A stretch of 64,000 nucleotides of DNA from Gammaproteobacteria bacterium (GTDB lineage: Bacteria; Pseudomonadota; Gammaproteobacteria; Pseudomonadales; Azotimanducaceae), in NCBI GenBank assembly GCA_026708185.1, contig JAPOVK010000017.1:62001-126000 (forward strand), in the 5' to 3' direction. Position 1 is the stretch's first letter. The number at the start of each line of letters is the position of its first letter. Positions 1-64,000 of the stretch are shown here, one piece after another. Made by a program: the position numbers and the translations under genes. The notes under the pieces are model-generated. The model was not told the origin of the DNA. It saw nothing but the letters and a program-made list of their open reading frames with translations, and made no database searches.

Positions 1-1142
1 CCGGCGACATCTTCGGTCTCCGTGCCGTCGCCCCACCGGCCGAGCACGCCGAGGACGCGACCGAGGGGCTCGACTTTCGCCTCGCAAGCAGCAACGATTT
101 GCGCGTGGCCGACGGGATCGGCGTCAACACTGGGCGCAGATTCGGCCAAGCGAAGCCGGACCCGTTCGACCTCGGTCGCGAGAAGGTCGTGCAGTTCGAT
201 CCGGTGCTCGGGTTTCGATGCGAACCGCTTCGCCGTGCCAACGAGGAGGGCCACGGTGGCGGGATCCTGGCGACGGGTCTGGGCGAGAGTGCGTACCTGG
301 TCCCGCAAGGTGCCCAGAAAACCGTCTGCGTCCTCGATCTGAACGAGATGGCCGCTGCGGTGCGCGATGATCCGTTCGGCGCTGTCGCTAGGTCGGCCGG
401 GCGACGCCCAATAGAGCGAGTAGCGCCGAGAAGGGTTGCTTAGGATGGCGCGTCTGAGCGCTTCGTCCCAGTCACCGGACCAGCCGCAAACGATGAGGCC
501 GTGCTCTTCGAGGATGCGCTTGAGAAGTGCGTTGTACTCGGTGGGATACGACTCGAGCTCCGCAGTCGTGTTGCGGATGCGAGCGTCCTTGTAGTCGCCG
601 TGTAGCTTGACGAGATAGCAGGCAGTGTGGGCGAATGGCTCGGCGCCGTCGAGTGCGTCGACCGAGTCGATGACCGTGGGCTCGACGTCGCGCTCGCGCA
701 AGGCGGTCTCGATGAGACGGTCAATGTTGGTCGTGACGATTACGCGGACGAATCCCTCGCGGACGAGGTCGGCAATTGCCCGGTGCGCTGCGGTTGGGGC
801 ATTGCGGCCGTCGCGGACGTCGTCGTTGGTCGGTTCGATGTAAGCTTGCAGGATGGCTCGACGATCGTCCGGTGATGGACCAAGTGCGGCGACGAGGTCC
901 GAGTAATCAGGTTCTCGGTCGAACGCCTGGCGGTACCAATCGGCCCAGTCTGCGTGGTCGGTCTCGCCCCGAAGGGCAGCTACGCGGCGGACCAGATCGA
1001 GGGTGATGTCCCAGCCAGTCGGGATGCCGGCGGCGCTCGAAAGGCCCGAGCCAACTAGCAGGGCGTAGACCCCAGGACTTCCGTAGACCGAGAAGGCGAG
1101 CATGGCCGAAGGATCGGCGGCGGGAGACGTCTGGGTGGCCAT
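1..1142 (-). CDS. SIR2-like NAD-binding/NADase protein, 3' end cut by window edge
   Basis: Reading back from an ATG at 1142 gives 380 codons without a stop to the left edge, so the C-terminus is missing. The N-terminal half is a SIR2 fold: nucleotide-binding GSGLSSAAGIPT (about residues 31-42), TTNID (137-141), the catalytic-type LHGD (180-183, His181) and CGWSGDWDEAL (219-229). In this family such proteins hydrolyse NAD+ or bind ADP-ribose; many phage-defence SIR2 proteins kill infected cells by NAD+ depletion. No zinc-finger cysteines of a deacetylase sirtuin are seen, which favours the defence type (inference). It is the last visible gene of the minus-strand operon that starts at 9859, but a 438-base gap separates it from the nuclease gene, so it may have its own promoter. 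The fold is clear; the exact role is inferred from the neighbours. Confidence 0.85.
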   Translation of the reverse strand, partial: MATQTSPAADPSAMLAFSVYGSPGVYALLVGSGLSSAAGIPTGWDITLDLVRRVAALRGETDHADWADWYRQAFDREPDYSDLVAALGPSPDDRRAILQAYIEPTNDDVRDGRNAPTAAHRAIADLVREGFVRVIVTTNIDRLIETALRERDVEPTVIDSVDALDGAEPFAHTACYLVKLHGDYKDARIRNTTAELESYPTEYNALLKRILEEHGLIVCGWSGDWDEALRRAILSNPSRRYSLYWASPGRPSDSAERIIAHRSGHLVQIEDADGFLGTLRDQVRTLAQTRRQDPATVALLVGTAKRFASKPEHRIELHDLLATEVERVRLRLAESAPSVDADPVGHAQIVAACEAKVEPLGRVLGVLGRWGDGTETEDVA

Positions 1143-1580
1143 AGGTGTGGATTCGCGGACTGCGTTGTGTAGGCGCGCATCGTAGCGTTTGCCGCACAGA
1201 TGTGAAGCCGAAACGCGGTGGCCGAGTTGACGCGTTGGCCGATTTGCCTGGTTGGTGCGCTTAGAAGGTAGGGTCGCGGAGGTGCAGTTGGCGTGGCCTA
1301 CGACTAGGAGGCGAGCCGAGACTGCCGGGGGCGACCCCAGAGGGCGGACTTACGCACGGTGGTTAGTCGCAAAGGTGCCGCGGAGAGAGCCCGGCATCGC
1401 CGCACGCCATGGATGCAGAGGCCCACGATGGGCAGATCGCCAGAGGACAAAGGGGCCCGAAGGCCGTCCGGCCGACTGCGGGAACCACAGGGATCCTCGA
1501 CCGCAAGGTCGTCCGGCCTTGCGTCCCCGTGGGCAGTTTGAAGTTGCACTGGCCGTCAGCCATCGGCTGTCGTGCGAACT
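1143..1580. other. 438-base gap inside the defence operon
   Basis: No reading frame here has convincing protein character; the ORFs on both strands are rich in Arg/Pro/Ser, as expected from high-GC noise. The stretch separates the PLD nuclease gene from the SIR2 gene, whereas the upstream genes overlap or are nearly contiguous. It may hold a second promoter or a decayed gene; I see no clear motif. Confidence 0.5.
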
Positions 1581-2660
1581 TCAGTTGAGGCCAACGAGGC
1601 GTGTTGTTGCGCCGACCCCGAGCCTGAACATGCTGCGGGCATTTTGCGAGGCGCGCGCCCAGGCGTGAGCGAGATCGGAGTTCAGCGGCGTCACGACGAT
1701 CTCGAACGGCGCATTGGGCAGTCGGCGAAACATGACGACCGAGTTGGAGTAGTCTGGCCCGCCTTGGGCCTGCGTGGGAAGGTTGAGTCTCTCCATCCCG
1801 TTGCTGCCATGCCAAGTGAGCGGCCTGTCGGCCCAGACTCTTGAACCGATGCGCAGGAGTGGACAACCGATGTCGGCATGGGGAACGGTGTATTGGCTGA
1901 AGGTCAGCCCAAAGAATCGATGGCCGCGCCGTGGGAGTTCGAGTTGGTTTCCCGACCCGCCCTGCAGCTTCTCGACTTGGACCCACATCTCGTCGAAGGC
2001 GGCCAAGTTGACGTGGCCACCTACAACGGCGTCACGGAAAAGAGGCAGCGCGCCGGTGGCAGGCGTGAAAGGGACAACGGGTTGGCCGTCGTGCGGGGCA
2101 TTGGTCGGCGGCGGTTGCGAACTGCGGAGGTTGCCGTAGGCGCTGAGCAAGTGGGCCGTAAGTGGATCCGTGTCAGCGCTCAGGCGAGAGAACACTGTAT
2201 CAACTTCGGCCGACGGGGCGCTGTGTTGGACCCAGCCTGCTTCGACGTTACTGGTGAGCCCCCGGCCGGTGAGGTTTGCCGAGGCGACCAGGACGCCGGA
2301 CGTCTGATCGCCGACATGGAAGGCGTAGACCTTGGGGTGGAACGCTCGCGCCGGCACAGTGGTTCCCGCGGCGATTTCGCTGGCGCCCGCCACGCGTACC
2401 GACGAGTGCCCAAGGGAGAGCCAGTGGTCGAGAGCCTGAGGCTCCGTGATGCCATAGTCAAAGGACGTGATCAAGGTCTTGGGCATTGCCGCGAACGCTA
2501 CAGGGCCGACCGACTCCGCTACCGAGTCGAGCAGCATCTTGGACCCGGAGACGGTGGTGTACGCAGCGGCCACTTTGATTTCGGCAACGCCTTGGGCGGT
2601 GAGATCCGCGATCGCGTTGCGGATCTTCGCCGGGTGCGTTTGGTTCTGGACTATGAGCAA
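1581..2660 (-). CDS. PLD-fold nuclease, NgoFVII/restriction-endonuclease-like
   Basis: This 359-residue protein carries a phospholipase-D-type motif near residue 108: HPK (His108, Lys110), then SANLT (Ser127, Asn129) and a conserved Glu near 140. That H-x-K...S-x-N...E order is typical of single-HKD nucleases such as NgoFVII and BfiI, which act as dimers and need no metal. The N-terminal ~100 residues read like the alternating strands of the PLD fold; the C-terminal ~200 residues match nothing I know and could be a DNA-recognition region. The gene lies 47 bases downstream of the third methyltransferase gene on the same strand, which suggests it is the cleaving partner of the modification genes. 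Start is the ATG at 2660. Fold confident; restriction role inferred from context. DISARM DrmC is also a PLD protein and is an alternative comparison. Confidence 0.8.
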   Translation of the reverse strand: MLIVQNQTHPAKIRNAIADLTAQGVAEIKVAAAYTTVSGSKMLLDSVAESVGPVAFAAMPKTLITSFDYGITEPQALDHWLSLGHSSVRVAGASEIAAGTTVPARAFHPKVYAFHVGDQTSGVLVASANLTGRGLTSNVEAGWVQHSAPSAEVDTVFSRLSADTDPLTAHLLSAYGNLRSSQPPPTNAPHDGQPVVPFTPATGALPLFRDAVVGGHVNLAAFDEMWVQVEKLQGGSGNQLELPRRGHRFFGLTFSQYTVPHADIGCPLLRIGSRVWADRPLTWHGSNGMERLNLPTQAQGGPDYSNSVVMFRRLPNAPFEIVVTPLNSDLAHAWARASQNARSMFRLGVGATTRLVGLN

Positions 2661-2707
2661 GGTCGTGGCTCGCGAAACGGAAGGCTAGGGCCAAGGCAGT
2701 GTATACG

Positions 2708-5700
2708 TCAGGACGCCACAGGCGGACCGGTGCCCAGCAGGGCGCTGCAGAGGCGGTCGAGGTCTCGGAACGCGTCCGTTCGGGCGAGAAGCGACCTCAT
2801 TCGGCGACGACGCACGGCGAGGGCCTTACGCGGATCGGCGAGGTAGGCATCCTCGGAGCATTTGGCGGCAGCGACGGCGGCGAGCTCGCGGGCGCGCGCG
2901 GCGATGGTCGTGTGATTGGAGTCGTCGGGATCGTAGGGGGGCATGAGCCGGTAGGGAAGCGCGTGGATATGGCGGGGTCCGAAGTCTCCGCGAGGGTTGA
3001 AGGGAAGGATGGCTTCGGTCAACGCGGTGCTGTTCAGCACGCCGGCGGTGAACCACGCGTGGTCGTCGTCCGCGACGACTTGCCAGTACAGGGTCTGGTC
3101 GACGATCAGGTGCTGTGCTTCGGAGACGGGAAGGCAGGCAGCGCATATGAACTTCCCGCCGGCGCCAGCGACGACTAGCGAACCGCTGGAACCGAAGCGC
3201 TGCTTGGTGAGTTTCCCGCGAACGTCGATTCGCTTTTCCAAAGGGTGGCCAGCGCCTACCGTGGCGAGCCGCGCGTTGATCCCCGCGAAGCGGCGGGCGG
3301 TGCGGGTATAGCCCATGTTGCGGACTTGGCGGGGCTCGTAGATTCGCCATTCGCCGGAGTCGTCTCGGAAGGCGGGAATGGCCACCGGCGGTAGTCGGGG
3401 GCCGAACGAGAAGGGGAGGAGGTTTTCCGACAGGGCCAGGCGGTGGATGAAGCGTGGAGCAACGTATCCCGGAAATCGGGAACCGGCGAGTTGTTTCGCT
3501 TGCTTGACGGTGAATCCCCATTCGGTGTCGCGCTCCGGGGTGTCAACGCGGTGCTCTGCGCCGGACGCGTCGAGAAGCTCGATGCAAACGGCAGTGCGAG
3601 GCATGATGTCGGCGCCCTGCTGCGATACCGGGGCGGATGCTGCCGTGACCGCGGGGAGGCCGGCCGCCTCGAGTGTCCACGCCGTTCTCGAATCGCCGAT
3701 CTCGCGAAGAGCGAAATCGGCGTGCTCCAGGCCGTTCACTGTGGCGAGCGCGCCGCCCGTTGCCGGTTGGTCGGCGTCGGTGCGGCTCGCGACCCGTCGA
3801 CCGACCAGGGCGGCACCGGGATACTTGAACGTCCCCGAGGCAACTTGCCAGACATCGGACAGGGCAAGCGGGACGGGGCGTGCGCAATGCAGGTACTCTC
3901 GTTGCCGGAACCGTTCGTGATGGTGGCCATTGAGAACGGTTCCAGGTACTAGGCACGCAATGGCGGCGTCAGGTCGTAGGTAGCGGTCGACGCCATGCAG
4001 GAGATGCATGGTGGCGAGTTCGAGGTGGAGGAACGACTGCCCCGCGGGCATGACGCCGTATTGCTGAGCGCGGCGTGTCAACACATCGCGGTAGGGGTTG
4101 TCGGCAAGAGCGCTCATGGCGAGCCACGGCGGGTTGGAGACGAGCCCGTTGAACTGCCCCGCGAGCAGGCCGGGACGATAGGTGTTGCGTAGGATGAAGG
4201 CCCAGATCCCGTTTCGGCCGGAATCCGCCAGCGTTCGCATGCGAACCGCAAGGTCCAGAAACGCGACCGCGATCGCGCCGAGAAGGTCTTCCGAAACCGT
4301 GGCAGCTGTGGCGGAAGCTGTGTGGTCGACGACGGCGAAGGAGTCCGCGAGCGTCGGCAGCGGCGCGTTCGTGTCGCACGCTTCGTCGTAGGCCCAGTCG
4401 ACTAGTCGGTCGAACAGTTCGCGGCAGTCGGGGCGTAAGACCTGTGACGGCAGGGTCACGGTCTCGCCGTCCAGCTCGATGTCGACGGCGGCGAGGTCTG
4501 CGAGGCTGGAGGGGACCGAAACCGGGGTCACGGCGTACAGCGAGTCCGCATGGTAGACGGGAATGGTGACAGGCTCGGAAGCCGCGTTGATTTCATCGGC
4601 AAGGGCGATGATCCAAGTCGTCTTGGCGAGCGCGACCGCCATGGGATCGATGTCGAAGCCGGTCACGACGTTGTGGAACGCGTCAATGTCGCTGTAGCCG
4701 TACCGTGCTCTGGCGGCACGGAGGGTCTCGGCGAGGATGGCGCCGGAGCCGCAGCAAATGTCCACGATTTCCGGCGGCTGTCCTTCCGGAAGATCCGCCA
4801 GGCACCGGACGGCGAGCAGCCGCGCGAGCCAGGCAGGGGTCCACTCCTGGCCGAGGAGCTTGCGTCGTCCGCGGCTGGCCACCTGGGCCATCAGCCGGCC
4901 GAACAGGTCCTCGGCGATCGGAACGCCGAAGTCGTAGGCGTAGAGGTCGCGTTGAATGTCCGCGGCGATGGGGAGAAGCGCGGCGAGGTGGGGAGCCCTT
5001 GCGAGCCATCCGAAGTAGTCGTGCTCGACGAAGTTGTTGATTCGGTAGCGGTCGCGGAAAAAGGAGCCGTCGACGATGGAACCGAGTTCGTCGTTGTCGC
5101 TTGCGATCGCCAGGCGGTTCAGTGCGTTTGCGGTCAAAAGCCGCGCCATGATGTTGAGGTAGATCTCGTCTACGTACGGCTCGACGCGGAAGGGCGCGTC
5201 GAGGCCCTCTAGGTGGTCCACGAACTTGGCCCAGAGTTCGGTTGCCAAGGCGATGGAGGGGTCGGTTGCGCGCACGGCTTCCACCAGGTTCGCAAGGGCT
5301 CCGGCCGTGCGGCGGTACGTCGGACTCTCAAGGCCGAGGTCCATGGCGAGATGATGGGCGGCGAGCGGATGGGACCGTTGGCGGGCCAAATGGCGCGTGA
5401 GGAACAGAGCGAGGCGTTGTGCCTCTGCGTCGTCGAAGGCCGAAGGACGGAACGTCTCCAACTCGGTGAGTTCGATGTCGCTGGGCGCGCAGGTCTCGGG
5501 CGTGCTGCCGTGGGTGAGGGCAGCGTCGTAGACGATCCACTCGACCGTGTCGGAGAGGACGCCTCGTATGTGGGAGATGGGTACACCTCGGCGAAGGAGG
5601 CCGGAGACGTGCTCTTTGACTTGGCCGTAGCCGGTGTTGCGCTTCGTGATGTCGCGAAGGTCGGCCTCGTATTCGATGGATGTGGAACCGACGAGGTTGT

Positions 5701-5923
5701 CGATGAATCGGCTGCTATTGGTTTCGGCGTCGGCACGTATTGTGGTGTGCGCTTCGGCACCCTCGGAGTAGTGGTTGATCCAGCGTTGGTCGTCGGCGCC
5801 CGGGAACATCCGTCGAAGGCGCGACTGGAACTCGCCCCGCAGGACGGCCTCGGGAACGCCCTGTTCCCGCAAGGTCGAGCATCGGATCATTGTCTCGAGG
5901 ACTTCGGGAATGGCAGCGCTCAC
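2708..5923 (-). CDS. Large N6-adenine DNA methyltransferase, possible N-terminal nuclease domain
   Basis: 1071 residues. The catalytic domain has motif I as DICCGSGAILAETL (about residues 387-400) and the adenine-methylase motif IV NPPW (about 595-598), the order of type IIG and type I adenine methylases that put a methyl group on N6 of adenine in DNA. The C-terminal third is likely the target-recognition region. The first ~370 residues are unusual: the segment near 84-133 holds acidic residues (Glu84, Glu86, Asp91), GYGQVKEH with Lys103, and GVLSDTVEWIVYD, which could be a PD-(D/E)XK-type (QxK) nuclease core; that is an inference. The start ATG overlaps the stop of the upstream methylase gene by 4 bases, so translation is probably coupled. 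Methylase assignment is firm; nuclease is speculative. Confidence 0.85.
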   Translation of the reverse strand: MSAAIPEVLETMIRCSTLREQGVPEAVLRGEFQSRLRRMFPGADDQRWINHYSEGAEAHTTIRADAETNSSRFIDNLVGSTSIEYEADLRDITKRNTGYGQVKEHVSGLLRRGVPISHIRGVLSDTVEWIVYDAALTHGSTPETCAPSDIELTELETFRPSAFDDAEAQRLALFLTRHLARQRSHPLAAHHLAMDLGLESPTYRRTAGALANLVEAVRATDPSIALATELWAKFVDHLEGLDAPFRVEPYVDEIYLNIMARLLTANALNRLAIASDNDELGSIVDGSFFRDRYRINNFVEHDYFGWLARAPHLAALLPIAADIQRDLYAYDFGVPIAEDLFGRLMAQVASRGRRKLLGQEWTPAWLARLLAVRCLADLPEGQPPEIVDICCGSGAILAETLRAARARYGYSDIDAFHNVVTGFDIDPMAVALAKTTWIIALADEINAASEPVTIPVYHADSLYAVTPVSVPSSLADLAAVDIELDGETVTLPSQVLRPDCRELFDRLVDWAYDEACDTNAPLPTLADSFAVVDHTASATAATVSEDLLGAIAVAFLDLAVRMRTLADSGRNGIWAFILRNTYRPGLLAGQFNGLVSNPPWLAMSALADNPYRDVLTRRAQQYGVMPAGQSFLHLELATMHLLHGVDRYLRPDAAIACLVPGTVLNGHHHERFRQREYLHCARPVPLALSDVWQVASGTFKYPGAALVGRRVASRTDADQPATGGALATVNGLEHADFALREIGDSRTAWTLEAAGLPAVTAASAPVSQQGADIMPRTAVCIELLDASGAEHRVDTPERDTEWGFTVKQAKQLAGSRFPGYVAPRFIHRLALSENLLPFSFGPRLPPVAIPAFRDDSGEWRIYEPRQVRNMGYTRTARRFAGINARLATVGAGHPLEKRIDVRGKLTKQRFGSSGSLVVAGAGGKFICAACLPVSEAQHLIVDQTLYWQVVADDDHAWFTAGVLNSTALTEAILPFNPRGDFGPRHIHALPYRLMPPYDPDDSNHTTIAARARELAAVAAAKCSEDAYLADPRKALAVRRRRMRSLLARTDAFRDLDRLCSALLGTGPPVAS

Positions 5924-8022
5924 CGCGACCCCCGGCGCGCCTTGCGTAGTTGAGCGGCGCGCTCAAGCAAAGCGGTAGCGACGGTGTCGATGTAGGACGG
6001 TGAGATCGAGGCGGGAAGCATGGCGCCGAGCACGACGCGATCGACGAGAGCCCGGGACGAACTTCCGCGCTCGCGAGCGACGGACTGGAGTTTCGCGATG
6101 GTCGGGCCGTTGAACGACGGTAGAGGGAGTCTGCTGAGATGCGATGCCTCAAGCTTCAGGGCACCGCCACCGAGGCGCGTGCCGCCGGCCTCCATGAGGG
6201 CTACGCACCATGCGCTGTTGAAGAGCATCGCCAAGACGTCGGCAGTGAATCGAGGGTCGTCGGACCAGAGCGACGAGAAGTTGGCGTCGATCAATAGCTT
6301 CGGATCGGTGTTCACGTAGGTCCGAGGCAGCCCGTAGTTGACTCGGGGCACGAAGGCGTCAGGCATGTGGCGCGGGGCGAAGGCGGGGAGCATGTACCAG
6401 AAACGCGGCGTTGCATTCGCTCGGGCGGGTCGGATGTTCGTACGAACTGCAGATAGGGCGGAAACGGTCCTGCCATTCAGAGGGCCGGGCAGGGATGTGC
6501 ACGCAGCCGACCGAACATGCTCCGCCAAGCCTTCGGGCATCTCGCCGGGCGTTTGCTCGCCCATGCGTTGGTAAATTGTCCGGGCAGCGTTTACGGCTGG
6601 CATGTCTTCAGGCAGAACCCAGTGCCGAAGGTCGAGTACATGGGTACGGATGTGGTGCGAGCGCGGTGCAGCTAGTTCGGCTTGGCGATGGAGGACGGGC
6701 TTGAGTGCGATGGTCGGAACGGAGACAACCCGCGAGTCGAACACAGCGTGCGTAGTGACGTCGGAAGCCTCGCCAGACGGCTCGGAGATTGCGTCAACGT
6801 AGAAGAACCGGTTGCACCCCGTCCTGAGGCCCTGCCCGGTGTGGATTCCGAGGTCGTTCGCGGAGCGGAAGGAGTTTGGATGGAGCTTGGGAGGCATGAG
6901 ATCACGAAGGGTCTCCGGAATGTGCCCGAGGGCGGGCCGATGAGATGGCTGGTTGACCGTTCTGACTGGACGCGAGGATGGCTCGAGTGTCGTCAGCCAA
7001 GCGGGAACTCGGGGGGCGGCTCGCAGCGACGCCCATTCGTCTTGTGCGTCGAACTTCCGGGCTGCTATTCCGGCGGGCGGGCTGTCGGTCCGATGCGCGA
7101 GGGCCCAAGAGGCGAACGCCGCTTCGGGTGCGTCGCATGGGAACGCGCGACCGATCGATGAAATGTCGGACTCCGCTTCGGCATGGATCTGGAACCAGGC
7201 TCCCGGCGACCACGCGGTTCTGTCGCGCAAGGGTACGCCCGTCGCGTCCGCATGAAGGCGCCGGGCAACGACGAGGTGCGTGCCGACGAGGGCATCGGGA
7301 AACCAACCGCCGTGCGAGTCTTCGACGACGACCTCGACGCGGAACGCACGGAGCAAGAGGTAGCGAACAACGTCGGCGTAGCTACGGGACCGCCAGGTCG
7401 CGGGGATCACGAGCGCCAAACGTCCGCCGGGCCGAACAAACAGGGCACAGAGGAGGCACGACGGAATGGAGAGATCGGCGAGCCCCGAATAGCCGTCGGC
7501 AAGAGTGGTCCAGATTGTGCGGGCAGCGCCGTCGAGGCGTTGCGAGGCGATTCGCGCGACACCGCGACGGACGGCGTCGGTGCGGCCGCGCATGGATTGA
7601 TAGCGGACGTACGGGGGATTGGCGATGACAAGGTCGTATTGGGTCTCGCTTCGTGCGTGGGTGGCGGGGTCGAAGGCGTCGGAGCGGAGAATCCGGATGT
7701 CAGGGCCGTTGCCCCGGACGAGGTGGTTCAGGCGACGTTGGCAGAGTCGAGCGGCCTTGTCGTCGATCTCGATCGCATGGAGCTGGCGAATCGAGTTGCC
7801 GCGAAGCGTCGACGCGTCGTAGACGGCGTCGAGGAGGTCTCCCGTTCCGGCCATCGGATCGAGGACGCGTTCGGTGTCCGCCCGGTTGGCGAGGTGCGCC
7901 AGCACTGCACTGACTTTACGGCCAGTGAAGAATTGGCCTAAGGCCTTGCGACGGTCTTGCGGCAGCGCCTTCTCGAACGCCCGGGATTCGGCGCGCAGTC
8001 CTGCGATGCCGTCATCGGGCAC
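5920..8022 (-). CDS. N6-adenine DNA methyltransferase, TaqI/Eco57I-like
   Basis: 700 residues. The N-terminus has LGQFFTG (28-34), usual just before the SAM-binding core of type I/IIG adenine methylases, then motif I VLDPMAGTGD (53-62) and motif IV NPPYVRYQ (135-142). The region after residue ~330 would be the target-recognition domain, as in M.TaqI and Eco57I-type enzymes. No helicase or separate nuclease domain is visible, so by itself it modifies DNA. It overlaps the upstream methylase gene by 11 bases and the downstream one by 4, so the three are one transcriptional unit. Three methylases with different catalytic motifs in a row is odd for a plain restriction-modification system; they may methylate different sites or act as inactive recognition subunits. 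Motifs look intact. Confidence 0.88.
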   Translation of the reverse strand: MPDDGIAGLRAESRAFEKALPQDRRKALGQFFTGRKVSAVLAHLANRADTERVLDPMAGTGDLLDAVYDASTLRGNSIRQLHAIEIDDKAARLCQRRLNHLVRGNGPDIRILRSDAFDPATHARSETQYDLVIANPPYVRYQSMRGRTDAVRRGVARIASQRLDGAARTIWTTLADGYSGLADLSIPSCLLCALFVRPGGRLALVIPATWRSRSYADVVRYLLLRAFRVEVVVEDSHGGWFPDALVGTHLVVARRLHADATGVPLRDRTAWSPGAWFQIHAEAESDISSIGRAFPCDAPEAAFASWALAHRTDSPPAGIAARKFDAQDEWASLRAAPRVPAWLTTLEPSSRPVRTVNQPSHRPALGHIPETLRDLMPPKLHPNSFRSANDLGIHTGQGLRTGCNRFFYVDAISEPSGEASDVTTHAVFDSRVVSVPTIALKPVLHRQAELAAPRSHHIRTHVLDLRHWVLPEDMPAVNAARTIYQRMGEQTPGEMPEGLAEHVRSAACTSLPGPLNGRTVSALSAVRTNIRPARANATPRFWYMLPAFAPRHMPDAFVPRVNYGLPRTYVNTDPKLLIDANFSSLWSDDPRFTADVLAMLFNSAWCVALMEAGGTRLGGGALKLEASHLSRLPLPSFNGPTIAKLQSVARERGSSSRALVDRVVLGAMLPASISPSYIDTVATALLERAAQLRKARRGSR

Positions 8023-9859
8023 GTTTCGCCTCTGGTGTGTGCAGTGCGTACCAGTTGTAGAAATCGCCTGCGTCGATCGGGACGTCCTGGTGGTTGGCGA
8101 GGAAGTGGCTGACGAGGCGGGAATAGAGGCGTTCAGGCGTCCGCTCGGATGGGTCGAGGTCGCGCGCTTCGCGTTCCAGCTCCGTGGCGACTTCCCATGC
8201 GGTGGCAGTTGTCGGTCGCCGGCCTGCTAGCCGCTTGCGAAGGAGGAGGACAGGATCGCCGCGAACCGCGCCGGCTGTGGTGACCTGCTTGAAGCTGGCC
8301 TGTGTCTTGTCGAGGATCCCGGCGTGTTCGACGCTGAGCCCGGCGTCGGAGTAGGCGTTGCGGAGCGCGTTCCAGACCGCGGCCGAGGCGGAGTGGAATA
8401 CGAGGGTTGCGCGGGCATGCGGCTTGAGAATCCGACGAACTTCGGACAAGGCGGTGGTCAGGAGTTCTTGATACGCGGCTACCGGCTTTCGTTGCGCGCG
8501 GTTGACGATGGCTTCCTCGGCGGTGTCGGTGAAGCTCCCCAACCACGCCTCGTTGAGGAAGGAGAGTTCGGAATAGGGGATGTTGCCGCCGAACGGCGGA
8601 TCGGTAAAGACGTAGTCAATGGAACGATCAGGTAGGTCCACGACGCAGCTCGACTTTTGGTGCACAGCAACCTGGCCAGCGCGCCCGTGTATTGACTCGA
8701 AGGCTTTGGCGATGGTGGATAGCTTGCGCGCCAAGCCGCGGAAGACGTTCTTCTCTACGGGCAGCCCGCTGACATACAGGACGCCTGGCTGTGCGCTTGT
8801 GACGACGAGATCATCCCTCCGTGCGGACTTCGCAACGACTCGGGTCATGATGGTCGTGTGCGACGCGTTGTAGCTGAGAAGCCAGAAGCGCACGGCGTCG
8901 CGAAGCGGGGAATCGAGGCCGTTGGCTCGTTCCCACAGATGCCCGAAGGCGATGAGATTCCTACGCGTGTAGAAATGGTGAAGGTGCGAGATGCCCCGGT
9001 GGTAGCCTCCGCGGTGGAGGTCGCCCCACGGGATCTCTAGCACGGGAACGCACCGAGGGATCGGTTCGCGTTCGACGCGTGCGAGCAGCTCGTCGTCGTC
9101 GTCGTTGGGATGGCGTTGCCAGGTGGATGTACCCGTGATGCCGTAGACGCGCGCGATGGAACGTCGGCGCCGGTCGGTGAGTTTGCCGATCAAATCGTCC
9201 CGTGTACTCTCGGTAACCCGTTCCAAAGATCCGCTTGGATGCTCGGCTCCGCATGACGGGCAACGGAACACGCGATCGATCCTAGCGGGCTCGAAGGAGA
9301 CGCAGACATCCCAAAGACCGACGACGTGGCCGCATGAACGGCAGCGGACGAGGTCGCTCCAAACGGCGTGCCTGATGGCACCGTAGCGGCCGTTTGGATC
9401 GCGGGCGGAATACAACCAACCGAAATCCGCGTCCGCGGCGCGGAGAATATCCGTGGCCGCCTTGTGGAAGAGCGTCGGGTCCGGTGGGTCGTTGAGCGTG
9501 CGTGCGACGAATGCGCCAAGGGAACTCAGCTCGTAGAGCACCGCATCGCGTGGACCCCACTGCGCTGCGAGGCCCCGTCGCTCGGCTTCGAGGCGTAAGG
9601 AGGGCGGGGGATCTTGGCACAGCAAGGCAGCGAGACCGGTCGTGCCGCTTCCGGCGAAGCCATCGAAGACGGTCGCTCCCGGCCGGGTGTGCGTCGCGAT
9701 GTAGAGCGCTATTGCCTCGGGGTCGATCTTGGTGGGGTAGGGGAAGGCGGCATAGAGTGGGCCGGTTCGTCTTGAGGGAAGCGCGCCGCGATAGATGTCA
9801 GCAAGCTGGTGCTTGGGGATGCGGTGGTCCGGCGGACGCAAGGGGGCAGATTCGGGCAC
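8012..9859 (-). CDS. DNA methyltransferase with internal zinc ribbon
   Basis: 615 residues. Motif I is FDGFAGSGTTGL (65-76), the form seen in N4-cytosine/N6-adenine methylases, and motif IV is TDPPFGGN near residue 422. Between them lies a four-cysteine zinc ribbon (Cys173, Cys176, Cys200, Cys203) and a long insert, giving the motif I - insert - motif IV order. The C-terminal part resembles the end of DUF1156-type DNA methylases, but I cannot confirm that by search. The first ~45 residues (PLYAAFPYPTKIDPEA) also look like substrate-side methylase sequence. As the first gene of the operon it probably sets expression of the whole cassette; the promoter should lie in 9860-10480. Methyltransferase activity on DNA is likely; target base and sequence are unknown. 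Confidence 0.85.
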   Translation of the reverse strand: MPESAPLRPPDHRIPKHQLADIYRGALPSRRTGPLYAAFPYPTKIDPEAIALYIATHTRPGATVFDGFAGSGTTGLAALLCQDPPPSLRLEAERRGLAAQWGPRDAVLYELSSLGAFVARTLNDPPDPTLFHKAATDILRAADADFGWLYSARDPNGRYGAIRHAVWSDLVRCRSCGHVVGLWDVCVSFEPARIDRVFRCPSCGAEHPSGSLERVTESTRDDLIGKLTDRRRRSIARVYGITGTSTWQRHPNDDDDELLARVEREPIPRCVPVLEIPWGDLHRGGYHRGISHLHHFYTRRNLIAFGHLWERANGLDSPLRDAVRFWLLSYNASHTTIMTRVVAKSARRDDLVVTSAQPGVLYVSGLPVEKNVFRGLARKLSTIAKAFESIHGRAGQVAVHQKSSCVVDLPDRSIDYVFTDPPFGGNIPYSELSFLNEAWLGSFTDTAEEAIVNRAQRKPVAAYQELLTTALSEVRRILKPHARATLVFHSASAAVWNALRNAYSDAGLSVEHAGILDKTQASFKQVTTAGAVRGDPVLLLRKRLAGRRPTTATAWEVATELEREARDLDPSERTPERLYSRLVSHFLANHQDVPIDAGDFYNWYALHTPEAKRAR

Positions 9860-10480
9860 GGTCCGTACTATGTCGCGACGCGCGGCGAACGTCCACCGTT
9901 CGGTGTTGTCCGAGGGGCGGGGCTGAGAACGTGGCGTTGTCCATCTGCCCGTTGGCTTCCGCTGCCGGTTGGGAACGTTGCTACGGAGCCGCGGCGTTAG
10001 GCGTTCGCGAACACGGTGGGAGAGCGCGCTTTCGATGACCTCCCGCGCAAAACCCGAGCCATCGGCCGCCCCGTCGTAGAAGGACTGGAGTTGTGGGGGA
10101 CGGCGGCCGCCCTTTCTCCCGCAGCAGTTGGTCGCTCAGAGTGCTGTTGCTCATCAGGCGGTCCGGTCCGGTACACGGACCGCTCACGTAGCACTGGCAC
10201 ATCTCGTAGAGGACGACCGATTGGATGTTGCTCAAGCGGCACCGTAGAACTCCGCCGGACTGCAGGTCACCTTCGCAAGCGTGGTGGTTGACTTAGCCGC
10301 CTCGCTGCCGCACTGTCCATCCGAAACCAGAACGGGCACGCAATGCAAGCCTCGCCGGTCTGCGCGCGGCACTGCGAGTATGTTGTCCATGACTGCAGGG
10401 ATGTCTGATCGAACCACGCCTGACCGGTTTGCCCAGGCGTTGATGCGAGGCGGCGCCAGCACGCAGCGCGAGATGCGCCG
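9860..10480. other. Upstream region of the defence operon
   Basis: About 620 bases between the divergent operon start and the small plus-strand ORF at 10481. Short minus-strand ORFs run through it (one ends at 10232 and a TTG-start ORF follows at 10235 with a TTGA overlap), but neither has recognisable domains. A plus-strand frame ending at 10484 could give a peptide of about 30 residues that overlaps the next ORF by ATGA. Promoters for both directions should be here; I could not pick them out. Confidence 0.4.
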
Positions 10481-10819
10481 ATGAGCGAAGATGCCAGAGC
10501 AGAGGTTCGCTTCGCGGTTCAACCGCGGACAGGGCGTTTGAGAGTCGAGTACTCCGCAGGCGCGCTCTACTTCTACGTAGGCGACACGGAAGTCTTGTAC
10601 TTCGAACCTAGGACAGAGGACGGCGACTACAGCAAGGAGTACTTGGACCTGATCGATGCCGTGATGCCACTTGGCGGCGCAGCAATAGAGACCGTTCTGA
10701 ACCACCTCTTCGATATCGAGAACAAGGGCTTTCAACCGAACGCCGTCGCCATGCTTTCCCGAGTCCTAGCCCGCTGGGAGGACATTGCGAGCGGCACGCA
10801 TGCGGAGACTAGACGATGA
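10481..10819 (+). CDS. Hypothetical 112-residue protein
   Basis: This ORF has balanced composition (aromatics, acids, few Arg/Pro runs) unlike the shadow frames around it, so I take it as real. It reads like an alpha/beta protein with a beta-rich first half (VEYSAGALYFYVGDTEVLYF) and a helical second half. No family is recognised. Its ATG overlaps the stop of a possible short upstream ORF (ATGA), and its own stop overlaps the ATG of a 44-residue ORF at 10816, so it may be the centre of a mini-operon. It lies divergent to the methylase/nuclease operon, a position often used by a small regulator or an anti-toxin-like gene, but no DNA-binding motif is visible. Confidence 0.55.
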   Translation: MSEDARAEVRFAVQPRTGRLRVEYSAGALYFYVGDTEVLYFEPRTEDGDYSKEYLDLIDAVMPLGGAAIETVLNHLFDIENKGFQPNAVAMLSRVLARWEDIASGTHAETRR

Positions 10820-10950
10820 ACGTAATCCATCTGCATCCCAGGGCACGCCGGATTCGGAAGGCTGTCCGGGAGACGCTACTAAGGGGCGGACAGATGCGGA
10901 TTGGACGGTTGATCGTGGGGCAGTGTCGAATCCCCCATCCGGGCAACTAA
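10816..10950 (+). CDS. Tiny basic ORF (44 residues), translationally coupled
   Basis: Starts at an ATG that overlaps the stop of the preceding ORF (ATGA) and ends at TAA 10948-10950. The product is strongly basic (PRARRIRKAVRETLLRGG) and could bind nucleic acid. The overlap is the only real support; length is too short to judge by composition. Confidence 0.3.
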   Translation: MNVIHLHPRARRIRKAVRETLLRGGQMRIGRLIVGQCRIPHPGN

Positions 10951-12077
10951 CCACATAGGTTCGAAGGCAAAGGCAGGTGTCCGAGCGCGCCACCTGACTT
11001 GCGGCGACACGGCGGCCTTCGTTAGTACGCTTGGTGATGATGGGGCTGCGCTCCGCCAACGTGACAACGAAACCATGCCGTGACCGGGCACCGGGCTACT
11101 GTGGGTTGTTTTGTTGGACATTGTTTGAACTCGTCCTATAGATATTGTTTTTAATCAGCATGTTATGTGCATAGTTCTAAGGCGACTCCAAACTCCAGCA
11201 GGGATGCGCGGCGTGGCCAGTAGAACCGAAGCCTGCGACCCGTTCCTGGCGGCGAAGCAAGGCTGGTCGGTAGCCGGTCACGCCCGTCTTCCGGGTGGCT
11301 GTCCCGTCGACCGAGATCGCGGAACCGTTAAACGGTTAACGCCTCCGCTGACACGATGACCACGGCCCGGCTTCCGCGCGCTCGTGGCCATCGGTCGGAG
11401 CCAGGCTGACGACCCAGACCTCTCCCGACCGCACGTAACAGAAGCTCCTTGCCCGCCGGAGGCGCGCCGAGCCAGTCGCGATCGGTTCCGTCGGGAGCGC
11501 TCGGCCCCTCGTCAGCGCGGGTAGCGTCGGCGCGCCGGGCGGGACGATCCGCCCGGATCGCTCTTGTCGACGGGGGCGATTCCTGCAAGGGCGTCTAGGG
11601 CGAGGCGGCGCTGGCGGGCGGTAGCCTCGTCGGCGCTCTGCGCCGCACGGACGTGGTCCCAGAGCGTGACCGCAAGCACGGGATCGTCGTCTTAGTCGAC
11701 GACTGCGAGAAAGGCCGGGGCTCCAGCGCCGCGTTGGCGGCGAGCGCGAGGACTTGCCCGGCCGCGGCGGCGATCTCCTTGACGGCGGTTGCCGCGGGGA
11801 AGGCGCTGGGTGCCGGACCGCGTCCCTGTTGCGCGGAGAGCGGCCCCGTTCGATGTTCGCCGCGCTTCGGTGACCAAGGCCACATTGGCCGGCCGACCCG
11901 CAGGTCTCGGGACGGCCGTTCGCGGATTACTACGTAAACCATTGTTCAATAAGGGATTATTTGACGGGTCTGGGCACGGCTGGGTTTGGCTAACCCTCCG
12001 CGGCCGTTCGTACTCTAGGCAGGCGATCGGCGTTATCAGGCGTCGTAGGGTTGTCGCGGATCCGGCTGGCTCGTCAA

Positions 12078-12134
12078 GTCGTGTCGTGCATGCACGACAC
12101 GACCGCGGCAATTGTTGACTGACGCGTCAGTCAA
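12078..12134. repeat. Palindrome pair 1 (A then B)
   Basis: Palindrome A is a perfect 26-base inverted repeat at 12078-12103 with core GTCGTGCATGCACGAC. Eleven bases further is palindrome B, TTGACTGACGCGTCAGTCAA, perfect over 20 bases at 12115-12134. Both palindromes recur together at three other places in the window. Confidence 0.9.
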
Positions 12135-12236
12135 TAATCGGCTCCTCCGCGTGCGCCGTGTCCATCTGCCATGTTGTTCGTGCGCTGTGCGCCGAAAAGG
12201 ACTCTGGGGGGAGTACGACATCGGATGGGCGTCCGG

Positions 12237-12277
12237 CAATGTCGTGCGTGCACGGCATTGACTGACGCGTCAGTCAA
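12237..12277. repeat. Palindrome pair 2 (A then B, overlapping)
   Basis: A variant of palindrome A (12237-12260; 11-base arms around a GT centre, with one G-T mismatch) runs directly into a perfect 20-base copy of palindrome B at 12258-12277, sharing three bases. Order and spacing differ from pair 1 while the cores are conserved, which points to selection or mobility rather than simple duplication. Confidence 0.88.
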
Positions 12278-12432
12278 ATTTGGAGGGTCGCGCCTCCCGG
12301 CCCGCCCGATAGGCCTAGGGGCGCAGTTGCGAGGGTTGGTCACGTGCGGTCGGCGAGACCGTCGTCTAGCTGTGACGCGAGGGAAGCGTCAGACGGTTGG
12401 GTCGGCCTGAAGTTTCGCGGGCCGCTCGATGG

Positions 12433-13977
12433 TCACTCGTACCGGAACTCGATCGTCACGGACGACGACTGCCGCATCCGGCATTCGTCGTCGACCGGGA
12501 GCTCGAACTCCCATTGCCGGACGACGGCGATGGCGGCGCCGGTGAATGCGTCGAGGTTGTCGCGTTCGGCCGACGAGCGCGCCGCGTCGACGTGCACGCT
12601 GGCGTCAACGGTCCTGCCTCGGGCGTCGACGTCGAAGGCGACGGCCACGGTCGCGCTGCCGATGTTGACCGTGCGGCTCGGGTACTCCGGGACGGCGGAC
12701 CCCTCCACGTAGCGCAGGGGGCAGGAAGGGCGACTCGCCTCCGCCTGTCGACGGGCCTCGGCGGCCGCCGTTTCCTCCGCGAGGTCGCGGCGTTCCGCCT
12801 CGATCTGGCTGCGCTCCTCCTGCAGCGCAGCCAGATCGTCGGCGCGGCGGCGCGCCTCTTCGGCTTCGCGCTCCTCCATGCGGCGCTCCATGTCGGCGAG
12901 TTCGGCCTGGCGCTGCGCGATCTCGTCGAGAAGCTGCTGCGCCTTTCGCCGTTCGTCGGCCAGTCCGTTGCGCAGCTCGGCGAGTTCTGCGGCGGCGGGA
13001 TCGTCCGCGTCGGACGTGGGAACGGGGTCGGAGGGCGCAGCGGCGCCAAGGGCCGGTGCCGGCGGCAGGAGAGGGCGCGAAGGGTACGCTGCGGCGGTCG
13101 GCTGGTCGGTGAACGACACGACCGTGCCTGCGAAGAAGCGCCGCCAGAAGCGTTTGTGCGCGAGTTCCGCGCCCGGCTCGTCGGTCAGTCCCGCGCGCGG
13201 CAGGTAGAACACCTCGACTCCTACGCCGGACGGGGACGGACGCTCGCCCTTGTTTCGCCGGACAGCGCCTTGGAACGCGGCATGGTCCTGCCGTGCGCCA
13301 CGATCGAGGTGGGAAAAACCGGGCGCGTGGTGGAGCATGTCGGACAGCACGTAAAGCGTGGCTGGCCTGGCGGTCGTCGCGGCCAGGTCATCGAGCGAGG
13401 CCTCGAGGGCCTCCGCCAGGGGCGCTTGCTTGAGGGGCGCGCCGACGGGGAGCCGGGGGAGCGCGTCGAGGCGGCGTTCGAGCGCGGCGCGGCGGCGGCA
13501 GAAGCGCCCGGCCGCATCGCGAAGCACGGGCGGAATCTGCGCCGGGAGGTCGTCGCAGTCGCGCCGCGTACTCGTCTGGTCCTTGGCGCCCGCGACCTGC
13601 AGCTGGGCGTTGTCGTAGGGCTTGCAGATTCGGCCGACGTATGTCCGCGGAGCGGCGCTGTCGGCCCCTACCGCGAACACCGACAGTTCGGCGTCGGCGT
13701 CCAACTCGAGAGTCAGCCGTCTGAGGAGCTTGCCGGGAAGCGGTTCGAGATCCGCGTCTAGCGGCTTGTGGGCGTCTACGAGGTACACGGCGCGGGCGGA
13801 ACTGATGTCTTGCGTGGGGCAAAGATCCGCGTCGAGCAGCGCCGCCTCGTCGGCATCGCCGAACACCACCAGGATGGCGAGCGCTGCCGAAGCAGCGGCA
13901 AAGGCGCCGACGAGGGACCATGGCCGACCGCCGCGCTTGCGGGCGCCTTGGGGCTGGATCTTCTGAGCGGGCGGCAT
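12433..13977 (-). CDS. Membrane-anchored vWA-like / coiled-coil / TonB C-terminal domain protein (paralogue 1)
   Basis: 514 residues. A basic N-terminus precedes one membrane segment (about 23-40, LVGAFAAASAALAILVVFG), so the rest should be periplasmic. Residues ~50-290 are a domain of alternating strands and helices (ARAVYLVDAHKPLD, LYVLSDMLHH) that reads like a von Willebrand A-type fold without a clear DxSxS metal site. A Glu/Arg/Ala-rich coiled coil follows (~330-410). The last ~95 residues match the TonB C-terminal pattern (YPSRTVNIGSATVAVAFDVD, then VVRQWEFELPV), the module that contacts outer-membrane receptors. The same layout recurs in the protein at 31084-32808. The proline-rich spanner of true TonB is replaced by coiled coil here. 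Likely role: energy coupling or a structural envelope link; inferred from the TonB end. Confidence 0.75.
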   Translation of the reverse strand: MPPAQKIQPQGARKRGGRPWSLVGAFAAASAALAILVVFGDADEAALLDADLCPTQDISSARAVYLVDAHKPLDADLEPLPGKLLRRLTLELDADAELSVFAVGADSAAPRTYVGRICKPYDNAQLQVAGAKDQTSTRRDCDDLPAQIPPVLRDAAGRFCRRRAALERRLDALPRLPVGAPLKQAPLAEALEASLDDLAATTARPATLYVLSDMLHHAPGFSHLDRGARQDHAAFQGAVRRNKGERPSPSGVGVEVFYLPRAGLTDEPGAELAHKRFWRRFFAGTVVSFTDQPTAAAYPSRPLLPPAPALGAAAPSDPVPTSDADDPAAAELAELRNGLADERRKAQQLLDEIAQRQAELADMERRMEEREAEEARRRADDLAALQEERSQIEAERRDLAEETAAAEARRQAEASRPSCPLRYVEGSAVPEYPSRTVNIGSATVAVAFDVDARGRTVDASVHVDAARSSAERDNLDAFTGAAIAVVRQWEFELPVDDECRMRQSSSVTIEFRYE

Positions 13978-14708
13978 GTGGTTCGCACTCGGTGGCGGCC
14001 TTACGCCGGAACCCTCCGGCCGGGAGCGGTTCCGCCCGTCACCCGTCCGGACGACCTATCCTACTGCGGCCAAAATCGGTTTCCAAGCGCATGTCACGCG
14101 TGTCGATGGCAAGTCCGATCTGCCGGGTCGTTGGCACGCGGCTTGTCGGTTCCCGTGCCACTGCGTCCGGGGAGTCCAACGTCGGAGGGGGCAGGTGCGA
14201 GACGCGCAACCGGCATCGCGGTCCGACGGGAGCCCCGCCGAGCGGGCCTCGCCGCCGCGGCGGGGCTAGCTGTGCGGGTTGCGGACGCTGAAGTCGTCCA
14301 CTTTGTGCGCCAGGCGTTGCGGCGGGTGCCAGCGTCTCGAGCAGCGCCGCTGCGAAGGTTCGGCCGGGCAACGGGCCATCCGATTGGCGGCCAGGCGCGT
14401 CGCCGTCCTCCTTTCCGATCCGTCCGGCGTCTTCCGGGTGTCGCGGCCAGTAGATGCCTTTTCGCCCCTCTCGGCGACGCGCGGGAGGTGCACCGTCACG
14501 TCGCAGAAGCGATAGATGCTGCTCCCCGACGGATAGACGAAACTTCGGTGGGGAAGCAACGGCATCTCAAGACGGTCGGACGGGGTGCATGCCCGTGGTG
14601 GCGAACCGGGGCCGTTCGGGGCGGCGAACGAGTTGCCGCGGCCGGGAGCAAGGCCACTCACTGGACGGCTCCATGTAGCAGTAGAAGGACCTTGCGTGTA
14701 CGCTCCGG
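13978..14708. other. Intergenic region between divergent genes
   Basis: About 730 bases between the vWA/TonB-like gene (minus) and the NHL-repeat gene (plus). Overlapping ORFs on both strands are rich in Arg and Pro and none is recognisable. Promoters for both flanking genes should lie here; I see no clear element. Confidence 0.45.
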
Positions 14709-17700
14709 ATGAACTGTTCGATCAGGCGCCGAAGCCCGTTGAAGCGCAGCCACGTCGGCAAAGCCCTCCAACCCTCGCTAGTCCCGGTGCTGGTCGCCGC
14801 AGTCGTCGGGCTCGCGGCACCCGCGGGCGGCCAGCCGGTGGCGGCCGGCGTCATTCGCTCGGTCGTCGGCGGACTGGGCCCCGATCCGGGGATCGCGACG
14901 GCGAGCTGGCTCCACCATGCGGACGGCGTTGCCGTCGACCGACTCGGCAACGTCTACCTCACCGACACCGCAACCCACAGGATTCGGCGCGTCGATGCGT
15001 CGACCGGCATCATCGCCACGGTCGCCGGGACAGGCGAGCAGGGCTTCGGCGGCGATGGCGGGCCGGCCACCGAGGCCTTGCTCGACGCCCCGGAAGCCGT
15101 GGCCGTGGCGGGCTCCGGCGATCTGTACATCGCGGACACCGGCAACCGCAGGGTCCGCCGGGTCGACGGGATCACCGGAACCATCGCGACCGTGGCGGGC
15201 GGCGGCGAGCATGGCATCGGCCGGGTATGGGAACCACCTCCACCGCCGATGCCGGCAACGGATCTCCGGCTCGGCAACCCGGAAGGGGTTGCCGTGGACG
15301 CGTCCGGCCACGTGTACGTCAGCGACGCGGGCCACCACTGCCTGCGGCGGATCGATGCCGGGACCGGCATCGCCACGACGGTCGCCGGGGTGTGCGGATA
15401 CGGCGGCCCTATCGGCCCCGACCCGGACGAGGACGGCCCGGTCGACGACCGGTTGCTCGACGAACCGCGCGGCGTCGCGGTCGCCGGGTCCGGTGATGTC
15501 TTTCTCGCGGACACGGGCAAGCACCGCCTTGTCCGTGTCGACGGGACCACGGGCGTCGCGACCACGCTGGCGGAACTGCACCCAGGCCGGGCGCACAACT
15601 GTAGGTTCATAGAAATCGACTGCTCCGACTATGGCTACCCGCTGGTATGGCCCGCGGACGTGGCCGTGGCGGCGTCGCGGGAGCACTTGTACTTCACAAG
15701 CCGGGGAACGGACTCGGTCTGGCGCATGGAGGTCGCGGCGGACACCGTCACGTGCACGGACGAAACATCCTGCCCCTTCGTCCGGGTCGCCGGCGGAGGC
15801 GAGCACGGCTTCGGCGGTGACGGGCGGCAGGCGACCGAGGTCGACCTCGATCCGCACGGGATCGACCTGGGGCCGTACGGCGGCATCTACCTAGCGGGCG
15901 GAAAAGGCCGCCGCGTCCTGCGCGTCGACGCCGCGACAGGCATGATATCGACGGTGGCCGGATCCGACGACGTCCGAGACGGGGGCGCCGCGACCGAGGC
16001 CGTGCTCCGCTACCCGCTGGGCATCGCGGTGGGCCCGTACGGCGACGTCTTCGTCGCCGACACCTACAACGGCCGGATCCGGCGCATGGACGCGGCAACC
16101 GGCCTGATCGCGACGGCGGCGGGCACCGGCGAGGAGGGGTGGTTTGGCGACGCCGGTGCTCCGGCTTACCCCTTGGCCGTGGCTGCGGACGCGCGGGGCG
16201 ATCTCTACGTTGCGGTGGGTACCCACTCGCTCTGGGAGCCGCGTCCTGGCTATGTGGACAGGGGGGCGATCCCGATGATTCGCCGGATCGACGCACGCAC
16301 CGGCGCCGTCTCGACCGTGGCGGGCACCGGCGAGTGGGGCTTCAGCGGCGACGGAGGCCCGGCGACGGAGGCGCGCTTCCGCTCGACAGCGGGGTTCGCC
16401 GTCGCCGCTTCCGGGGACATCTACGTCGCCGACACCGGCAATGCGCGCGTACGGCGCGTGGACGCCCGCACCGGGATCGTCACGACCGTCGCTGGCACGG
16501 TCGGGATCGGACCGGCGGACGTTGCGGTGGCGGCCTCCGGGGATGTCTACATTGCCGGGGGCAACCGGGTTCTCAGGGCGGATGCCGGGACCGGTGCCAT
16601 CTCGACCGTAGCGGGCACCGGCGAGTGGGGCTTCAGCGGCGACGGGGGACCTGCGACGCAGGCTCGCATGACGCCGTGGCGCGTCGCCGTGGCGAATTCG
16701 GGCGACATCTACATCGTGGACTTCTTCGACCCGCGGATACGCCGGGTGGACGCCGACACCGGCATCGTCACAACGGTGGCCGGCACGGGTAGGCGGGGCT
16801 TCGGCGGCGACGGGCGGCCTTCATCGTTCGCGTGGCTCCACTACCCGAGCGACGTGGCCGTGGCACCGTCGGGGGAAGTCCTCGTTGCGGACACGGGCAA
16901 CCATCGCGTGCGGGGGTTCGCGCCACCGATTCCCGTGCCAGGGCAGGTCGGCGACCTCGACGACGACGGCACCGACGACGTCCTGCTGCGCCGGGCCGAC
17001 GGCCGCTGGCACTTCGATCCGGTGACCGATCGCCGCGTGCGCCGCGACGAGCCGCCCCGCAAGGTCCGCTTCGGCCGCGGCGCCGCCGAGCTACCGGGCG
17101 ATCCCGCCTGGGGGTTCGTCGCCATCGGCGATTTCGACGGCCGGGGGGGCGACGAGGTTCTGCTCCGCCACGAGGACGGCCGCTGGCGCCTGCATCCGAT
17201 GGCGGGGCGCCGTGCCGGCGGCGCGCCGGTCGAACTCGTCGGGCTGCCGCGCGACATCTCCCTTCTGTGGGCCGGCGCCGGCGACTTCAACGGCGACGGC
17301 ACCGACGACATCCTGGTACGCCGCGACGACGGGTTCTGGTTCCACTACGCGATGGACGGCTTGCGCGTGGTTGCGGACGGGAGCGGCAGAGCGCGCGTCA
17401 CCCGGGACCTGGACTACCGTCCGTCCGCCGTGGGCGACTTCGACGGCGACGGCAAGGACGACGTGCTGGTCCGGCGCCGGGACGGGAACTGGTACCGCTA
17501 CCGCATGGACGGCCGCGGGAACGCCGGGCGCCGGGCCCGGGCGGGGTTGCCGAGTGACTGGGGCTGGCGCATCGCGGGCGTCGGCGACTTCGACGGAGAC
17601 GGCGTCGACGACGTGTACATGCGGCACTTCGCCGACGGGCGCTGGTGGTTCCATGCCGGGGCTGGCAGGGCGTCCGCCGCGGCACGGATGACGACCAGTC

Positions 17701-17882
17701 GGGACTTCCACATCGCCGCGGCCGGCGACTTCAACGGCGACGGCCGGGACGACTTCCTGGTGCGCAGGCTCACCACGGGACACTGGTTCTACTACGCGCT
17801 GGACGGCGCGCGCGTCGAGTACCGCAGCTGGGCGAGCCTGACCCGCGAGCCGGTCTGGACGGTCGCGGGAGGGTTGCCGTGA
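14709..17882 (+). CDS. Exported NHL-repeat plus FG-GAP/VCBS-repeat protein
   Basis: 1057 residues. A basic start and hydrophobic stretch (about 24-41, LVPVLVAAVVGLAAPAGG) look like a signal peptide. Residues ~50-730 are a series of NHL-type beta-propeller units, recognisable by recurring DGVAVDRLGNVYLTDT and TVAGTGEQGFGGDGGPAT-like strings; the last unit ends near RVRGF. The C-terminal ~310 residues hold six FG-GAP/VCBS-like repeats (pattern GDFDGDGxDDVLVRR) with Asp-rich calcium-binding loops as in integrin-type propellers. So the protein should form two extracytoplasmic propellers for binding proteins or sugars. No enzyme motif is seen. It stands alone on the plus strand. Repeat assignment is firm; ligand unknown. 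Confidence 0.85.
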   Translation: MNCSIRRRSPLKRSHVGKALQPSLVPVLVAAVVGLAAPAGGQPVAAGVIRSVVGGLGPDPGIATASWLHHADGVAVDRLGNVYLTDTATHRIRRVDASTGIIATVAGTGEQGFGGDGGPATEALLDAPEAVAVAGSGDLYIADTGNRRVRRVDGITGTIATVAGGGEHGIGRVWEPPPPPMPATDLRLGNPEGVAVDASGHVYVSDAGHHCLRRIDAGTGIATTVAGVCGYGGPIGPDPDEDGPVDDRLLDEPRGVAVAGSGDVFLADTGKHRLVRVDGTTGVATTLAELHPGRAHNCRFIEIDCSDYGYPLVWPADVAVAASREHLYFTSRGTDSVWRMEVAADTVTCTDETSCPFVRVAGGGEHGFGGDGRQATEVDLDPHGIDLGPYGGIYLAGGKGRRVLRVDAATGMISTVAGSDDVRDGGAATEAVLRYPLGIAVGPYGDVFVADTYNGRIRRMDAATGLIATAAGTGEEGWFGDAGAPAYPLAVAADARGDLYVAVGTHSLWEPRPGYVDRGAIPMIRRIDARTGAVSTVAGTGEWGFSGDGGPATEARFRSTAGFAVAASGDIYVADTGNARVRRVDARTGIVTTVAGTVGIGPADVAVAASGDVYIAGGNRVLRADAGTGAISTVAGTGEWGFSGDGGPATQARMTPWRVAVANSGDIYIVDFFDPRIRRVDADTGIVTTVAGTGRRGFGGDGRPSSFAWLHYPSDVAVAPSGEVLVADTGNHRVRGFAPPIPVPGQVGDLDDDGTDDVLLRRADGRWHFDPVTDRRVRRDEPPRKVRFGRGAAELPGDPAWGFVAIGDFDGRGGDEVLLRHEDGRWRLHPMAGRRAGGAPVELVGLPRDISLLWAGAGDFNGDGTDDILVRRDDGFWFHYAMDGLRVVADGSGRARVTRDLDYRPSAVGDFDGDGKDDVLVRRRDGNWYRYRMDGRGNAGRRARAGLPSDWGWRIAGVGDFDGDGVDDVYMRHFADGRWWFHAGAGRASAAARMTTSRDFHIAAAGDFNGDGRDDFLVRRLTTGHWFYYALDGARVEYRSWASLTREPVWTVAGGLP

Positions 17883-18106
17883 CGGCCCGAACGCGGGCCG
17901 GCAGGACGCACGGGGGTGCCTACCCGACCGTGGGGTTCCGTACATCCACGCGGGGCCGCTGGTCGAGGACGGCCAAGGGCCGCCGACGGAGCCGATGGCC
18001 ATCCCGGGGACCCGCGCAGGCATGTCGGGAGGCACCGCGGGGACCACCGGACGATCCGCACGATGCCCTGAAGCGCAGGATCGAGGCGCAGGTGCCCATC
18101 CGGACC

Positions 18107-18301
18107 ATGGCATGGGACCCGTCCTGGCGGGGTTCCAGGTGCGGGACCGTGTTCCGGGCGAGCGCGGCGAAGCCAGGGGCGGCAGTAGCCGCGGACGACC
18201 TCCATGAGGCCGTCTTCCACGTCCGGGACGAGGATGCGGAGCGTGCCGTCGCCCTGTTGAACGAATCGGAGGGCCGGGAATGGGCGGAAGGCGGACGCTA
18301 G
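18107..18301 (+). CDS. Possible small ORF overlapping the next gene
   Basis: The last ~35 residues (DDLHEAVFHVRDEDAERAVA and onward) look like real protein, while the upstream part is noise-like. With ATG 18107 it gives 64 residues and overlaps the following membrane-protein gene by 22 bases. It may be the surviving 3' end of a degraded gene whose 5' part lay in 17883-18106. No family recognised. Confidence 0.35.
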   Translation: MAWDPSWRGSRCGTVFRASAAKPGAAVAADDLHEAVFHVRDEDAERAVALLNESEGREWAEGGR

Positions 18302-18636
18302 GTTCGGGGGCCGACCGGCTCGAAGGACGCAGGACGAGCAGGCTGCTGCTCGCTGCGCCGATCATCGTCGCCGCGCTCGCGCTCATGACCCTGGGCGCGG
18401 TGCTGGCCGAGTTCGTCGCCGATCCGTCGGCGTTGGCGGCACACATGCCCGGGTGGACGGCCGAGGTCGCCGTGTGGGCGGCGACGCTGGTCGTCGTCGG
18501 CGCCGTGCTGATCCTGATCCAGCGGCGGCGGGGAACCGCGTCGGCGCTGCTCGCATTGGTCGTGCTGATGGCGGTTGCGCTGGTCGCGGTGTCGGCCGGC
18601 GAAGTCGCTGCGTACCTCGGCTGGGAGCCGCGGTAG
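18280..18636 (+). CDS. Small integral membrane protein, unknown function
   Basis: 118 residues with three hydrophobic stretches that look like transmembrane helices: about 24-46 (LLLAAPIIVAALALMTLGAV), 62-80 (VAVWAATLVVVGAVLILI) and 86-104 (ALLALVVLMAVALVAVSAG). The N-terminus is basic (GGRRTLGSGADRLEGRRTSR), which by the positive-inside rule puts it in the cytoplasm. No charged or metal-binding residues stand out inside the helices. It overlaps the possible small ORF upstream by 22 bases, which suggests co-translation. I do not recognise a family. Confidence 0.65.
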   Translation: MGGRRTLGSGADRLEGRRTSRLLLAAPIIVAALALMTLGAVLAEFVADPSALAAHMPGWTAEVAVWAATLVVVGAVLILIQRRRGTASALLALVVLMAVALVAVSAGEVAAYLGWEPR

Positions 18637-18639
18637 GGT

Positions 18640-19060
18640 CGGCGCAATCGCGCGGAAGGGGCCGGCGAGATCGGGCGGACCGAACCAGGCCATGCGAGCG
18701 ACGTCCTCGGTTGCGATGCCTTCGGGCATCCCCGGTACCAGTCCTGGAAGGACAGGCCGAGCTTGGACGGAGCAGCCGAGGGTTGAGAAACTGTTGGCTG
18801 AACTGGCGGTATCCGGCCCAGTGCTCGTCCGTCCGATAGCGTCGTCGCGGTAGCACGTCGGTGAGTACCGGGCGTGGACCCAGGAACTGGACGTTTGGGC
18901 AGAGCCGTCCGACAGAGCGATGCGGTGGGGAGCAGTTCGATCTGGATGCCGAGGTGGGTCTTTTTTGGACCGAGCATTCGAAGGCCTCGGTGCCGCGCAC
19001 GAACAGCCAGACTGCTAGACCTGCTCGTTGAAGGGCCCGGAAGATCCTGCCGTCGACATG
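18640..19060 (-). pseudogene. Decayed SAM-dependent methyltransferase remnant
   Basis: Pieces in different minus-strand frames add up to a pattern I associate with NoeA-like class I SAM methyltransferases: NVQFLGPRPVLTDV, then HWAGYRQFSQQFLNP (about 18898-18779), SFQDWYRG (about 18750-18727) and MPEGIATEDVARM (from 18729). The pieces require frame changes and no continuous ORF links them; SAM-binding motifs are not found. Upstream DGRIFRALQ near 19050 also fits the family start. This is recognition from memory of the family and should be treated as tentative. Confidence 0.35.
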
Positions 19061-19584
19061 GTGAACCCGACCTGCCGGATCCCTGGACGAGGCCGGATCG
19101 ATCACTGGTCGCCCAGGTCGCTGTCCGCCTCCCGCCTGCTGTCGGTCGTGGCTGCGTCGGGATCCTCGGACTTGGCGCCGGGCCGACAGTGCGAAAGGAA
19201 CTTGGCCGTTTGCGCGCGAAAGAACACGGCTGGTCCTGCAATGCTCGCGACCGCAGCGACGGCTTGAGCTGGGCGGTCGTGGCGAAACGCGCGCGGGTCA
19301 ATGTGCTAGGCTGTTCGCCCGTCTACGAGCGCCGGTGTCGGGTTCCCAAGGGGTTCTGGCGCCGCTGTTCTGTCGGACGTGTTGGACGACGATGCAGGGG
19401 ATGCGCGCGAAAGGAAGAGCCCGGCACCGGTCAGGTCGCGGCTTAGGCCACGCACCCGCGGCGGTGGCGGTCGCCGACCCTCGGCGGGGGTTTGGCCGCC
19501 ACGGTGTTCCAGTGGCACGGATCGGATGTCCGCATTTGGAGCGCATGGGTTGCCTTGACTCTGGCCCGCGGCGCATTGGCGGCG

Positions 19585-19800
19585 ATGAGCAGGCTGGGCA
19601 GGGCGGGTTCGGTTCCTTTGCTTGCAGGCCTGGCCGTGTTGGTCGGCGGTTTCGCTGGGGTCGTGGTCGGGTTCGGGGCGTGGGTCGAGCAGGTCGGTTG
19701 GCACTCGGCGCCACGTCTCGACGGGAGCACATCGACGCCGGTCGCGTCGGCGCCGGACGCGAGGGCGACGAACCCGAAGCGGAGTAGGCCGTGCAGCTGA
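19585..19800 (+). CDS. Hypothetical small membrane protein
   Basis: 71 residues from ATG 19585 (a longer form could begin at TTG 19492). It has one clear hydrophobic segment (VPLLAGLAVLVGGFAGVVVG, about residues 10-29) and a polar Ser/Thr/Pro-rich tail. It sits 106 bases upstream of the pseudokinase/SUMF1 gene on the same strand, so the two may be cotranscribed. No family recognised; composition of the membrane segment is the main support. Confidence 0.45.
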   Translation: MSRLGRAGSVPLLAGLAVLVGGFAGVVVGFGAWVEQVGWHSAPRLDGSTSTPVASAPDARATNPKRSRPCS

Positions 19801-19906
19801 ACCGCCGGGCCCTTGCGCGGCTGGCCGTTGGCGGGCACGTGCCGGCTCGGAGAACTCCGGAGCGCAGGCGCGGCGGGACATCGCGCGCGGGAACAGGGAG
19901 GCTTCG

Positions 19907-22681
19907 ATGGCGGAGGACAATCCGCAGACATTGCCGGAAGGCTTCCCGCTAGCCGGCCTCGAAGTGCGCGGCCTCATCGGCGCGGGCACGTTCGGCCACG
20001 TTTATCGTTGCGCGGATGCCGGCGGCGTCCTCGTCGCCGTGCGCGAGTACCTTCCCGGTGCGATCGCGGTGCGCGGGACCGACGGGGCGGTCCTTCCGCT
20101 GTCGGCGTCGTCGTCCGCGTTCGATGCCGGCCTCGCCCGGTTCGTCGGGCGCGCCGAGAGCATGAAGGGAATCCGGCACCCGAATGTCGTCCGCGTCATC
20201 GACGTGTTCCGTGCGAACGGCACGGCGTACGCGTCGATGGAGCTGGCGGACGGCGAGTCCGTCGCGGCGCTGCTCGGCGACAGCGGCACGCTCGCCGCGG
20301 ACCTGCTTGCCAGTTACTTCGGGCCCGTCCTCGATGGCCTTGCGGCGATGCATGCGGCTGGCGTGGTGCATGGCAGCATCGGGCCTGGCAGCATAGTCGT
20401 CGGGGAGACGCGCGCCCCCGTGCTGCTTGGCCTCGCCGTTCCCCCGAGCGACGAGTTCGGCGCCGTCGCCAAGCCCGGCTACGCGCCGATCGAGCACTAC
20501 TCGGCCCGGGCCCACTTCGGCGGCCCGGCGGCGGACGTGTACGCGATCGGCGCCGTGCTGTATCGGTGCATGACCGGCGTCGTGCCGCCGGAGCCGCCCG
20601 TGCGCGTGGCGCGGGATGCCCTGGTGCCCGCGGCGCGGGCCGCGCGCGGGCGATACCCGGCCAAGCTGCTCCAGGCCGTGGACGCGGCCCTGGCCGTCCA
20701 ACCCGACGCCCGTCCGGCGAGCATTGACGACCTGCGCGCCGCCGTCGTCGACACTGGCCGAGACGCCGCGGCCGCTCCCGCGCGCGCCAACGCGGGCGCG
20801 CGCCGGCAAGGCCGGGGCAGGACGCCGCGGCGAGGATTCCGGCGACGGCTGGCGACTGGCGCGGCAGCGGCGGTCGTGGTCGCGGTGGCAGGCGGGCTGG
20901 TCTGGCGGCAGACCGCGCCCGGTCCGGCGCTCGACGGCCCGGGGCCCGACGAGCCGCCGACGGCTACCACGGCCCAGGACGCGGCGGAACCCGCCGTCCG
21001 CGACCAGGTGGACGCGGGGCCGACTGCCGTGGCGGACGCATCCGAAAGCCCGCCCGCGGACGAGCCCCCGGCGCTCGTTGAGGCGCCCGCCGAGCCGCCA
21101 CCCAGCTTGACGGCCAGCCTGGTCGTGGACACGGTGCCGCCCGGCGCCGAGGTGGTCGTCGACGGCGTCGTGGCGGGCGAGACGCCGCTCGAGATCGCCG
21201 ATCTGGCGCCCCGAACGCTGGCGGTTTCCCTGCGGCACCCGCTCTACGAGACGATCGCGCTGGACGACGTCGCGCTCGAAGCGGGCGAGACCACGCGTCT
21301 GAGCCGCGAGCTGGTGAGGGCCACGGGGTCGCTGCGCGTGACGGCGTCGCCAGTGGCCTGGGTCGCGCTTGCCGGCCGGCGGCTTGCCGACGCGACGCCG
21401 GCGACGATCGAGGACCTGCCCGCCGGCCCGGCGACCGTTACGCTCGGCGCCGACGGACACGACGCGTCGGACGTCGATGTCGTGATCCCGGCCGGCGGCG
21501 TCGCGGAGCTCGAGTTCGCGCTCGCCCGGGCATTCGGGACGCTTACGCTTGCCTTGGCGCCGGTGGATGCCGAGGTCACGCTTCTGGACGCCGACGCGGC
21601 CTATGCGCCGGGCGTCCGGCTTCCGATCGGCGCGCACCGGATCCGGGTCGCTCGCGACGGGTTCGAGACGCTTGAACGGACCGTGGACGTGGCGGGGGAC
21701 GCCGAGTTCCGGATCGAGCTTGCGCCGCAGACCTATCCGTTCACCGTCGTCACCCGTCCGCCGGGCGCGACGATCCGGTTCGTCGACCCGGGCATCGCTT
21801 ACGCGCCGGGCGTGTCGCTCCGCCCCGGAACGTACGAGGTCGGAACCACGCTCCGCGGCTACGCGCCGTGGGATGGCAGGGTGAACCACGGCGCCGCCCC
21901 GACGATGTACGCGGTCGCCCTGGAGTTCGTGTCGGAGTTCTACGCGGACCCCATGGGGTCGGGCGGGGCCGGGCCCGAGATGGTCGTCGTGCCGGCCGGC
22001 AGCTTCCGCATGGGGTGCGGGCGCGCCACCGGCTGCACGCCGGCCGAACTGCCTGTCAGGACCGTCGCGTTCGAGATGCCCTTCTCGGTGTCGAAGCACG
22101 AAGTCACCTTCGAGGAGTTCGACCGTTTCGCCGACGCGACCGGCCTGCCGCGTCCCGACGCGGCAGGCTGGGGCCGCGGCCGGAGACCGGCGATCAACGT
22201 CTCGTGGGACGACGCCGTCGCGTACGCCGCATGGCTGTCGTCCGAGACCGGCCGGCACTACGCGCTGCCGAGCGAAGCCGAGTGGGAGTACGCGGCGCGC
22301 GCCGGCACGGAAACGGCGTTCGCGTGGGGCGACGCGGTCGGCGACTCGGCCAACTGCAGCGACTGCGGGATCGGGCGGTCGCGCACGATCCCGGTGGGCT
22401 CGTTCCCGGCGAACGGCTGGGGTCTGCACGACATGCACGGCAACGTCTGGGAGTGGGTCCAGGACTGCTGGAACGACGGCTACGCTGACGCGCCGGCCGA
22501 CGGCGGTCCGTGGCTGGAGGGTGACTGCGGCCGGCGCATGCTGCGCGGGGGCTCGTGGTTCAACGGCGGGGCGTTCGCCCGGTCCGCGAGCCGTCTCAGC
22601 GGGGAGGCCGCCGTGCGCGGCAACATCGCCGGATTCCGCGTCACGGCCCGGGATCGTCGGCCCGACCGGGCCCTGCCGTAG
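19907..22681 (+). CDS. Pseudokinase - PEGA repeats - SUMF1 (FGE-like) membrane fusion protein
   Basis: 924 residues from ATG 19907, with a GGGAGG-type ribosome site just upstream. Residues ~15-285 have a Ser/Thr kinase fold with a glycine loop GAGTFG (25-30), but key residues are lost: the ATP lysine is Arg46 (VAVREYLP), HRD is HGS (155-157) and DFG is LGL (about 174-176). It is probably a pseudokinase. One membrane helix follows (about 315-333), then an acidic/Pro linker, four PEGA-like repeats (e.g. DTVPPGAEVVVDG, TRPPGATIRFVD) and a C-terminal SUMF1 domain (PEMVVVPAGSFRMG ... RPAINVSWDDA ... LPSEAEWEYAARAG ... MLRGGSW). The SUMF1 active-site cysteine position reads RSASR, so it may not make formylglycine. 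Likely a cytoplasm-to-periplasm signalling protein. It ends 12 bases from the convergent amt gene. A relative lies at 25380-27197. Confidence 0.85.
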   Translation: MAEDNPQTLPEGFPLAGLEVRGLIGAGTFGHVYRCADAGGVLVAVREYLPGAIAVRGTDGAVLPLSASSSAFDAGLARFVGRAESMKGIRHPNVVRVIDVFRANGTAYASMELADGESVAALLGDSGTLAADLLASYFGPVLDGLAAMHAAGVVHGSIGPGSIVVGETRAPVLLGLAVPPSDEFGAVAKPGYAPIEHYSARAHFGGPAADVYAIGAVLYRCMTGVVPPEPPVRVARDALVPAARAARGRYPAKLLQAVDAALAVQPDARPASIDDLRAAVVDTGRDAAAAPARANAGARRQGRGRTPRRGFRRRLATGAAAAVVVAVAGGLVWRQTAPGPALDGPGPDEPPTATTAQDAAEPAVRDQVDAGPTAVADASESPPADEPPALVEAPAEPPPSLTASLVVDTVPPGAEVVVDGVVAGETPLEIADLAPRTLAVSLRHPLYETIALDDVALEAGETTRLSRELVRATGSLRVTASPVAWVALAGRRLADATPATIEDLPAGPATVTLGADGHDASDVDVVIPAGGVAELEFALARAFGTLTLALAPVDAEVTLLDADAAYAPGVRLPIGAHRIRVARDGFETLERTVDVAGDAEFRIELAPQTYPFTVVTRPPGATIRFVDPGIAYAPGVSLRPGTYEVGTTLRGYAPWDGRVNHGAAPTMYAVALEFVSEFYADPMGSGGAGPEMVVVPAGSFRMGCGRATGCTPAELPVRTVAFEMPFSVSKHEVTFEEFDRFADATGLPRPDAAGWGRGRRPAINVSWDDAVAYAAWLSSETGRHYALPSEAEWEYAARAGTETAFAWGDAVGDSANCSDCGIGRSRTIPVGSFPANGWGLHDMHGNVWEWVQDCWNDGYADAPADGGPWLEGDCGRRMLRGGSWFNGGAFARSASRLSGEAAVRGNIAGFRVTARDRRPDRALP

Positions 22682-22693
22682 CGGCGGGGCCGC

Positions 22694-23983
22694 CTACATG
22701 TCGGCGCCGATGGCCTCGCCGTGCTGGCTGTAGTCGAGACCTTCGGCCTCTTCCTCGATCGTCACCCTGAGGTCCATGAAGAGCCTCATCAGCATCAGAA
22801 TGCCCACGGTCGCCAGGGCGCTCCAGCCGGCGACGGCCAGCACCCCTTCGAACTGGATCCACACCTGCCACAGGTTCCCGTCCACCGCGCCCGGCGCGTT
22901 GCCGATCTCCTCGAGGGCGAACACGCCCGTCAGCACCGCCCCGAGAAGCCCGCCGATGCCGTGGATCCCGAACACGTCGAGTGCGTCGTCGTAGCCCAGG
23001 GAGTACTTGAGCCATGCGCACGCCCAGCAGCACGAGAAGCCGGCGATGACGCCGATCGCGACCGCGCCGACGGGAGACACGTAGCCGGCCGCCGGCGTGA
23101 TGGCGACGAGTCCGGCGACGGCGCCCGAGACCAGGCCGAGCACGCTCGGCTTCTTGAGGACCGCCCATTCGTAGAACATCCAGGTCAGCGCCCCCGCCGC
23201 GGCCGAGGTCTGGGTGACGAGCATCGCGAATGCCGCGTTGGTGCCGGCGGTCAGCGACGAGCCGGCGCTGAACCCGAACCAGCCGATCCACAGCAGCGAC
23301 ACGCCGATCACGCTGAAGAGCGGGTTGTGGGGCGCCATGTTCTCCGCCCCGTAGCCGGTCCGCTTGCCGACGACCAGACAGGCGACGAGGCCGGAAACCC
23401 CGGCGTTGATGTGCACGATCGTGCCGCCCGCGTAGTCCAGGACGCCCTCCTCCTTGAGGAACCCCCCGCCCCAGATCCAGTGCACGACCGGCGCGTACAC
23501 GAGAACGGACCATGCGGCGACGAACACGAGCAGGGCCGAGAACCTCATCCGGTCCGCCACGGCACCGGTGATGAGGGCCGCGGCAACCACGCCGAAGCCG
23601 AGTTGGAAGACGACGTACAGCGACTCCGGAAACGTCCCGCGCAGCGCGTCGAGCTCGAGGTTGGCGAGGAACAGCATCGCGAAGTCGCCCACGTACTCGT
23701 TGTCGCCCGAGAACGCGAGGCTGTAGCCCACCAGGATCCAGATCACCGACACCAGGCAGCAGATCGCGAAGCACTGCCCGGCCATGGACAGCATGTTCTT
23801 GCGGCGCACCATGCCGCCGTAGAACATCGCGATTCCCGGCACGGTCATCATCAGGCCGAGGACGGTGGCCGTGAGCATCCACCCCGTGTGGCCGCTGTCC
23901 GGCTGCAGGGGGCTGGCCGCGGCCAGCGCGGGAACCGGGACGGCGAACGCCGCGGCGCCGGCGCAGACCTTCCAGACCCTCAT
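22694..23983 (-). CDS. amt: Ammonium transporter (Amt/MEP/Rh family)
   Basis: About 430 residues from ATG 23983; the frame is open further upstream but that part is Arg/Pro noise. It has a signal-like first helix (VCAGAAAFAVPVPALAA) and then about eleven hydrophobic helices. Amt hallmarks are present: GIAMFYGGMVRRKN near the N-terminus, the pore histidine in VVHWIWGGG and the second in DVFGIHGIGGLLG. It should conduct NH4+/NH3 through the inner membrane as a trimer. The gene is last in a minus-strand row pseudokinase - roadblock - amt; the roadblock gene ends 58 bases upstream. No glnK (PII) gene, the usual Amt partner, is present in the window. A second Amt lies at 54259-55554 with the same kind of partner. 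Confidence 0.95.
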   Translation of the reverse strand: MRVWKVCAGAAAFAVPVPALAAASPLQPDSGHTGWMLTATVLGLMMTVPGIAMFYGGMVRRKNMLSMAGQCFAICCLVSVIWILVGYSLAFSGDNEYVGDFAMLFLANLELDALRGTFPESLYVVFQLGFGVVAAALITGAVADRMRFSALLVFVAAWSVLVYAPVVHWIWGGGFLKEEGVLDYAGGTIVHINAGVSGLVACLVVGKRTGYGAENMAPHNPLFSVIGVSLLWIGWFGFSAGSSLTAGTNAAFAMLVTQTSAAAGALTWMFYEWAVLKKPSVLGLVSGAVAGLVAITPAAGYVSPVGAVAIGVIAGFSCCWACAWLKYSLGYDDALDVFGIHGIGGLLGAVLTGVFALEEIGNAPGAVDGNLWQVWIQFEGVLAVAGWSALATVGILMLMRLFMDLRVTIEEEAEGLDYSQHGEAIGADM

Positions 23984-24041
23984 CGGCCGCCCGCGTCCGC
24001 TTGACCGTACTTCCGACATCCCCCGCGCGCCGCCGCGGCGC

Positions 24042-25043
24042 CTATGGCCGCTTCGTCCGCGGGCGGAGCGAGGCGCGCGCGCCGAGCCTGCCGACTTCAG
24101 AGTGGGGGGACTCGGCGCCTGGGGGAGCCCCCGGCCCCTGTGCCGCATCGCCGGATTCCGGTTCCCGCAGCAACTGGGCCATGGGGATGCTGCGGCGGGC
24201 ACGAATCGACGGGGCTCGGCCCCGGGCCACGCGCGGCGGTTCCGGCAAGTCCATCAGCGGCGGTTCGGCGGGTTCCTCGCGCACCGGCGACGCGACTTCC
24301 GCGGGGGGCGGTCCGGCGGTCTCCGCGCGAGGCGGCTCGGTGAACTCCGCGCGGGGCGGCTCCGTGGAGTCGAGGCGGGGCGGCGCGGGGGGGTCCGGGA
24401 GGGCCGGGGGCGGCTCGGTCTCGGGTTCCAGGACGGGCGGTTCGGGCTGCAGCGCCTCGCCGCGGTCCGGAGGCTCCGCGGCTGCGGCGGTCGCCGGCGA
24501 GTCGGCTTCGTCGCCCGCAGGCATGTCGGGCACGGCCGGCGACGCGGCCGAATGGCCGATGCCCTCGTCGGGCTCCTGCGCGAGCGACCCGGACGGCGCG
24601 GCGGCGTCGACGCCGTCGACCGGCCCCGCCGGGTCGCGGCGCTCGCCGTCGGCGGGGCGCGCATCGGCGAGCCGTCTGCACGCCTCGCGGATGCACATCC
24701 AGCCGATGCCGACCCGTAGCGCCTTGTCGGCCACGAGCACGACCAGAGCGCCCTCCCAGCCCGGCACGCTGGCCATGAAGTGCTGCGCTTCAGCCGTCGT
24801 CAACTGGGCCTCCTCGACGAAACCCGGCAGATCGCGCGGCGGCGACAAGGCACGCGCGAACTGGGCGACCAGGCCACCTCGGAAGATCCGGTGCGTGTCC
24901 GCGACGATCCGCTCGGTCGCGAGGTCGGCCGTGGGCGTCGTCGCCTGCGCCAGCGGCAGCCCCGTCTCCATGTCGAGCAGCAGACAGCCGCGGACGCCCT
25001 CGGTCCCGGCCACGGCCCGGCTGCAGATGTCTTGAAGTTCCAT
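24042..25043 (-). CDS. Roadblock/LC7-domain protein with long proline-rich tail
   Basis: About 333 residues from ATG 25043 (MELQDIC), preceded by GGAGGTG. Residues 1-125 are a roadblock/LC7 domain: helix, then GVRGCLLLDMETGLPLA, and HFMASVPGWEGALVVLVAD, as in MglB-type regulators that dimerise and act on small GTPases. From ~140 on the protein is low-complexity Pro/Glu/Ala with repeated TEPPRAE-type units and a basic end. The gene sits upstream of amt in the same direction, and a pseudokinase gene lies 336 bases further upstream. It resembles the roadblock protein at 44897-45274 within the domain. Likely a regulatory scaffold tied to ammonium uptake; that link is inferred from order only. Confidence 0.8.
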   Translation of the reverse strand: MELQDICSRAVAGTEGVRGCLLLDMETGLPLAQATTPTADLATERIVADTHRIFRGGLVAQFARALSPPRDLPGFVEEAQLTTAEAQHFMASVPGWEGALVVLVADKALRVGIGWMCIREACRRLADARPADGERRDPAGPVDGVDAAAPSGSLAQEPDEGIGHSAASPAVPDMPAGDEADSPATAAAAEPPDRGEALQPEPPVLEPETEPPPALPDPPAPPRLDSTEPPRAEFTEPPRAETAGPPPAEVASPVREEPAEPPLMDLPEPPRVARGRAPSIRARRSIPMAQLLREPESGDAAQGPGAPPGAESPHSEVGRLGARASLRPRTKRP

Positions 25044-25379
25044 ACGGCACCTCCACGCCACCGTAGTTCGTCCCGGCACAACCGCACGCGACACCGCCGC
25101 AACGACCGGGTGCGGTATTGCACACCCACGCAACGTCCGCGTCAAGCCGCCTTGTCGGCGGAGGCCGGGGTCGGCGAGCACGACTTCACGGGAACGTGCG
25201 ACGAAGCGGCCCGCGAACCGCCCGGACGGGTCTCCGCCCGTGTTGCGCTCCGTCGTTGCGGCGTCGTTCGCGGGGGGCTGTCCGCCGTCCCCCCGACGAC
25301 GATCGCCGGCGTGCGGGTCGACCGACCCGCGGCGTCCCCGTCCGCAGCGACGCCGGACCCTCGCGCCCGACTGCGCGCG
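25044..25379. other. 336-base spacer between pseudokinase and roadblock genes
   Basis: Both flanking genes read on the minus strand. No ORF here looks real. Room for a promoter for the roadblock-amt pair; a GGAGGTG ribosome site lies at its left end next to the roadblock start. Confidence 0.4.
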
Positions 25380-27197
25380 TCATCGCGGCGGCGTCGGCCC
25401 GGTGTTCGACGGAGCGGCAAGCCGGAACCCGACGTCGGCGTGTGCGGCGGTCGCCGGCCTGGTTCCACGAACGGACACGCCGGTCGCGGTCGTCTGCCAC
25501 GAACCGCCTCGGACGACGCGGCTCTGGCAGGCGCCTGCGGCCTCGTCCGCGCAGTCGAGGACCCACTCGGACACGTTCCCCGCCATGTCGTGGAATCCCC
25601 AAGCGTTGGCCGCGCCGCCGCCGACCGGTGCGGGTTCGCCGACGATCGCCGCCGCGTCGGGGCGGTCGGGCGGTCCGGTACCGGCCGCGCCGCCGGCGCG
25701 CGCCGCGTACTCCCACTCCGCGTCGCTGGCCAGCCGGTAGCGACGTCCCGTCTGCACGGACAGCCATGCCGCGTACGCGGCCGCGTCGTGCCACGACACG
25801 TTCACGGCCGGCCGGTCGCCGCCGGCGGAGCCCGCCGACTCGTCGCCGCCAGCGCGGAACAGCGCGTAGTCGGCCTCGGTCACTTCGAACTTGGACACGG
25901 CGAACGGCCGCTCGAAGATCCGTTCCAGCGGCGGCTCGGCGGCATCCTCGCAGTCCGCCGTCGGGCACGGCATGGCCAGCCGGCCGGCTGGAACCACGAC
26001 CATTGCGGGTCCGACTCCGCCGTTGTCCATCGTATCCGAGAACTCCTCGCCGGCGTCCGGGCCGGCGCCGCGGAGCTGATCGGCCGCGCTGCCGCGGAGC
26101 ACGCCCGTGTCGACCCACGTCATGACTGCGATGACGACGGTCGCCGCGACCGCCGGAACCGCCCAGCGCAGCAGGCGCAAGCCCCGGCCGCCCTCGGGCG
26201 CCCGGGCCGGGCGCGCGGCCCCGGGTTGCGCCAGGACCAGTGCCGACGGTGCCACCGGCCGGCCGAAGCCACGCGCCGAGGTGCGTCCCGCCCGGCCCGC
26301 GACGAGCGATTGCGCGGCGTCCCCGTAGAGCATGGCCGCCCACGCCGCCATGCTCTGCGGCCGCGAGGCGATCGGCACGGCCAGCGCCGCGTCGATCGCC
26401 GCGAGCCGCTGGCGGTCGCGGTTGTCGTCGAAGCTGGCCGCCGGCGGCATCGCGTCGCGGACGGCCCGGAACGGGGCGTCGTCGGGGGCCCGACCGGCCA
26501 CGCACCGGTACATCACGGCGGCGAGCGAGTAGACGTCGGTCCAAGGGCCCTCCCGGCCCGCGCCGGAGTACTGTTCCAGCGGCGCGTAGCCCGGGACGAT
26601 GTCCGCGACCCGCCCCCCGCGCGCGTCGAAAACCTGCCTCGCGCTGCCGATCCTCTTCGCGCCGAATCCGAAGTCGCGCAGGACGGGCGAACCGTCGGCG
26701 CGGACGATGATGGCGCGAGGGCTGATCTGGCGGTGCAGGAGGCCGACGTCGTGGGCGCGACCGAGGCCGGTCAGGACCGGGGAGATCACGGCCTCGAGGT
26801 CCTGGTCGGACAGGACGCCGTCGGCGTCCAGCCAGTCGGCCAGCGTGCGTCCCTCGACCACTGGCGTCACGGCGTAGCCGGTGCCGTTCGCGCGTGCCCA
26901 GCGTTCGGCGGCGACGACGCCCGGCACGCGGAGGCGGGCCAGCGTCTGCGCGGCCGCCAGGAACGCGGCCACCGCAGCGTCGTGGCCGTCGGCGCGCGCG
27001 GCGCCGGGTGCGACCTCAACGCCGTCCGTGCGCGCCGCCGTGCGCGCCGGGAAGTACTCCTCGACCACCACGGGGCCGTCGTCGGCCAGCGCCGCGTACC
27101 GAATCGTCGCGACGCCGACGGTCAGGACGTCGCGGATCTCGTACGCGTCGAGAAGCCGGTAGCCCGCGGGGAGCGTCCGTTGCCCGGATGTCGTCAC
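25380..27197 (-). CDS. Pseudokinase - membrane helix - SUMF1 fusion protein (second copy)
   Basis: 605 residues from a GTG at 27197. Residues ~15-290 keep a kinase-like fold (GYRLLDAYEIRDVL ... LTGLGRAHDVGLLHRQISPR) but lack the glycine loop; the ATP lysine is Glu46 (VVEEYFP) and HRD is HRQ (155-157), while DFG (175-177) remains. It should not phosphorylate normally. A single membrane helix (about 350-370, AVPAVAATVVIAVMTWV) leads to a C-terminal SUMF1 domain (AMVVVPAGRLAM ... RPAVNVSWHDA ... LASDAEWEYAARAG ... VVRGGSW) without a candidate catalytic cysteine near the end. Unlike the copy at 19907 it lacks PEGA repeats. It is upstream of roadblock and amt on the same strand. Domain reading is firm, function unknown. 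Confidence 0.82.
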   Translation of the reverse strand: MTTSGQRTLPAGYRLLDAYEIRDVLTVGVATIRYAALADDGPVVVEEYFPARTAARTDGVEVAPGAARADGHDAAVAAFLAAAQTLARLRVPGVVAAERWARANGTGYAVTPVVEGRTLADWLDADGVLSDQDLEAVISPVLTGLGRAHDVGLLHRQISPRAIIVRADGSPVLRDFGFGAKRIGSARQVFDARGGRVADIVPGYAPLEQYSGAGREGPWTDVYSLAAVMYRCVAGRAPDDAPFRAVRDAMPPAASFDDNRDRQRLAAIDAALAVPIASRPQSMAAWAAMLYGDAAQSLVAGRAGRTSARGFGRPVAPSALVLAQPGAARPARAPEGGRGLRLLRWAVPAVAATVVIAVMTWVDTGVLRGSAADQLRGAGPDAGEEFSDTMDNGGVGPAMVVVPAGRLAMPCPTADCEDAAEPPLERIFERPFAVSKFEVTEADYALFRAGGDESAGSAGGDRPAVNVSWHDAAAYAAWLSVQTGRRYRLASDAEWEYAARAGGAAGTGPPDRPDAAAIVGEPAPVGGGAANAWGFHDMAGNVSEWVLDCADEAAGACQSRVVRGGSWQTTATGVSVRGTRPATAAHADVGFRLAAPSNTGPTPPR

Positions 27198-28031
27198 TCG
27201 CCGGGCCCTTGGCGCCGTTCCGCGACCGTCCGCGCAGTCGCGGGCGGCTGCCAGTCGGGCCGAGATCGATAGCGCACGCGGCCGGGCCTCCCACCGCCGA
27301 CGGTTCGCCGCACCCTACATCCTGGAGGTTGCTTTGTGAAGCCGACGCACCTCGCGAACGGTCACCGACCCGCCGACCGCCGAGCCGCGGGAAGGACTCG
27401 CAGGGAAACGGTCGCTTGACAACATGGATACTCACTTTCTCATTGGACAACGGGGGCCGATGGCACCAGGTCCGCGGTCGCGCCGCTGCACGGCCTCGCG
27501 GCGAAGCCGCCGGTTGGACGACGCCCAAGAGCGGGATGCCTCGGACCGGAGCCTGTCCGCGCAGGGGGCGACCGTCTCGCGCGTCTGGAGGTGCGTCGGG
27601 ACCGGACCGCCGGTGCCGTGCCGCCCGGCTGCCGCGCCGCGGTCCCGGAAGGCGATGCGAGGAGGCCGGCGGGAACGACCAGACGCGGCGGGCGAACCGC
27701 CGAGCACCGGCAGGACGACCTTGCCGAGGAGCGGCCGGACCCCGGAAACGTAGGCCTGCGTCGACCGGCATCGAGGCCGCGAAGGCACGACCAGGCTGCC
27801 GACGACCATGCCGAGCAGGACGTGTGCCGTCACGCCGCAGTCCCGGCCGGCGGTCGGTATGGCCGTTTCCCGCGGCGGGACGGTCGGGCGCAGGCGCCTT
27901 TGCGCCGCGAAAGCGCCGCGAGCGGCGTACGTGACAATGCGGTCGGAATTGATTAGATTCGCGCGCAACGGCCTTGGTGCGGAACCGTGCGGCCGAGCGC
28001 GGGTGCCGGGCCGAAGCACGCGGAGGGGTGC
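27198..28031. other. Intergenic region upstream of the TonB-dependent receptor
   Basis: About 830 bases between divergent genes. Several overlapping ORFs exist on both strands but all are Arg/Pro/Gly-rich; one minus-strand stretch (GRDCGVTAHVLLGMVVGSLV) has mild protein character but no family. A GGAGGGG ribosome site lies at the right end before the receptor start. Confidence 0.45.
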
Positions 28032-31016
28032 ATGCGCGACCGACTGTTCCGGAAGACGCCGCTCGCGGCGGCAGTGTCGTTGGCCGTGGCAGGCGTCGCG
28101 GCGGGCCAGGAGGCGGAGGACGCGATCGCGGAGGAGGGCGCGACCGCCACGGGCGAGGTCACCCTCGAGCAGCTGATCATCGCGGTCGGCATCCGCCAGA
28201 GCCTCAAGCGGTCGATGGACCTCAAGCGGGGCGCCAACGGCGTCGTCGACGCGATCACCGCGGAGGACATCGGCGACTTCCCCGACAGCAACCTTGCCGA
28301 GTCGCTGCAACGGATCACGGGCGTGTCGATCGACCGGGAGCGCGGCGAAGGCGCCCGCGTCACCGTCCGCGGCTTCGGCCCGGACTTCAACCTCGTGCTC
28401 CTGAACGGCCGCCAGATGCCGACCGCCGCCGGGCTCGGCCGCTCGTTCGATTTCGGCAACCTCGCCTCCGAAGGCGTCAGTTCGGTCGAAGTCTACAAGA
28501 GCGGCCAGGCGCAGGTCCCTACCGGCGGCATCGGCGCGACGATGAGCATCCGCACCGCGCGGCCGCTGGAACGCCCGGGTCCGGCGTTCACCGCCACGGC
28601 CAACGCCCTGACGGACCTTTCCACGGAGGACGGCAGCAGCGCGACCCCGGAGATCTCGGCGGTCGTCTCGAACACGTTCGCCGACGACCGTGTCGGCATC
28701 GCGCTGAGCGCGGTGCGGCAGGATCGCGCCAACGGGGCCAATACCGCGAACGTCGGCGGCTGGCGCACCTTCCCCGGCGAAGTCGACAACTGCTGGTGCG
28801 GCGCGCCGTCCGAGTGGGGCGGCATCCCGCCGGCGAGCGATCCGAACCAGCGGAACAGGCCCGGCCCCGGCGACCTCTACTCCGTCCCCCAGGCGATCGG
28901 CTACGAGATCGCGGAGTACGGCCGTCTGCGGACCAACGGCCAGCTCACCGTGCAGGTGCAGGCATCGGAGACGGTCGTCGCCACACTCGACTACACCTAT
29001 TCGGAGGTGGAACTCGAGCGGACGTACAGCAACCTCTCGGCGTGGTTCAACTTCGGCGGCCAGGAGACGCTCTGGACGGACGGGCCGCAGGCCACCCCGC
29101 TCGCGTACACCGAGAACACGGTCAACGCCGACTACTCCATGGGCGGCGGGCGCGACGCGTGGCGGACCCAGAACGGCGCGACGGGCTTCAACCTGCTGTG
29201 GGACGCGAGCCACAGGCTGCAGGTGGAGTTCGACCACCACGACTCCACCGCGAAGCGCGCGCCGAACAGTCCGTTCGGCGATTCCGCCTTGCTGTCCACG
29301 GCCGCCTTCACGCGCAGCCGCACGACCGGCCACTTCGGCGCGGAGCTGCCGGTGCTGGAACTTGCCCTGGGCGACCCGCTGTCCCCCGACGACATGATCG
29401 TGACCGGCAGCGTGTTCACCAACAACTTCGCCGAGATGGGCATCGTCCAGACCCGGCTCGGCGGCGTCTACGGGTTCGACGCGGGGTTCGTCGACAGCAT
29501 CGACTTCGGCGTCCAGCTCACCGAGGTCGACAACCGGGCCGCGGGCTCTGTCGTGCAGCGCGACGCGTGGGGCGGCGTGACGCAGCCCGGCGCCATCTCC
29601 GACCTGCTCGTGCCGTCGCGCGCGGACGACGCCTTCGACCGCGTGCCGGGCGGCGGCGACCCGCGGCGGCAGACCGACTACTACCGGTTCGACATGGCGC
29701 AGCTCGTGACGCGGACCGAGGCGCTCATGCGCTCGGGCGACGCGACCACGTTCGCGCTCGTCGACATGGGCGACTGCGGCACCGGCCTGTGCGCGTCGAG
29801 CCGGTTCACGGCCGACCGGCGGACGCTCGAGACCTCCGAGGCCGCGTACGTGCAGGCGAACATGTCCGGCGACTGGGGGACGCGCCCCGTGGCGCTGCGC
29901 ATCGGCGTTCGCTACGAAGGCACGGAGATCGACTCCGAGGCGCTCTCGCCCGCCTACGCGGGAATCAACTGGATCTCGGACAACGAACTCGCGGCGGTTC
30001 TCTCGGCCCCCGACTTCACGCGACTCGCCGGCAGCTACGACCTGATGCTGCCGAGCCTCGACTTCAGGATCGACCTGACGCGCGACGTCGTCGGCCGCTT
30101 CTCCTACAGCGAGACGATGACCCGCCCGAACTACGGGGACATCCAAGGCGGTCAGACCATCGAGTCGCTGGTGCGCGTCGACGGCGGGCGCGGCAACCGG
30201 GGCAACCCGAACCTGCTTCCTTTCGAGTCTCGGAACTACGACCTGTCCGTGGAGTACTACTACGGCGAGGACAGCTACGCGGCGGGGGGGTACTTCCTGA
30301 AGGACGTGGAGAACTTCATCGGCACGTCTTCGGTGATCGAGGAGACCTTCGACCTGCCGCACCCGGCCCTCGGGCCTTTGGCGGAGGAGGCCCGCGCGGC
30401 CACGCGGAGCACCGACTCCGGAGTGCTCTACCGGTGGATCCTCGCCAACCGGTCCGACCAGCCGGGCGTAGACGCGGCCAACGGCGTCATCGCCGGCGTC
30501 GCGGGCCGCGACCCGGCCTCGCCGTTCAACCTCACGGTCCCCGTGAACATCGAGCAGGCCACGATGCGGGGCTGGGAGTTCGTCGTGCAGCACAACTTCG
30601 GCGACTCGGGCTTCGGCCTCATCGCCAACGCGACGCTGGTCGACGCGGACGTCGGCTACGACGACTTCAGCCTGGAACAGCAGTTCGTCCTGACCGGCTT
30701 GAGCGACTCCGCGAACGTGATCGCGTTCTACGACAAGAACGGACTCAACGTGCGCGCGGCGTACAACTGGCGGGACGACTTCCTCGCCGGCACGGGACAG
30801 GTGAACGTCGGCGCGGGACCGCCGACGTACGTCGCGGCCTACCAGCAGCTGGACGTGAGCGCGAGCTACTGGATCACGGACGCGCTGCAGGTGTACGTCG
30901 ACGCGATCAACCTCACGGACGAGACGACGCACGTCTACGGGCGCGACCGGCTGCAGACGCTTTCCGCGGGCCAGGCCGGTCCGCGCTTCAGCATCGGCTT
31001 CCGGTACAAGCTCTGA
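28032..31016 (+). CDS. TonB-dependent outer-membrane receptor
   Basis: 994 residues from ATG 28032 with a strong GGAGGGG ribosome site. A short signal peptide (LAAAVSLAVAGVAAG) is followed by a TonB-box-like segment (EQLIIAVG) and the plug domain typical of the Xanthomonas/Caulobacter type (GIRQSLKRSMDLKRGANG, then DFPDSNLAESLQRITGVSID). The remainder is rich in alternating aromatic/polar strands that would form the 22-strand barrel, ending in GFRYKL. Such receptors import siderophores, vitamin B12 or sugar oligomers with energy from TonB-ExbBD. No substrate is evident. The gene just downstream encodes a protein with a TonB C-terminal domain (68 bases away), which may be its dedicated partner. 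Very high confidence for the family. Confidence 0.95.
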   Translation: MRDRLFRKTPLAAAVSLAVAGVAAGQEAEDAIAEEGATATGEVTLEQLIIAVGIRQSLKRSMDLKRGANGVVDAITAEDIGDFPDSNLAESLQRITGVSIDRERGEGARVTVRGFGPDFNLVLLNGRQMPTAAGLGRSFDFGNLASEGVSSVEVYKSGQAQVPTGGIGATMSIRTARPLERPGPAFTATANALTDLSTEDGSSATPEISAVVSNTFADDRVGIALSAVRQDRANGANTANVGGWRTFPGEVDNCWCGAPSEWGGIPPASDPNQRNRPGPGDLYSVPQAIGYEIAEYGRLRTNGQLTVQVQASETVVATLDYTYSEVELERTYSNLSAWFNFGGQETLWTDGPQATPLAYTENTVNADYSMGGGRDAWRTQNGATGFNLLWDASHRLQVEFDHHDSTAKRAPNSPFGDSALLSTAAFTRSRTTGHFGAELPVLELALGDPLSPDDMIVTGSVFTNNFAEMGIVQTRLGGVYGFDAGFVDSIDFGVQLTEVDNRAAGSVVQRDAWGGVTQPGAISDLLVPSRADDAFDRVPGGGDPRRQTDYYRFDMAQLVTRTEALMRSGDATTFALVDMGDCGTGLCASSRFTADRRTLETSEAAYVQANMSGDWGTRPVALRIGVRYEGTEIDSEALSPAYAGINWISDNELAAVLSAPDFTRLAGSYDLMLPSLDFRIDLTRDVVGRFSYSETMTRPNYGDIQGGQTIESLVRVDGGRGNRGNPNLLPFESRNYDLSVEYYYGEDSYAAGGYFLKDVENFIGTSSVIEETFDLPHPALGPLAEEARAATRSTDSGVLYRWILANRSDQPGVDAANGVIAGVAGRDPASPFNLTVPVNIEQATMRGWEFVVQHNFGDSGFGLIANATLVDADVGYDDFSLEQQFVLTGLSDSANVIAFYDKNGLNVRAAYNWRDDFLAGTGQVNVGAGPPTYVAAYQQLDVSASYWITDALQVYVDAINLTDETTHVYGRDRLQTLSAGQAGPRFSIGFRYKL

Positions 31017-31083
31017 CGGTCGTCCGGGCGGTTCCGCTGCCGCAGGGTCCGCCGTCGACCCCGCATGACGCGTGGCGCCACCG

Positions 31084-32808
31084 ATGACCAATGCCGCCGA
31101 ACAGTCGCGCATGACGCCACGCGGCCGCGGGCCGGGCGGCGCCGGTCGGCTCATGCTGCCGCTGGTCGGTGCCTCGCTGGTCCTGCTCCTCGTTCTGGCG
31201 ATGCCCGACTTCCACGTCGGCGCGCGCGATGCCGACCTCGATGCCGATCTCTGCCCGCCGGACGGCGCGGTCGCGGCACGCGCGGTCCTCCTCCTCGATC
31301 TGCGCAAGCCGCTGGATCCCGCCCGCGGGCTGCCGGTCGGCGTGCTGCGCAAGGTCGCCCGGGAGATGGGCGCGGACACGGAACTGCGCGTGTTCGCTCT
31401 CGCCGACGACCCGTTGGCGCCGCGCGTCCAGGTAGGCCGCGTCTGCAAGCCGTACGCGAACCACGAGCTCGCCGCGCCGGCCGCCAAGGACCGTCCGGGC
31501 CCCCGCGACTGCGACGACCTGCCCGCGCAGCTGCCGACCCGGCTCCGCGGGCGGGCGCAGCTGTACTGCGAACGCCGCGCGGCGATCGAGCGGCGCATCG
31601 CCGCGCTCGTCGCCGAGCGTCCGCCGGCGCCGGTCGCCGACGCGTACCTTGTCGAGGCGATCGACGACACCATCCTCGAACTCGCGGACGCGGACGTCGC
31701 CGCCGCGTTCCACGTCTTCTCCGACATGGCGCAGCACGCGCCCTGGTACTCCCACCTCGAGCGCGAGCCGGACGACTGGGACGCGCAGCCGTTCGCGGAG
31801 GCCCGGCGCGGCCACCCGGGCCTTCTGGCCGAACCGCCGCCCGCGCCCGCGCTTGCGGTGCGCGTGCACTACGTCCCGCGGCGGGGCACGACGGAGCATC
31901 CACGCGTGGCACGTGCCCACAAGCGTTTCTGGCGCGGCTACTTCGCCGGCGCCGAGTCCGTCGCGTTCGACGACTTGACCGTGCTGGGTGGGTACGAAGT
32001 GGAACGCCTCGCGCGACCAGCGGAAGAACCGGCGGCGGACCGGGCGGTGGAGACCGACGCGGCTCGCGCCGAACGCGAAGAGGCGGCGCGCCTGCTGGAG
32101 CTTGTCCAGGCGGAGCGTGCCGCGCTCGAGCAGGCGCGCGAGCAGGCGGTCGCGGAAGCGGAGCAGCTCGACGCCCGTGCGGCGGAACTGAACCGCCGCG
32201 AACAGGCGCTCGCCCGCGCCGACGAACAGGCGCTCGCCCGCGCGGACGAGCCGGAGGCCGACGGCGCGGACGAACCGGAGGCCGACGGCGCCGGCGAGGC
32301 CGACGGCGGGCCGGCAGGCGAACCGGCCCCCACTCTCGCCGCCGTTCCCGCGGACGCGCCGCCGACGGCCCCGCGGGGAGCGGTTCCGGTGCCGACGACG
32401 GAAACGCCCCGGATCGAGCCGCCGACGGCGACGCGGCCTACCGAACCGCCGACGGAAACCCCGCCGACCGAAACGGCCGCGGTCCCGCGGCCCCCCGCGG
32501 CCGCCTGCCCGATCACCCGTCGGCCCGGCGCGACCCTCGCTGACGCGTACCCCAACGGCGGCTGGACCAACCACGGCTCCGCCGACATCACCGTGAACTA
32601 CGTGATCGACGACCATGGCGAGACGCTCGACGACGAGGTGTCGGTCGCCGTTGGCGCGTCGCGAACGCAGCTGCCGGGCTCGATGCCGCTGTTCGCGGCC
32701 GCAGCGGAGGAGCTGGTGCGCAGTTGGGCGTTCGACTTCACGGCCACGGAGGCCTGCCTGAAGCGGCAGCAACGGGTCACCGTGCTCCGGTTCCGCTACC
32801 GCCGCTAG
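31084..32808 (+). CDS. Membrane-anchored vWA-like / TonB C-terminal domain protein (paralogue 2)
   Basis: 574 residues from ATG 31084; an in-frame GTG at 31072 is an alternative. One membrane helix (about 21-36) is followed by the same ~240-residue domain seen at 12433-13977: both share ADLCP near the start, ARAVLLLDLRKPLD/ARAVYLVDAHKPLD, GRVCKPY/GRICKPY, DCDDLPAQ and FSDMAQHAP/LSDMLHHAP. Next come Ala/Glu-rich helices and a Pro/Thr/Glu-rich spanner, closer to a classic TonB linker than in paralogue 1. The final ~95 residues fit a TonB C-terminal domain (VNYVIDDHGE ... ELVRSWAFDF). It lies immediately behind a TonB-dependent receptor gene, which suggests energy transduction to that receptor. 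No exbB/exbD is nearby. Confidence 0.78.
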   Translation: MTNAAEQSRMTPRGRGPGGAGRLMLPLVGASLVLLLVLAMPDFHVGARDADLDADLCPPDGAVAARAVLLLDLRKPLDPARGLPVGVLRKVAREMGADTELRVFALADDPLAPRVQVGRVCKPYANHELAAPAAKDRPGPRDCDDLPAQLPTRLRGRAQLYCERRAAIERRIAALVAERPPAPVADAYLVEAIDDTILELADADVAAAFHVFSDMAQHAPWYSHLEREPDDWDAQPFAEARRGHPGLLAEPPPAPALAVRVHYVPRRGTTEHPRVARAHKRFWRGYFAGAESVAFDDLTVLGGYEVERLARPAEEPAADRAVETDAARAEREEAARLLELVQAERAALEQAREQAVAEAEQLDARAAELNRREQALARADEQALARADEPEADGADEPEADGAGEADGGPAGEPAPTLAAVPADAPPTAPRGAVPVPTTETPRIEPPTATRPTEPPTETPPTETAAVPRPPAAACPITRRPGATLADAYPNGGWTNHGSADITVNYVIDDHGETLDDEVSVAVGASRTQLPGSMPLFAAAAEELVRSWAFDFTATEACLKRQQRVTVLRFRYRR

Positions 32809-33087
32809 GCGCCGGTAGCCTGCATCCGCCTGGACGGCGTCGTCGAGCGCGGCAACGGCAACTCCCGCGTCGGACCCCACCGTACATGCCGTCGCGGCGC
32901 GCCTCGACAGCTACCCGACCTTCCGCAACACGGTCGGACCGCACCGCTTGGCCATGGCCGCCCAGCGGAACACGTTGCGCTGCCCGTGCCGGCCAGCCGC
33001 GGATCCGCCGAGTCCGCACGGGCCGTTGCCCTCGCCACGTCCTCACGGTACTATCGCCCGAGCCTACAGAAAAGGGATGGAGGAGTA

Positions 33088-33330
33088 ATGCGCTTCGATG
33101 CGAAAACCCTGGGCCCGATGGTCGCATGTGCGGCGCTACGCGTTCGCATGGCCGTTCTGCGCTACCTGAGGGAGACGAAGGCGGTGTCCACCGTCGAGTA
33201 CGCGTTGATCGTGGTCGCCGTGGTGGCGATCATCGGCGCCGCGGCCGCCACGCTGAGCGGGGCGTTCGAGGAACTGTTCAACGATTTCGGAAACGAGATC
33301 GAGAATACGCTGACCAACGTCACCACCTAA
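33088..33330 (+). CDS. flp: Flp-type type IVb pilin
   Basis: 80 residues from ATG 33088, with GGAGG six bases upstream. The hydrophobic core TVEYALIVVAVVAIIGAAAA follows a basic leader, the hallmark of Flp pilins: Glu-Tyr lies at positions +5/+6 after the predicted cleavage. The residue before the cut reads Ala (KA/VSTVEY) instead of the usual Gly, and the leader is longer than usual. After export and processing by the prepilin peptidase encoded next door, the pilin should polymerise into the Tad pilus used for surface attachment. It is first in the Tad gene row and 24 bases from the peptidase gene. High confidence; start chosen on the ribosome site. Confidence 0.9.
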   Translation: MRFDAKTLGPMVACAALRVRMAVLRYLRETKAVSTVEYALIVVAVVAIIGAAAATLSGAFEELFNDFGNEIENTLTNVTT

Positions 33331-33354
33331 GGCGGGGATCGCGGGAACCTCGCC

Positions 33355-33810
33355 GTGTGGCAGTCCGGCCTGCTTTTCGGCGCCGCGGCCCTGGCTGCCG
33401 TCGCGGCATGGACCGACTGGCGTCGGCGGGTCGTTCCGAACGCAGTGCCTGTGGCGCTCGCCGGCCTGTGGCTGCTAGCCGGGGCAGGCGGGTGGGCGGC
33501 GCTCGGCGTCGATCCCTTGGCTGCCGTCGTTTGCGGCGGCGCCGCGCTCGTGTTCGGCTTGGTCGGCCACGCCCTGGGGTGGATCGGCGCGGGGGACGGC
33601 AAGCTCCTCGCGGCGCTCGCCCTTTGGCTGGGGCCCGTCGACGCGGGATTCGCGCTGCTCGCCGCGAGCGTCCTGCTCGCCGCCTTGCTCACGCCCGTGC
33701 TGACCGCCCGCGGCGCCACCCTGCGCAGCCGCGGCGTCCCCGTCGCCTGCGCGCTCGCGCCGCCGGCGGCGTTCGTGCTGGCCGCCCGCGGGCTTGCCGG
33801 CGTGGGTTGA
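33355..33810 (+). CDS. cpaA: Prepilin peptidase of the Tad system (A24 family)
   Basis: 151 residues from a GTG at 33355. It is almost entirely hydrophobic helices. The two aspartates of A24 aspartic peptidases are present: Asp in AAWTDWRRRVVPN near residue 21 and the second in the GxGD-type motif GAGDGKLLAAL near residue 81. The enzyme cuts the leader from Flp pilin and from the TadE-like pseudopilins. Size fits the short TadV/CpaA form. It lies between the pilin gene and cpaB with close spacing, so it is part of the same unit. Confidence 0.9.
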   Translation: MWQSGLLFGAAALAAVAAWTDWRRRVVPNAVPVALAGLWLLAGAGGWAALGVDPLAAVVCGGAALVFGLVGHALGWIGAGDGKLLAALALWLGPVDAGFALLAASVLLAALLTPVLTARGATLRSRGVPVACALAPPAAFVLAARGLAGVG

Positions 33811-33823
33811 CCGGCCCGTCGCC

Positions 33824-34780
33824 GTGGCGTTCGTCAACTTTGGGCGCTCGGGCGCGCTCCGACGCAATGTGATCCCGGTCGCCGCCGCGGTGGTCGTCGG
33901 CGGGGTCGCCTGGATCGGAGTCGGCCCGATGCTGTCGGGCGGCGACGACGACGGCCCCGCGCCGGCCCCCCAGGCCGAGCCGGAGGTCGAGGTCGTCGTG
34001 GCCGAGCCGTCGGCCACGCCCGGCGCCGACAGACACCCGCGGGAAGAGGTGTATCCCACCGTCCTCGTTGCCAGGAACGACATCCAGCCCGGCGTGCTCC
34101 TTCGGGCGGATCTGGTGGAGTGGCGCGAGTGGCAAGGCGCGCTGGACATGTCGCTCGCCGTCGTGCAGGACGTCGTACCCCTGCGCGCGGTGCTCGGCGC
34201 CGTGACGCAGCGGCGGTTCCGCGAAGGCGAGCTCGTGGCCTGGGACGGCCTGCTGACGCCCGGCCACCCGGGCTTCACCAGCGCGGCGCTGGAGCCGGGG
34301 ATGCGCGGCGTCACGATCGAGGTGGACCGAGCCACCACGGACGCCAACATCATCCACCCCGGCGACCGCGTCGACGTCATCATGATATCCCCCGCGCCCG
34401 ATCAGGAGGGGGGCCCGGCGGCGCGCACCATCATCCGCGACGCACGCGTCCTGGCCGTCGGCTCCACCGTCCTGTCGATCGGCCGCTACGGCCGCGTCAG
34501 CCTGACGCAGGCCGGACTGGTGGAACCCGTGCCGCCGCCGGACGGGCGCAACTACACGCTCGAGGTCGTCCCGGCGGATGCCGAGCGCATCGCCGTTGCG
34601 ACCGACACCGGCCGGCTGACCCTCGCCATGCGGTCGATCCGGGCGACGGCTGCGGAGACGGACGGTCGGGCAGTGCGGCTGGACCAGGTGATGCCCCCCG
34701 AGGAGCCGCCTGAAGATCCCCCGCGCGTCCGGGTGATGCGCGGCGCCCAGCAGACCGCGGTCGTGCTGGACCACACGTGA
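33824..34780 (+). CDS. cpaB: Tad pilus assembly protein CpaB/RcpC (SAF domain)
   Basis: About 318 residues from GTG 33824; a TTG at 33794 is possible and would overlap cpaA. An N-terminal membrane helix (NVIPVAAAVVVGGVAWIG) and a Pro/Asp linker precede the SAF-type domain (VLVARNDIQPGVLLRADLVEW), then the RcpC core (GVTIEVDRATTDANIIHPGDRVDVI). In the Tad system this protein works in the periplasm with the secretin, probably at the peptidoglycan. The stop overlaps the next start (GTGA), so cpaC is translationally coupled. Confidence 0.88.
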   Translation: MAFVNFGRSGALRRNVIPVAAAVVVGGVAWIGVGPMLSGGDDDGPAPAPQAEPEVEVVVAEPSATPGADRHPREEVYPTVLVARNDIQPGVLLRADLVEWREWQGALDMSLAVVQDVVPLRAVLGAVTQRRFREGELVAWDGLLTPGHPGFTSAALEPGMRGVTIEVDRATTDANIIHPGDRVDVIMISPAPDQEGGPAARTIIRDARVLAVGSTVLSIGRYGRVSLTQAGLVEPVPPPDGRNYTLEVVPADAERIAVATDTGRLTLAMRSIRATAAETDGRAVRLDQVMPPEEPPEDPPRVRVMRGAQQTAVVLDHT

Positions 34781-36201
34781 CGGCGCGACCGACGGCCGCC
34801 TGGGGTGCGCTCCGTGCGGCGGGGGCGGCGGTCGCGATTCTGCTGACGCCCCCGGTCGACGCCGCGTCTGCCGAGGACGGCGCTCTGCGCCTTGCGCCCG
34901 GCACGTCGGCGACGCTCGCCTTCGAGGACGACGTCGAAGCCGCCTTCGTCGCGGACCCCGAGACCGCCGACGTCGCGGTCGTGGACACGCGCCGCCTGAT
35001 TGTCCACGGCCGCGGCGCGGGCATCACCAGCCTCAAGGTCTTCGATACCGCCGGCGGCGAACTCGCCCGCTACGCCGTCCACGTCGATGCCCAGCCGGGC
35101 CACGCCGCTGCGGTTCTGGCGCACGTCGCCGGCCCGGAACCGGACATCCAGGTCGACGCCGTGGGCGGCGCCCTGTTCGTCACCGGCACGGCCAGGACCC
35201 CGGCACTGGCGGAGCGGCTTCTGCGCGGCATCCGAGCGGTCTCCGGCGACACGCCGGTCGTCGACGCCCTGACGCTCGCAACGCCGCCCCAGGTGAACCT
35301 CGACGTGGTCATATCCGAGGTGTCGCGTTCCGTCACGCGCGAACTGGGCATCGACTGGGGGGTCGACATCAACCCGTTCGCGCATCCCCTGCGGACCTGG
35401 GCGAGCGGAACCGGCATCCGCCTCGGCACGGGCGCGCTGCTGCTGGGGGAAGTGTACGAGCAGGTGATCCGCTTCGCCGGCCCGGCGACGCCGAACGCAC
35501 CAAGCGAAACCGCCGCGGCATCCAACGAAGTCGCCGAGATCGGGGTCGTGGAACCCTTGCGGTCCGCGGACGGCGGCATCGTCCTCGCCCAGCGCCGGGA
35601 GGTCAACAGCGGCAAGTACCGCGCCACCGCCTTCCTGGAGGCGCTGGCCGACAACGGACTGGTCGTCATCCACGCGCGTCCGACGCTGACCACCGTCAGC
35701 GGCCAGCCCGCGGAGTTCTTCTCCGGCCTCGAGATACCCGTGCCGACCATCTCCGACCGGGTCGTCGGCACGCAGTACAGGCAGACCGGCGTCAGCCTTT
35801 CGTTCACGCCGACCGTGCTCGCCGACGACCAGATCTCGCTGACCGTCCAGCCCCGAATACGCGAGATAGCGGCCGGCGGCGCCACCATCGCCGGCACCAT
35901 CGTGCCCAACATCAACGAGCGGTCCGCGTCCACCACGGTCGAGTTGGGGGATGGGGAGTCCATCGCCATCGCGGGCCTCTACCGCCGCCACGCGACGGCC
36001 AGCGAAAGCGGCATCCCGCTCCTCAAGGACATCCCGCTGTGGGGCGCCTTGTTCCAGACCAGCCGAGAGACCGAACGCGCGGTCGAGTTGATCATCGTCG
36101 TCACCCCCCGCATCGTCGCGGCGATTCCGCCGGAGACGGTCGCGCGCATCGAGCAGCCCGCCGCGTCGATGCGCGAACTGGGAAGCCAGTTCTACTACTA
36201 G
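34777..36201 (+). CDS. cpaC: Tad pilus secretin CpaC/RcpA
   Basis: 474 residues from GTG 34777, overlapping the cpaB stop by 4 bases. A signal peptide (AAGAAVAILLTPPVDAASA) is followed by the N-terminal secretin domain (LRLAPGTSATLAF ... TRRLIVHGRGAGITSLKVFD), a BON-like middle and the C-terminal secretin core (FFSGLEIPVP ... GVSLSFTPTVLADDQISLTV ... ELIIVVTPRIV). It should form the outer-membrane channel for the Tad pilus. Length is normal. Strong family match. Confidence 0.93.
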   Translation: MTARPTAAWGALRAAGAAVAILLTPPVDAASAEDGALRLAPGTSATLAFEDDVEAAFVADPETADVAVVDTRRLIVHGRGAGITSLKVFDTAGGELARYAVHVDAQPGHAAAVLAHVAGPEPDIQVDAVGGALFVTGTARTPALAERLLRGIRAVSGDTPVVDALTLATPPQVNLDVVISEVSRSVTRELGIDWGVDINPFAHPLRTWASGTGIRLGTGALLLGEVYEQVIRFAGPATPNAPSETAAASNEVAEIGVVEPLRSADGGIVLAQRREVNSGKYRATAFLEALADNGLVVIHARPTLTTVSGQPAEFFSGLEIPVPTISDRVVGTQYRQTGVSLSFTPTVLADDQISLTVQPRIREIAAGGATIAGTIVPNINERSASTTVELGDGESIAIAGLYRRHATASESGIPLLKDIPLWGALFQTSRETERAVELIIVVTPRIVAAIPPETVARIEQPAASMRELGSQFYY

Positions 36202-36566
36202 CGGCGGCGCCGCATCGAGACGGGCGGGACCTTCCCGACCGCAAGCGGACCTCGGTCGAGATCAGCTCGACGTCCGGTCGAGACGATGGAAGGGAAGGGC
36301 AGGTGCGGTCCGAGGGCATTCGCGGACATTCGCCGCGGCGGAACGGATCGGCCGAGGCGGCATGCCGCGGCTGCGTTCACGTCGGCGGCGCACGGGCTCG
36401 CCGGGAACGGGCGATGAACACCATGTGCGGGATTGCGGCATTGACCGTGCCAAAAGCGGGGCAGGGGCTTCAAACCAGCCCATTGCCGGCGTTCCGCGGC
36501 TTGCGGGCACCGCGCCGCGGTGGCAAGCTAGCGGCAGTTCGATCAACGGAAGTGCGGGAGCGGAGC
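36202..36566. other. Gap inside the Tad locus
   Basis: 365 bases between the secretin gene and a small lipoprotein gene. In many Tad loci a cpaD gene follows the secretin; no cpaD-like frame is visible here. ORFs present are Arg-rich shadows. Confidence 0.4.
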
Positions 36567-36818
36567 ATGCAAAGTCCGACGCCGCGCGTTGCCGGTGCCG
36601 CGCTCTTGGTGGCGTTGCTGTCCGGCTGCGCGAGCACGCCGCCGACCGGCGCCGTCATCTCCCTGTACCAGGAGTCCATGGCCGCAGCGGCCCGGCCGCC
36701 CACGCGCGCGGACGACAAGTCGGCGCGGCGGGCCGCCCAGGCGACCCGCGCGGTCGAGGCGTGGCGCGAAGCAGCGGCCGGCGGCGACGCGCCGCAGTCC
36801 GCGGCGGGCCAACTGTGA
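36567..36818 (+). CDS. Small lipoprotein in the Tad locus
   Basis: 83 residues. MQSPTPRVAGAALLVALLSG followed by Cys21 is a good lipobox (LLSG-C), so the mature protein should be a lipid-anchored peptide of about 63 residues, mostly helical and Ala/Arg-rich. It occupies the place where Tad loci often carry the CpaD or TadD lipoprotein, but it is far shorter than either. A purine-rich stretch (GGGAGCGGAGC) precedes the ATG. Its role in pilus assembly is inferred only from position. Confidence 0.65.
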   Translation: MQSPTPRVAGAALLVALLSGCASTPPTGAVISLYQESMAAAARPPTRADDKSARRAAQATRAVEAWREAAAGGDAPQSAAGQL

Positions 36819-36862
36819 CGGCCGCGGACGCACCGCGCGGAACCCGGTGCGGCGCATAGTAC

Positions 36863-37972
36863 GTGGCCGCACCGCCGTTCACGGCCTTCCTCCGGGACCA
36901 GGACAGCCGTCGCGTAGCGCGCGCCCTCGATGAGCACGCGGTCGTCCATCGCGGCACCGTCAAGGACGCCGCCCGCCGCTGCCAGGCGGAGCCGTCCGCC
37001 GACCTCCTGCTCGTCGACCTGGACGGCGAGCAGAATCCTCTCGCGCACATGGCCACGCTGCTCCGCGTGTGCCGGCCCGAGACCACGATCCTCGCCACCG
37101 GTTCCGAGAACAACGTCGCCTTGGCCAACGACCTCTACCGGGGCGGCGTGTTCCTGTACCTGCCCAAGCCGCTCGAACTGGCCGACCTCGACCGCGGCCT
37201 GCGCGAGGTCGACGCCGCCCAGGCCCACGAACGGCGCCCCGAGATCCAGACTTCCCGGCTGGTTCTCGTGCTGGGGAAGGGCATGGGCACGAACACGGCC
37301 ACGGCCCTGCTCGCTCGCCTCGCGGCGGAGCGCGGCCGATACGTGAGCTGCCTGGACCTCGACCCGAACTTCGGGACGCTGGCGCTCGCGCTCGACACGC
37401 AGCCCGAGCGTGGTTTCGCCCAGGCGCTGCAGTCTCCGGGCGGCCTCTCGGTCGACCGCCTCCAGTCGCACGTCTCGAACCGTATTGGTCTGATCGCCCA
37501 CCCCTACGACCAGGCAGGCCAGCACTACGACGGCGAGCATGCGCTGCCGGAACTGGTCGGCGCGCTTGCGGCCTACGCGCACCTCATCCTCGCCTGCGGC
37601 GCGAGCACGGCCCATGTGGACGCGTTGCGGCACCTCACCACATGCCATCTCGTCGTGTTCGAACCCACCCCCGCGGGGGTTTCGATCGCCATGCGGTGGC
37701 TCCGCATCCTCGAGGGTTCCTCCTGCATGTTGCTGATGAACCACGCCCGGCCGCTGCCCCACGTCCTCACCGAGGAGCAGATCCGGACGAGTCTGGGAGG
37801 CCGGTCCCCGGACGTCGTGTTTCCCCATGTCAAAGGCATGCCGCGCGCGATGGCGCTGGGCGAACCCGAGCGCGCCGTGTCGCGGCGCGAGCGCGAGCTC
37901 CTGGACAGGGTCCTGAACCCGCTGGTCGGCACCGCGGGACCGGCCGCCGCCGAGGAGCAGCTGGGGCCCTAG
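36863..37972 (+). CDS. cpaE: Tad pilus localisation ATPase-like protein CpaE/TadZ
   Basis: 369 residues from a GTG at 36863. Residues 1-115 read as a receiver-like domain (ADLLLVDLDGEQ ... TILATGSENNVALANDLYRGG ... LPKPLE). The rest is a MinD/ParA-like ATPase domain in which the P-loop is atypical (VLVLGKGMGTNTATAL; the P-loop lysine is replaced), as is usual in CpaE/TadZ. LDLDPNFGTLALALD fits the Walker A'/switch region. The protein directs the Tad apparatus to a cell pole. Its end overlaps the convergent SPOR gene by 4 bases. Confidence 0.88.
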   Translation: MAAPPFTAFLRDQDSRRVARALDEHAVVHRGTVKDAARRCQAEPSADLLLVDLDGEQNPLAHMATLLRVCRPETTILATGSENNVALANDLYRGGVFLYLPKPLELADLDRGLREVDAAQAHERRPEIQTSRLVLVLGKGMGTNTATALLARLAAERGRYVSCLDLDPNFGTLALALDTQPERGFAQALQSPGGLSVDRLQSHVSNRIGLIAHPYDQAGQHYDGEHALPELVGALAAYAHLILACGASTAHVDALRHLTTCHLVVFEPTPAGVSIAMRWLRILEGSSCMLLMNHARPLPHVLTEEQIRTSLGGRSPDVVFPHVKGMPRAMALGEPERAVSRRERELLDRVLNPLVGTAGPAAAEEQLGP

Positions 37973-40071
37973 CGGGGCGCGGGCGCGCCGACCAGATCCG
38001 CAAGCGCCGCCGAACGCGCGTCGTCCAGCGGCCCGATGCGCACGCGGTGCACGGGCGTGCCGTCGTCCTTCGTCCACGCCGACACTGTCACCGGCTCCCC
38101 GGTCTGCGTCCGCAGACGCGCTGCCAGCGCCTCGGCTGCGGCGCGGTCGCCGTACGCACCCACCTGGAGGTAGCTCCCGCCGTCGCCAACGACCACCAGC
38201 GACGGCGCCGCACCGTCCGCGTCGCGCGCGGCGTCCCCGTGGCCCGCTCGCATGCGAATGCCGCCGAAGCCGCTTTCCTCCAGCACGGCTGCCAGTGCCG
38301 GCACCTCGTCGACGTCCAAGGGGCCGATGCGGACGCGGTGGGAGTCGCCGCCGTCCGCGGCCTCGTCCACCGAAACCGTGATGGCGGTCAGGTCCCGCAG
38401 CCGCGCGGCGAGCGCGTCCGCGGCCGCCCGGCTCGCGTAGGCCCCCGCCTGTACGTAGTCGGCTCCGTCCTCGCCGGCCAGGACGAAGGCCTCCAGGTCG
38501 GAAACCGGACCCGGGTCGTGCGCGCCGTCGACCGCCGCCGCCGCGGACGTGGAGACGACGTCCCGGTCGGGCGCCAGGCGGACCTCGGTCTCGGGGACCG
38601 CACCGGCCCCCTGGGCGCGGTCGCCGCTACGCGTGCGAATGCCGCCGAAGCCGCTCTCCTCCAAGGCGGCCGCCAGTGCCGGCACCTCGTCGACGTCCAA
38701 GGGGCCGATGCGGACGCGGTGGGAGTCGCCGCCGTCCGCGGCCTCGTCCACCGAAACCGTGATGGCGGTCAGGTCCCGCAGCCGCGCGGCGAGCGCGTCC
38801 GCGGCCGCCCGGCTCGCGTAGGCCCCGGCCTGCACGTAGTCGGCGCCGCCCGCGCCGGCCAGGACGAAGGCTCCCAGATCGGACGCGGCCGCCGGCTCGT
38901 CGGGCGGGCGGCCGACCGTCGACGTCGCGGAGGCCGGGACGCCGTCCCCGGCGAGCGCCGAGCGCTCGGCGAACTCGCCGAGGCCGGGCAGCGATGCCGG
39001 CTCCCCCGGCACGTCCTCCGGTTCGCGGGCGGCCGACCCCGCCGTTTGGGCGACGACGCGGCCCGACGCGTCGCCTTCGGTCGAAGGCTGGGGCTCCGCC
39101 GCGGCCGTCCTCGCGACCCCGCCCGGGGCCGGTTCCCCGTCCCCGTCCGCTTCGAGCGGCATGCCGTGGCGGGCGTCTCGCGCGGGCTCCGGCGTGCCGG
39201 AGGGTCCGTCCGCGGCGGCACCGTCGGGAGCGCCCGCATCCGCGGAGACATCCGCGGCCGAGATCCCGGCGAGCTCCTGCGCCTCCGCCGCGTCGGCTTC
39301 GGCCGGCTCGTCGTCGCCGTTCGGCTGTGCTGCGGCGGCGGGCGCGGCCTCCGGTCCGTGCGGGCGGGCATCGGCCGGGCTCATGGCGGCGGTTTCCCCG
39401 CTGTCGGGCGGCGCGGCTCGATCACCCGTCTCCTCCGCGTCGCGCGCGGCGGGTGCCGGAGCCAGCGTCATCGACGAGAGCATCTCCACGGCGACCGCCA
39501 GGTTGCTGCCGAACGCCGGCTCGTCGGGGTTGCGAAGCACGGCCTTTTCGATCGCCGCCACCGCACCGCGCGGATCGCCGTCCAGCCAGCGCACCATGCC
39601 GACGCCGTTGTGCGCCCAGGCGGCGTGCGCGTCCGAGGCGTTCTCCTCGGGCGAGGCAAGGCGTGCGAAGCTGCGCATGGCCGCTTCCTGCTGTCCTGCG
39701 GCCAGGGCCGCGCGCCCGTGCGCGAGGAGAGCCGCGTGACGCTCTTCGGACAGCGTCGCGTGGACCGCCGCCGCCAGGTGCCACGATGCCGCCGCGCCGG
39801 GGTCGCGCTCCGCCATCGCCACCCGTCCGAGGCCCGTCCGCGCCGCGACCGACCCTTCGTCCACCTCGAGGAGGCGCGTGTACAGCCGCTTCGCGGTTTC
39901 CACCTGCCCGGCGTCGAGTGCCGCGTCCGCCATCGGCAGCACGGCGCGCTCGACCGTCGCCACCGGCCCCCGGTCCGGCTGCCCGAAGGTGCAGGACGCG
40001 GACGCCACGGCGCCGGCCAGCGCCATGAAGGAACGGAACAGCGCGGACCGGCATGCGCCGCGAAACCACAT
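37969..40071 (-). CDS. TPR and triple-SPOR lipoprotein, antisense inside the Tad locus
   Basis: 700 residues. The N-terminus carries a lipoprotein-like signal (MALAGAVASASC). Residues ~40-220 are TPR-like helices (TAKRLYTRLLEVDEGSVAARTG and following), similar to TadD. A long acidic Ala/Pro/Glu linker (~225-400) leads to three SPOR-like domains of pattern YVQAGAYASRAAADALAARL ... HRVRIGPL; SPOR domains bind denuded septal peptidoglycan. The first two SPOR units come from a near-identical DNA duplication (see repeat entry). The gene is on the opposite strand to its Tad neighbours and nearly touches both. A TadD-like pilus role at the division site is a reasonable guess. Confidence 0.82.
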   Translation of the reverse strand: MWFRGACRSALFRSFMALAGAVASASCTFGQPDRGPVATVERAVLPMADAALDAGQVETAKRLYTRLLEVDEGSVAARTGLGRVAMAERDPGAAASWHLAAAVHATLSEERHAALLAHGRAALAAGQQEAAMRSFARLASPEENASDAHAAWAHNGVGMVRWLDGDPRGAVAAIEKAVLRNPDEPAFGSNLAVAVEMLSSMTLAPAPAARDAEETGDRAAPPDSGETAAMSPADARPHGPEAAPAAAAQPNGDDEPAEADAAEAQELAGISAADVSADAGAPDGAAADGPSGTPEPARDARHGMPLEADGDGEPAPGGVARTAAAEPQPSTEGDASGRVVAQTAGSAAREPEDVPGEPASLPGLGEFAERSALAGDGVPASATSTVGRPPDEPAAASDLGAFVLAGAGGADYVQAGAYASRAAADALAARLRDLTAITVSVDEAADGGDSHRVRIGPLDVDEVPALAAALEESGFGGIRTRSGDRAQGAGAVPETEVRLAPDRDVVSTSAAAAVDGAHDPGPVSDLEAFVLAGEDGADYVQAGAYASRAAADALAARLRDLTAITVSVDEAADGGDSHRVRIGPLDVDEVPALAAVLEESGFGGIRMRAGHGDAARDADGAAPSLVVVGDGGSYLQVGAYGDRAAAEALAARLRTQTGEPVTVSAWTKDDGTPVHRVRIGPLDDARSAALADLVGAPAPR
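38256..38871. repeat. 235-base near-identical direct repeat inside the SPOR gene
   Basis: Positions 38256-38490 and 38637-38871 are direct repeats offset by 381 bases (127 codons) with only a few base differences. They encode two of the three SPOR domains. The very high identity, including silent positions, indicates recent duplication or ongoing gene conversion. Confidence 0.92.
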
Positions 40072-40124
40072 CGCCGACCATCCATCAGCGCCGAGGGGCG
40101 TTCGATCTTACCGCACTTTGGGGT

Positions 40125-40691
40125 ATGATCAGGCCTGTCCGCAACGTCGCCCCAAGGCCGGTGAACACGACCCCTGACCGGTTGCGCCTTCCGCACAGCG
40201 CGCGAAAAGCGCGGCACCGAAGCGCCGGTGCCGTGGTCGTCGAGTACACCGTGGTCCTGCTGGTCTTCGTCGCCTTCATGACGACGGTCGCGGAGTTCTA
40301 CCGGATTTCGCTCGTCGATCAGGTCCTGGCGCGCGCGACCCACGACGCGGCCATCGCGGCGGGACGCGATCCGGCCCGATGCGAGGACGCGGTCAAGTCG
40401 GCGTTCACCGAAAACCGCGTCGCGCGCTGGCTGTTCGACCGCGACGACAGCGGGGCGATCGGCTTCGCGATGGGTTCCGGAGCGGCGCCGGACGGAACGT
40501 CGCTCCAGGAGATCCGCGTCGCCGTCGCGGCGGACGACGGGTCGCTCGCCAACGGCGTCGACTTCTCGACCCCGAACTGCGGGACCAACGGGAGTTGGAT
40601 TCGCGTTCACTCGACTGTGCCCGTCCGCCCTCGCTTCGCCACCGGCACCATTCTCCGGTGGCACACGAGCTGGGCCGTCAACCAGCGCTAG
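40125..40691 (+). CDS. TadE-like pseudopilin
   Basis: 188 residues from ATG 40125. After a basic leader comes the pseudopilin signature SAG/AVVVEYTVVLLVFVAFM: Gly before the cut and Glu at +5, then one hydrophobic helix. The C-terminal ~120 residues are a small extracytoplasmic domain. TadE-type minor pilins are cut by the same peptidase as Flp and help assemble the pilus. It is divergent from the SPOR gene (53 bases between the two starts) and 27 bases upstream of a second TadE-like gene. Confidence 0.82.
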   Translation: MIRPVRNVAPRPVNTTPDRLRLPHSARKARHRSAGAVVVEYTVVLLVFVAFMTTVAEFYRISLVDQVLARATHDAAIAAGRDPARCEDAVKSAFTENRVARWLFDRDDSGAIGFAMGSGAAPDGTSLQEIRVAVAADDGSLANGVDFSTPNCGTNGSWIRVHSTVPVRPRFATGTILRWHTSWAVNQR

Positions 40692-40718
40692 CCGGGCCCT
40701 GGCAGAACGGGCGGGACC

Positions 40719-41543
40719 ATGGCCAACGGCTTCGAAGACGCGCTTCGCCGGACCGGACCACCCGGCCTCGGGCAGGCGGGGCGGGGGCCCGGAACCCGCA
40801 GGACCGCGTTCCCGTCCCCTTCGCGGACGCGCACCGCGGAGCAGCGCGCCGGACCGGCGGTCGCGGGGTCGGCGACCGTCGAGTTCTGCGTCATCGCGCC
40901 GTTCATTCTCGTTCTCCTCGCGGCGGTCTGGGATCTGCGCGCGTACATCGCCCAGCGCACCGACCTGGTCCGCGAGATCTACGTCATGGCCGAGGCCATG
41001 GCCGACGAGATCGACGACGCGACGGCGCCGTTCGCGTCCGTGCTGGGCGCGGACGGGCCGTTCCGCGAACGGCTCGGAGGCACGGTCGTCGCCGGCGCCG
41101 CCAGCGCCGCCCTGGTCGTGCGCGGCACCACGCATCGCGACGGAACGGCCTGCGCCGCCGACGCGTGGTGCCCGCCGACGGTGGCCCTCGCGTGGCCGGC
41201 CAGCGAGTCCGACCGCGTCTGGCGCGAGAGCGGCGCGGCCGGCTGTTCCGCTCCGAACGCGCTGCCCGCGCCCGGCACGTCCTTCCCGGCCGCGGCGGCG
41301 GTGCTCCCCGGCGAGAGCGCGGACGGCACGCCCGAGGAGACCTGGTTCAGCCGCAACATGTCCGACCAGGAGTGGTGGGTCGTCATCGACGTCTGCATTC
41401 GTCCACGTGGCGGGATCGGCGGGCGCATGACGCAGCTCGCCGCCGCGGCAGTGCTCGATCTGCCGTTCGACATCCGCCACCGCGCCGCGTGGCCTTCGGT
41501 GCACGACCGCGACGACTGTCCCTGGTGTAGCAGCGGCCCGTAG
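40719..41543 (+). CDS. TadE/TadG-like pilus assembly protein
   Basis: 274 residues. The segment AVAG/SATVEFCVIAPFILVLLAAV has the pseudopilin pattern with Gly before the predicted cut, Glu at +5 and a membrane helix. An unusually long, Arg/Pro-rich leader of about 50 residues precedes it. The extracytoplasmic part (~75-274) contains four or more cysteines (CAADAWC, GCSAPN, CPWCSS) that could form disulfides. It follows the first TadE-like gene closely and precedes the ATPase gene, the normal place for minor pilins. Confidence 0.78.
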   Translation: MANGFEDALRRTGPPGLGQAGRGPGTRRTAFPSPSRTRTAEQRAGPAVAGSATVEFCVIAPFILVLLAAVWDLRAYIAQRTDLVREIYVMAEAMADEIDDATAPFASVLGADGPFRERLGGTVVAGAASAALVVRGTTHRDGTACAADAWCPPTVALAWPASESDRVWRESGAAGCSAPNALPAPGTSFPAAAAVLPGESADGTPEETWFSRNMSDQEWWVVIDVCIRPRGGIGGRMTQLAAAAVLDLPFDIRHRAAWPSVHDRDDCPWCSSGP

Positions 41544-41587
41544 GTCGGGTCGGGAGACGCGCATCCGGATGGTGTAGAGTGGCGAGC

Positions 41588-42949
41588 ATGTTCCAATCGA
41601 TACGGGCCCGGCGCGCGCCGCCCCAGGCGGCGCCGGGACAGGCCAACGTCCGCGACCAGGCCGGCGCGGCGCGCGAGACCGCGCCCGACCGCTTCGAGCA
41701 GGTGGTGCCGTGGTACCACGCGCAGGTGCTGGAAGCCCTCGACACGCAGACCGCCGCGTCGCTCGGCACCGCGGAACTCGAAGCCTGGATCGCCTCGGTG
41801 CTCCACCGGATCGAAACGAGCCCCGATGCGCCGCCGATCGGCGGCGACCATGCCCGGCTCGCGACACGCCTCGTGGACGAGATGCGCGGCCTCGGACCGA
41901 TCGGCCCGTTGCTGCGGGATCCCGACGTCAGCGACATCATGGTCAACGGCCTCGACTCGGTGTACGTCGAACGGCACGGTCGGCTGGCCAAGGTGGACGT
42001 CAATTTCCGCGACGTCGACCACCTCACGCACATCGCGCAGCGCATCGCGCAGAACGCGGGACGCCGCGTCGACGAACTGAGCCCGATGTGCGATGCACGC
42101 CTGGACGACGGTTCCCGGGTCAACATCATCGCCCCGCCGCTTGCGATAGACGGGGCCGCGATCTCGATCCGCCGCTTCCGCACGGGCGGCTTCACCGTCG
42201 ACGAGCTGGCCCGCGGCGGCGCGATGCATCCCAGCATGGCCACGCTTCTCGAGGTGGCCGCGAAGGCGCGCCTCAACCTCGTCGTGTCCGGGGGCACCGG
42301 CTCGGGCAAGACCACGCTGCTGAACGCGCTGTCCGGCTTCATCGGCGCCGAAGAGCGTGTCGTGACGCTCGAGGACGCCGCGGAGCTCAGCCTCCGGCAA
42401 CCGCACGTCGTGCGGCTGGAGACGCGGCCGCCTTCCGCCGAGGGGGTGGGCGAGATCCCGATGCGCGACCTGCTGAAGAACGCGCTCAGGATGCGACCGG
42501 ACCGCATCATCGTGGGCGAGGTCCGCGGTCCCGAGGCGCTCGACGCGCTTCAGGCCATGAACACGGGCCACCCCGGTTCCATGTTCACGATCCATGCCAA
42601 CAACCCCCGCGACACCCTGTCGCGCCTCGAGTACCTGGTCATGATGGAGTCCGGAGAGATGCCGCTGTCCGCCATCCGCAACCAGGTCGTCTCGGCCGTC
42701 GACATGATCGTCCACGCGTCGCGGTTCCGCGACGGGAGCCGCCGCGTGGTCGCCATCGCCGACGTCGTCGGACTGGAAGGCAACGTCCCCGTCCTCGAGG
42801 AGCTGTGGAGCTACGACTCCGCGAACCGGCTCTTCCGCAGCAGCGGCAGCCGGCCGTCCTTCATCGACCGGGTCGAGGAAATGGGCCTCGGCGGCGAGCT
42901 GCGGTCGGGCCTGGGACGTCCGGGCGCGACAATCGGCAAGCAGCCGTAG
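41588..42949 (+). CDS. tadA: Tad pilus motor ATPase TadA/CpaF
   Basis: 453 residues from ATG 41588 (a GTG at 41579 is in frame). It has the type II/IV secretion ATPase core: Walker A GGTGSGKTTLLNAL near residue 235, the Asp box TLEDAAEL, Walker B RPDRIIVGEVRG and the His box GHPGSMFTIHANN. CpaF-type N-terminal marks (SDIMVNGLDSVYVER) are present. The hexamer powers pilus extension and probably retraction at the inner membrane, working with TadB and TadC encoded directly downstream. No gap before tadB. Confidence 0.95.
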   Translation: MFQSIRARRAPPQAAPGQANVRDQAGAARETAPDRFEQVVPWYHAQVLEALDTQTAASLGTAELEAWIASVLHRIETSPDAPPIGGDHARLATRLVDEMRGLGPIGPLLRDPDVSDIMVNGLDSVYVERHGRLAKVDVNFRDVDHLTHIAQRIAQNAGRRVDELSPMCDARLDDGSRVNIIAPPLAIDGAAISIRRFRTGGFTVDELARGGAMHPSMATLLEVAAKARLNLVVSGGTGSGKTTLLNALSGFIGAEERVVTLEDAAELSLRQPHVVRLETRPPSAEGVGEIPMRDLLKNALRMRPDRIIVGEVRGPEALDALQAMNTGHPGSMFTIHANNPRDTLSRLEYLVMMESGEMPLSAIRNQVVSAVDMIVHASRFRDGSRRVVAIADVVGLEGNVPVLEELWSYDSANRLFRSSGSRPSFIDRVEEMGLGGELRSGLGRPGATIGKQP

Positions 42950-43885
42950 GTGGACGTCGACCGCGTCCTGCTGCTCGGCATCCTCGTGGTCGGGGGCTTT
43001 GTCGTCGCCACCGTCGTGGCGAACGAGACGATCCGTCGCCGGATCCGGATGGGACGGCGGATGCTGCCGCTCAACATTCCCGAGGGCGACCAGCCCGGCG
43101 AGCAGGCGTCCGCCGTGGAGCAACCGGGCGGCGAGCGGCCCGTCGTGTCGTTCCTGCGCCGCCTCTACCCGCTCTCCGGCGGTCCGCGCACGGCCGCGAT
43201 CGCCGTGGCATGCGGCGCGGTGAGCGGCACGCTTCTCGTCCCGGCCCTGGTTTTCGTCGGCCTGCCGGGGCCGCTCGCCGTCGTCGCGGGCTTGCTGCTC
43301 GGCACCGGCATGGCCGTGACGGTCGGCACGTTCCGCGAGCAACGCATGCGGGAGCTGTTCCAGGACCGCTTCCTGGTGGCGATCGAGGACTTCGAGCGCA
43401 TGGCCCGGTTCGGCATCGGCACCAGCCAGGCCATCGCGTCGATCGCCGCGAGCGCGGAGGAACCGGTTCGTCCGACGATGGCCAAGGTCGCCCTCGACGC
43501 CGACCTCGGCGTTCCCCTCGCCGTCGCGATCGGCCGCGAGGCGCGCCGGATCCGGATCAGCGAAATGGCGATGCTCGCCGCCATCGTGTCCACGCAGACC
43601 CGCACCGGGGGCGGGCTGACCGAGGCAGTCGCGAACCTCGCGCAGATGCTGCGCGAGAGGATCGACAACCGCGCGAGACTCAAGGCCGCCACCGCGGAGT
43701 CCAAGATCAGCCTCATCATCCTGTCGCTCGTTCCGGTGGCCGCCATCGGCATTCTGGCCACCACCCAGCCGGAGGTCTTCCGCACGCTGCTCGGCTCCGC
43801 GCGCTACCTGCTCGGGATCGGCGTCGGCCTGATCGCGCTCGGCATCGCGGTCGCCTTCTTCATGGTTCGGGCGGCGTCGAGATGA
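42950..43885 (+). CDS. tadB: Tad inner-membrane platform protein TadB
   Basis: 311 residues from GTG 42950, starting directly after the tadA stop. Membrane helices are seen near 7-25, 85-120 (ACGAVSGTLLVPALVFVGL), and in the C-terminal part (LIILSLVPVAAIGILA, LLGIGVGLIALGIAVAFF). The central cytoplasmic T2SSF-type region holds FGIGTSQAIASIAASAEEPV and TRTGGGLTEAVANLAQMLRE. It forms the platform that the motor turns or pushes. The stop overlaps tadC by 4 bases (ATGA). Confidence 0.93.
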   Translation: MDVDRVLLLGILVVGGFVVATVVANETIRRRIRMGRRMLPLNIPEGDQPGEQASAVEQPGGERPVVSFLRRLYPLSGGPRTAAIAVACGAVSGTLLVPALVFVGLPGPLAVVAGLLLGTGMAVTVGTFREQRMRELFQDRFLVAIEDFERMARFGIGTSQAIASIAASAEEPVRPTMAKVALDADLGVPLAVAIGREARRIRISEMAMLAAIVSTQTRTGGGLTEAVANLAQMLRERIDNRARLKAATAESKISLIILSLVPVAAIGILATTQPEVFRTLLGSARYLLGIGVGLIALGIAVAFFMVRAASR

Positions 43886-44832
43886 GCACCGGCTGGGCGA
43901 CCATCGCGATCCTCGCGGCGCTGGCGCTGGCGGCATTCGCGGTCGTCGACCACGTGCTCGGCCGCGTCCATCTGGCCCGCCGGATCAACCTGTCCCGCGG
44001 CGGCTCGTTCCGGACCAGCGTCGAAGGCATCTTCACCCAGCGCGCGGCGGATCTGCGCAGCGGAGTCGACCGTTCGGCCGCCGTGCTCGGCAAGCTGATG
44101 CCGCTGGGCGAGGACGACCGCCGCAAGATCGCCGTGGCCCTGCGGCGGGCCGGCTACCAGTCCAGCAACGCGTTGACCATCGTGCTCGGCGCGAAGACCG
44201 CCTGCATACTGGTCGGGTTGGCGGTGGGCGTCGTCGTCGCGCGGCCGTTGTTCCCCGGCCTGCTCGGCTGGGGCGCCGGCGTCGTTGCCGGCTTGCTGGT
44301 CGGGGTGGTGCTCAACCTGGTTCCGGAACTCACCGTCGCGCGTCTCGCCGCCTCGCGGATGCGGCGCATCAAGGCCGGCCTCGCCGACGCGTTCGACCTG
44401 CTCATAGTCTGTCTCGAGTCGGGCCTGACCTTCGAGCGCGCGCTGAACCGAACGGTTTCCGACCTGCAGGCCTTCCAGCCGGATCTGGCCGCCGAGCTGC
44501 GCCAGGCGAGCCTCGACATGGCCGCCCACGGCCGCACGCGCGAGGACGCCCTCGGTCGACTCGCCGGGCGTCTTGACAGTCGGGAATTCCGGGACCTCGC
44601 CGCGACCGTCGCGCAGGGCGAGCGCCACGGCACCCCGTTGGCCGAGTCCGTCCGCAAGCTCGCGAGCTCCTTCCGCGTCGAGGTGATCGCGACCATGCAG
44701 GCCAAGATGACGCGCCTGCCGATCCTGCTGGTCCTGCCCACTCTCATCTTCGTGCTTCCGGGGATCCTGATCATCGTCGGGGGTCCCGCGTTCGTCCGGA
44801 TGCTCGAAACGCTCGGCGACGTCGGGGGCTGA
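43882..44832 (+). CDS. tadC: Tad inner-membrane platform protein TadC
   Basis: 316 residues from ATG 43882, overlapping tadB. It has an N-terminal helix (AILAALALAAFAVVDHVLG), two further helices in the middle (GAKTACILVGLAVGVVVA, GWGAGVVAGLLVGVVLN), the T2SSF region (LADAFDLLIVCLESGLTFERALNR ... VAQGERHGTPLAESVRKLA) and a last helix (ILLVLPTLIFVLPGILIIVGG). TadC pairs with TadB in the membrane platform. It is the last gene of the main Tad row; the convergent roadblock gene begins 64 bases on. Confidence 0.93.
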   Translation: MSTGWATIAILAALALAAFAVVDHVLGRVHLARRINLSRGGSFRTSVEGIFTQRAADLRSGVDRSAAVLGKLMPLGEDDRRKIAVALRRAGYQSSNALTIVLGAKTACILVGLAVGVVVARPLFPGLLGWGAGVVAGLLVGVVLNLVPELTVARLAASRMRRIKAGLADAFDLLIVCLESGLTFERALNRTVSDLQAFQPDLAAELRQASLDMAAHGRTREDALGRLAGRLDSREFRDLAATVAQGERHGTPLAESVRKLASSFRVEVIATMQAKMTRLPILLVLPTLIFVLPGILIIVGGPAFVRMLETLGDVGG

Positions 44833-44896
44833 CGCCCGCATCGCGGGGTGGGCCCGGCATCGACGGTCCCGTGCGCGAGCGGGCGCGGGAATGGTC

Positions 44897-45274
44897 CTAC
44901 TGCGAGCCGGCCTCGCCCGCCGCGGCGAGCGCCCTGCGCATCGCCATCCAGCCCAGACCCAGGTTCGTCGCCTCCCGGTCGATCACGAGAACCAGGAGCC
45001 CGTCGACCCGCCCGGGCACGAGCGCCATGAACTGGAACGCATCCGCGGTCGTGGCCTGCAACTCCTGCACGGCCTCGCCGTCCTCGGCGCCGCCGAAACA
45101 CGTCGCGCCCACCGCGCACAGCAGTTCGATGGCCGCCGAACCGAACCGGCTCTCCGACGCGACGCTGAAGGCGAGCGGCAGACCCGTCTCCAGGTGCACC
45201 AGGGCGCAGCCGAGCGCGCCGTCCACATCGCCTGTGATCCGGGCGCAGACGCTTTGAAGATCCGCTTTCCTCAT
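44897..45274 (-). CDS. Roadblock/LC7-domain protein
   Basis: 125 residues from ATG 45274, with GAGGAG upstream. It is a single roadblock domain: LQSVCARITGDVDGALGCAL, HLETGLPLAFSVASES, then FQFMALVPGRVDGLLVLVID and a final helix. It aligns well by eye with the domain at 24042-25043 (shared ETGLPLA, VPG, GLGWM/GIGWM) but lacks the proline-rich tail. Roadblock proteins regulate small GTPases or act as scaffolds. It lies convergent to tadC and downstream of the MFS/SpeE gene's opposite end, so a role in pilus polarity like MglB is conceivable but unproven. Confidence 0.8.
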   Translation of the reverse strand: MRKADLQSVCARITGDVDGALGCALVHLETGLPLAFSVASESRFGSAAIELLCAVGATCFGGAEDGEAVQELQATTADAFQFMALVPGRVDGLLVLVIDREATNLGLGWMAMRRALAAAGEAGSQ

Positions 45275-45399
45275 CGGCCAAAACCCTCCTCGGGCGCGCA
45301 GCGGCAAGGGCGCTCGATCATGCGAAGGCCGCGGGCCGATGTCAACCTGCCCGGCGCGACGGGCGTCGACCGCCGCCCGAACGCCCGCCATCGCCGGAC

Positions 45400-47640
45400 C
45401 TAGTCCGCGGTCGGCCTGTGGTAGGCGTACCAGGGCACCGAGGCCTCGCTTGCCAGGTTGTCGTCGGTGATCAGCCGGACGCCGGTGGTTCGAGCGAGGA
45501 TGCGCGGACACGTCTCCAGGTGCGCGTCGTCGAGAAGGCGCTCGAGGTTGGCCTCGATCCAGGAGTCGGGCTGCCGCGCGGCTCGCCGGCCGTCCACCAC
45601 GGCCGTGCGGATCGCGTGCGCGAACGCCGCGACGTCGAACGCGACGTCGCCGTTGCCCACAGCGATGAAGCTCCCGAAACGCACCCCCGAACGGAAGCTC
45701 GTGCAGCCCGTGCGCAACGCCTCGTCCGAGTCGGTGGCATTGAAGTAGAGTACGCCGTCGGGAGCGAGACGCGATGCCGCCAGGCGCATGGACTCGCGCG
45801 ACAGCAGGTGCGTCGCGTTGGTGCGCCAGTGGAAGGTCACGTTCGCGACGATCGCATCGAACCGCTCGCCGACGGCCCGGCCGAGCCACCGGCGACCGTC
45901 GTCGATCACGATGGACACCTTCGGGTTCGTCAGCAGGCTGCGCACCACCTCGTAGCGGCGCACGACATCGAGGTAGCCCGCGTTGATCTCGACGACCACG
46001 ACCTCCTCGACGCCGGGGAGATGCGCGACGACCTGGGCCCAGGATCCGGAGCCCAGGCCGATCATCAGGACGCGGCGCGGGGCCGGGTGCAGCGCGGCAA
46101 CGGCGTACGCGCGATAGATCATGTTGCGGTCGTCGTCCAGGCTGGTGTTCAGGCGCCCGTCGTAGACGCCTGTGCCCAGGACGGCGCCCGCGTCGGTCAC
46201 CGTCACGACGCCGGCCCGCGTCTCCACGACGTCCGCGAACGGACGCGCCGCCGCGGACGGGGTCTTCCACAGCAGCCGTTCGTAGAGCGAGGCGTACAGG
46301 GCGGGCGCGGACAGGAGGAGGGCCGCCGTGGCCGCGGCGACGGCGGCGACGTGGATGCGGCGCGGGCGGCGCTCGCCCGGGCCGAGAAGGAGCGTCGCCG
46401 CGAGCACGCCGGAGAGCAGCAGCAGCGCGGCCGAGTTCTCGGCCATGCCCAGCACGTCCAACAGGACGAAGCCGGTGAGCGCCGACCCCAGGGACGCGCC
46501 GACGATGTTGGCCAGGTAGACGTAGGAGACGCGGCGACCGGTCCTGGCGTCGGCGGGCACGACGCAGTGGGTCACCATGGGGAGGATCGCCCCGTAGAGG
46601 GCGCCGGCGGCCGCGGCGACGGGCAGGCCGGCCAGCGGCGGGCCGTGCTGGCTCACCCACCCGGCGATCGGACTGTGCAGGTAGGCCGCTACGCCGCCGA
46701 CGGCCGCGACGACGCCCGCCGCGGTGGCGATCCGGGCGGGGGTCCATGCCGAGTCCCCCGTACAGGCCCGTCGCGCGACGAGCGATCCCGTCGCGATGCC
46801 GAACAGGTAGAAGCCGAGGAACAGGCCGAAGACCGAGATCGTGCCGCCGGTCGCGAAGGCGTACACGCGCAGCCAGAGGATCTCCCAGGACAGCGACGCG
46901 AAGCCGACCAGCGCGGCGCACGCCATGCCCCACGCAAGGCGGCCCGACGGAACGGGCTCGGTCCGTCCGTTCGGCCCGGCCGGCGCTCGTCCGCGGAGGG
47001 ACGCGGGCCGGAGCGCCAGCGCGAGCAGGGCGACGAGGCCGTTCACGGCGGCAGCCGCGAGCACGGTGGCCTGCAGGCCGAAGCTCCGCAGCAGCACGAC
47101 GGCGGCGACCACGGCAGCCACCGCGCCGCCGATCGTGTTGGCGAAGTAGAGAACCGCCAGCGGCCAGCCGACGTTTCCCGACCGTCCCGCGGCGCGGGCG
47201 ACCAGCAGCGGCAGCGTGGCGCCCATCAGCGCCGTCGGCAGCAGCACCAGGGCGAACGTGGCAAGGAAGACGGCACCGGGTCCGCCGCCGCCGGCGATCC
47301 CCCCCGCGAGTTCGAACAGCGACAGGGACCCTGCGCCGTAGGCGCAGACGCCGCCCTCGATGGCCGCGAAGACCCGGAGGTGGTCGATCCGGGGCCGGTC
47401 CGCCAGCCGGCCGCCGAGCAGGCTGCCCAGGCCGAGACCGGCCATGAAGGCGGTCACGACAAGGGTGACGGATTCGGCGTTCACGCCGTAGATGGCAAGC
47501 AGCGCCCGTTGCCACGCGACCTGGTAGACCAGCGCCGAGAAGCCGGACAGCACGAAGATCCCGACGACCAGGGCGCCACCCGTTCGGCCGTCCGGCGGAG
47601 CGCTCGATCGGCACCGCGGGACGGGCGTCGGACCCCGCAC
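45400..47640 (-). CDS. MFS-like membrane domain fused to spermidine-synthase-like domain
   Basis: 746 residues from a GTG at 47640, two bases after the upstream stop. The first ~480 residues are membrane helices with the pattern of fused MFS/spermidine synthases (GFSALVYQVAWQRALLAIYG, MGATLPLL, SWEILWLRVYAF, SYVYLANIVGASLG). The C-terminal ~260 residues are a Rossmann SpeE-like domain with MIGLGSGSWAQVVAHLP and VVVVEINAGYLDVVRRYE. The usual GGGDG is GLGSG and the catalytic DSTDP-type Asp region reads VANVTFHWR, so it is probably not a true polyamine synthase. It is cotranscribed with the OpgB-like gene upstream. Confidence 0.82.
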   Translation of the reverse strand: MRGPTPVPRCRSSAPPDGRTGGALVVGIFVLSGFSALVYQVAWQRALLAIYGVNAESVTLVVTAFMAGLGLGSLLGGRLADRPRIDHLRVFAAIEGGVCAYGAGSLSLFELAGGIAGGGGPGAVFLATFALVLLPTALMGATLPLLVARAAGRSGNVGWPLAVLYFANTIGGAVAAVVAAVVLLRSFGLQATVLAAAAVNGLVALLALALRPASLRGRAPAGPNGRTEPVPSGRLAWGMACAALVGFASLSWEILWLRVYAFATGGTISVFGLFLGFYLFGIATGSLVARRACTGDSAWTPARIATAAGVVAAVGGVAAYLHSPIAGWVSQHGPPLAGLPVAAAAGALYGAILPMVTHCVVPADARTGRRVSYVYLANIVGASLGSALTGFVLLDVLGMAENSAALLLLSGVLAATLLLGPGERRPRRIHVAAVAAATAALLLSAPALYASLYERLLWKTPSAAARPFADVVETRAGVVTVTDAGAVLGTGVYDGRLNTSLDDDRNMIYRAYAVAALHPAPRRVLMIGLGSGSWAQVVAHLPGVEEVVVVEINAGYLDVVRRYEVVRSLLTNPKVSIVIDDGRRWLGRAVGERFDAIVANVTFHWRTNATHLLSRESMRLAASRLAPDGVLYFNATDSDEALRTGCTSFRSGVRFGSFIAVGNGDVAFDVAAFAHAIRTAVVDGRRAARQPDSWIEANLERLLDDAHLETCPRILARTTGVRLITDDNLASEASVPWYAYHRPTAD

Positions 47641-47642
47641 GG

Positions 47643-49799
47643 CTAGCGGGCGCCGGCCGGGGCCGGGAAGGCCACGCGGACAGCGCGCGGTCCCTCCGTT
47701 GCCCGCAGCGCGGCCGCGGCGAAGTCCGGTCGGCCCGGTTGGCCGGCGAAGTAGACCAGCGGCGCATCGCGACCGGCGAACCGGCGATTGACGGACCTCC
47801 TGGACGAGAGGCCGACGACGAACGGCGGGGCGCGCGCGTTCAACGCAGCTTCGAGGGCGTCGGCGTCCATGACCCGGGCGGCCTCGCCCGTCGCGCGGAA
47901 CGCCAGGGCGAAGGCCGCGTTCTCGAAGGCCAGTCCACGGCCAGTGGCACGCATGCGGGTGCCGCCGATCTCCACGGTCGGACCGCGCGCGTCGAAGACG
48001 ACCTCGGCACCTCGCTCCAGCCGCACGTCGGGGACCTCGTAGAGGATCTGCAACCTGTCGGGGCGCCGCTCCGCGAACCACGGACTGTCCGCGCGCAGCA
48101 GGGATCCGCCGAGCCCGTGCGCCGCCCAGGCATGGAAGCCCAGGACGTCCAGCACCGTCGGCATGATGTCGAAGTGCGTGCCCGGCCTCCGCACGGTCGC
48201 TCCCGCCCTGTCGTCGTCCCATATCGAGAACCGCAGGCGCCGCGGGCCGCCGTCCCGGCCGCCGTCGGTCAGTCCGACGATGCCACGCAGGCCGTCCGGA
48301 GCGGGGGCGGCCACGTCCGCGCCAGGCGGCAGCAGGCCCGCCCGCCGGGGACTCTCCTGGGACAGGTGGTCGGAGTAGAGCGCGACGACCGCTCCCGGGG
48401 CGATCTCCCGCGCGTCCGCCACGAAGGACGCGATCTGCTCGTCCGCGCATCGGATCACGAAGGCGCGGTCGCCGGCGTCCGGTCGCGGACCGCACGACGC
48501 CGACGGATAGCCCGGCGGAAAGTGGGTGTCCATCGTCATCACCGTGAGAGCGAACGGCTGCGGCCGGGACGCCAGTTCGCGGAGCTTCCCGCGGGCGAGC
48601 TCGAGCAGGGAGTCGTCGTACAGTCCCCACCCGGACCGATACGCCGCATCCCCGGCCGCCGCCGCGAGCGACCGCAGCCCATGGCGCTCGGCGAAGCCAT
48701 GGGCGGCGGCGAAGCCGTCGAGATCGGCGAAGCCGATCGGGTGGCCGACCATCAACACCGTCCGGTAGCCGGCGGCCGACAGCACGTCGGCCAGGCAGAC
48801 CGCGCCCGCCATGCGCGCGTCGGCCCGGCTGGTCATCTGCTCCCAGTAGTCCGTCGGCGCCATGGGGACGCCGCAAGACGCGGCGACGAATGCGCCCATC
48901 GTCCAGCCCGTGTGGGAGACCTGGCGCATGTCGGTGAACGTCAGTGCGTCGGCCGCGAGGGCCGTCAACGCGGGGGCGAGGTCGGCGCCGAAGATGTCGG
49001 CCCGGGAATACGTCGCCTCCAGGGACTCGGCCACGACGACCACCAGGCTCCGCGGGTCGTCGACACGGATAGGCTCGACCGTACGTACGGGTTTGGGCAC
49101 CAGCACGATGCCGCGTGCCCTGACCAGCCCGGCACCTGCATGCCATGCCACCGAGACGACCGCGGTGTTCAGCATGGCGGCGGCGAGGGCGACCGCAAGC
49201 ACCGTGCGCGTCCGCGTCGCCCGGCGGTCGGCGCCGAAGGCCCGGGGGATCAGTCGCGGCCACAGCACGACCAGCAGCAGGTAGGCCACGCCGCCCACCG
49301 CAAGCGCGGCGAACGCCTCGCGCGCAACGGCCAGGGTCGACCAGTCCACATGGTAGAAGAACTGGGCGTTGAGGCCCGTGCCTTGGACGTACAGCGAGAC
49401 CATGAGCAGCAAGTTCCCGACCGCCGCCAGCGCATTGGTGGCGAACGCCGCGACCTTGGCGGCCCGGTGACGCTCCCAAAGCCAAACCACGCTCGCCGCG
49501 AGTGCCGCACTCGAGAGCAGCCAATAGACCCGAAACTCGCCGAAGGCCGCCGCCGCCACGGCGGGCGCCAGGCATAGACCGTAGTACGCCGCGACGACCA
49601 CCGCGCCCCGGAACGTGCCCCTGGCGCGCGGAACAAGCTCTGCGCAGGCGAGCGCCAAGCCAACGCGCGCCCGCCGCCAGGCGGCGGTGCCAAGCGGAGT
49701 GCGAGAGCGACCGCGAGAGCGTTGGCGATGCCTCTCGGCCAGGCGTGACCGGGTCAGTGACAGTCGAAACACGGCGTCGACGGATCGGCGGGGACGCAT
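47643..49799 (-). CDS. OpgB/MdoB-like phosphoglycerol transferase (sulfatase fold)
   Basis: 718 residues from ATG 49799; longer starts upstream would add Arg/Pro-rich noise and run into the divergent gene. Residues ~35-180 hold about four membrane helices. The periplasmic domain has alkaline-phosphatase/sulfatase marks in the OpgB form: LVVVVAESLEATYS, the nucleophile region SHTGWTMGAFVAASCGVPM (Thr in GWT), MDTHFPPGYPS and the metal-binding YSDHLS. Such enzymes move phosphoglycerol from phosphatidylglycerol to periplasmic glucans or lipoteichoic-like polymers. The C-terminal ~170 residues are extra. It shares a transcript with the MFS/SpeE-like gene. Confidence 0.85.
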   Translation of the reverse strand: MRPRRSVDAVFRLSLTRSRLAERHRQRSRGRSRTPLGTAAWRRARVGLALACAELVPRARGTFRGAVVVAAYYGLCLAPAVAAAAFGEFRVYWLLSSAALAASVVWLWERHRAAKVAAFATNALAAVGNLLLMVSLYVQGTGLNAQFFYHVDWSTLAVAREAFAALAVGGVAYLLLVVLWPRLIPRAFGADRRATRTRTVLAVALAAAMLNTAVVSVAWHAGAGLVRARGIVLVPKPVRTVEPIRVDDPRSLVVVVAESLEATYSRADIFGADLAPALTALAADALTFTDMRQVSHTGWTMGAFVAASCGVPMAPTDYWEQMTSRADARMAGAVCLADVLSAAGYRTVLMVGHPIGFADLDGFAAAHGFAERHGLRSLAAAAGDAAYRSGWGLYDDSLLELARGKLRELASRPQPFALTVMTMDTHFPPGYPSASCGPRPDAGDRAFVIRCADEQIASFVADAREIAPGAVVALYSDHLSQESPRRAGLLPPGADVAAPAPDGLRGIVGLTDGGRDGGPRRLRFSIWDDDRAGATVRRPGTHFDIMPTVLDVLGFHAWAAHGLGGSLLRADSPWFAERRPDRLQILYEVPDVRLERGAEVVFDARGPTVEIGGTRMRATGRGLAFENAAFALAFRATGEAARVMDADALEAALNARAPPFVVGLSSRRSVNRRFAGRDAPLVYFAGQPGRPDFAAAALRATEGPRAVRVAFPAPAGAR

Positions 49800-49905
49800 C
49801 GCATCATATCCGATGGCGACGACGTCGACCGGCGGTGCGCCCGGGGACCAACGCGCGGCGTCCGGCGGTTGAGGCACTCGCCGCGACGTGCTATTGATAG
49901 AGCGC

Positions 49906-51081
49906 ATGGCCAGTTCACTCCTCGGCGCCGTTGGCGTCCGGCTTCGGTCAGGGGCGGACCTCTGGTGGCGGTTGGCGCTCGTCGGGGTGTCCTTCTCGTG
50001 GTGGCTCGTCCTGGCGACCTTCGCGCTCACCGGGCGGCTCTACCACCGCGACTGGTGGGCGTACCTCGAGGGCTTCGACTCGGTCTTCGACGAGTCCTGG
50101 CAACTCGGCGTTCTACTGGCCGCAGTGCTTGCCGTCGCGCTGGCATGGCCGTGGACGCTGCCCAGATCCGGGCTGGCGCCGCCGCGGGGTTGGCGTACCT
50201 GGACGGCCGTCGCCCTGGTCGTGGTTGCCGTCCCGCAGACCGCGCAGACTGCTGCCTGGCTCCGCCACCCCGTGCTGCAGCCTTCGCCCGGGACCGTCGC
50301 CGGGAGACCCGACCGGCCAATGCTCTGGATCATCGTGAGCACGGGCGACGTGGGGGTCGGCTTGCCGAAGCTGGATGTCCGACGCCACGACTACTGGAGT
50401 GTGCGCTACTCGCCAAGCGTCGCGGTGGGCAGCGCACCGGGCATCTGGGCCCAGATCTGCGGGGATCGTCTCGACGCGTGGTGGTCCGGCGCACGCCACC
50501 GCTGCCTGGTCGACGAAGGCTGGCGGGTGATCCACGGACGCCGCGACGCGACTTGGCTTAACGCGTTGCTGGCGTCGACGGGTGCGGAAGTCACCGGTGG
50601 CGACGTCTTTCCGGGGACGAGCCGCGTCGACGACGCGACGTTGATGGAAGCGGCGGCGCAGCCCCACAAGCTGAGGCACCACGTGCTGGTGCTGGCGGAC
50701 GGGGTCCGCCCGTCCGCCCGTGCACGCGACGTGGCCGCGGCCGATGCCACGATGGATGCGGCCGTCCGCGATTGGGTCGAACGCGGCGGCGCGGTTCTGG
50801 TCACGGCCGACCATCCTCGTCCGCGGTCCGGCTGGCAGGCGCTGCCGGCCAGGCTCTACGGGATCCCGGAACTGGCGCTGCCGGTGCGGGTCAACGAAGC
50901 GCTGGCGTTGGGCAAGACGGCGCCTGGCCGCCTGATGGGCGGTCTGCCGTACATGAGCCTGTACGACGTGGGTTGCACCGCCTGGGACCTGGCCGGCTTC
51001 CGTTGCGCGCGTGTCGGGTACGGCGTTGCCATTACGCGACAGCGCAGCCGGACTCTGTATCCGTTCAGGTCGAGGCGCTGA
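49906..51081 (+). CDS. Degenerate sulfatase-fold membrane protein, divergent paralogue of the OpgB-like gene
   Basis: 391 residues from ATG 49906. Three or so N-terminal helices (VSFSWWLVLATFALTG, LGVLLAAVLAVALAWPW, WTAVALVVVAVPQTAQ) precede an extracytoplasmic domain. By eye its layout follows the neighbouring OpgB-like protein: LWIIVSTGDVG at the place of VVVAES, SVAVGSAPGIWAQICG where the nucleophile loop GWTMGAFVAASCG lies, and VLVTADHPRP where the metal site SDHLS lies. The nucleophile Thr seems lost, so it is probably not catalytic. The two genes start about 107 bases apart in opposite directions and may share a promoter region. Homology is inferred, not searched. Confidence 0.6.
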   Translation: MASSLLGAVGVRLRSGADLWWRLALVGVSFSWWLVLATFALTGRLYHRDWWAYLEGFDSVFDESWQLGVLLAAVLAVALAWPWTLPRSGLAPPRGWRTWTAVALVVVAVPQTAQTAAWLRHPVLQPSPGTVAGRPDRPMLWIIVSTGDVGVGLPKLDVRRHDYWSVRYSPSVAVGSAPGIWAQICGDRLDAWWSGARHRCLVDEGWRVIHGRRDATWLNALLASTGAEVTGGDVFPGTSRVDDATLMEAAAQPHKLRHHVLVLADGVRPSARARDVAAADATMDAAVRDWVERGGAVLVTADHPRPRSGWQALPARLYGIPELALPVRVNEALALGKTAPGRLMGGLPYMSLYDVGCTAWDLAGFRCARVGYGVAITRQRSRTLYPFRSRR

Positions 51082-51560
51082 GGCAGCGCCGAACTCGCCA
51101 CGCGGCCGGCATCGGGCCGCGGCGCCGAACCCCCCGATGCGACCGGGGACCGGATGCGCGCGCGCCGCCGAGAGACGGCTCGTCGCACGAGTGGGCGCAC
51201 GGCGGTGCGGGATCCGATGCGGTGACGATGGCCGACGCCCGTCGGAGGCGAACCCGGGCTTCTCGTCGAGGAGGAGGGGACTGGTCGAGCTTCCGCGTCC
51301 CGCCCGCCGTCGCCGTGTGCCGGTGGTGCGGGCGGCGACCGGGAGCCGGGACCGGGACGTCCCGTCGTGCACGGTCGGAGGCGCGGGCGTTTCGAGCGCT
51401 GGGTTCGCGCAGGGGCGTCTGCCCGGGATCGGTTCGCCATCGACGCATGGACGACAATGGACGACTCTGCCTCTAGCGGACGAAGCGTCGGCCATGTAGC
51501 ATCGGTCGTGTCTGGCGGGATTGCGTAGGATGTCGCCGTGTCGGTATGCGGAGGGCTCGA
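51082..51560. other. Intergenic region, nothing recognised
   Basis: About 480 bases. Reading frames are Arg/Pro-rich in both directions. A GGAGG ribosome site at its right end supports the GTG start at 51561. Confidence 0.4.
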
Positions 51561-54119
51561 GTGAAACCGTTCCGTCTGGTGCCTGCCCGCATCCGGAGGG
51601 CAGTGTCGGAGTTCGTGCGGTCCGCCCGCGCGGCGGCCACGCTTGCCGGCGGCGTCATCGTGATCACCGGGATGGCGGGCGTCGGCGGCCTGATGACCAA
51701 CTACGCATGGCACGAAGCCCAGTGGGCGGAGTTGCGGGCGGCCACGCGGGCCGCGGTCGCGGCGGCGGGTCCCCTGCTCAGCGGCGGAGACCACGACGCG
51801 ATCAAGGCGCGCGTCGCGGGATTCCTGAACGGGCTGGCGCCGGGGTTGACCGTCGGCCCTGCGGACGTGACGGTGTCGCACGACGCTGGGACGAACGAGA
51901 CGACCATTGTCGTGGGCGGATCGTACGAGTTCGACGACATCTGGGGAGACACCGGCGACGAGGAGCAACTCGGCATCGAGGTCGAAGTCCGCCTCGAGTT
52001 CGAACGCTACGAAATGGCGTTCGCGTTGGACGTCTCCCCGTCCATGTCGGGCAGGCTGGCGGACGGCACGGTCAAGCTCGACGCGCTGAAGGCCGCCACC
52101 CATGCCGTCCTCGACACGTTGGCGGCGCGCTCGGCGGCGACCCCGGGCAGCGTCGTGGTCTCCATCGTGCCGTACGCCTCGGCCGTCAACGTCGCGGACA
52201 CCTGCAACAGGGACTCCTACACCGGCCTCTGCGTCGCGGACCAGTCGAAGTCCAAGGCCAGGTACGTGCGCATGTTGGCCGGCGTGCGCGACACGATGGC
52301 CGATACGTTGCGGGACGCCAGGAACGCGAAGACGGCCGGCATCGGCGGTCACTGGGTCGACACGTTCCACCACTACGGGGCCGGGACCGCCCTCGGGCCG
52401 CTGCGGCGGCAGTACCTGCCGGACGACCTGTTGGCCGACCTGGACTGGGATCTGCGCGGCGCGGACCTCGAGATCGACGTCTCGAGCCTGGTGCCCAGCC
52501 TCGACAAATGGGTCGTCGACGGCGAGGACTTCTGGAACGGCTGCCTGATGGCGCGGTGGGGCGCATACTGGAACACCGCCGCGCGGGGGCCCGGCTGGAC
52601 CCAGGACCATGCGTCGAACTGGCCCGCGAAGAACGCAGTCGCGGCCTGGAACACCCACGCCGCCGCGCTGCCCGCGACCACGCCGCTGCATCTGTCCGAC
52701 GCCCCGCCGGTGGCGGGTTCGCCAAGCACCCTGTTCACGGCCTATTCCTGGCCGGACGCGCGCATCGCGGGTCGCTCGGACGGGTGGCTGCAGGACACCA
52801 TGGCCGAGTTGCTCGACCCGGACGTCGTCCGCGGCGCGCCGAAGGTCCACGTCAACGACTGGTCCCTTGCGGGGAACGGCGGCGGGCTTCGCTGCCCGGA
52901 CAGCCCGATCACGCCGATGACCGAGACGACCCGGACCGGTGTGCTGCGCGGCGCCGTGGACGCACTCGAAACGGTGCCGTTCTACGAGGATGACTTCGGC
53001 AGCAGGGCCGGCGCCACCTACCAGCACCTCGGCATCGTCTGGGCGCTGCGCACGCTGTCGCCGTTGTGGCAGGGCGTGTGGGGGGTCCACGACGCATCCG
53101 GCGCCTTGCGCCCGGGCGCCCCGTGCGCACCCGGAGAGACCGTCGGCTGCATAGCCTCGCTGCAGAAGTCGATCATCCTGGTGGCCGACGGGGCAAGCTT
53201 CGTGGGATCCCCGGGGACGCAGCTGCAGGACAGCACGGGGGCGGACTCGCGGCCCGTCAACGACCGGGAGTACGGGTGCACGGTTGACAAGGACAACTAC
53301 CACGGTGCGGCAGCCGCCGCGGACGCGACTTCGTTCAACGGCTTCTTTCGTTCGCCGACGGTCGCGGCCGACCTGGTCGACGCGGACGGCCGGCTGAACG
53401 ACGCCGGACGGCAAGCGTTCGTCGATGCGTTCATCAAGTTCACGAATCGTCCGGACCCCAACGGGTTCTACGGCTACCCAACGCCGCCGCCGGACACGGC
53501 CCATCGCCGGGTCGCCATGATGGACGCACTCGCGTCGGCGTCGCTCGAAGGCGCATCCGCCGTCCCGCCGACGCCATGGGAGCTGTTCCGGGGCCTGGAC
53601 GCGGACGTGGTGGGCAAACTCGTCGCAGAGAGCGAGTTCGGATTCGACGGCCGGCCCACCGTGATCCACCACGGTTGCCGGGTGTCGACCCCGTTCGGTC
53701 CCTATGGGCGCGCGGACGATCTGGTCTACGTCGGGGATGTCGGCGCGGGCGGCGTCGATCCGTCGCCGATCGCCGGCGTGGCGCCTTTCGACTTCGACGC
53801 GCTGCGCTTCGTGTTCGTCGAGGCCGCGGACGGTCGGGGGGCGAGCCCCGAAAGCCAGGTGGTCGCCGCGGCGAAAGAGCGCCTCGACGAGTGGCTTCGG
53901 CAGGCCTGCCGCATCGTCGGCGCGCGCGGTGTGCGCATCCATGCCGTCTACATCGGATGGCAGTACTCGTCGCTCGGCTCGCTCCTGGAGGACTGCGTCG
54001 ATGCCGCGGGCGGCGACCCGGATGAACAGGACGTCTACGTCGTGCCGAGTGCCGCCGAGCTCACGGCGGCCTTCAACGACATCGTCACGGTGCGGCGGAA
54101 CCTGCGCTTCCTCGATTGA
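51561..54119 (+). CDS. TadG-like protein with von Willebrand A domain
   Basis: About 852 residues. GTG 51561 is chosen because GGAGGG lies six bases upstream; an ATG at 51546 is in frame. The N-terminus holds one membrane helix (LAGGVIVITGMAGVGGLM), then a TadE/G-like stretch, and a vWA domain beginning FALDVSPSMSG (a DxSxS MIDAS metal site) near residue 160. Later parts carry paired cysteines and SIILVADGASF, a likely core strand of the domain. This is the layout of large TadG proteins, which sit at the base or tip of Tad pili and help adhesion. It is separated from the main Tad row by about 7 kb, so it is an outlying member. Confidence 0.78.
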   Translation: MKPFRLVPARIRRAVSEFVRSARAAATLAGGVIVITGMAGVGGLMTNYAWHEAQWAELRAATRAAVAAAGPLLSGGDHDAIKARVAGFLNGLAPGLTVGPADVTVSHDAGTNETTIVVGGSYEFDDIWGDTGDEEQLGIEVEVRLEFERYEMAFALDVSPSMSGRLADGTVKLDALKAATHAVLDTLAARSAATPGSVVVSIVPYASAVNVADTCNRDSYTGLCVADQSKSKARYVRMLAGVRDTMADTLRDARNAKTAGIGGHWVDTFHHYGAGTALGPLRRQYLPDDLLADLDWDLRGADLEIDVSSLVPSLDKWVVDGEDFWNGCLMARWGAYWNTAARGPGWTQDHASNWPAKNAVAAWNTHAAALPATTPLHLSDAPPVAGSPSTLFTAYSWPDARIAGRSDGWLQDTMAELLDPDVVRGAPKVHVNDWSLAGNGGGLRCPDSPITPMTETTRTGVLRGAVDALETVPFYEDDFGSRAGATYQHLGIVWALRTLSPLWQGVWGVHDASGALRPGAPCAPGETVGCIASLQKSIILVADGASFVGSPGTQLQDSTGADSRPVNDREYGCTVDKDNYHGAAAAADATSFNGFFRSPTVAADLVDADGRLNDAGRQAFVDAFIKFTNRPDPNGFYGYPTPPPDTAHRRVAMMDALASASLEGASAVPPTPWELFRGLDADVVGKLVAESEFGFDGRPTVIHHGCRVSTPFGPYGRADDLVYVGDVGAGGVDPSPIAGVAPFDFDALRFVFVEAADGRGASPESQVVAAAKERLDEWLRQACRIVGARGVRIHAVYIGWQYSSLGSLLEDCVDAAGGDPDEQDVYVVPSAAELTAAFNDIVTVRRNLRFLD

Positions 54120-54258
54120 GCCCGGCGAGAGACGAACGCCGTTGGCGCCCGGAACCGGGGTGGCGCTCCGACGGGACGCCGGGCGGGCGGTGGCCCGGCC
54201 GAACCCGAAGAGAGCTGGCGGGACCGTTCGTCCGCCGCGTTAGCGTGGTCTCCGAGAA

Positions 54259-55554
54259 CTAGAGCGCGTAGCCGCTCTCGTCGTGCGAGACGAGGTCGAG
54301 TCCCTGGATCTCGTCGTCCTCCGAGACGCGGTTGCCGACAAGCCGGTTGGTGAGCCGGAGGATGAGGTAGGTGACGGCCGTGGTGTAGACGGCGACCGCG
54401 AGGACGCCGATGGCCTGCACGCGAAGCTGGCCGAGAATGCGGATGTCCTCCGTGCCGCCGAGGATGCCGAGCGCGCTGCCCGCGAAGACCGCGGTGAGGA
54501 TCGTGCCGAGACCGCCGCCGACGGCATGGACCGGGAAGACGTCCAGGGAGTCGTCGATGCGCAGCTTGAGGTTCATCAGGTTGGTCGCGAGGAAGCAGAC
54601 CGTGCCGGCGACCGCGCCGATGAGGAGGGCGGCGGCCGGCGAGACGAAGGCCGACGCCGGCGTGATCGTGCCGAGACCGGCGACCATCCCGGTGACGGCG
54701 CCGAGCGCGCTCGGCTTGCCGTAGCGCGCCCATTCGAGGAGCATCCAGGACAGGGCGGCGGTGGCCGCGGCGATGTGCGTCACCGTGAGCGCCATGGCCG
54801 CGTCGCCGTTGGCGGCGAGGGCGCTGCCGCCGTTGAATCCGAACCAGCCGACCCACAGCAGCCCGGCGCCGGCGACCGTGAGCGTCATGTTGTGCGGTCG
54901 CTCGATGCTGTCGGGGAATCCGTGTCGGGGTCCGATGACGACGGCGGCGACCAGGGCGGCCGCGCCGGCGGCGACGTGCACGACCGTGCCGCCGGCGGCG
55001 TCCATCAGCCCGAGCTCGTCGAGCCAGCCGCCGCCCCACACCCAGTGGGCGATCGGCACGTACACCAGCATGGACCACAGCGCCGCGAACAGCACCGCCG
55101 CCGAAAACCGCATCCGCTCGGCGAAGCCGCCGACGATGAGCGCGGGCGTGATGATGGCGAAGGTCAGCTGGAAGATCGCGAACCCAGGTTCGGGCACGGT
55201 GCCGATCAAAGCGTCGCCGTCGACGCCGATGAACAGGACGCGGCTGAAGTCGCCGATCAGCGGACCGCCTTCCCCGAAGGCGAGGCTGTAGCCGACCACC
55301 ACCCAGAGCACGGTGACGATGCAGGTGATCGCGAAGCACTGCATCAGCACGGAGAGCACGTTGACCGAGCGGACGAGCCCGCCGTAGAACAGGGACAGGC
55401 CCGGGATCGTCATCAGGAGAACCAGCGCGGCGGAGGTCAGCACCCAGCCGGCGTCGCCGGAGTCGAGCGAGCTCGCGCGGGCGGCGCTCGCGCAGAAGAC
55501 CATCGCGAGCGCTGCGGCCAGGCGGATTCTTCGGCGCTGTCGGGTCGACGTCAT
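54259..55554 (-). CDS. amt: Ammonium transporter (Amt family), second copy
   Basis: 431 residues from ATG 55554. A signal-type first segment (RLAAALAMVFCASAARAS) is followed by Amt helices. Hallmarks: GLSLFYGGLVRSVN, pore histidine in IAHWVWGGG, second histidine in DVFPVHAVGGGLG and FGFNGGSALAA. It is clearly diverged from the Amt at 22694-23983 but keeps both pore histidines. In transcription order it is third after two roadblock genes, with a 36-base gap. No PII gene accompanies it. Probably imports ammonium at the inner membrane; the roadblock proteins may replace PII as gate regulators (inference). Confidence 0.95.
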   Translation of the reverse strand: MTSTRQRRRIRLAAALAMVFCASAARASSLDSGDAGWVLTSAALVLLMTIPGLSLFYGGLVRSVNVLSVLMQCFAITCIVTVLWVVVGYSLAFGEGGPLIGDFSRVLFIGVDGDALIGTVPEPGFAIFQLTFAIITPALIVGGFAERMRFSAAVLFAALWSMLVYVPIAHWVWGGGWLDELGLMDAAGGTVVHVAAGAAALVAAVVIGPRHGFPDSIERPHNMTLTVAGAGLLWVGWFGFNGGSALAANGDAAMALTVTHIAAATAALSWMLLEWARYGKPSALGAVTGMVAGLGTITPASAFVSPAAALLIGAVAGTVCFLATNLMNLKLRIDDSLDVFPVHAVGGGLGTILTAVFAGSALGILGGTEDIRILGQLRVQAIGVLAVAVYTTAVTYLILRLTNRLVGNRVSEDDEIQGLDLVSHDESGYAL

Positions 55555-55590
55555 GGCATCTCCTAGCGGTTCGCGTCGTTGTGGCCCGCG

Positions 55591-56031
55591 TCAGTCGGCG
55601 ACCGCGGCACCGAGTCTCGCCTCGACGTCCCGGAGGTGGTGGCGCGCGAGCCCCAGGTTCGCCCGGGCCCGGTCGAACACGATGGACAGGAGAAGGGGCT
55701 GCCCGGCGGCCAGGGGCCGGATCAGATGGTATTGCGACCCCAGCGTGATCAGGATGTCCTCGAGCCGGTCGTCGATGCCGAGGACCGCGAGCAGATCCCG
55801 CTCGGCGCGGAAGACCTCGAGGTGCCCCGCGCCCGCCGTCTTGAGATCGAGGTCTGCCGGACCCGCGGTGGCGAGGGCCAGGCCGGTCTCGTGGTCGATC
55901 ACCGCCGCCGCGATCACGCCCTGGACGCCGTCGACGACGGCGGCGAGCGCGACGCTCACGTTGGGAGGCGCCGACCCGGGGCCGTCTTCGTCGGGCGTGG
56001 GCGGCGCGGCGGGCTTCTTGAAGAACCTCAT
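55591..56031 (-). CDS. Roadblock/LC7-domain protein upstream of amt
   Basis: 146 residues from ATG 56031. After a basic/Pro start (MRFFKKPAAPPTPDEDG) comes a roadblock domain: VVDGVQGVIAAAVIDHETGLALATAG ... LEDILITLGSQYHLIRPLAAGQPLLLSIVFD ... LGLARHHLRDVEARLG. It is a close relative of the next gene (shared ILITLG-QYHLIRPL and LGLARH-LR). The basic N-terminal hexapeptide could touch membrane lipids. The pair directly precedes the amt gene, so a heterodimer acting on the transporter or a GTPase is plausible. Confidence 0.82.
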   Translation of the reverse strand: MRFFKKPAAPPTPDEDGPGSAPPNVSVALAAVVDGVQGVIAAAVIDHETGLALATAGPADLDLKTAGAGHLEVFRAERDLLAVLGIDDRLEDILITLGSQYHLIRPLAAGQPLLLSIVFDRARANLGLARHHLRDVEARLGAAVAD

Positions 56032-56067
56032 GGGCGGCCTAGTGGTCGGACATGTCGCCGGCTCGGC

Positions 56068-56433
56068 TCAGAACTCCAGCGCGTCTTCGATGGTCCGCAG
56101 CTTGTGGCGCGCGAGCCCCAGGTTGCCGAGGTCGCGGTGGAGCGCGAGGTAGAGGAAGACGGACCCGTGCGAGTGGAGGGGGCGGATCAGGTGGTACTGC
56201 TGGCCTAGCGTGATCAGGATGTCCTCGATCTGGTCGTCGAGCCCCAGCTGTTTCATGACGCGGTTCTTGGCCCGGACGACCTCGAGGTTGCCGGCCCCGG
56301 CGATGTCCATGTCGAGGTCGCCGCCTCCGATCGTACCGAGCGTCAGACCGCCGTCGAAATCGACAAGCGCCGCGCCGACGAATCCGTCGACCTCTTCGCT
56401 GATCGCATGCAGACTTTCTTGTACGTTGGCCAC
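56068..56433 (-). CDS. Roadblock/LC7-domain protein, first gene of the roadblock-amt unit
   Basis: 121 residues from a GTG at 56433, chosen because AGGGAG lies just upstream; the longer open frame is Arg-rich and lacks a ribosome site. The protein is one roadblock domain: VQESLHAISEEVDGFVGAAL, GLTLGTIGGGDLDMDIAG, IEDILITLGQQYHLIRPL, FLYLALHRDLGNLGLARHKL. It starts the minus-strand unit roadblock - roadblock - amt, with 36 bases to the next gene. Likely dimerises with itself or its neighbour. Confidence 0.82.
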   Translation of the reverse strand: MANVQESLHAISEEVDGFVGAALVDFDGGLTLGTIGGGDLDMDIAGAGNLEVVRAKNRVMKQLGLDDQIEDILITLGQQYHLIRPLHSHGSVFLYLALHRDLGNLGLARHKLRTIEDALEF

Positions 56434-56873
56434 TTGTTTCTCCCTATGCTGATGGCGTTCAGGCAGCGACCGGACCGGGAGCGCAGCGACATACGCCGAA
56501 GCCCCGTTCCGGGCGCGACCAGACGCGGCACCATAACACACGGATGCCGGCCTGTGTTCGACGTCGTCGGCGTTCGCCCGTTCGGCAGTGTCTCAGTGGA
56601 TTCTTCCAGAGCAATTGGCCCGGGGACGATCTCGACGATGCGGATTTCGCGCGTCCGACCGCTGAACTGTCGATCTCACGCCAACGACATCACCGTCTCC
56701 GAAGCCACGCGTCGTTACCACCCGCCGACCGGTTGGTTACGTTCAAGCTGCCCGCTGGTGAGTTCGACCGCTTCCCGCGCACGGATGAAGCCGCCGACCA
56801 GCATCGCACCACCGTTCGCGTTCCTAGTTGTAGCAGCCGACGGACCGGATGCCGAAGATCACGACCGCCTTGG
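56434..56873. other. Intergenic region, nothing recognised
   Basis: About 440 bases between the 3' end of the GT-C gene and the roadblock gene, both read leftwards. No convincing ORF. It should hold the promoter of the roadblock-amt unit near its left end. Confidence 0.4.
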
Positions 56874-59087
56874 CTACGTCGGGCCGAGACCTGTATCGGG
56901 TGCGGGTGATGACCCGGTCGTCTTCCCGTCCTGCAGCCACCCTTCTTCGCGTTCTTCCTGGCATGCGTCCATGTGCGGAAACGACGCCAGCCCGCGGACG
57001 TAGCGAACGTGCCTGGGTTGCGGGTTCCATCCCCACCAGTCGGTACGGGTCACCGCCTCGCGTCGGTACTTCGTCGTAACTCCCGCACCTTGCCATTGCG
57101 TGTCTTGCTGCTGTTCGTCATGCGTAGCCTCGCGAAAACCGTCTCGTTCATTGCCATGGTCCGCCCCGCTGCGGCTCGCGGCGGGCCGCGTGCGGCGCGA
57201 CGCCGCGTCGGGTTCGAGGTCGACCCGATAGAGGCTGATGCCCGCCTCGTCGGCCAGCGGCACGAGCCACCGGGGCGGGTTGTCCGCCGCCAGGCGCTCG
57301 TTGAGGAAGCCCGCCGACCCCGGGAAGGCCGTGGCCCGCACGTAGCGGCTGCAGAAGAGCACGGCGTCCACGCCGCGTCGGCGGATGGCGTCGAGCGCCG
57401 CGGCCCCCGTGCCCGCGAAGACCACCCGGTTGTCCGCCAGGCCGGCGACATTGCGGTGGTAGGGCGCCGCCAGCACGCGGTGGGGCGTGTGGAGAAGGAT
57501 GAACGGGCCGAGGTCGATCGGTGCCGCGACCGTTCGGCGCGCGCTGCCGAATCCGCCAGGGTCCGTCAGAGCGGACAGCATCGCGCCAGCGTCGCACTCG
57601 GGCTCGCCGCCGGGTTCTTCGTTGGTCAGCGAGAACTGAACCAGCGGCGGCAAGAGGACGCAGCCCACGCAGGCCAGAGGGATGCAGGCGCGCAGTCCGA
57701 CCCGCGGGAGGAGACGCCGCACACGGTCGATGCGGGCGTTGGCCGCGGCGGCGAGGGGGACGAGGGCGAAGGCCGCCGCCAGAGCCGCGTAGGACGTGTT
57801 CCGGACCTGCCAGGCCAGCAGCACGGCCCCGGTCGAGGCGAGCAGGAAGAGGGCCGCGTGCCGGGGATCCCGCCGGCCGGCCGGAGGTCGGACCGCGAAC
57901 AGCGCGGCGTAGACCAAGGCCGTCAGCGGAAGGGCGGCTTGGCCCGCCGCCGCGCCCGGGTGGTCGTGGAAGTACCTCGCCAGGGACCGGGCCTCGTTGA
58001 CCCGGTCGAGCCAGTAGCGGATCTCCGGCGCGACCTCGGCGTAGGGCCCGCCGGCGCAGTGGGGGAAAGCCGCCCAAAGCAGAGCCGCGGTAGCGACCGC
58101 ACCGGCCGCGACGGCCGCGCCGCGCTGCCGCACGCCCGCAGTCGCCGCCCGGCGGCCGGCGAGCCAGGCAGCCGCGCCCGCGGCCGCAAGGACGGCGGCG
58201 GCGCTCAGATGCGGCAGCGACATCCTGTCGCACGCCGCGACCGACCATTCCGCCGACGGCACGGTCACGGGATAGAGAACCACGAGCGCGCAGGCCAGCG
58301 TCGCTGCGAACGCGGCGAGCGCGGGCGCGGTTTCGCGCCGCAGGACCCAGGCCAGGCAGAGGATGGCGGCGCAGGCCGCCACGAACGGCAGCATCTCGAG
58401 GCCGACGGCCAGCGATGCGGCCGCCGCGACGCCGGCGCCGCTCGCGGCGCCGGGCGACCGGGACCGGAGGCACCTGAACAGGAAGCCCGCGGCGACCGTG
58501 ACCAGCACGAGCTGCAGTCCGTGGTGGTCGATCCGCCCGGGGCGGAACTGGAGCAGGGGCATGACCAGTGCGCCCGACATCGTGAAGGGCGCCACGAAGG
58601 CGCTTGCGGACAGCCCGCGGGCGGCCCAGACGAACAGCGCCACGAACAGGCCGCCCAGCACGGGCGGCACGGCGAACGCCGCGACGCGCAGCGCGCGCGA
58701 GCGGCCCAGCGGCCCCGACAGGACCGAGACGGCGGCGGCGACGGGGATGTCGGCGATGCGCGACCAGTGCATCGACACGCCCGCCGGCGGATCCAGACGC
58801 CACTGCACCGGATCGTTCCAGGCCTGCCCGTCGATCCAGTCCAGTATCCGCGCCATGCGCATGGAGTCGTCCGGACCTTTCAGGATGTCGGCGACTTCCG
58901 CCGGGGGCGGCCACGCGGGCCAGAGGAGGACGAGGGCGGCGACGACGCCGATCGCCAGGTACGCCGCCGGCGGCGGACCGGGCCCGAGGTCCGGTTCATC
59001 GGCGCTCGAGGAACCGGTTCTCAGCCGCCGACCCTCGCGACCCGCCGCGTCGCTGCGCGTCCGCCGACCGCACCTTCGCGGGAGCAC
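56874..59087 (-). CDS. GT-C type membrane glycosyltransferase (STT3/PMT-like)
   Basis: 737 residues from GTG 59087. About a dozen hydrophobic helices follow a short basic start. The first extracytoplasmic loop has PDDSMRMARILDWIDG, similar to the DDxxR-type motif of GT-C enzymes (STT3, PMT, ArnT), and MHWSRIADIP plus GRIDHHGLQLVLV further on. The periplasmic C-terminal part (HTPHRVLAAPYHRNVAGLAD, then IRRRGVDAVLFC) is the globular end typical of such proteins. The last ~115 residues after LYRVDLEPDA are polar and low in recognisable structure, perhaps read-through sequence. It lies 33 bases downstream of a dolichol-phosphate-type GT2 gene, the usual donor maker for GT-C enzymes. Confidence 0.75.
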   Translation of the reverse strand: MLPRRCGRRTRSDAAGREGRRLRTGSSSADEPDLGPGPPPAAYLAIGVVAALVLLWPAWPPPAEVADILKGPDDSMRMARILDWIDGQAWNDPVQWRLDPPAGVSMHWSRIADIPVAAAVSVLSGPLGRSRALRVAAFAVPPVLGGLFVALFVWAARGLSASAFVAPFTMSGALVMPLLQFRPGRIDHHGLQLVLVTVAAGFLFRCLRSRSPGAASGAGVAAAASLAVGLEMLPFVAACAAILCLAWVLRRETAPALAAFAATLACALVVLYPVTVPSAEWSVAACDRMSLPHLSAAAVLAAAGAAAWLAGRRAATAGVRQRGAAVAAGAVATAALLWAAFPHCAGGPYAEVAPEIRYWLDRVNEARSLARYFHDHPGAAAGQAALPLTALVYAALFAVRPPAGRRDPRHAALFLLASTGAVLLAWQVRNTSYAALAAAFALVPLAAAANARIDRVRRLLPRVGLRACIPLACVGCVLLPPLVQFSLTNEEPGGEPECDAGAMLSALTDPGGFGSARRTVAAPIDLGPFILLHTPHRVLAAPYHRNVAGLADNRVVFAGTGAAALDAIRRRGVDAVLFCSRYVRATAFPGSAGFLNERLAADNPPRWLVPLADEAGISLYRVDLEPDAASRRTRPAASRSGADHGNERDGFREATHDEQQQDTQWQGAGVTTKYRREAVTRTDWWGWNPQPRHVRYVRGLASFPHMDACQEEREEGWLQDGKTTGSSPAPDTGLGPT

Positions 59088-59120
59088 GGACTTGCGGCGT
59101 TCGTCACCGAAGGGTGCAGG

Positions 59121-60116
59121 TCAGGCACGCGGCACCTGTCCGGGTGGTCGGGACGCCTCGGGCGGCGTCGGCAGCGCGAGATAATGGAGACGCCTCGACT
59201 CGCGTCGGCCACGCGTGACGGTGTCGAGGACCAGTCCGCAGGCGAACGAGAGCGCGCCCAGAAGCGCAAGCCCGGTTGACAGAACGGCGGTCGGCAGCCG
59301 CGGCACGAGACCGGTCTCGAGGTATTCGGGAAGAAGCGGCCAGGCGAGGGCGCCGGCGGCCAGTTCGAGGACGCCGCCGACGAGGGCGAAGAATGCCAGC
59401 GGCTTCTCCTCCTTGACGAGCACCATGATCGTCCGGGCGATGGCGATCCCGTCGGGCACCGTACGCAACTTGCTGCGCGAGCCGGCCGGGCGCCCCGCGT
59501 AGGCCACCTCCAGTTCGGTCGCCGGCATTCCCGTTGCTAGTGCGTGGACCGTCATCTCCGTTTCGACCTCGAATCCGCCGGTCTGCGCCGGGAAGGACTT
59601 GGCGAACCGCCGCGAGAGCACGCGGTAGCCGCTCAAGGTGTCGCGGAAGCGGCGACCGAACATCGCGCCGACGACCGCCGTGATCAGCCTGTTGCCGAGC
59701 CGGTGTCCGCGCGGAAACGCTGTTTCCTGCACGGGGAGGCGCGCGCCGACGACCATGTCCAGCCGGTCTTCCACGAGGGTGGCGACCATGCGCCTCGCTT
59801 CGTGCGCGGGATACGTGCCGTCGCCGTCCACCAGCACGACGACGTCCGCGTCGAGGTCGCCGAAAGCACGACGTACCACGTTGCCCTTGCCGCGCTCCGG
59901 TTCGCGGCGAACGATGGCGCCGGCTGCCGCCGCCACGTCGAACGTGTCGTCCGTCGACGCGTTGTCATAGACGTAGACGCGCGCGCCCGTCAGTGCCGCG
60001 TGGAAGTCGTCGACCACGGAAGCGATCGTCGCCGCCTCGTTGAGGCAGGGGATGGCCACCGCGATCGAGAGATCGGCGGACGCTAGGACTTGCTCTGCCG
60101 AGGCGTGTTTTGGCAC
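59121..60116 (-). CDS. GT2 family polyprenyl-phosphate sugar transferase (DPM1/GtrB-like)
   Basis: 331 residues from ATG 60116. The GT-A domain shows AVAIPCLNEAATIASVV, VYDNASTDDT, the metal-binding DGDGTYPAH (DxD type) and GFEVETEMTVHAL. Two C-terminal membrane helices follow (FFALVGGVLELAAGALAWPL; AVLSTGLALLGALSFACGLV). Such enzymes transfer a sugar from a nucleotide donor to a polyprenyl phosphate on the cytoplasmic face. With the GT-C gene directly downstream the pair should make and use a lipid-linked sugar to decorate a surface glycan or protein, perhaps pilin (inference). Confidence 0.9.
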   Translation of the reverse strand: MPKHASAEQVLASADLSIAVAIPCLNEAATIASVVDDFHAALTGARVYVYDNASTDDTFDVAAAAGAIVRREPERGKGNVVRRAFGDLDADVVVLVDGDGTYPAHEARRMVATLVEDRLDMVVGARLPVQETAFPRGHRLGNRLITAVVGAMFGRRFRDTLSGYRVLSRRFAKSFPAQTGGFEVETEMTVHALATGMPATELEVAYAGRPAGSRSKLRTVPDGIAIARTIMVLVKEEKPLAFFALVGGVLELAAGALAWPLLPEYLETGLVPRLPTAVLSTGLALLGALSFACGLVLDTVTRGRRESRRLHYLALPTPPEASRPPGQVPRA

Positions 60117-60252
60117 CGTCCGGCTCCCCGCGCCGTGGGCCGGACGTGGCCCCAGGCGGCTCTGGCGAGCATATCACCCGGAAGAAGCCTCGTCACCGTG
60201 CGGTGGCGCGGCGGGTCTTCTGGGGCCCGCGTGCCCGCCAAACACCGTCGCT

Positions 60253-60301
60253 GACGAAACTGACTGACGCGTCAGTCAGTTTCGTCGTGCGTGCACGACG
60301 A
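60253..60301. repeat. Palindrome pair 3 (B then A, overlapping)
   Basis: Here palindrome B is extended to a perfect 34-base inverted repeat (60253-60286; arms of 17, core TGACTGACGCGTCAGTCA). It overlaps a form of palindrome A with 9-base arms around a GT centre (60282-60301; core CGTCGTGCGTGCACGACG). The order is reversed relative to pairs 1 and 2. It lies about 40 bases left of the IS110 remnant. Confidence 0.9.
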
Positions 60302-60339
60302 GTCGCCCGAACGGGCCCGTGCCCTGCTGCAGCGGCTCG

Positions 60340-60705
60340 CGGGAGTTCTGGACGACGGGAGAACGAGGTCCTGGCACCGGCTCGGGCGTTGCTGCGGGAA
60401 CTCGGCGCGGAGTTGCGGCGTCTGGACGGGCGGGTGACGCGCTTCGACGTGGAGCTTCGTTGCTGGCGCGCGAGATGCCGGCGTGCCGGCGGCCGATGTC
60501 GATCCCGGGCGTCGGCGTGTTGGCGGCCAGGCGCTGGCGTCCGCGGTCGGCGACGCCTCCGCGTTCGGCGACGGCCGGGAGATTGTGGCCTGGCCCGGGC
60601 CGTTGCCGCGGCAACGGCCGACCGGCGGACGGCCGACACTGCTGGGGATCAGCAAACGCGGCGACCGCTACCTGCGCACGCTGCTGATCCACGGTGCACG
60701 GTCGG
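60340..60705 (+). pseudogene. IS110-family transposase fragment, frameshifted
   Basis: Three plus-strand frames together give IS110-type sequence: LLRELGAELRRLDGRVTRFD (helical linker), SIPGVGVLAA (helix-hairpin-helix of the IS116/IS110/IS902 C-terminal domain), then ALASAVGDASAFGDGREIVA and RPTLLGISKRGDRYLRTLLI followed by HGARS. At least two frame changes are needed and the DEDD N-terminal catalytic part is missing, so it cannot be active. The match breaks off right after HGARS, where sequence of the same transposase continues in the opposite orientation. Confidence 0.8.
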
Positions 60706-60823
60706 CAGACAAAGGACGTCTCGCGCGCCAGCAGGTCCCATGCTGTCCTGGCGTTCTTGTTGGTCAACGCAACCGCCGCCACGTTCATACCGCGCCGCTC
60801 CTTGACGCGTAGCGCCGGGGAGT
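60706..60823 (-). pseudogene. Inverted 3' end of an IS110-family transposase
   Basis: On the minus strand this stretch encodes LRVKERRGMNVAAVALTNKN followed by ARTAWDLLARE, the standard C-terminal end of IS110 transposases. It abuts the plus-strand fragment ending in HGARS, so the two parts are joined head to head. Upstream sequence on the minus strand does not continue the transposase. Confidence 0.75.
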
Positions 60824-61511
60824 CCTCCGGTCCGACCGGGCGCGGCGCCGCCAGCAGGGACCGCGCACGCCGGGGAGGCGGCAGACGCCCGGCCCGGCGG
60901 CGGCCCTTCGGCGGGTTCTGACAGGGCTGGGCCGGACGAGCGCGGAAGATGCGGATCCCCGAGTTGGGGGAGTGAAGTGGCACGACGGCAGACAGGTCGG
61001 ACCGACATGCCAGAAGCCTGGAGAATGACCCGATCCTTGCGGACCGCGTAAGCAATGAGGGGCACGCTGGACGGCTGGACCTCTATGCGGACGTGAGCAA
61101 CTCGACCAACCGCAGGAACGTGGTCGGCCTTCGCTGCGGCCAGGAGTTGCTCCGGGATGACGCCTGTCGCTGCCGATCGTGCCGTCCACCGGGCCGCGCT
61201 GGTGCTGATAGGTCTCGAAGCCCAGATCGACAAGCCCCGCTCGCGGTAGAACCTCCGCTGCCACGACCCCGGGCAAGACCCTCGAGGCAGCCGCGATGCG
61301 ATGTCTTGAGACGGAGGGGGGACAAAGGGACGGCACTCGACGCGCCTAGGTTCCATGGACGATCCCGCCCCTCCGAAGCGGATCGGAACAGGCTGGCGGC
61401 CGGCTGGAGCAGTTGTACCGGACTCGTCGGCCAGACGGCCGTTGCACCCGGGGGAAGGGACGGCGATTCGACGGGTTGCCCTTTGGGTGATTGGTCGGTG
61501 CGATCGGCCCC
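60824..61511. other. Decayed sequence right of the IS110 remnant
   Basis: About 690 bases with no supportable gene on either strand. Fragments have mixed codon character, as expected in a zone of old insertion-sequence debris. I could not assign a family. Confidence 0.4.
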
Positions 61512-61805
61512 CTATGGACTTGGTAGGGTTCCAAAGGGCGACATCACACGGGGTATGCCGTACCGGATGGTCAAAGTAAGACCTTGGCCCGAAGGTGGAG
61601 AGTGCTTGACCTCGCACTTCCCTTGCGCGGCTTCCATCCACATGACGAAGCATGCTTGTGCAGTCTCGCCCCCGCCGGCTAGCGTCGTTATGTCGGCGGC
61701 TGTCAGGGTGGCGGCATTGCGACCATGGTCGAGAGCGTTCTGTAGCAAGGCATGCAGGGAACGTCTCAACTCCTTGTGCGTGACCGACAATGTCCGGTCC
61801 TCCAA
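61512..61805 (-). CDS. Hypothetical 97-residue ORF, orphan
   Basis: Opens at a TTG (61805) and is preceded by an in-frame stop further up. The middle (LQNALDHGRNAATLTAADIT, then AQACFVMWMEAAQGKCEVKH) has normal amino-acid balance, in contrast to shadow frames nearby. No family recognised and no good ribosome site. It may be a real small gene or a fragment stranded in the decayed zone. Confidence 0.35.
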   Translation of the reverse strand: MEDRTLSVTHKELRRSLHALLQNALDHGRNAATLTAADITTLAGGGETAQACFVMWMEAAQGKCEVKHSPPSGQGLTLTIRYGIPRVMSPFGTLPSP

Positions 61806-62488
61806 CTCGAAGATCGAGGGGGATTCTAGTTCGCCACATACCGGCGTGCTAGCCGCTTCGGCCGACTACGCGGATTCGCACGAGCAGGGCCCCGAGCATG
61901 CCTGCGGCCACGACGCGACACGTCGGCGGCGGCGAGGTCGGGGCGCCGACGGACGAGGCGCGGCTCCGTGGCGTCCCACGCCACGAAAGCAGGGGCCTAG
62001 AGCGCCGCCGAGGCCGGCGACGCCGCGCTGGCAACCCGGCGAAAGTTGACTGACGCGTCAGTCAACTCTGCGGCGGACCGCGGGGTGGCGCAGCCGCGCC
62101 TGAGGTCGGACACGCCGAGGTTCGCCGCCCTAGGCGAGATGCGGAGCCGCGCCCAGGCGCATGTCGTGCATGCACGACATGCGGTCAGAATCCAGACGTG
62201 GATGTACGATCTACTCTTTGTTTTTATTCGGGATTCATCCGGATTCCCCCAGTCCCAACATCCGCGGGGCGGAACGATCGTCGCGGAAATCCCGTTCCTG
62301 ATCCGCGCGGTCAGGGGTCTCTCGCGTAGCGCTCCGGCGTCGCGGCGCGACCGGGGATGGTGCGCCCCCGGGGCGGACGGCGATGATATGATCGGCAGTC
62401 GCGATACGACCGTGGCACTCCGTCGGCGTCCATTGCCGCCCGTGGAGGAACGGATCGAGCCAGTGCGACGCCAGAGGAGGACTTCGCG
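61806..62488. other. Intergenic region upstream of the ParB-like gene
   Basis: About 680 bases. It carries palindrome pair 4 and a short AT-rich stretch near 62210-62250 that could hold the promoter of the ParB-like gene. No convincing gene. Confidence 0.4.
62044..62183. repeat. Palindrome pair 4 (B then A)
   Basis: Palindrome B is perfect over 24 bases at 62044-62067 (core TTGACTGACGCGTCAGTCAA); palindrome A is perfect over 26 bases at 62158-62183 (core ATGTCGTGCATGCACGACAT). They are 90 bases apart, the widest spacing of the four pairs. Confidence 0.9.
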
Positions 62489-63622
62489 GTGACCACAGAC
62501 GACGAACGATCAACGGATCCCGAGGCCGGCGGCGACCCCGCGGACGTGGTGCGCGTCGTCGCCTTCGATCCGGACGACGTGCGTCCGTGGCGCTACCACA
62601 ACCGCGCCGGGTCGGGGATGGACGACGAGTCGCTGGACGCCCTGGCGGCCTCGATCCGGCGCGACGGCCAGCAGCAACTCGGACTCGCGCGGCGACTGCC
62701 CGGCGGGGATACGCATGCCGTCGAGGCCGTTTTCGGCGTCCGCCGCCTTGAAGCCTGTCGACGCGCGGACGTGCCGTGGCGGGCGGAGGTTCTCGACGCG
62801 TCCACGCCGGACTCCGTTTGCGCCGTCCTCATGCACGGGGAGAACGAGTGGTCCGAGGGCGTCTCTCCCCTGGAAAACGCGTTCCAATGGAAGGAGATGC
62901 TTGACGTCGGCGTCTTCGCGAACCAGTCGGCGCTTGCGGTCGATCTGGGCTGCCACCGAGGCACTGTGTCCAGGGCGATCCGGACCGTGACCGCGCTGTT
63001 CGACGAAGAGTGGCTCGAGCGCCTCGTGCGGCCGGTGATGCACGAGTTCACGGGCCGCTCCGCCGACCGGCTCGCCGACGCGTGTGCCGATGCGGAGCAG
63101 CGGCGCCGCGCGCGGCGCCGCGCGCGGGACCTCGTGCCGGGCGAGATCCCGGCGCAAGCACTGTACGGCGCCCTTTTCGGCGATGACCCCGTGCGGCGCA
63201 ACCGGGAAACCGTCTTCCTTCGCCGCAAGGGCCGCGCCGGGGGCGGGGTCGTCGCCGCCAAGATCGAGCGTGACGGCGGCGGCGGCTTCAACGTGAGCGT
63301 CCGGCCGCACGACCAGTCCGCCGCCGAGCTCGCGGAACTCGCCGAGCAGGTGGAGGCGCTCCTCGCGGCCGAGACCGCAGCGGCAGCCGGCGTGCGGCTC
63401 GGTCGCCGGCTGGTCGCCTCGCTGTCGCCGGAGGAGGCCAAGAACGCCGACCGCGCCTGGCTGGAGGGCTGCATATGGTCCGCGGCCCGCGCCAGCGGCC
63501 TGGAGTGGGACCGTTGGCGGTGCGCCGCCGTTGCCGACGTCCTGCGCTCGCAGACGGACGGCTGGGAACACGCGGTGACGCGGGCGGTCGGTGGCGCGAA
63601 CGCCGACGCGACCGGCCGCTGA
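62489..63622 (+). CDS. ParB/RepB-like partition protein
   Basis: 377 residues from GTG 62489 with GGAGG upstream. The N-terminal ParB domain has ESLDALAASIRRDGQQQLGL and the CTPase-type GVRRLEACRRA (GxRR box); then ENEWSEGVSPLENAFQWKEM, the box II region, and a helix-turn-helix (FANQSALAVDLGCHRGTVSRA). The C-terminal half is less typical. It is closer to plasmid RepB/ParB than to chromosomal ParB, and no parA lies upstream in the window; the gene downstream is on the other strand. It could mark a plasmid-derived or integrated element, or be a regulator that uses the ParB fold. Confidence 0.82.
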   Translation: MTTDDERSTDPEAGGDPADVVRVVAFDPDDVRPWRYHNRAGSGMDDESLDALAASIRRDGQQQLGLARRLPGGDTHAVEAVFGVRRLEACRRADVPWRAEVLDASTPDSVCAVLMHGENEWSEGVSPLENAFQWKEMLDVGVFANQSALAVDLGCHRGTVSRAIRTVTALFDEEWLERLVRPVMHEFTGRSADRLADACADAEQRRRARRRARDLVPGEIPAQALYGALFGDDPVRRNRETVFLRRKGRAGGGVVAAKIERDGGGGFNVSVRPHDQSAAELAELAEQVEALLAAETAAAAGVRLGRRLVASLSPEEAKNADRAWLEGCIWSAARASGLEWDRWRCAAVADVLRSQTDGWEHAVTRAVGGANADATGR

Positions 63623-63798
63623 CCCGGGCGCGGACTGCGTCGCCGGGTCCCGGCGCCGCGGCTTTCTTCGCGCGCGTTTCGCGCGGGTCGGACGTTGACT
63701 CGCCGGACCAGGACTGGTCGACCGGCTCGTCAGTCGGGCCGGGTCGGCGCAGGGGATGGCCAGGAGGTCGGTTGGTCCGCCCGGGCGACCAGGTTCCG

Positions 63799-64000
63799 TC
63801 AGGCGGATCCGCCAAGGGCCGCTTCGACGAGCGTGCCGAAATCGGCCAGCGGAGCCCGGATGTCCAACCGGGGGTCGATGGAACGGGTGGCGAGCAGGCC
63901 GGAGACGGTGGACGCGATCACCCGCGGCAGGTTCTCGCCGTAGCGGGCGGATGCGTTGCCGTCCGTCCGCCGGTCGCCGATCCAGCGGCGCCAGACGTCG
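63799..64000 (-). CDS. C-terminal fragment of an unidentified protein, possibly TetR-like
   Basis: An open minus-strand frame enters from the right edge and ends at TGA 63799-63801, giving 67 residues (ARYGENLPRVIASTVSGLLA, DPRLDIRAPLADFGTLVEAA). The amphipathic helices and length to the stop look like the ligand-domain end of a TetR-type repressor, but the DNA-binding part is outside the window, so this is a guess. Confidence 0.5.
   Translation of the reverse strand, partial: DVWRRWIGDRRTDGNASARYGENLPRVIASTVSGLLATRSIDPRLDIRAPLADFGTLVEAALGGSA

Follow-up and report, generated by a model that had tools for sequence, protein, structure and literature searches.

Three DNA methyltransferase genes (M1, M2 and M3), located at one end of a 64,000-nucleotide stretch of a gammaproteobacterial contig (hereafter, the window), form a set conserved in gene content and order. 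From the sequences compared, the best reading is that of a widespread restriction-modification family, with an accessory nuclease in this genome; no name for a three-methylase system of this make-up was found in the titles and abstract openings of the open-licence literature searched. Within the scope of these searches, this supports the initial annotation in its proposal of an unnamed system of the defence type that relies on methylation marks. The trio probably functions in the manner of a Type IIG (IIC) system accompanied by two separate methylases, to which a BfiI-like PLD protein would add a second cutter here.

Gene organization

The five same-strand genes of the initial annotation were borne out, all of them being found on the minus strand, with overlaps of 11 bases between M1 and M2 (8012-8022) and of 4 bases between M2 and M3 (5920-5923), followed by intervals of 47 bp from M3 to the PLD start and of 438 bp from PLD to the SIR2 start. 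The motifs listed at that time (TDPPF, NPPY, NPPW, HPK...SAN, GSG, TTNID and LHGD) are legible in the translations, and the protein classes then given to the five genes agree with the matches to PADLOC and other profiles. Moreover, extending the contig leftwards, as had been suggested, recovered the whole SIR2 gene (L001:17385-19142, 585 aa). The features of the window are the following:

8012-9859, minus strand: M1 (615 aa), zinc-ribbon adenine-type DNA methyltransferase, a BREX-3 PglXI/BrxXI relative minus the C-terminal part (PADLOC PglXI, aligned motifs)
9251-9343, minus strand: M1 zinc-ribbon cysteines C173, C176, C200 and C203 (aligned M1)
8591-8602, minus strand: M1 catalytic DPPF, residues 420-423 (aligned M1)
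5920-8022, minus strand: M2 (700 aa), gamma-type N6-adenine methyltransferase, NPPY at 7609-7620 (N6_Mtase / Eco57I Pfam matches)
2708-5923, minus strand: M3 (1071 aa), Type IIG-like, with a predicted PD-(D/E)XK-type domain, a helical connector, an N6-methyltransferase (NPPW) and a C-terminal putative target-recognition region (profiles, alignment, model)
5444-5923, minus strand: M3 residues 1-160, predicted PD-(D/E)XK-type nuclease domain, Glu replacing Lys (invariant residues, model topology)
5666-5701, minus strand: M3 D75...E84-Y85-E86 motif (alignments)
1581-2660, minus strand: PLD (359 aa), BfiI-like endonuclease (accessory), with an N-terminal PLD domain and a C-terminal B3-like recognition domain (Foldseek)
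2241-2339, minus strand: PLD candidate active-site residues H108, K110, N129 and E140 (invariant in five sequences)
3-1142, minus strand: SIR2, N-terminal part, the gene being truncated by the window edge and continuing leftwards

Conservation of the three methylase genes

A total of 46 loci with M3 relatives, spanning 12 named phyla, were examined (39 genome contig matches, two viral contigs, one plasmid and four E. coli genomes, the window not being counted). The order M1-M2-M3 was kept, on one strand, in each of the 42 loci whose sequence extends 3.9 kb or more upstream of M3; the remaining four were cut upstream of M3 by contig ends. The 46 loci are not independent, as the 38 full-length M3 rows, which cover the window and Hymenobacter but exclude E. 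coli, fell into 32 clusters at 90% identity, and the genome scan favours this type of M3, since it relied on two peptide patterns derived from a pair of M3 sequences. The E. coli search, with Buttiauxella M3 DNA as the query, detects only near relatives of that sequence. M1 and M2 overlapped or lay at most 15 bases apart in the 34 loci measured (4-base overlap in 16), and M2 and M3 lay at most 30 bases apart in 33 of 34 (4-base overlap in 15), with ORF starts assigned mechanically, while M1 and M2 formed a single ORF in locus L041. Furthermore, the pairwise identities of M1, M2 and M3 correlated at 0.91-0.94 across 36 loci, the pattern expected of genes inherited together as a unit. The four E. 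coli copies of the trio, 98-100% alike, appeared at a tRNA-Leu site without PLD or SIR2 and were found in a few E. coli genomes. Among the 398 genomes of the phylum sample (own genome included), none of the 397 others had a close M3 and three had distant matches at 26-28%. The search of M3 against a phage collection gave no match.

The catalytic residues were conserved as well. Motif I, the four cysteines and DPPF were kept across 37 aligned M1 (window included), and the catalytic motifs of M2 in 38 aligned M2, both alignments being length-filtered, with fused, cut or broken copies left out. M1 matched the PADLOC PglXI profile at 9.9e-130 (positions 111-697 of 919), and M2 and M3 gave only generic best matches in PADLOC and NCBIfam.

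Predicted nuclease domain of M3

The first ~160 residues of M3 carry a D75-E84-x-E86-Q101 motif, and residues E25, E57, D75, E84, E86 and Q101 did not vary across 34 rows, of which 33 are <90% alike. The structural model (pLDDT 84.5) places there a helix, three strands, a helix and a strand, an order by which it fits the PD-(D/E)XK nuclease fold. No sequence profile matched this domain, the profile searches matching the methylase part only; the latter was placed by its Pfam match and the recognition region by position and model. The Foldseek matches of the model were BrxX (the best), MmeI, DrdV and BpuSI, with high rmsd and low TM over the whole model, so that the N-terminal fold is not proven by them. 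The equivalent site reads E-x-K or E-x-E in six distant relatives (seven were taken, L005 being left out as a wrong ORF), and two copies of M3 look interrupted, with an ORF that begins near residue 100 in L035 and a split ORF in L049. Because the invariant motif sits in a model fitting a PD-(D/E)XK nuclease, M3 seems to resemble the Type IIG enzymes that both cut and methylate, here accompanied by two further methylases, an arrangement also seen in BpuSI. M1, M2 and M3 would then mark the host DNA, and M3, with nuclease domain, methylase and recognition region joined in one chain, would cut DNA without these marks. The initial annotation, which had PLD as the cutter, overlooked this predicted domain, with which PLD is not the sole candidate cutter.

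The motif of M3 is E-x-E, while most nucleases of the PD-(D/E)XK kind have E-x-K, and the Glu replaces the Lys in all aligned M3. Together with the relationship of M1 to BrxXI and the best structural match of M3 to BrxX, this could suggest that the domain is dead or structural and that the trio blocks phages without cutting, as BREX reportedly does, or that PLD is the sole nuclease in the loci that have it. We consider this unlikely: a dead site is hard to reconcile with four motif residues invariant in 34 rows, E-x-E occurs in active nucleases such as BamHI, and PLD cannot be the general cutter because 42 of the 46 loci show no PLD. Moreover, neither the flanking genes of the window that were tested nor the annotations of the E. 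coli loci include a BREX partner gene.

Comparison with known systems

The Type IIG-like reading was compared with described enzymes. BpuSI (Type IIS/C/G) is a three-enzyme system with the domain order nuclease-connector-methylase-TRD (PMC3817140), and like the trio it presents one nuclease-methylase fusion with a helical connector plus two separate methylases; the M3 model matched its structure (3s1s) at 4.8e-10, although phmmer found no sequence match between M3 and BpuSI. M2.BpuSI methylates a cytosine, located by bisulfite sequencing (PMC3817140), whereas both companions here look like amino-methylases, one of them of the BrxXI type, and M3 has E-x-E. The single-chain MmeI and DrdV (Type IIL/IIG) are structural matches of M3 and share its domain order; however, M3 lacks the MmeI Pfam domain, and MmeI requires no companion methylase (PMC3817140). 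Type IIG enzymes may be accompanied by no separate methylase, by one, as Eco57I is, or by two, as in BpuSI (PMC4081073), and both M1 and M2 were present as companions in 42 of 42 loci. The published features of Type IIG systems include AdoMet-stimulated cleavage and a single recognition domain for the whole system, while the three methylases of the trio may have three.

The PglXI and DrmC matches raised the question of BREX and DISARM membership, respectively; both were rejected because the core genes are missing from the flanking genes tested and from the annotations of the four E. coli copies. M1 is 33-35% identical to two BREX-3 BrxXI/PglXI proteins and carries, between motif I and DPPF, the insertion in which four cysteines are conserved, but the last ~280-300 residues of the BrxXI C-terminus are absent from it, and no BrxF, BrxC/PglY, PglZ or BrxHII was found near the window trio. 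In particular, PADLOC detected neither PglZ nor BrxC/PglY in the flanking genes tested, and the annotations of the E. coli loci list neither. DISARM also combines a methylase and a PLD, and one PLD relative lies inside the DISARM locus of Methylocystis sp. MJC1; however, PLD here is only weakly like the DrmC models, and drmA, drmB, drmD and drmE were not found by PADLOC among the eight flanking genes tested for the window (SIR2 included), which argues against a DISARM variant with drmA/drmB just outside, as the initial annotation had considered. The annotations of the four E. coli copies likewise show no DISARM core genes. A PLD nuclease gene adjoining a Type IIG-like methylase has already been described for the AchA6III-type systems, in which the MmeI-like methylase/TRD has no nuclease motif of its own and the PLD forms a single protein with a translocase (PMC4752239); here, M3 retains a nuclease-like motif and PLD is BfiI-like.

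The trio, which stays together in at least 12 phyla, is a directly testable set. Should the restriction family be real, it would account for genes whose present annotation is 'hypothetical protein' or 'N-6 DNA methylase', provide an example of a BrxXI-type methylase that does not belong to BREX, and mark the BfiI-like nuclease as a reusable add-on to methylation-based defences.

Variation of the putative recognition regions

The three enzymes of a given locus would have a common target site. Between close relatives, the identity of M2 residues 301-350 and 451-500 fell to 12-31% in three of six close pairs, mostly not through gaps, and in the same three pairs M3 residues 501-550 showed 25-49% identity, while M3 residues 851-900 showed 38-57% in some close pairs. 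In close pairs, M1 as a whole and M3 in its C-terminal half were roughly conserved (gaps counted apart), the control for these block identities being one BREX PglXI pair only. A fixed target for all three proteins is thus not supported, and the strongly divergent blocks of M2 speak against it. A wider proposal, conceivable if doubtful, is that of a phylum-crossing family in which the three methylases write a joint mark code, M3 cuts or blocks DNA with the code missing or incomplete, and PLD is an exchangeable second cutter reading the marks of several otherwise unrelated systems. In this proposal, part of the code may be common to all carriers, since M1 and the second half of M3 differ between close carriers about as little as the rest of the proteins, and M2 could hold its variable part.

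Genomic context

A total of 657 flanking ORFs from 44 loci (including the window's own two, L001 and L002) were clustered, and no neighbour family appeared in more than five loci. PLD was found in five loci counting the window, a short gene, HTH-like by eye, in four and an AAA_13/PDC-S06 gene in four, with no other non-core family in more than three. Restriction and other defence genes adjoin several copies of the trio; the ten neighbouring genes compared were chosen by eye, so their match rate is no estimate. Regarding mobile elements, one copy has phage genes for a DNA polymerase and an exonuclease as neighbours and also occurs in viral contigs, another is on a plasmid, and an integrase gene adjoins the E. 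coli copies at the tRNA site. Such locations would suit a methylation-only cassette, epigenetic or self-protective, shielding the DNA of mobile elements from host restriction without restriction of its own. This is improbable given the invariant nuclease-like motif of M3 and the restriction and defence genes beside several copies, and the restriction-modification reading is preferred.

PLD and SIR2 genes

The PLD model (built on five aligned copies, pLDDT 82.6) had BfiI (2c1l) as its top Foldseek match at 1.8e-11 and the BfiI recognition domain (3zi5) at 3.9e-4, thereby showing the BfiI-type layout of a PLD domain followed by a B3-like DNA recognition domain. By sequence profile the match to 2c1l was weak (E 0.077), as were those to the ZacB, DrmC (best E 9e-5), PLDc_2 and NgoFVII models. 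The protein is close in length to BfiI (Type IIS; 359 vs. 358 aa), and shares the conserved H, K, N and E with it, although its partners here are Type IIG-type methylases. PLD was present in four of the 46 loci and at four separate places on the M3 tree, window included (seven of 38 tips were dropped because of too short flanks). In plasmids, the gene adjacent to its relatives was a DNA methylase of the MmeI, Type IIG or DISARM kind in seven of seven records (six distinct strains). The association of a PLD nuclease with methylases noted in the initial annotation is therefore recurrent, and PLD is an occasional add-on to the trio, not a core part. In this genome it would provide a further cutter, independent of metal ions, that the methylation marks of the trio presumably also block.

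SIR2 was found in none of the 46 loci and was rejected as a partner of the trio on co-occurrence. In the five-gene unit first proposed, M1-M2-M3 overlap and PLD lies close to M3, but SIR2, 438 bp away and preceded by a promoter-like site (weak consensus match), falls outside the conserved set. The layered system put forward with it, in which three methylases mark self DNA, PLD cuts and SIR2 depletes NAD+ as a backup, is highly improbable despite the five genes on one strand and the Sir2-like residues 29-303, given the absence of SIR2 from all M1-M3 loci and the scarcity of PLD. The SIR2 protein matches PADLOC PDC-S65 in full length (5.3e-191, profile positions 15-585 of 592), and in the two plasmid neighbourhoods opened, PDC-S65 genes appeared without these methylases. 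Over residues 29-303 it is similar to the Sir2 protein in PDB 8in8, an NADase of a short-Argonaute system, and to relatives of the latter; SIR2 is most likely a neighbour and a separate defence candidate outside the system.

A three-gene unit encoding methylases

The three methylase genes of the locus (M1, M2 and M3, hereafter the trio) are assigned to a widespread, putative three-gene restriction-modification family, predicted from sequences and structural models to work in a Type IIG-like manner, and the PLD nuclease of the window genome is considered an accessory. No name for this family was found in the literature and profile databases searched. The initial annotation had proposed a layered defence operon of five genes, whose open reading frames are present, with the overlaps of 11 and 4 bases described there; they lie on the minus strand:

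8012-9859, minus strand: M1, zinc-ribbon methylase
5920-8022, minus strand: M2, adenine methylase
2708-5923, minus strand: M3, predicted nuclease-methylase
1581-2660, minus strand: PLD, BfiI-like nuclease
3-1142, minus strand: SIR2 (PDC-S65), cut by the window edge

While these observations held, the five-gene interpretation stood only in part, as among 46 other loci related to the trio, PLD was present in 4 and SIR2 in none. These loci were collected with M3, which was used to scan 84,980 species genomes (39 loci) and a viral collection (two loci), and whose relatives elsewhere were one close plasmid copy and copies in 4 of 5426 E. coli genomes. M1, M2 and M3 appeared in the same order and on one strand in all 42 loci where 3.9 kb or more of sequence precedes M3, the remaining four being truncated by contig ends. 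Moreover, M1 and M2 overlapped or were at most 15 bases apart in all 34 loci measured, and M2 and M3 overlapped or were at most 30 bases apart in 33 of them, the exception having PLD in between. At one locus (L041:5998-9972), M1 and M2 were fused into a single 1324-aa open reading frame matching both profiles. The three proteins also diverged in parallel (correlations of 0.91, 0.92 and 0.94; 36 loci). The E. coli copies, 98-100% alike, were sited at tRNA-Leu beside an integrase gene, which two of the four carry in broken form, and neither PLD nor SIR2 was present in the 27 kb examined around them. Altogether, the conserved order, tight spacing, joint divergence and E. coli copies devoid of PLD and SIR2 indicate that the trio is a unit. 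In E. coli its genes are annotated as DNA methyltransferase, N-6 DNA methylase, and hypothetical protein or DNA methyltransferase family protein. Separately, a frameshift splits M1 in a Hymenobacter record (L008:14038-15845).

Named carriers of M3 came from 12 phyla and were intermingled in its tree, the window copy clustering with those of Acidobacteriota, Chloroflexota and Planctomycetota. Furthermore, M3 was 86-95% identical among L031, L032, L040 and L043 (Paucibacter, a Comamonadaceae MAG, Buttiauxella and Stenotrophomonas), which points to recent transfer between distant Pseudomonadota. The trio was found in phage-like DNA at L029, L058 and L059; in the Youngiibacter copy (L029), phage DNA polymerase and exonuclease genes adjoin, and M3 is identical to that of the viral contig L058. 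Ten neighbouring genes were chosen by eye, as examples that give no rate; nine matched PADLOC at ≤1e-5, and the tenth was an McrBC component by Pfam. They included PDC-S06/AAA_13 (PrrC-like) in L043, L045 and L052, McrBC-type genes in L056 and L059, and PD-Lambda-4, PDC-S53, Gabija GajB and GmrSD. Other restriction genes or remnants lay about 4-8 kb upstream of the trio in two of the four E. coli copies.

Predicted roles of M3, M1 and M2

M3 has a methylase core with NPPW, and its Type IIG profile matches begin at residue 277, while residues 1-160 matched no profile. Nevertheless, E25, E57, D75, E84, E86 and Q101 were invariant across 34 rows (33 rows less than 90% alike). In the model, the N-terminus consists of helices, three strands bearing D75 and E84-Y-E86, a helix bearing Q101 and more strands, which is the order of PD-(D/E)XK nucleases. 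In six distant relatives the same site reads E-x-K (L009, L004, L006 and L007) or E-x-E (L010 and L011), so Glu takes the place of the usual Lys in M3; BamHI is active with an E-x-E site. The best solved matches to the whole model include BrxX, MmeI, DrdV and BpuSI, with a high rmsd over the whole chain, whereas BrxX and a handful of further methylases were all that the M3 sequence profile retrieved from the PDB, through the methylase part. M3 was apparently interrupted in L035 and L049. The nearest known mode of working is the BpuSI-like arrangement of a fusion enzyme and two methylases, the fusion being described as nuclease-connector-methylase-TRD (PMC3817140); a Type II review mentions such enzymes with zero, one or two accompanying methylases (PMC4081073).

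M1 matched positions 111-697 of 919 of the PADLOC PglXI profile, was 33-35% identical to two BREX-3 proteins and contains an insert with four conserved cysteines, with motif I ahead and DPPF behind. These similarities relate M1 to the methylase of BREX type 3, whose C-terminal extension it lacks. A BREX survey describes a similar insert in the BREX methylase, and the insert searches it reports gave no homologues beyond BREX (PMC12839542); M1 looks like an insert-bearing relative located outside BREX. M2 belongs to the gamma-type adenine methylases, and each of the 38 copies aligned carries NPPY. Among close relatives, its residues 301-350 (window ~7120-6973, minus strand) and 451-500 (~6670-6523, minus strand) were far more variable than the rest, and these blocks may be target-reading sites.

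PLD as a predicted accessory nuclease

The best solved match of PLD was BfiI over both domains, the BfiI recognition domain alone also matching, and the modelled protein has the BfiI layout. H108, K110, N129 and E140 were invariant in the five copies, which occupy different positions:

Position of PLD relative to the trio
3' of M3: window, L019
5' of M1: L023
Between M2 and M3: L038
Convergent, 3' of M3: L053

Its presence required four changes on the tree (31 counted tips, window included), and it was rare: a phylum sample yielded two matches, both weak and partial, among 397 further genomes. Among its plasmid relatives, a DNA methylase adjoined in all seven records (six strains). This methylase was MmeI-type in the Methylobacterium oryzae, M. 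currus and Methylorubrum plasmids, where the two inspected both keep D65...E-Q-K, and in the Methylosinus plasmids (two records, one strain), and Type IIG-like in that of Methylocystis iwaonis. In the DISARM locus of Methylocystis sp. MJC1, a PLD relative (L068:4923-6056) is flanked by the methylase gene and drmA. PLD is interpreted here as an extra cutter joined to systems that mark DNA by methylation, and it would obey the marks of the trio. A PLD endonuclease encoded beside an MmeI-like methylase was described earlier for AchA6III, where, in contrast to the present locus, that methylase is reported to have lost its own nuclease motif (PMC4752239).

SIR2 and the flanks of the locus

Extending the contig leftwards, as the initial annotation had suggested, recovered the whole SIR2 gene (585 aa; L001:17385-19142). 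It matched PDC-S65, a PADLOC candidate, over its full length; a literature search on PDC-S65 found no paper. Among solved structures it most resembles Sir2 proteins, for example 8in8, from a short-Argonaute system. A 438-bp gap with a weak promoter-like site separates it from PLD, and PDC-S65 was present without the trio in both plasmid neighbourhoods examined. Most probably, SIR2 is a separate defence gene that shares the island with the trio. In those plasmids (L015:13970-14788 and L016:13812-14621), a gene of ~270 aa follows SIR2, one matching PD-T4-5 (2e-9) and the other nothing.

The window corresponds to G000:C3:62001-126000, and the following features lie farther left:

L001:14670-16691 (C3:58670-60691): 673-aa protein, no match in Pfam, PADLOC or NCBIfam
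L001:13690-14292: DUF6642 gene, left of the 673-aa protein
L001:12301-13191: DUF6602 gene, NucC/PD-DExK-like matches
L001:11335-11411: tRNA-Arg

A small serine recombinase is encoded left of SIR2, close to the DUF6602 and DUF6642 genes and tRNA-Arg, and this region is a possible island edge. The G+C content was 0.61-0.67 across C3:53001-73000, 0.65-0.69 farther left and 0.72 in window positions 14001-64000; this lowered content agrees with an acquired island, its right side being clearer than its left. The 673-aa protein had one relative (58.5%), on a Mesorhizobium plasmid, adjoining an integrase.
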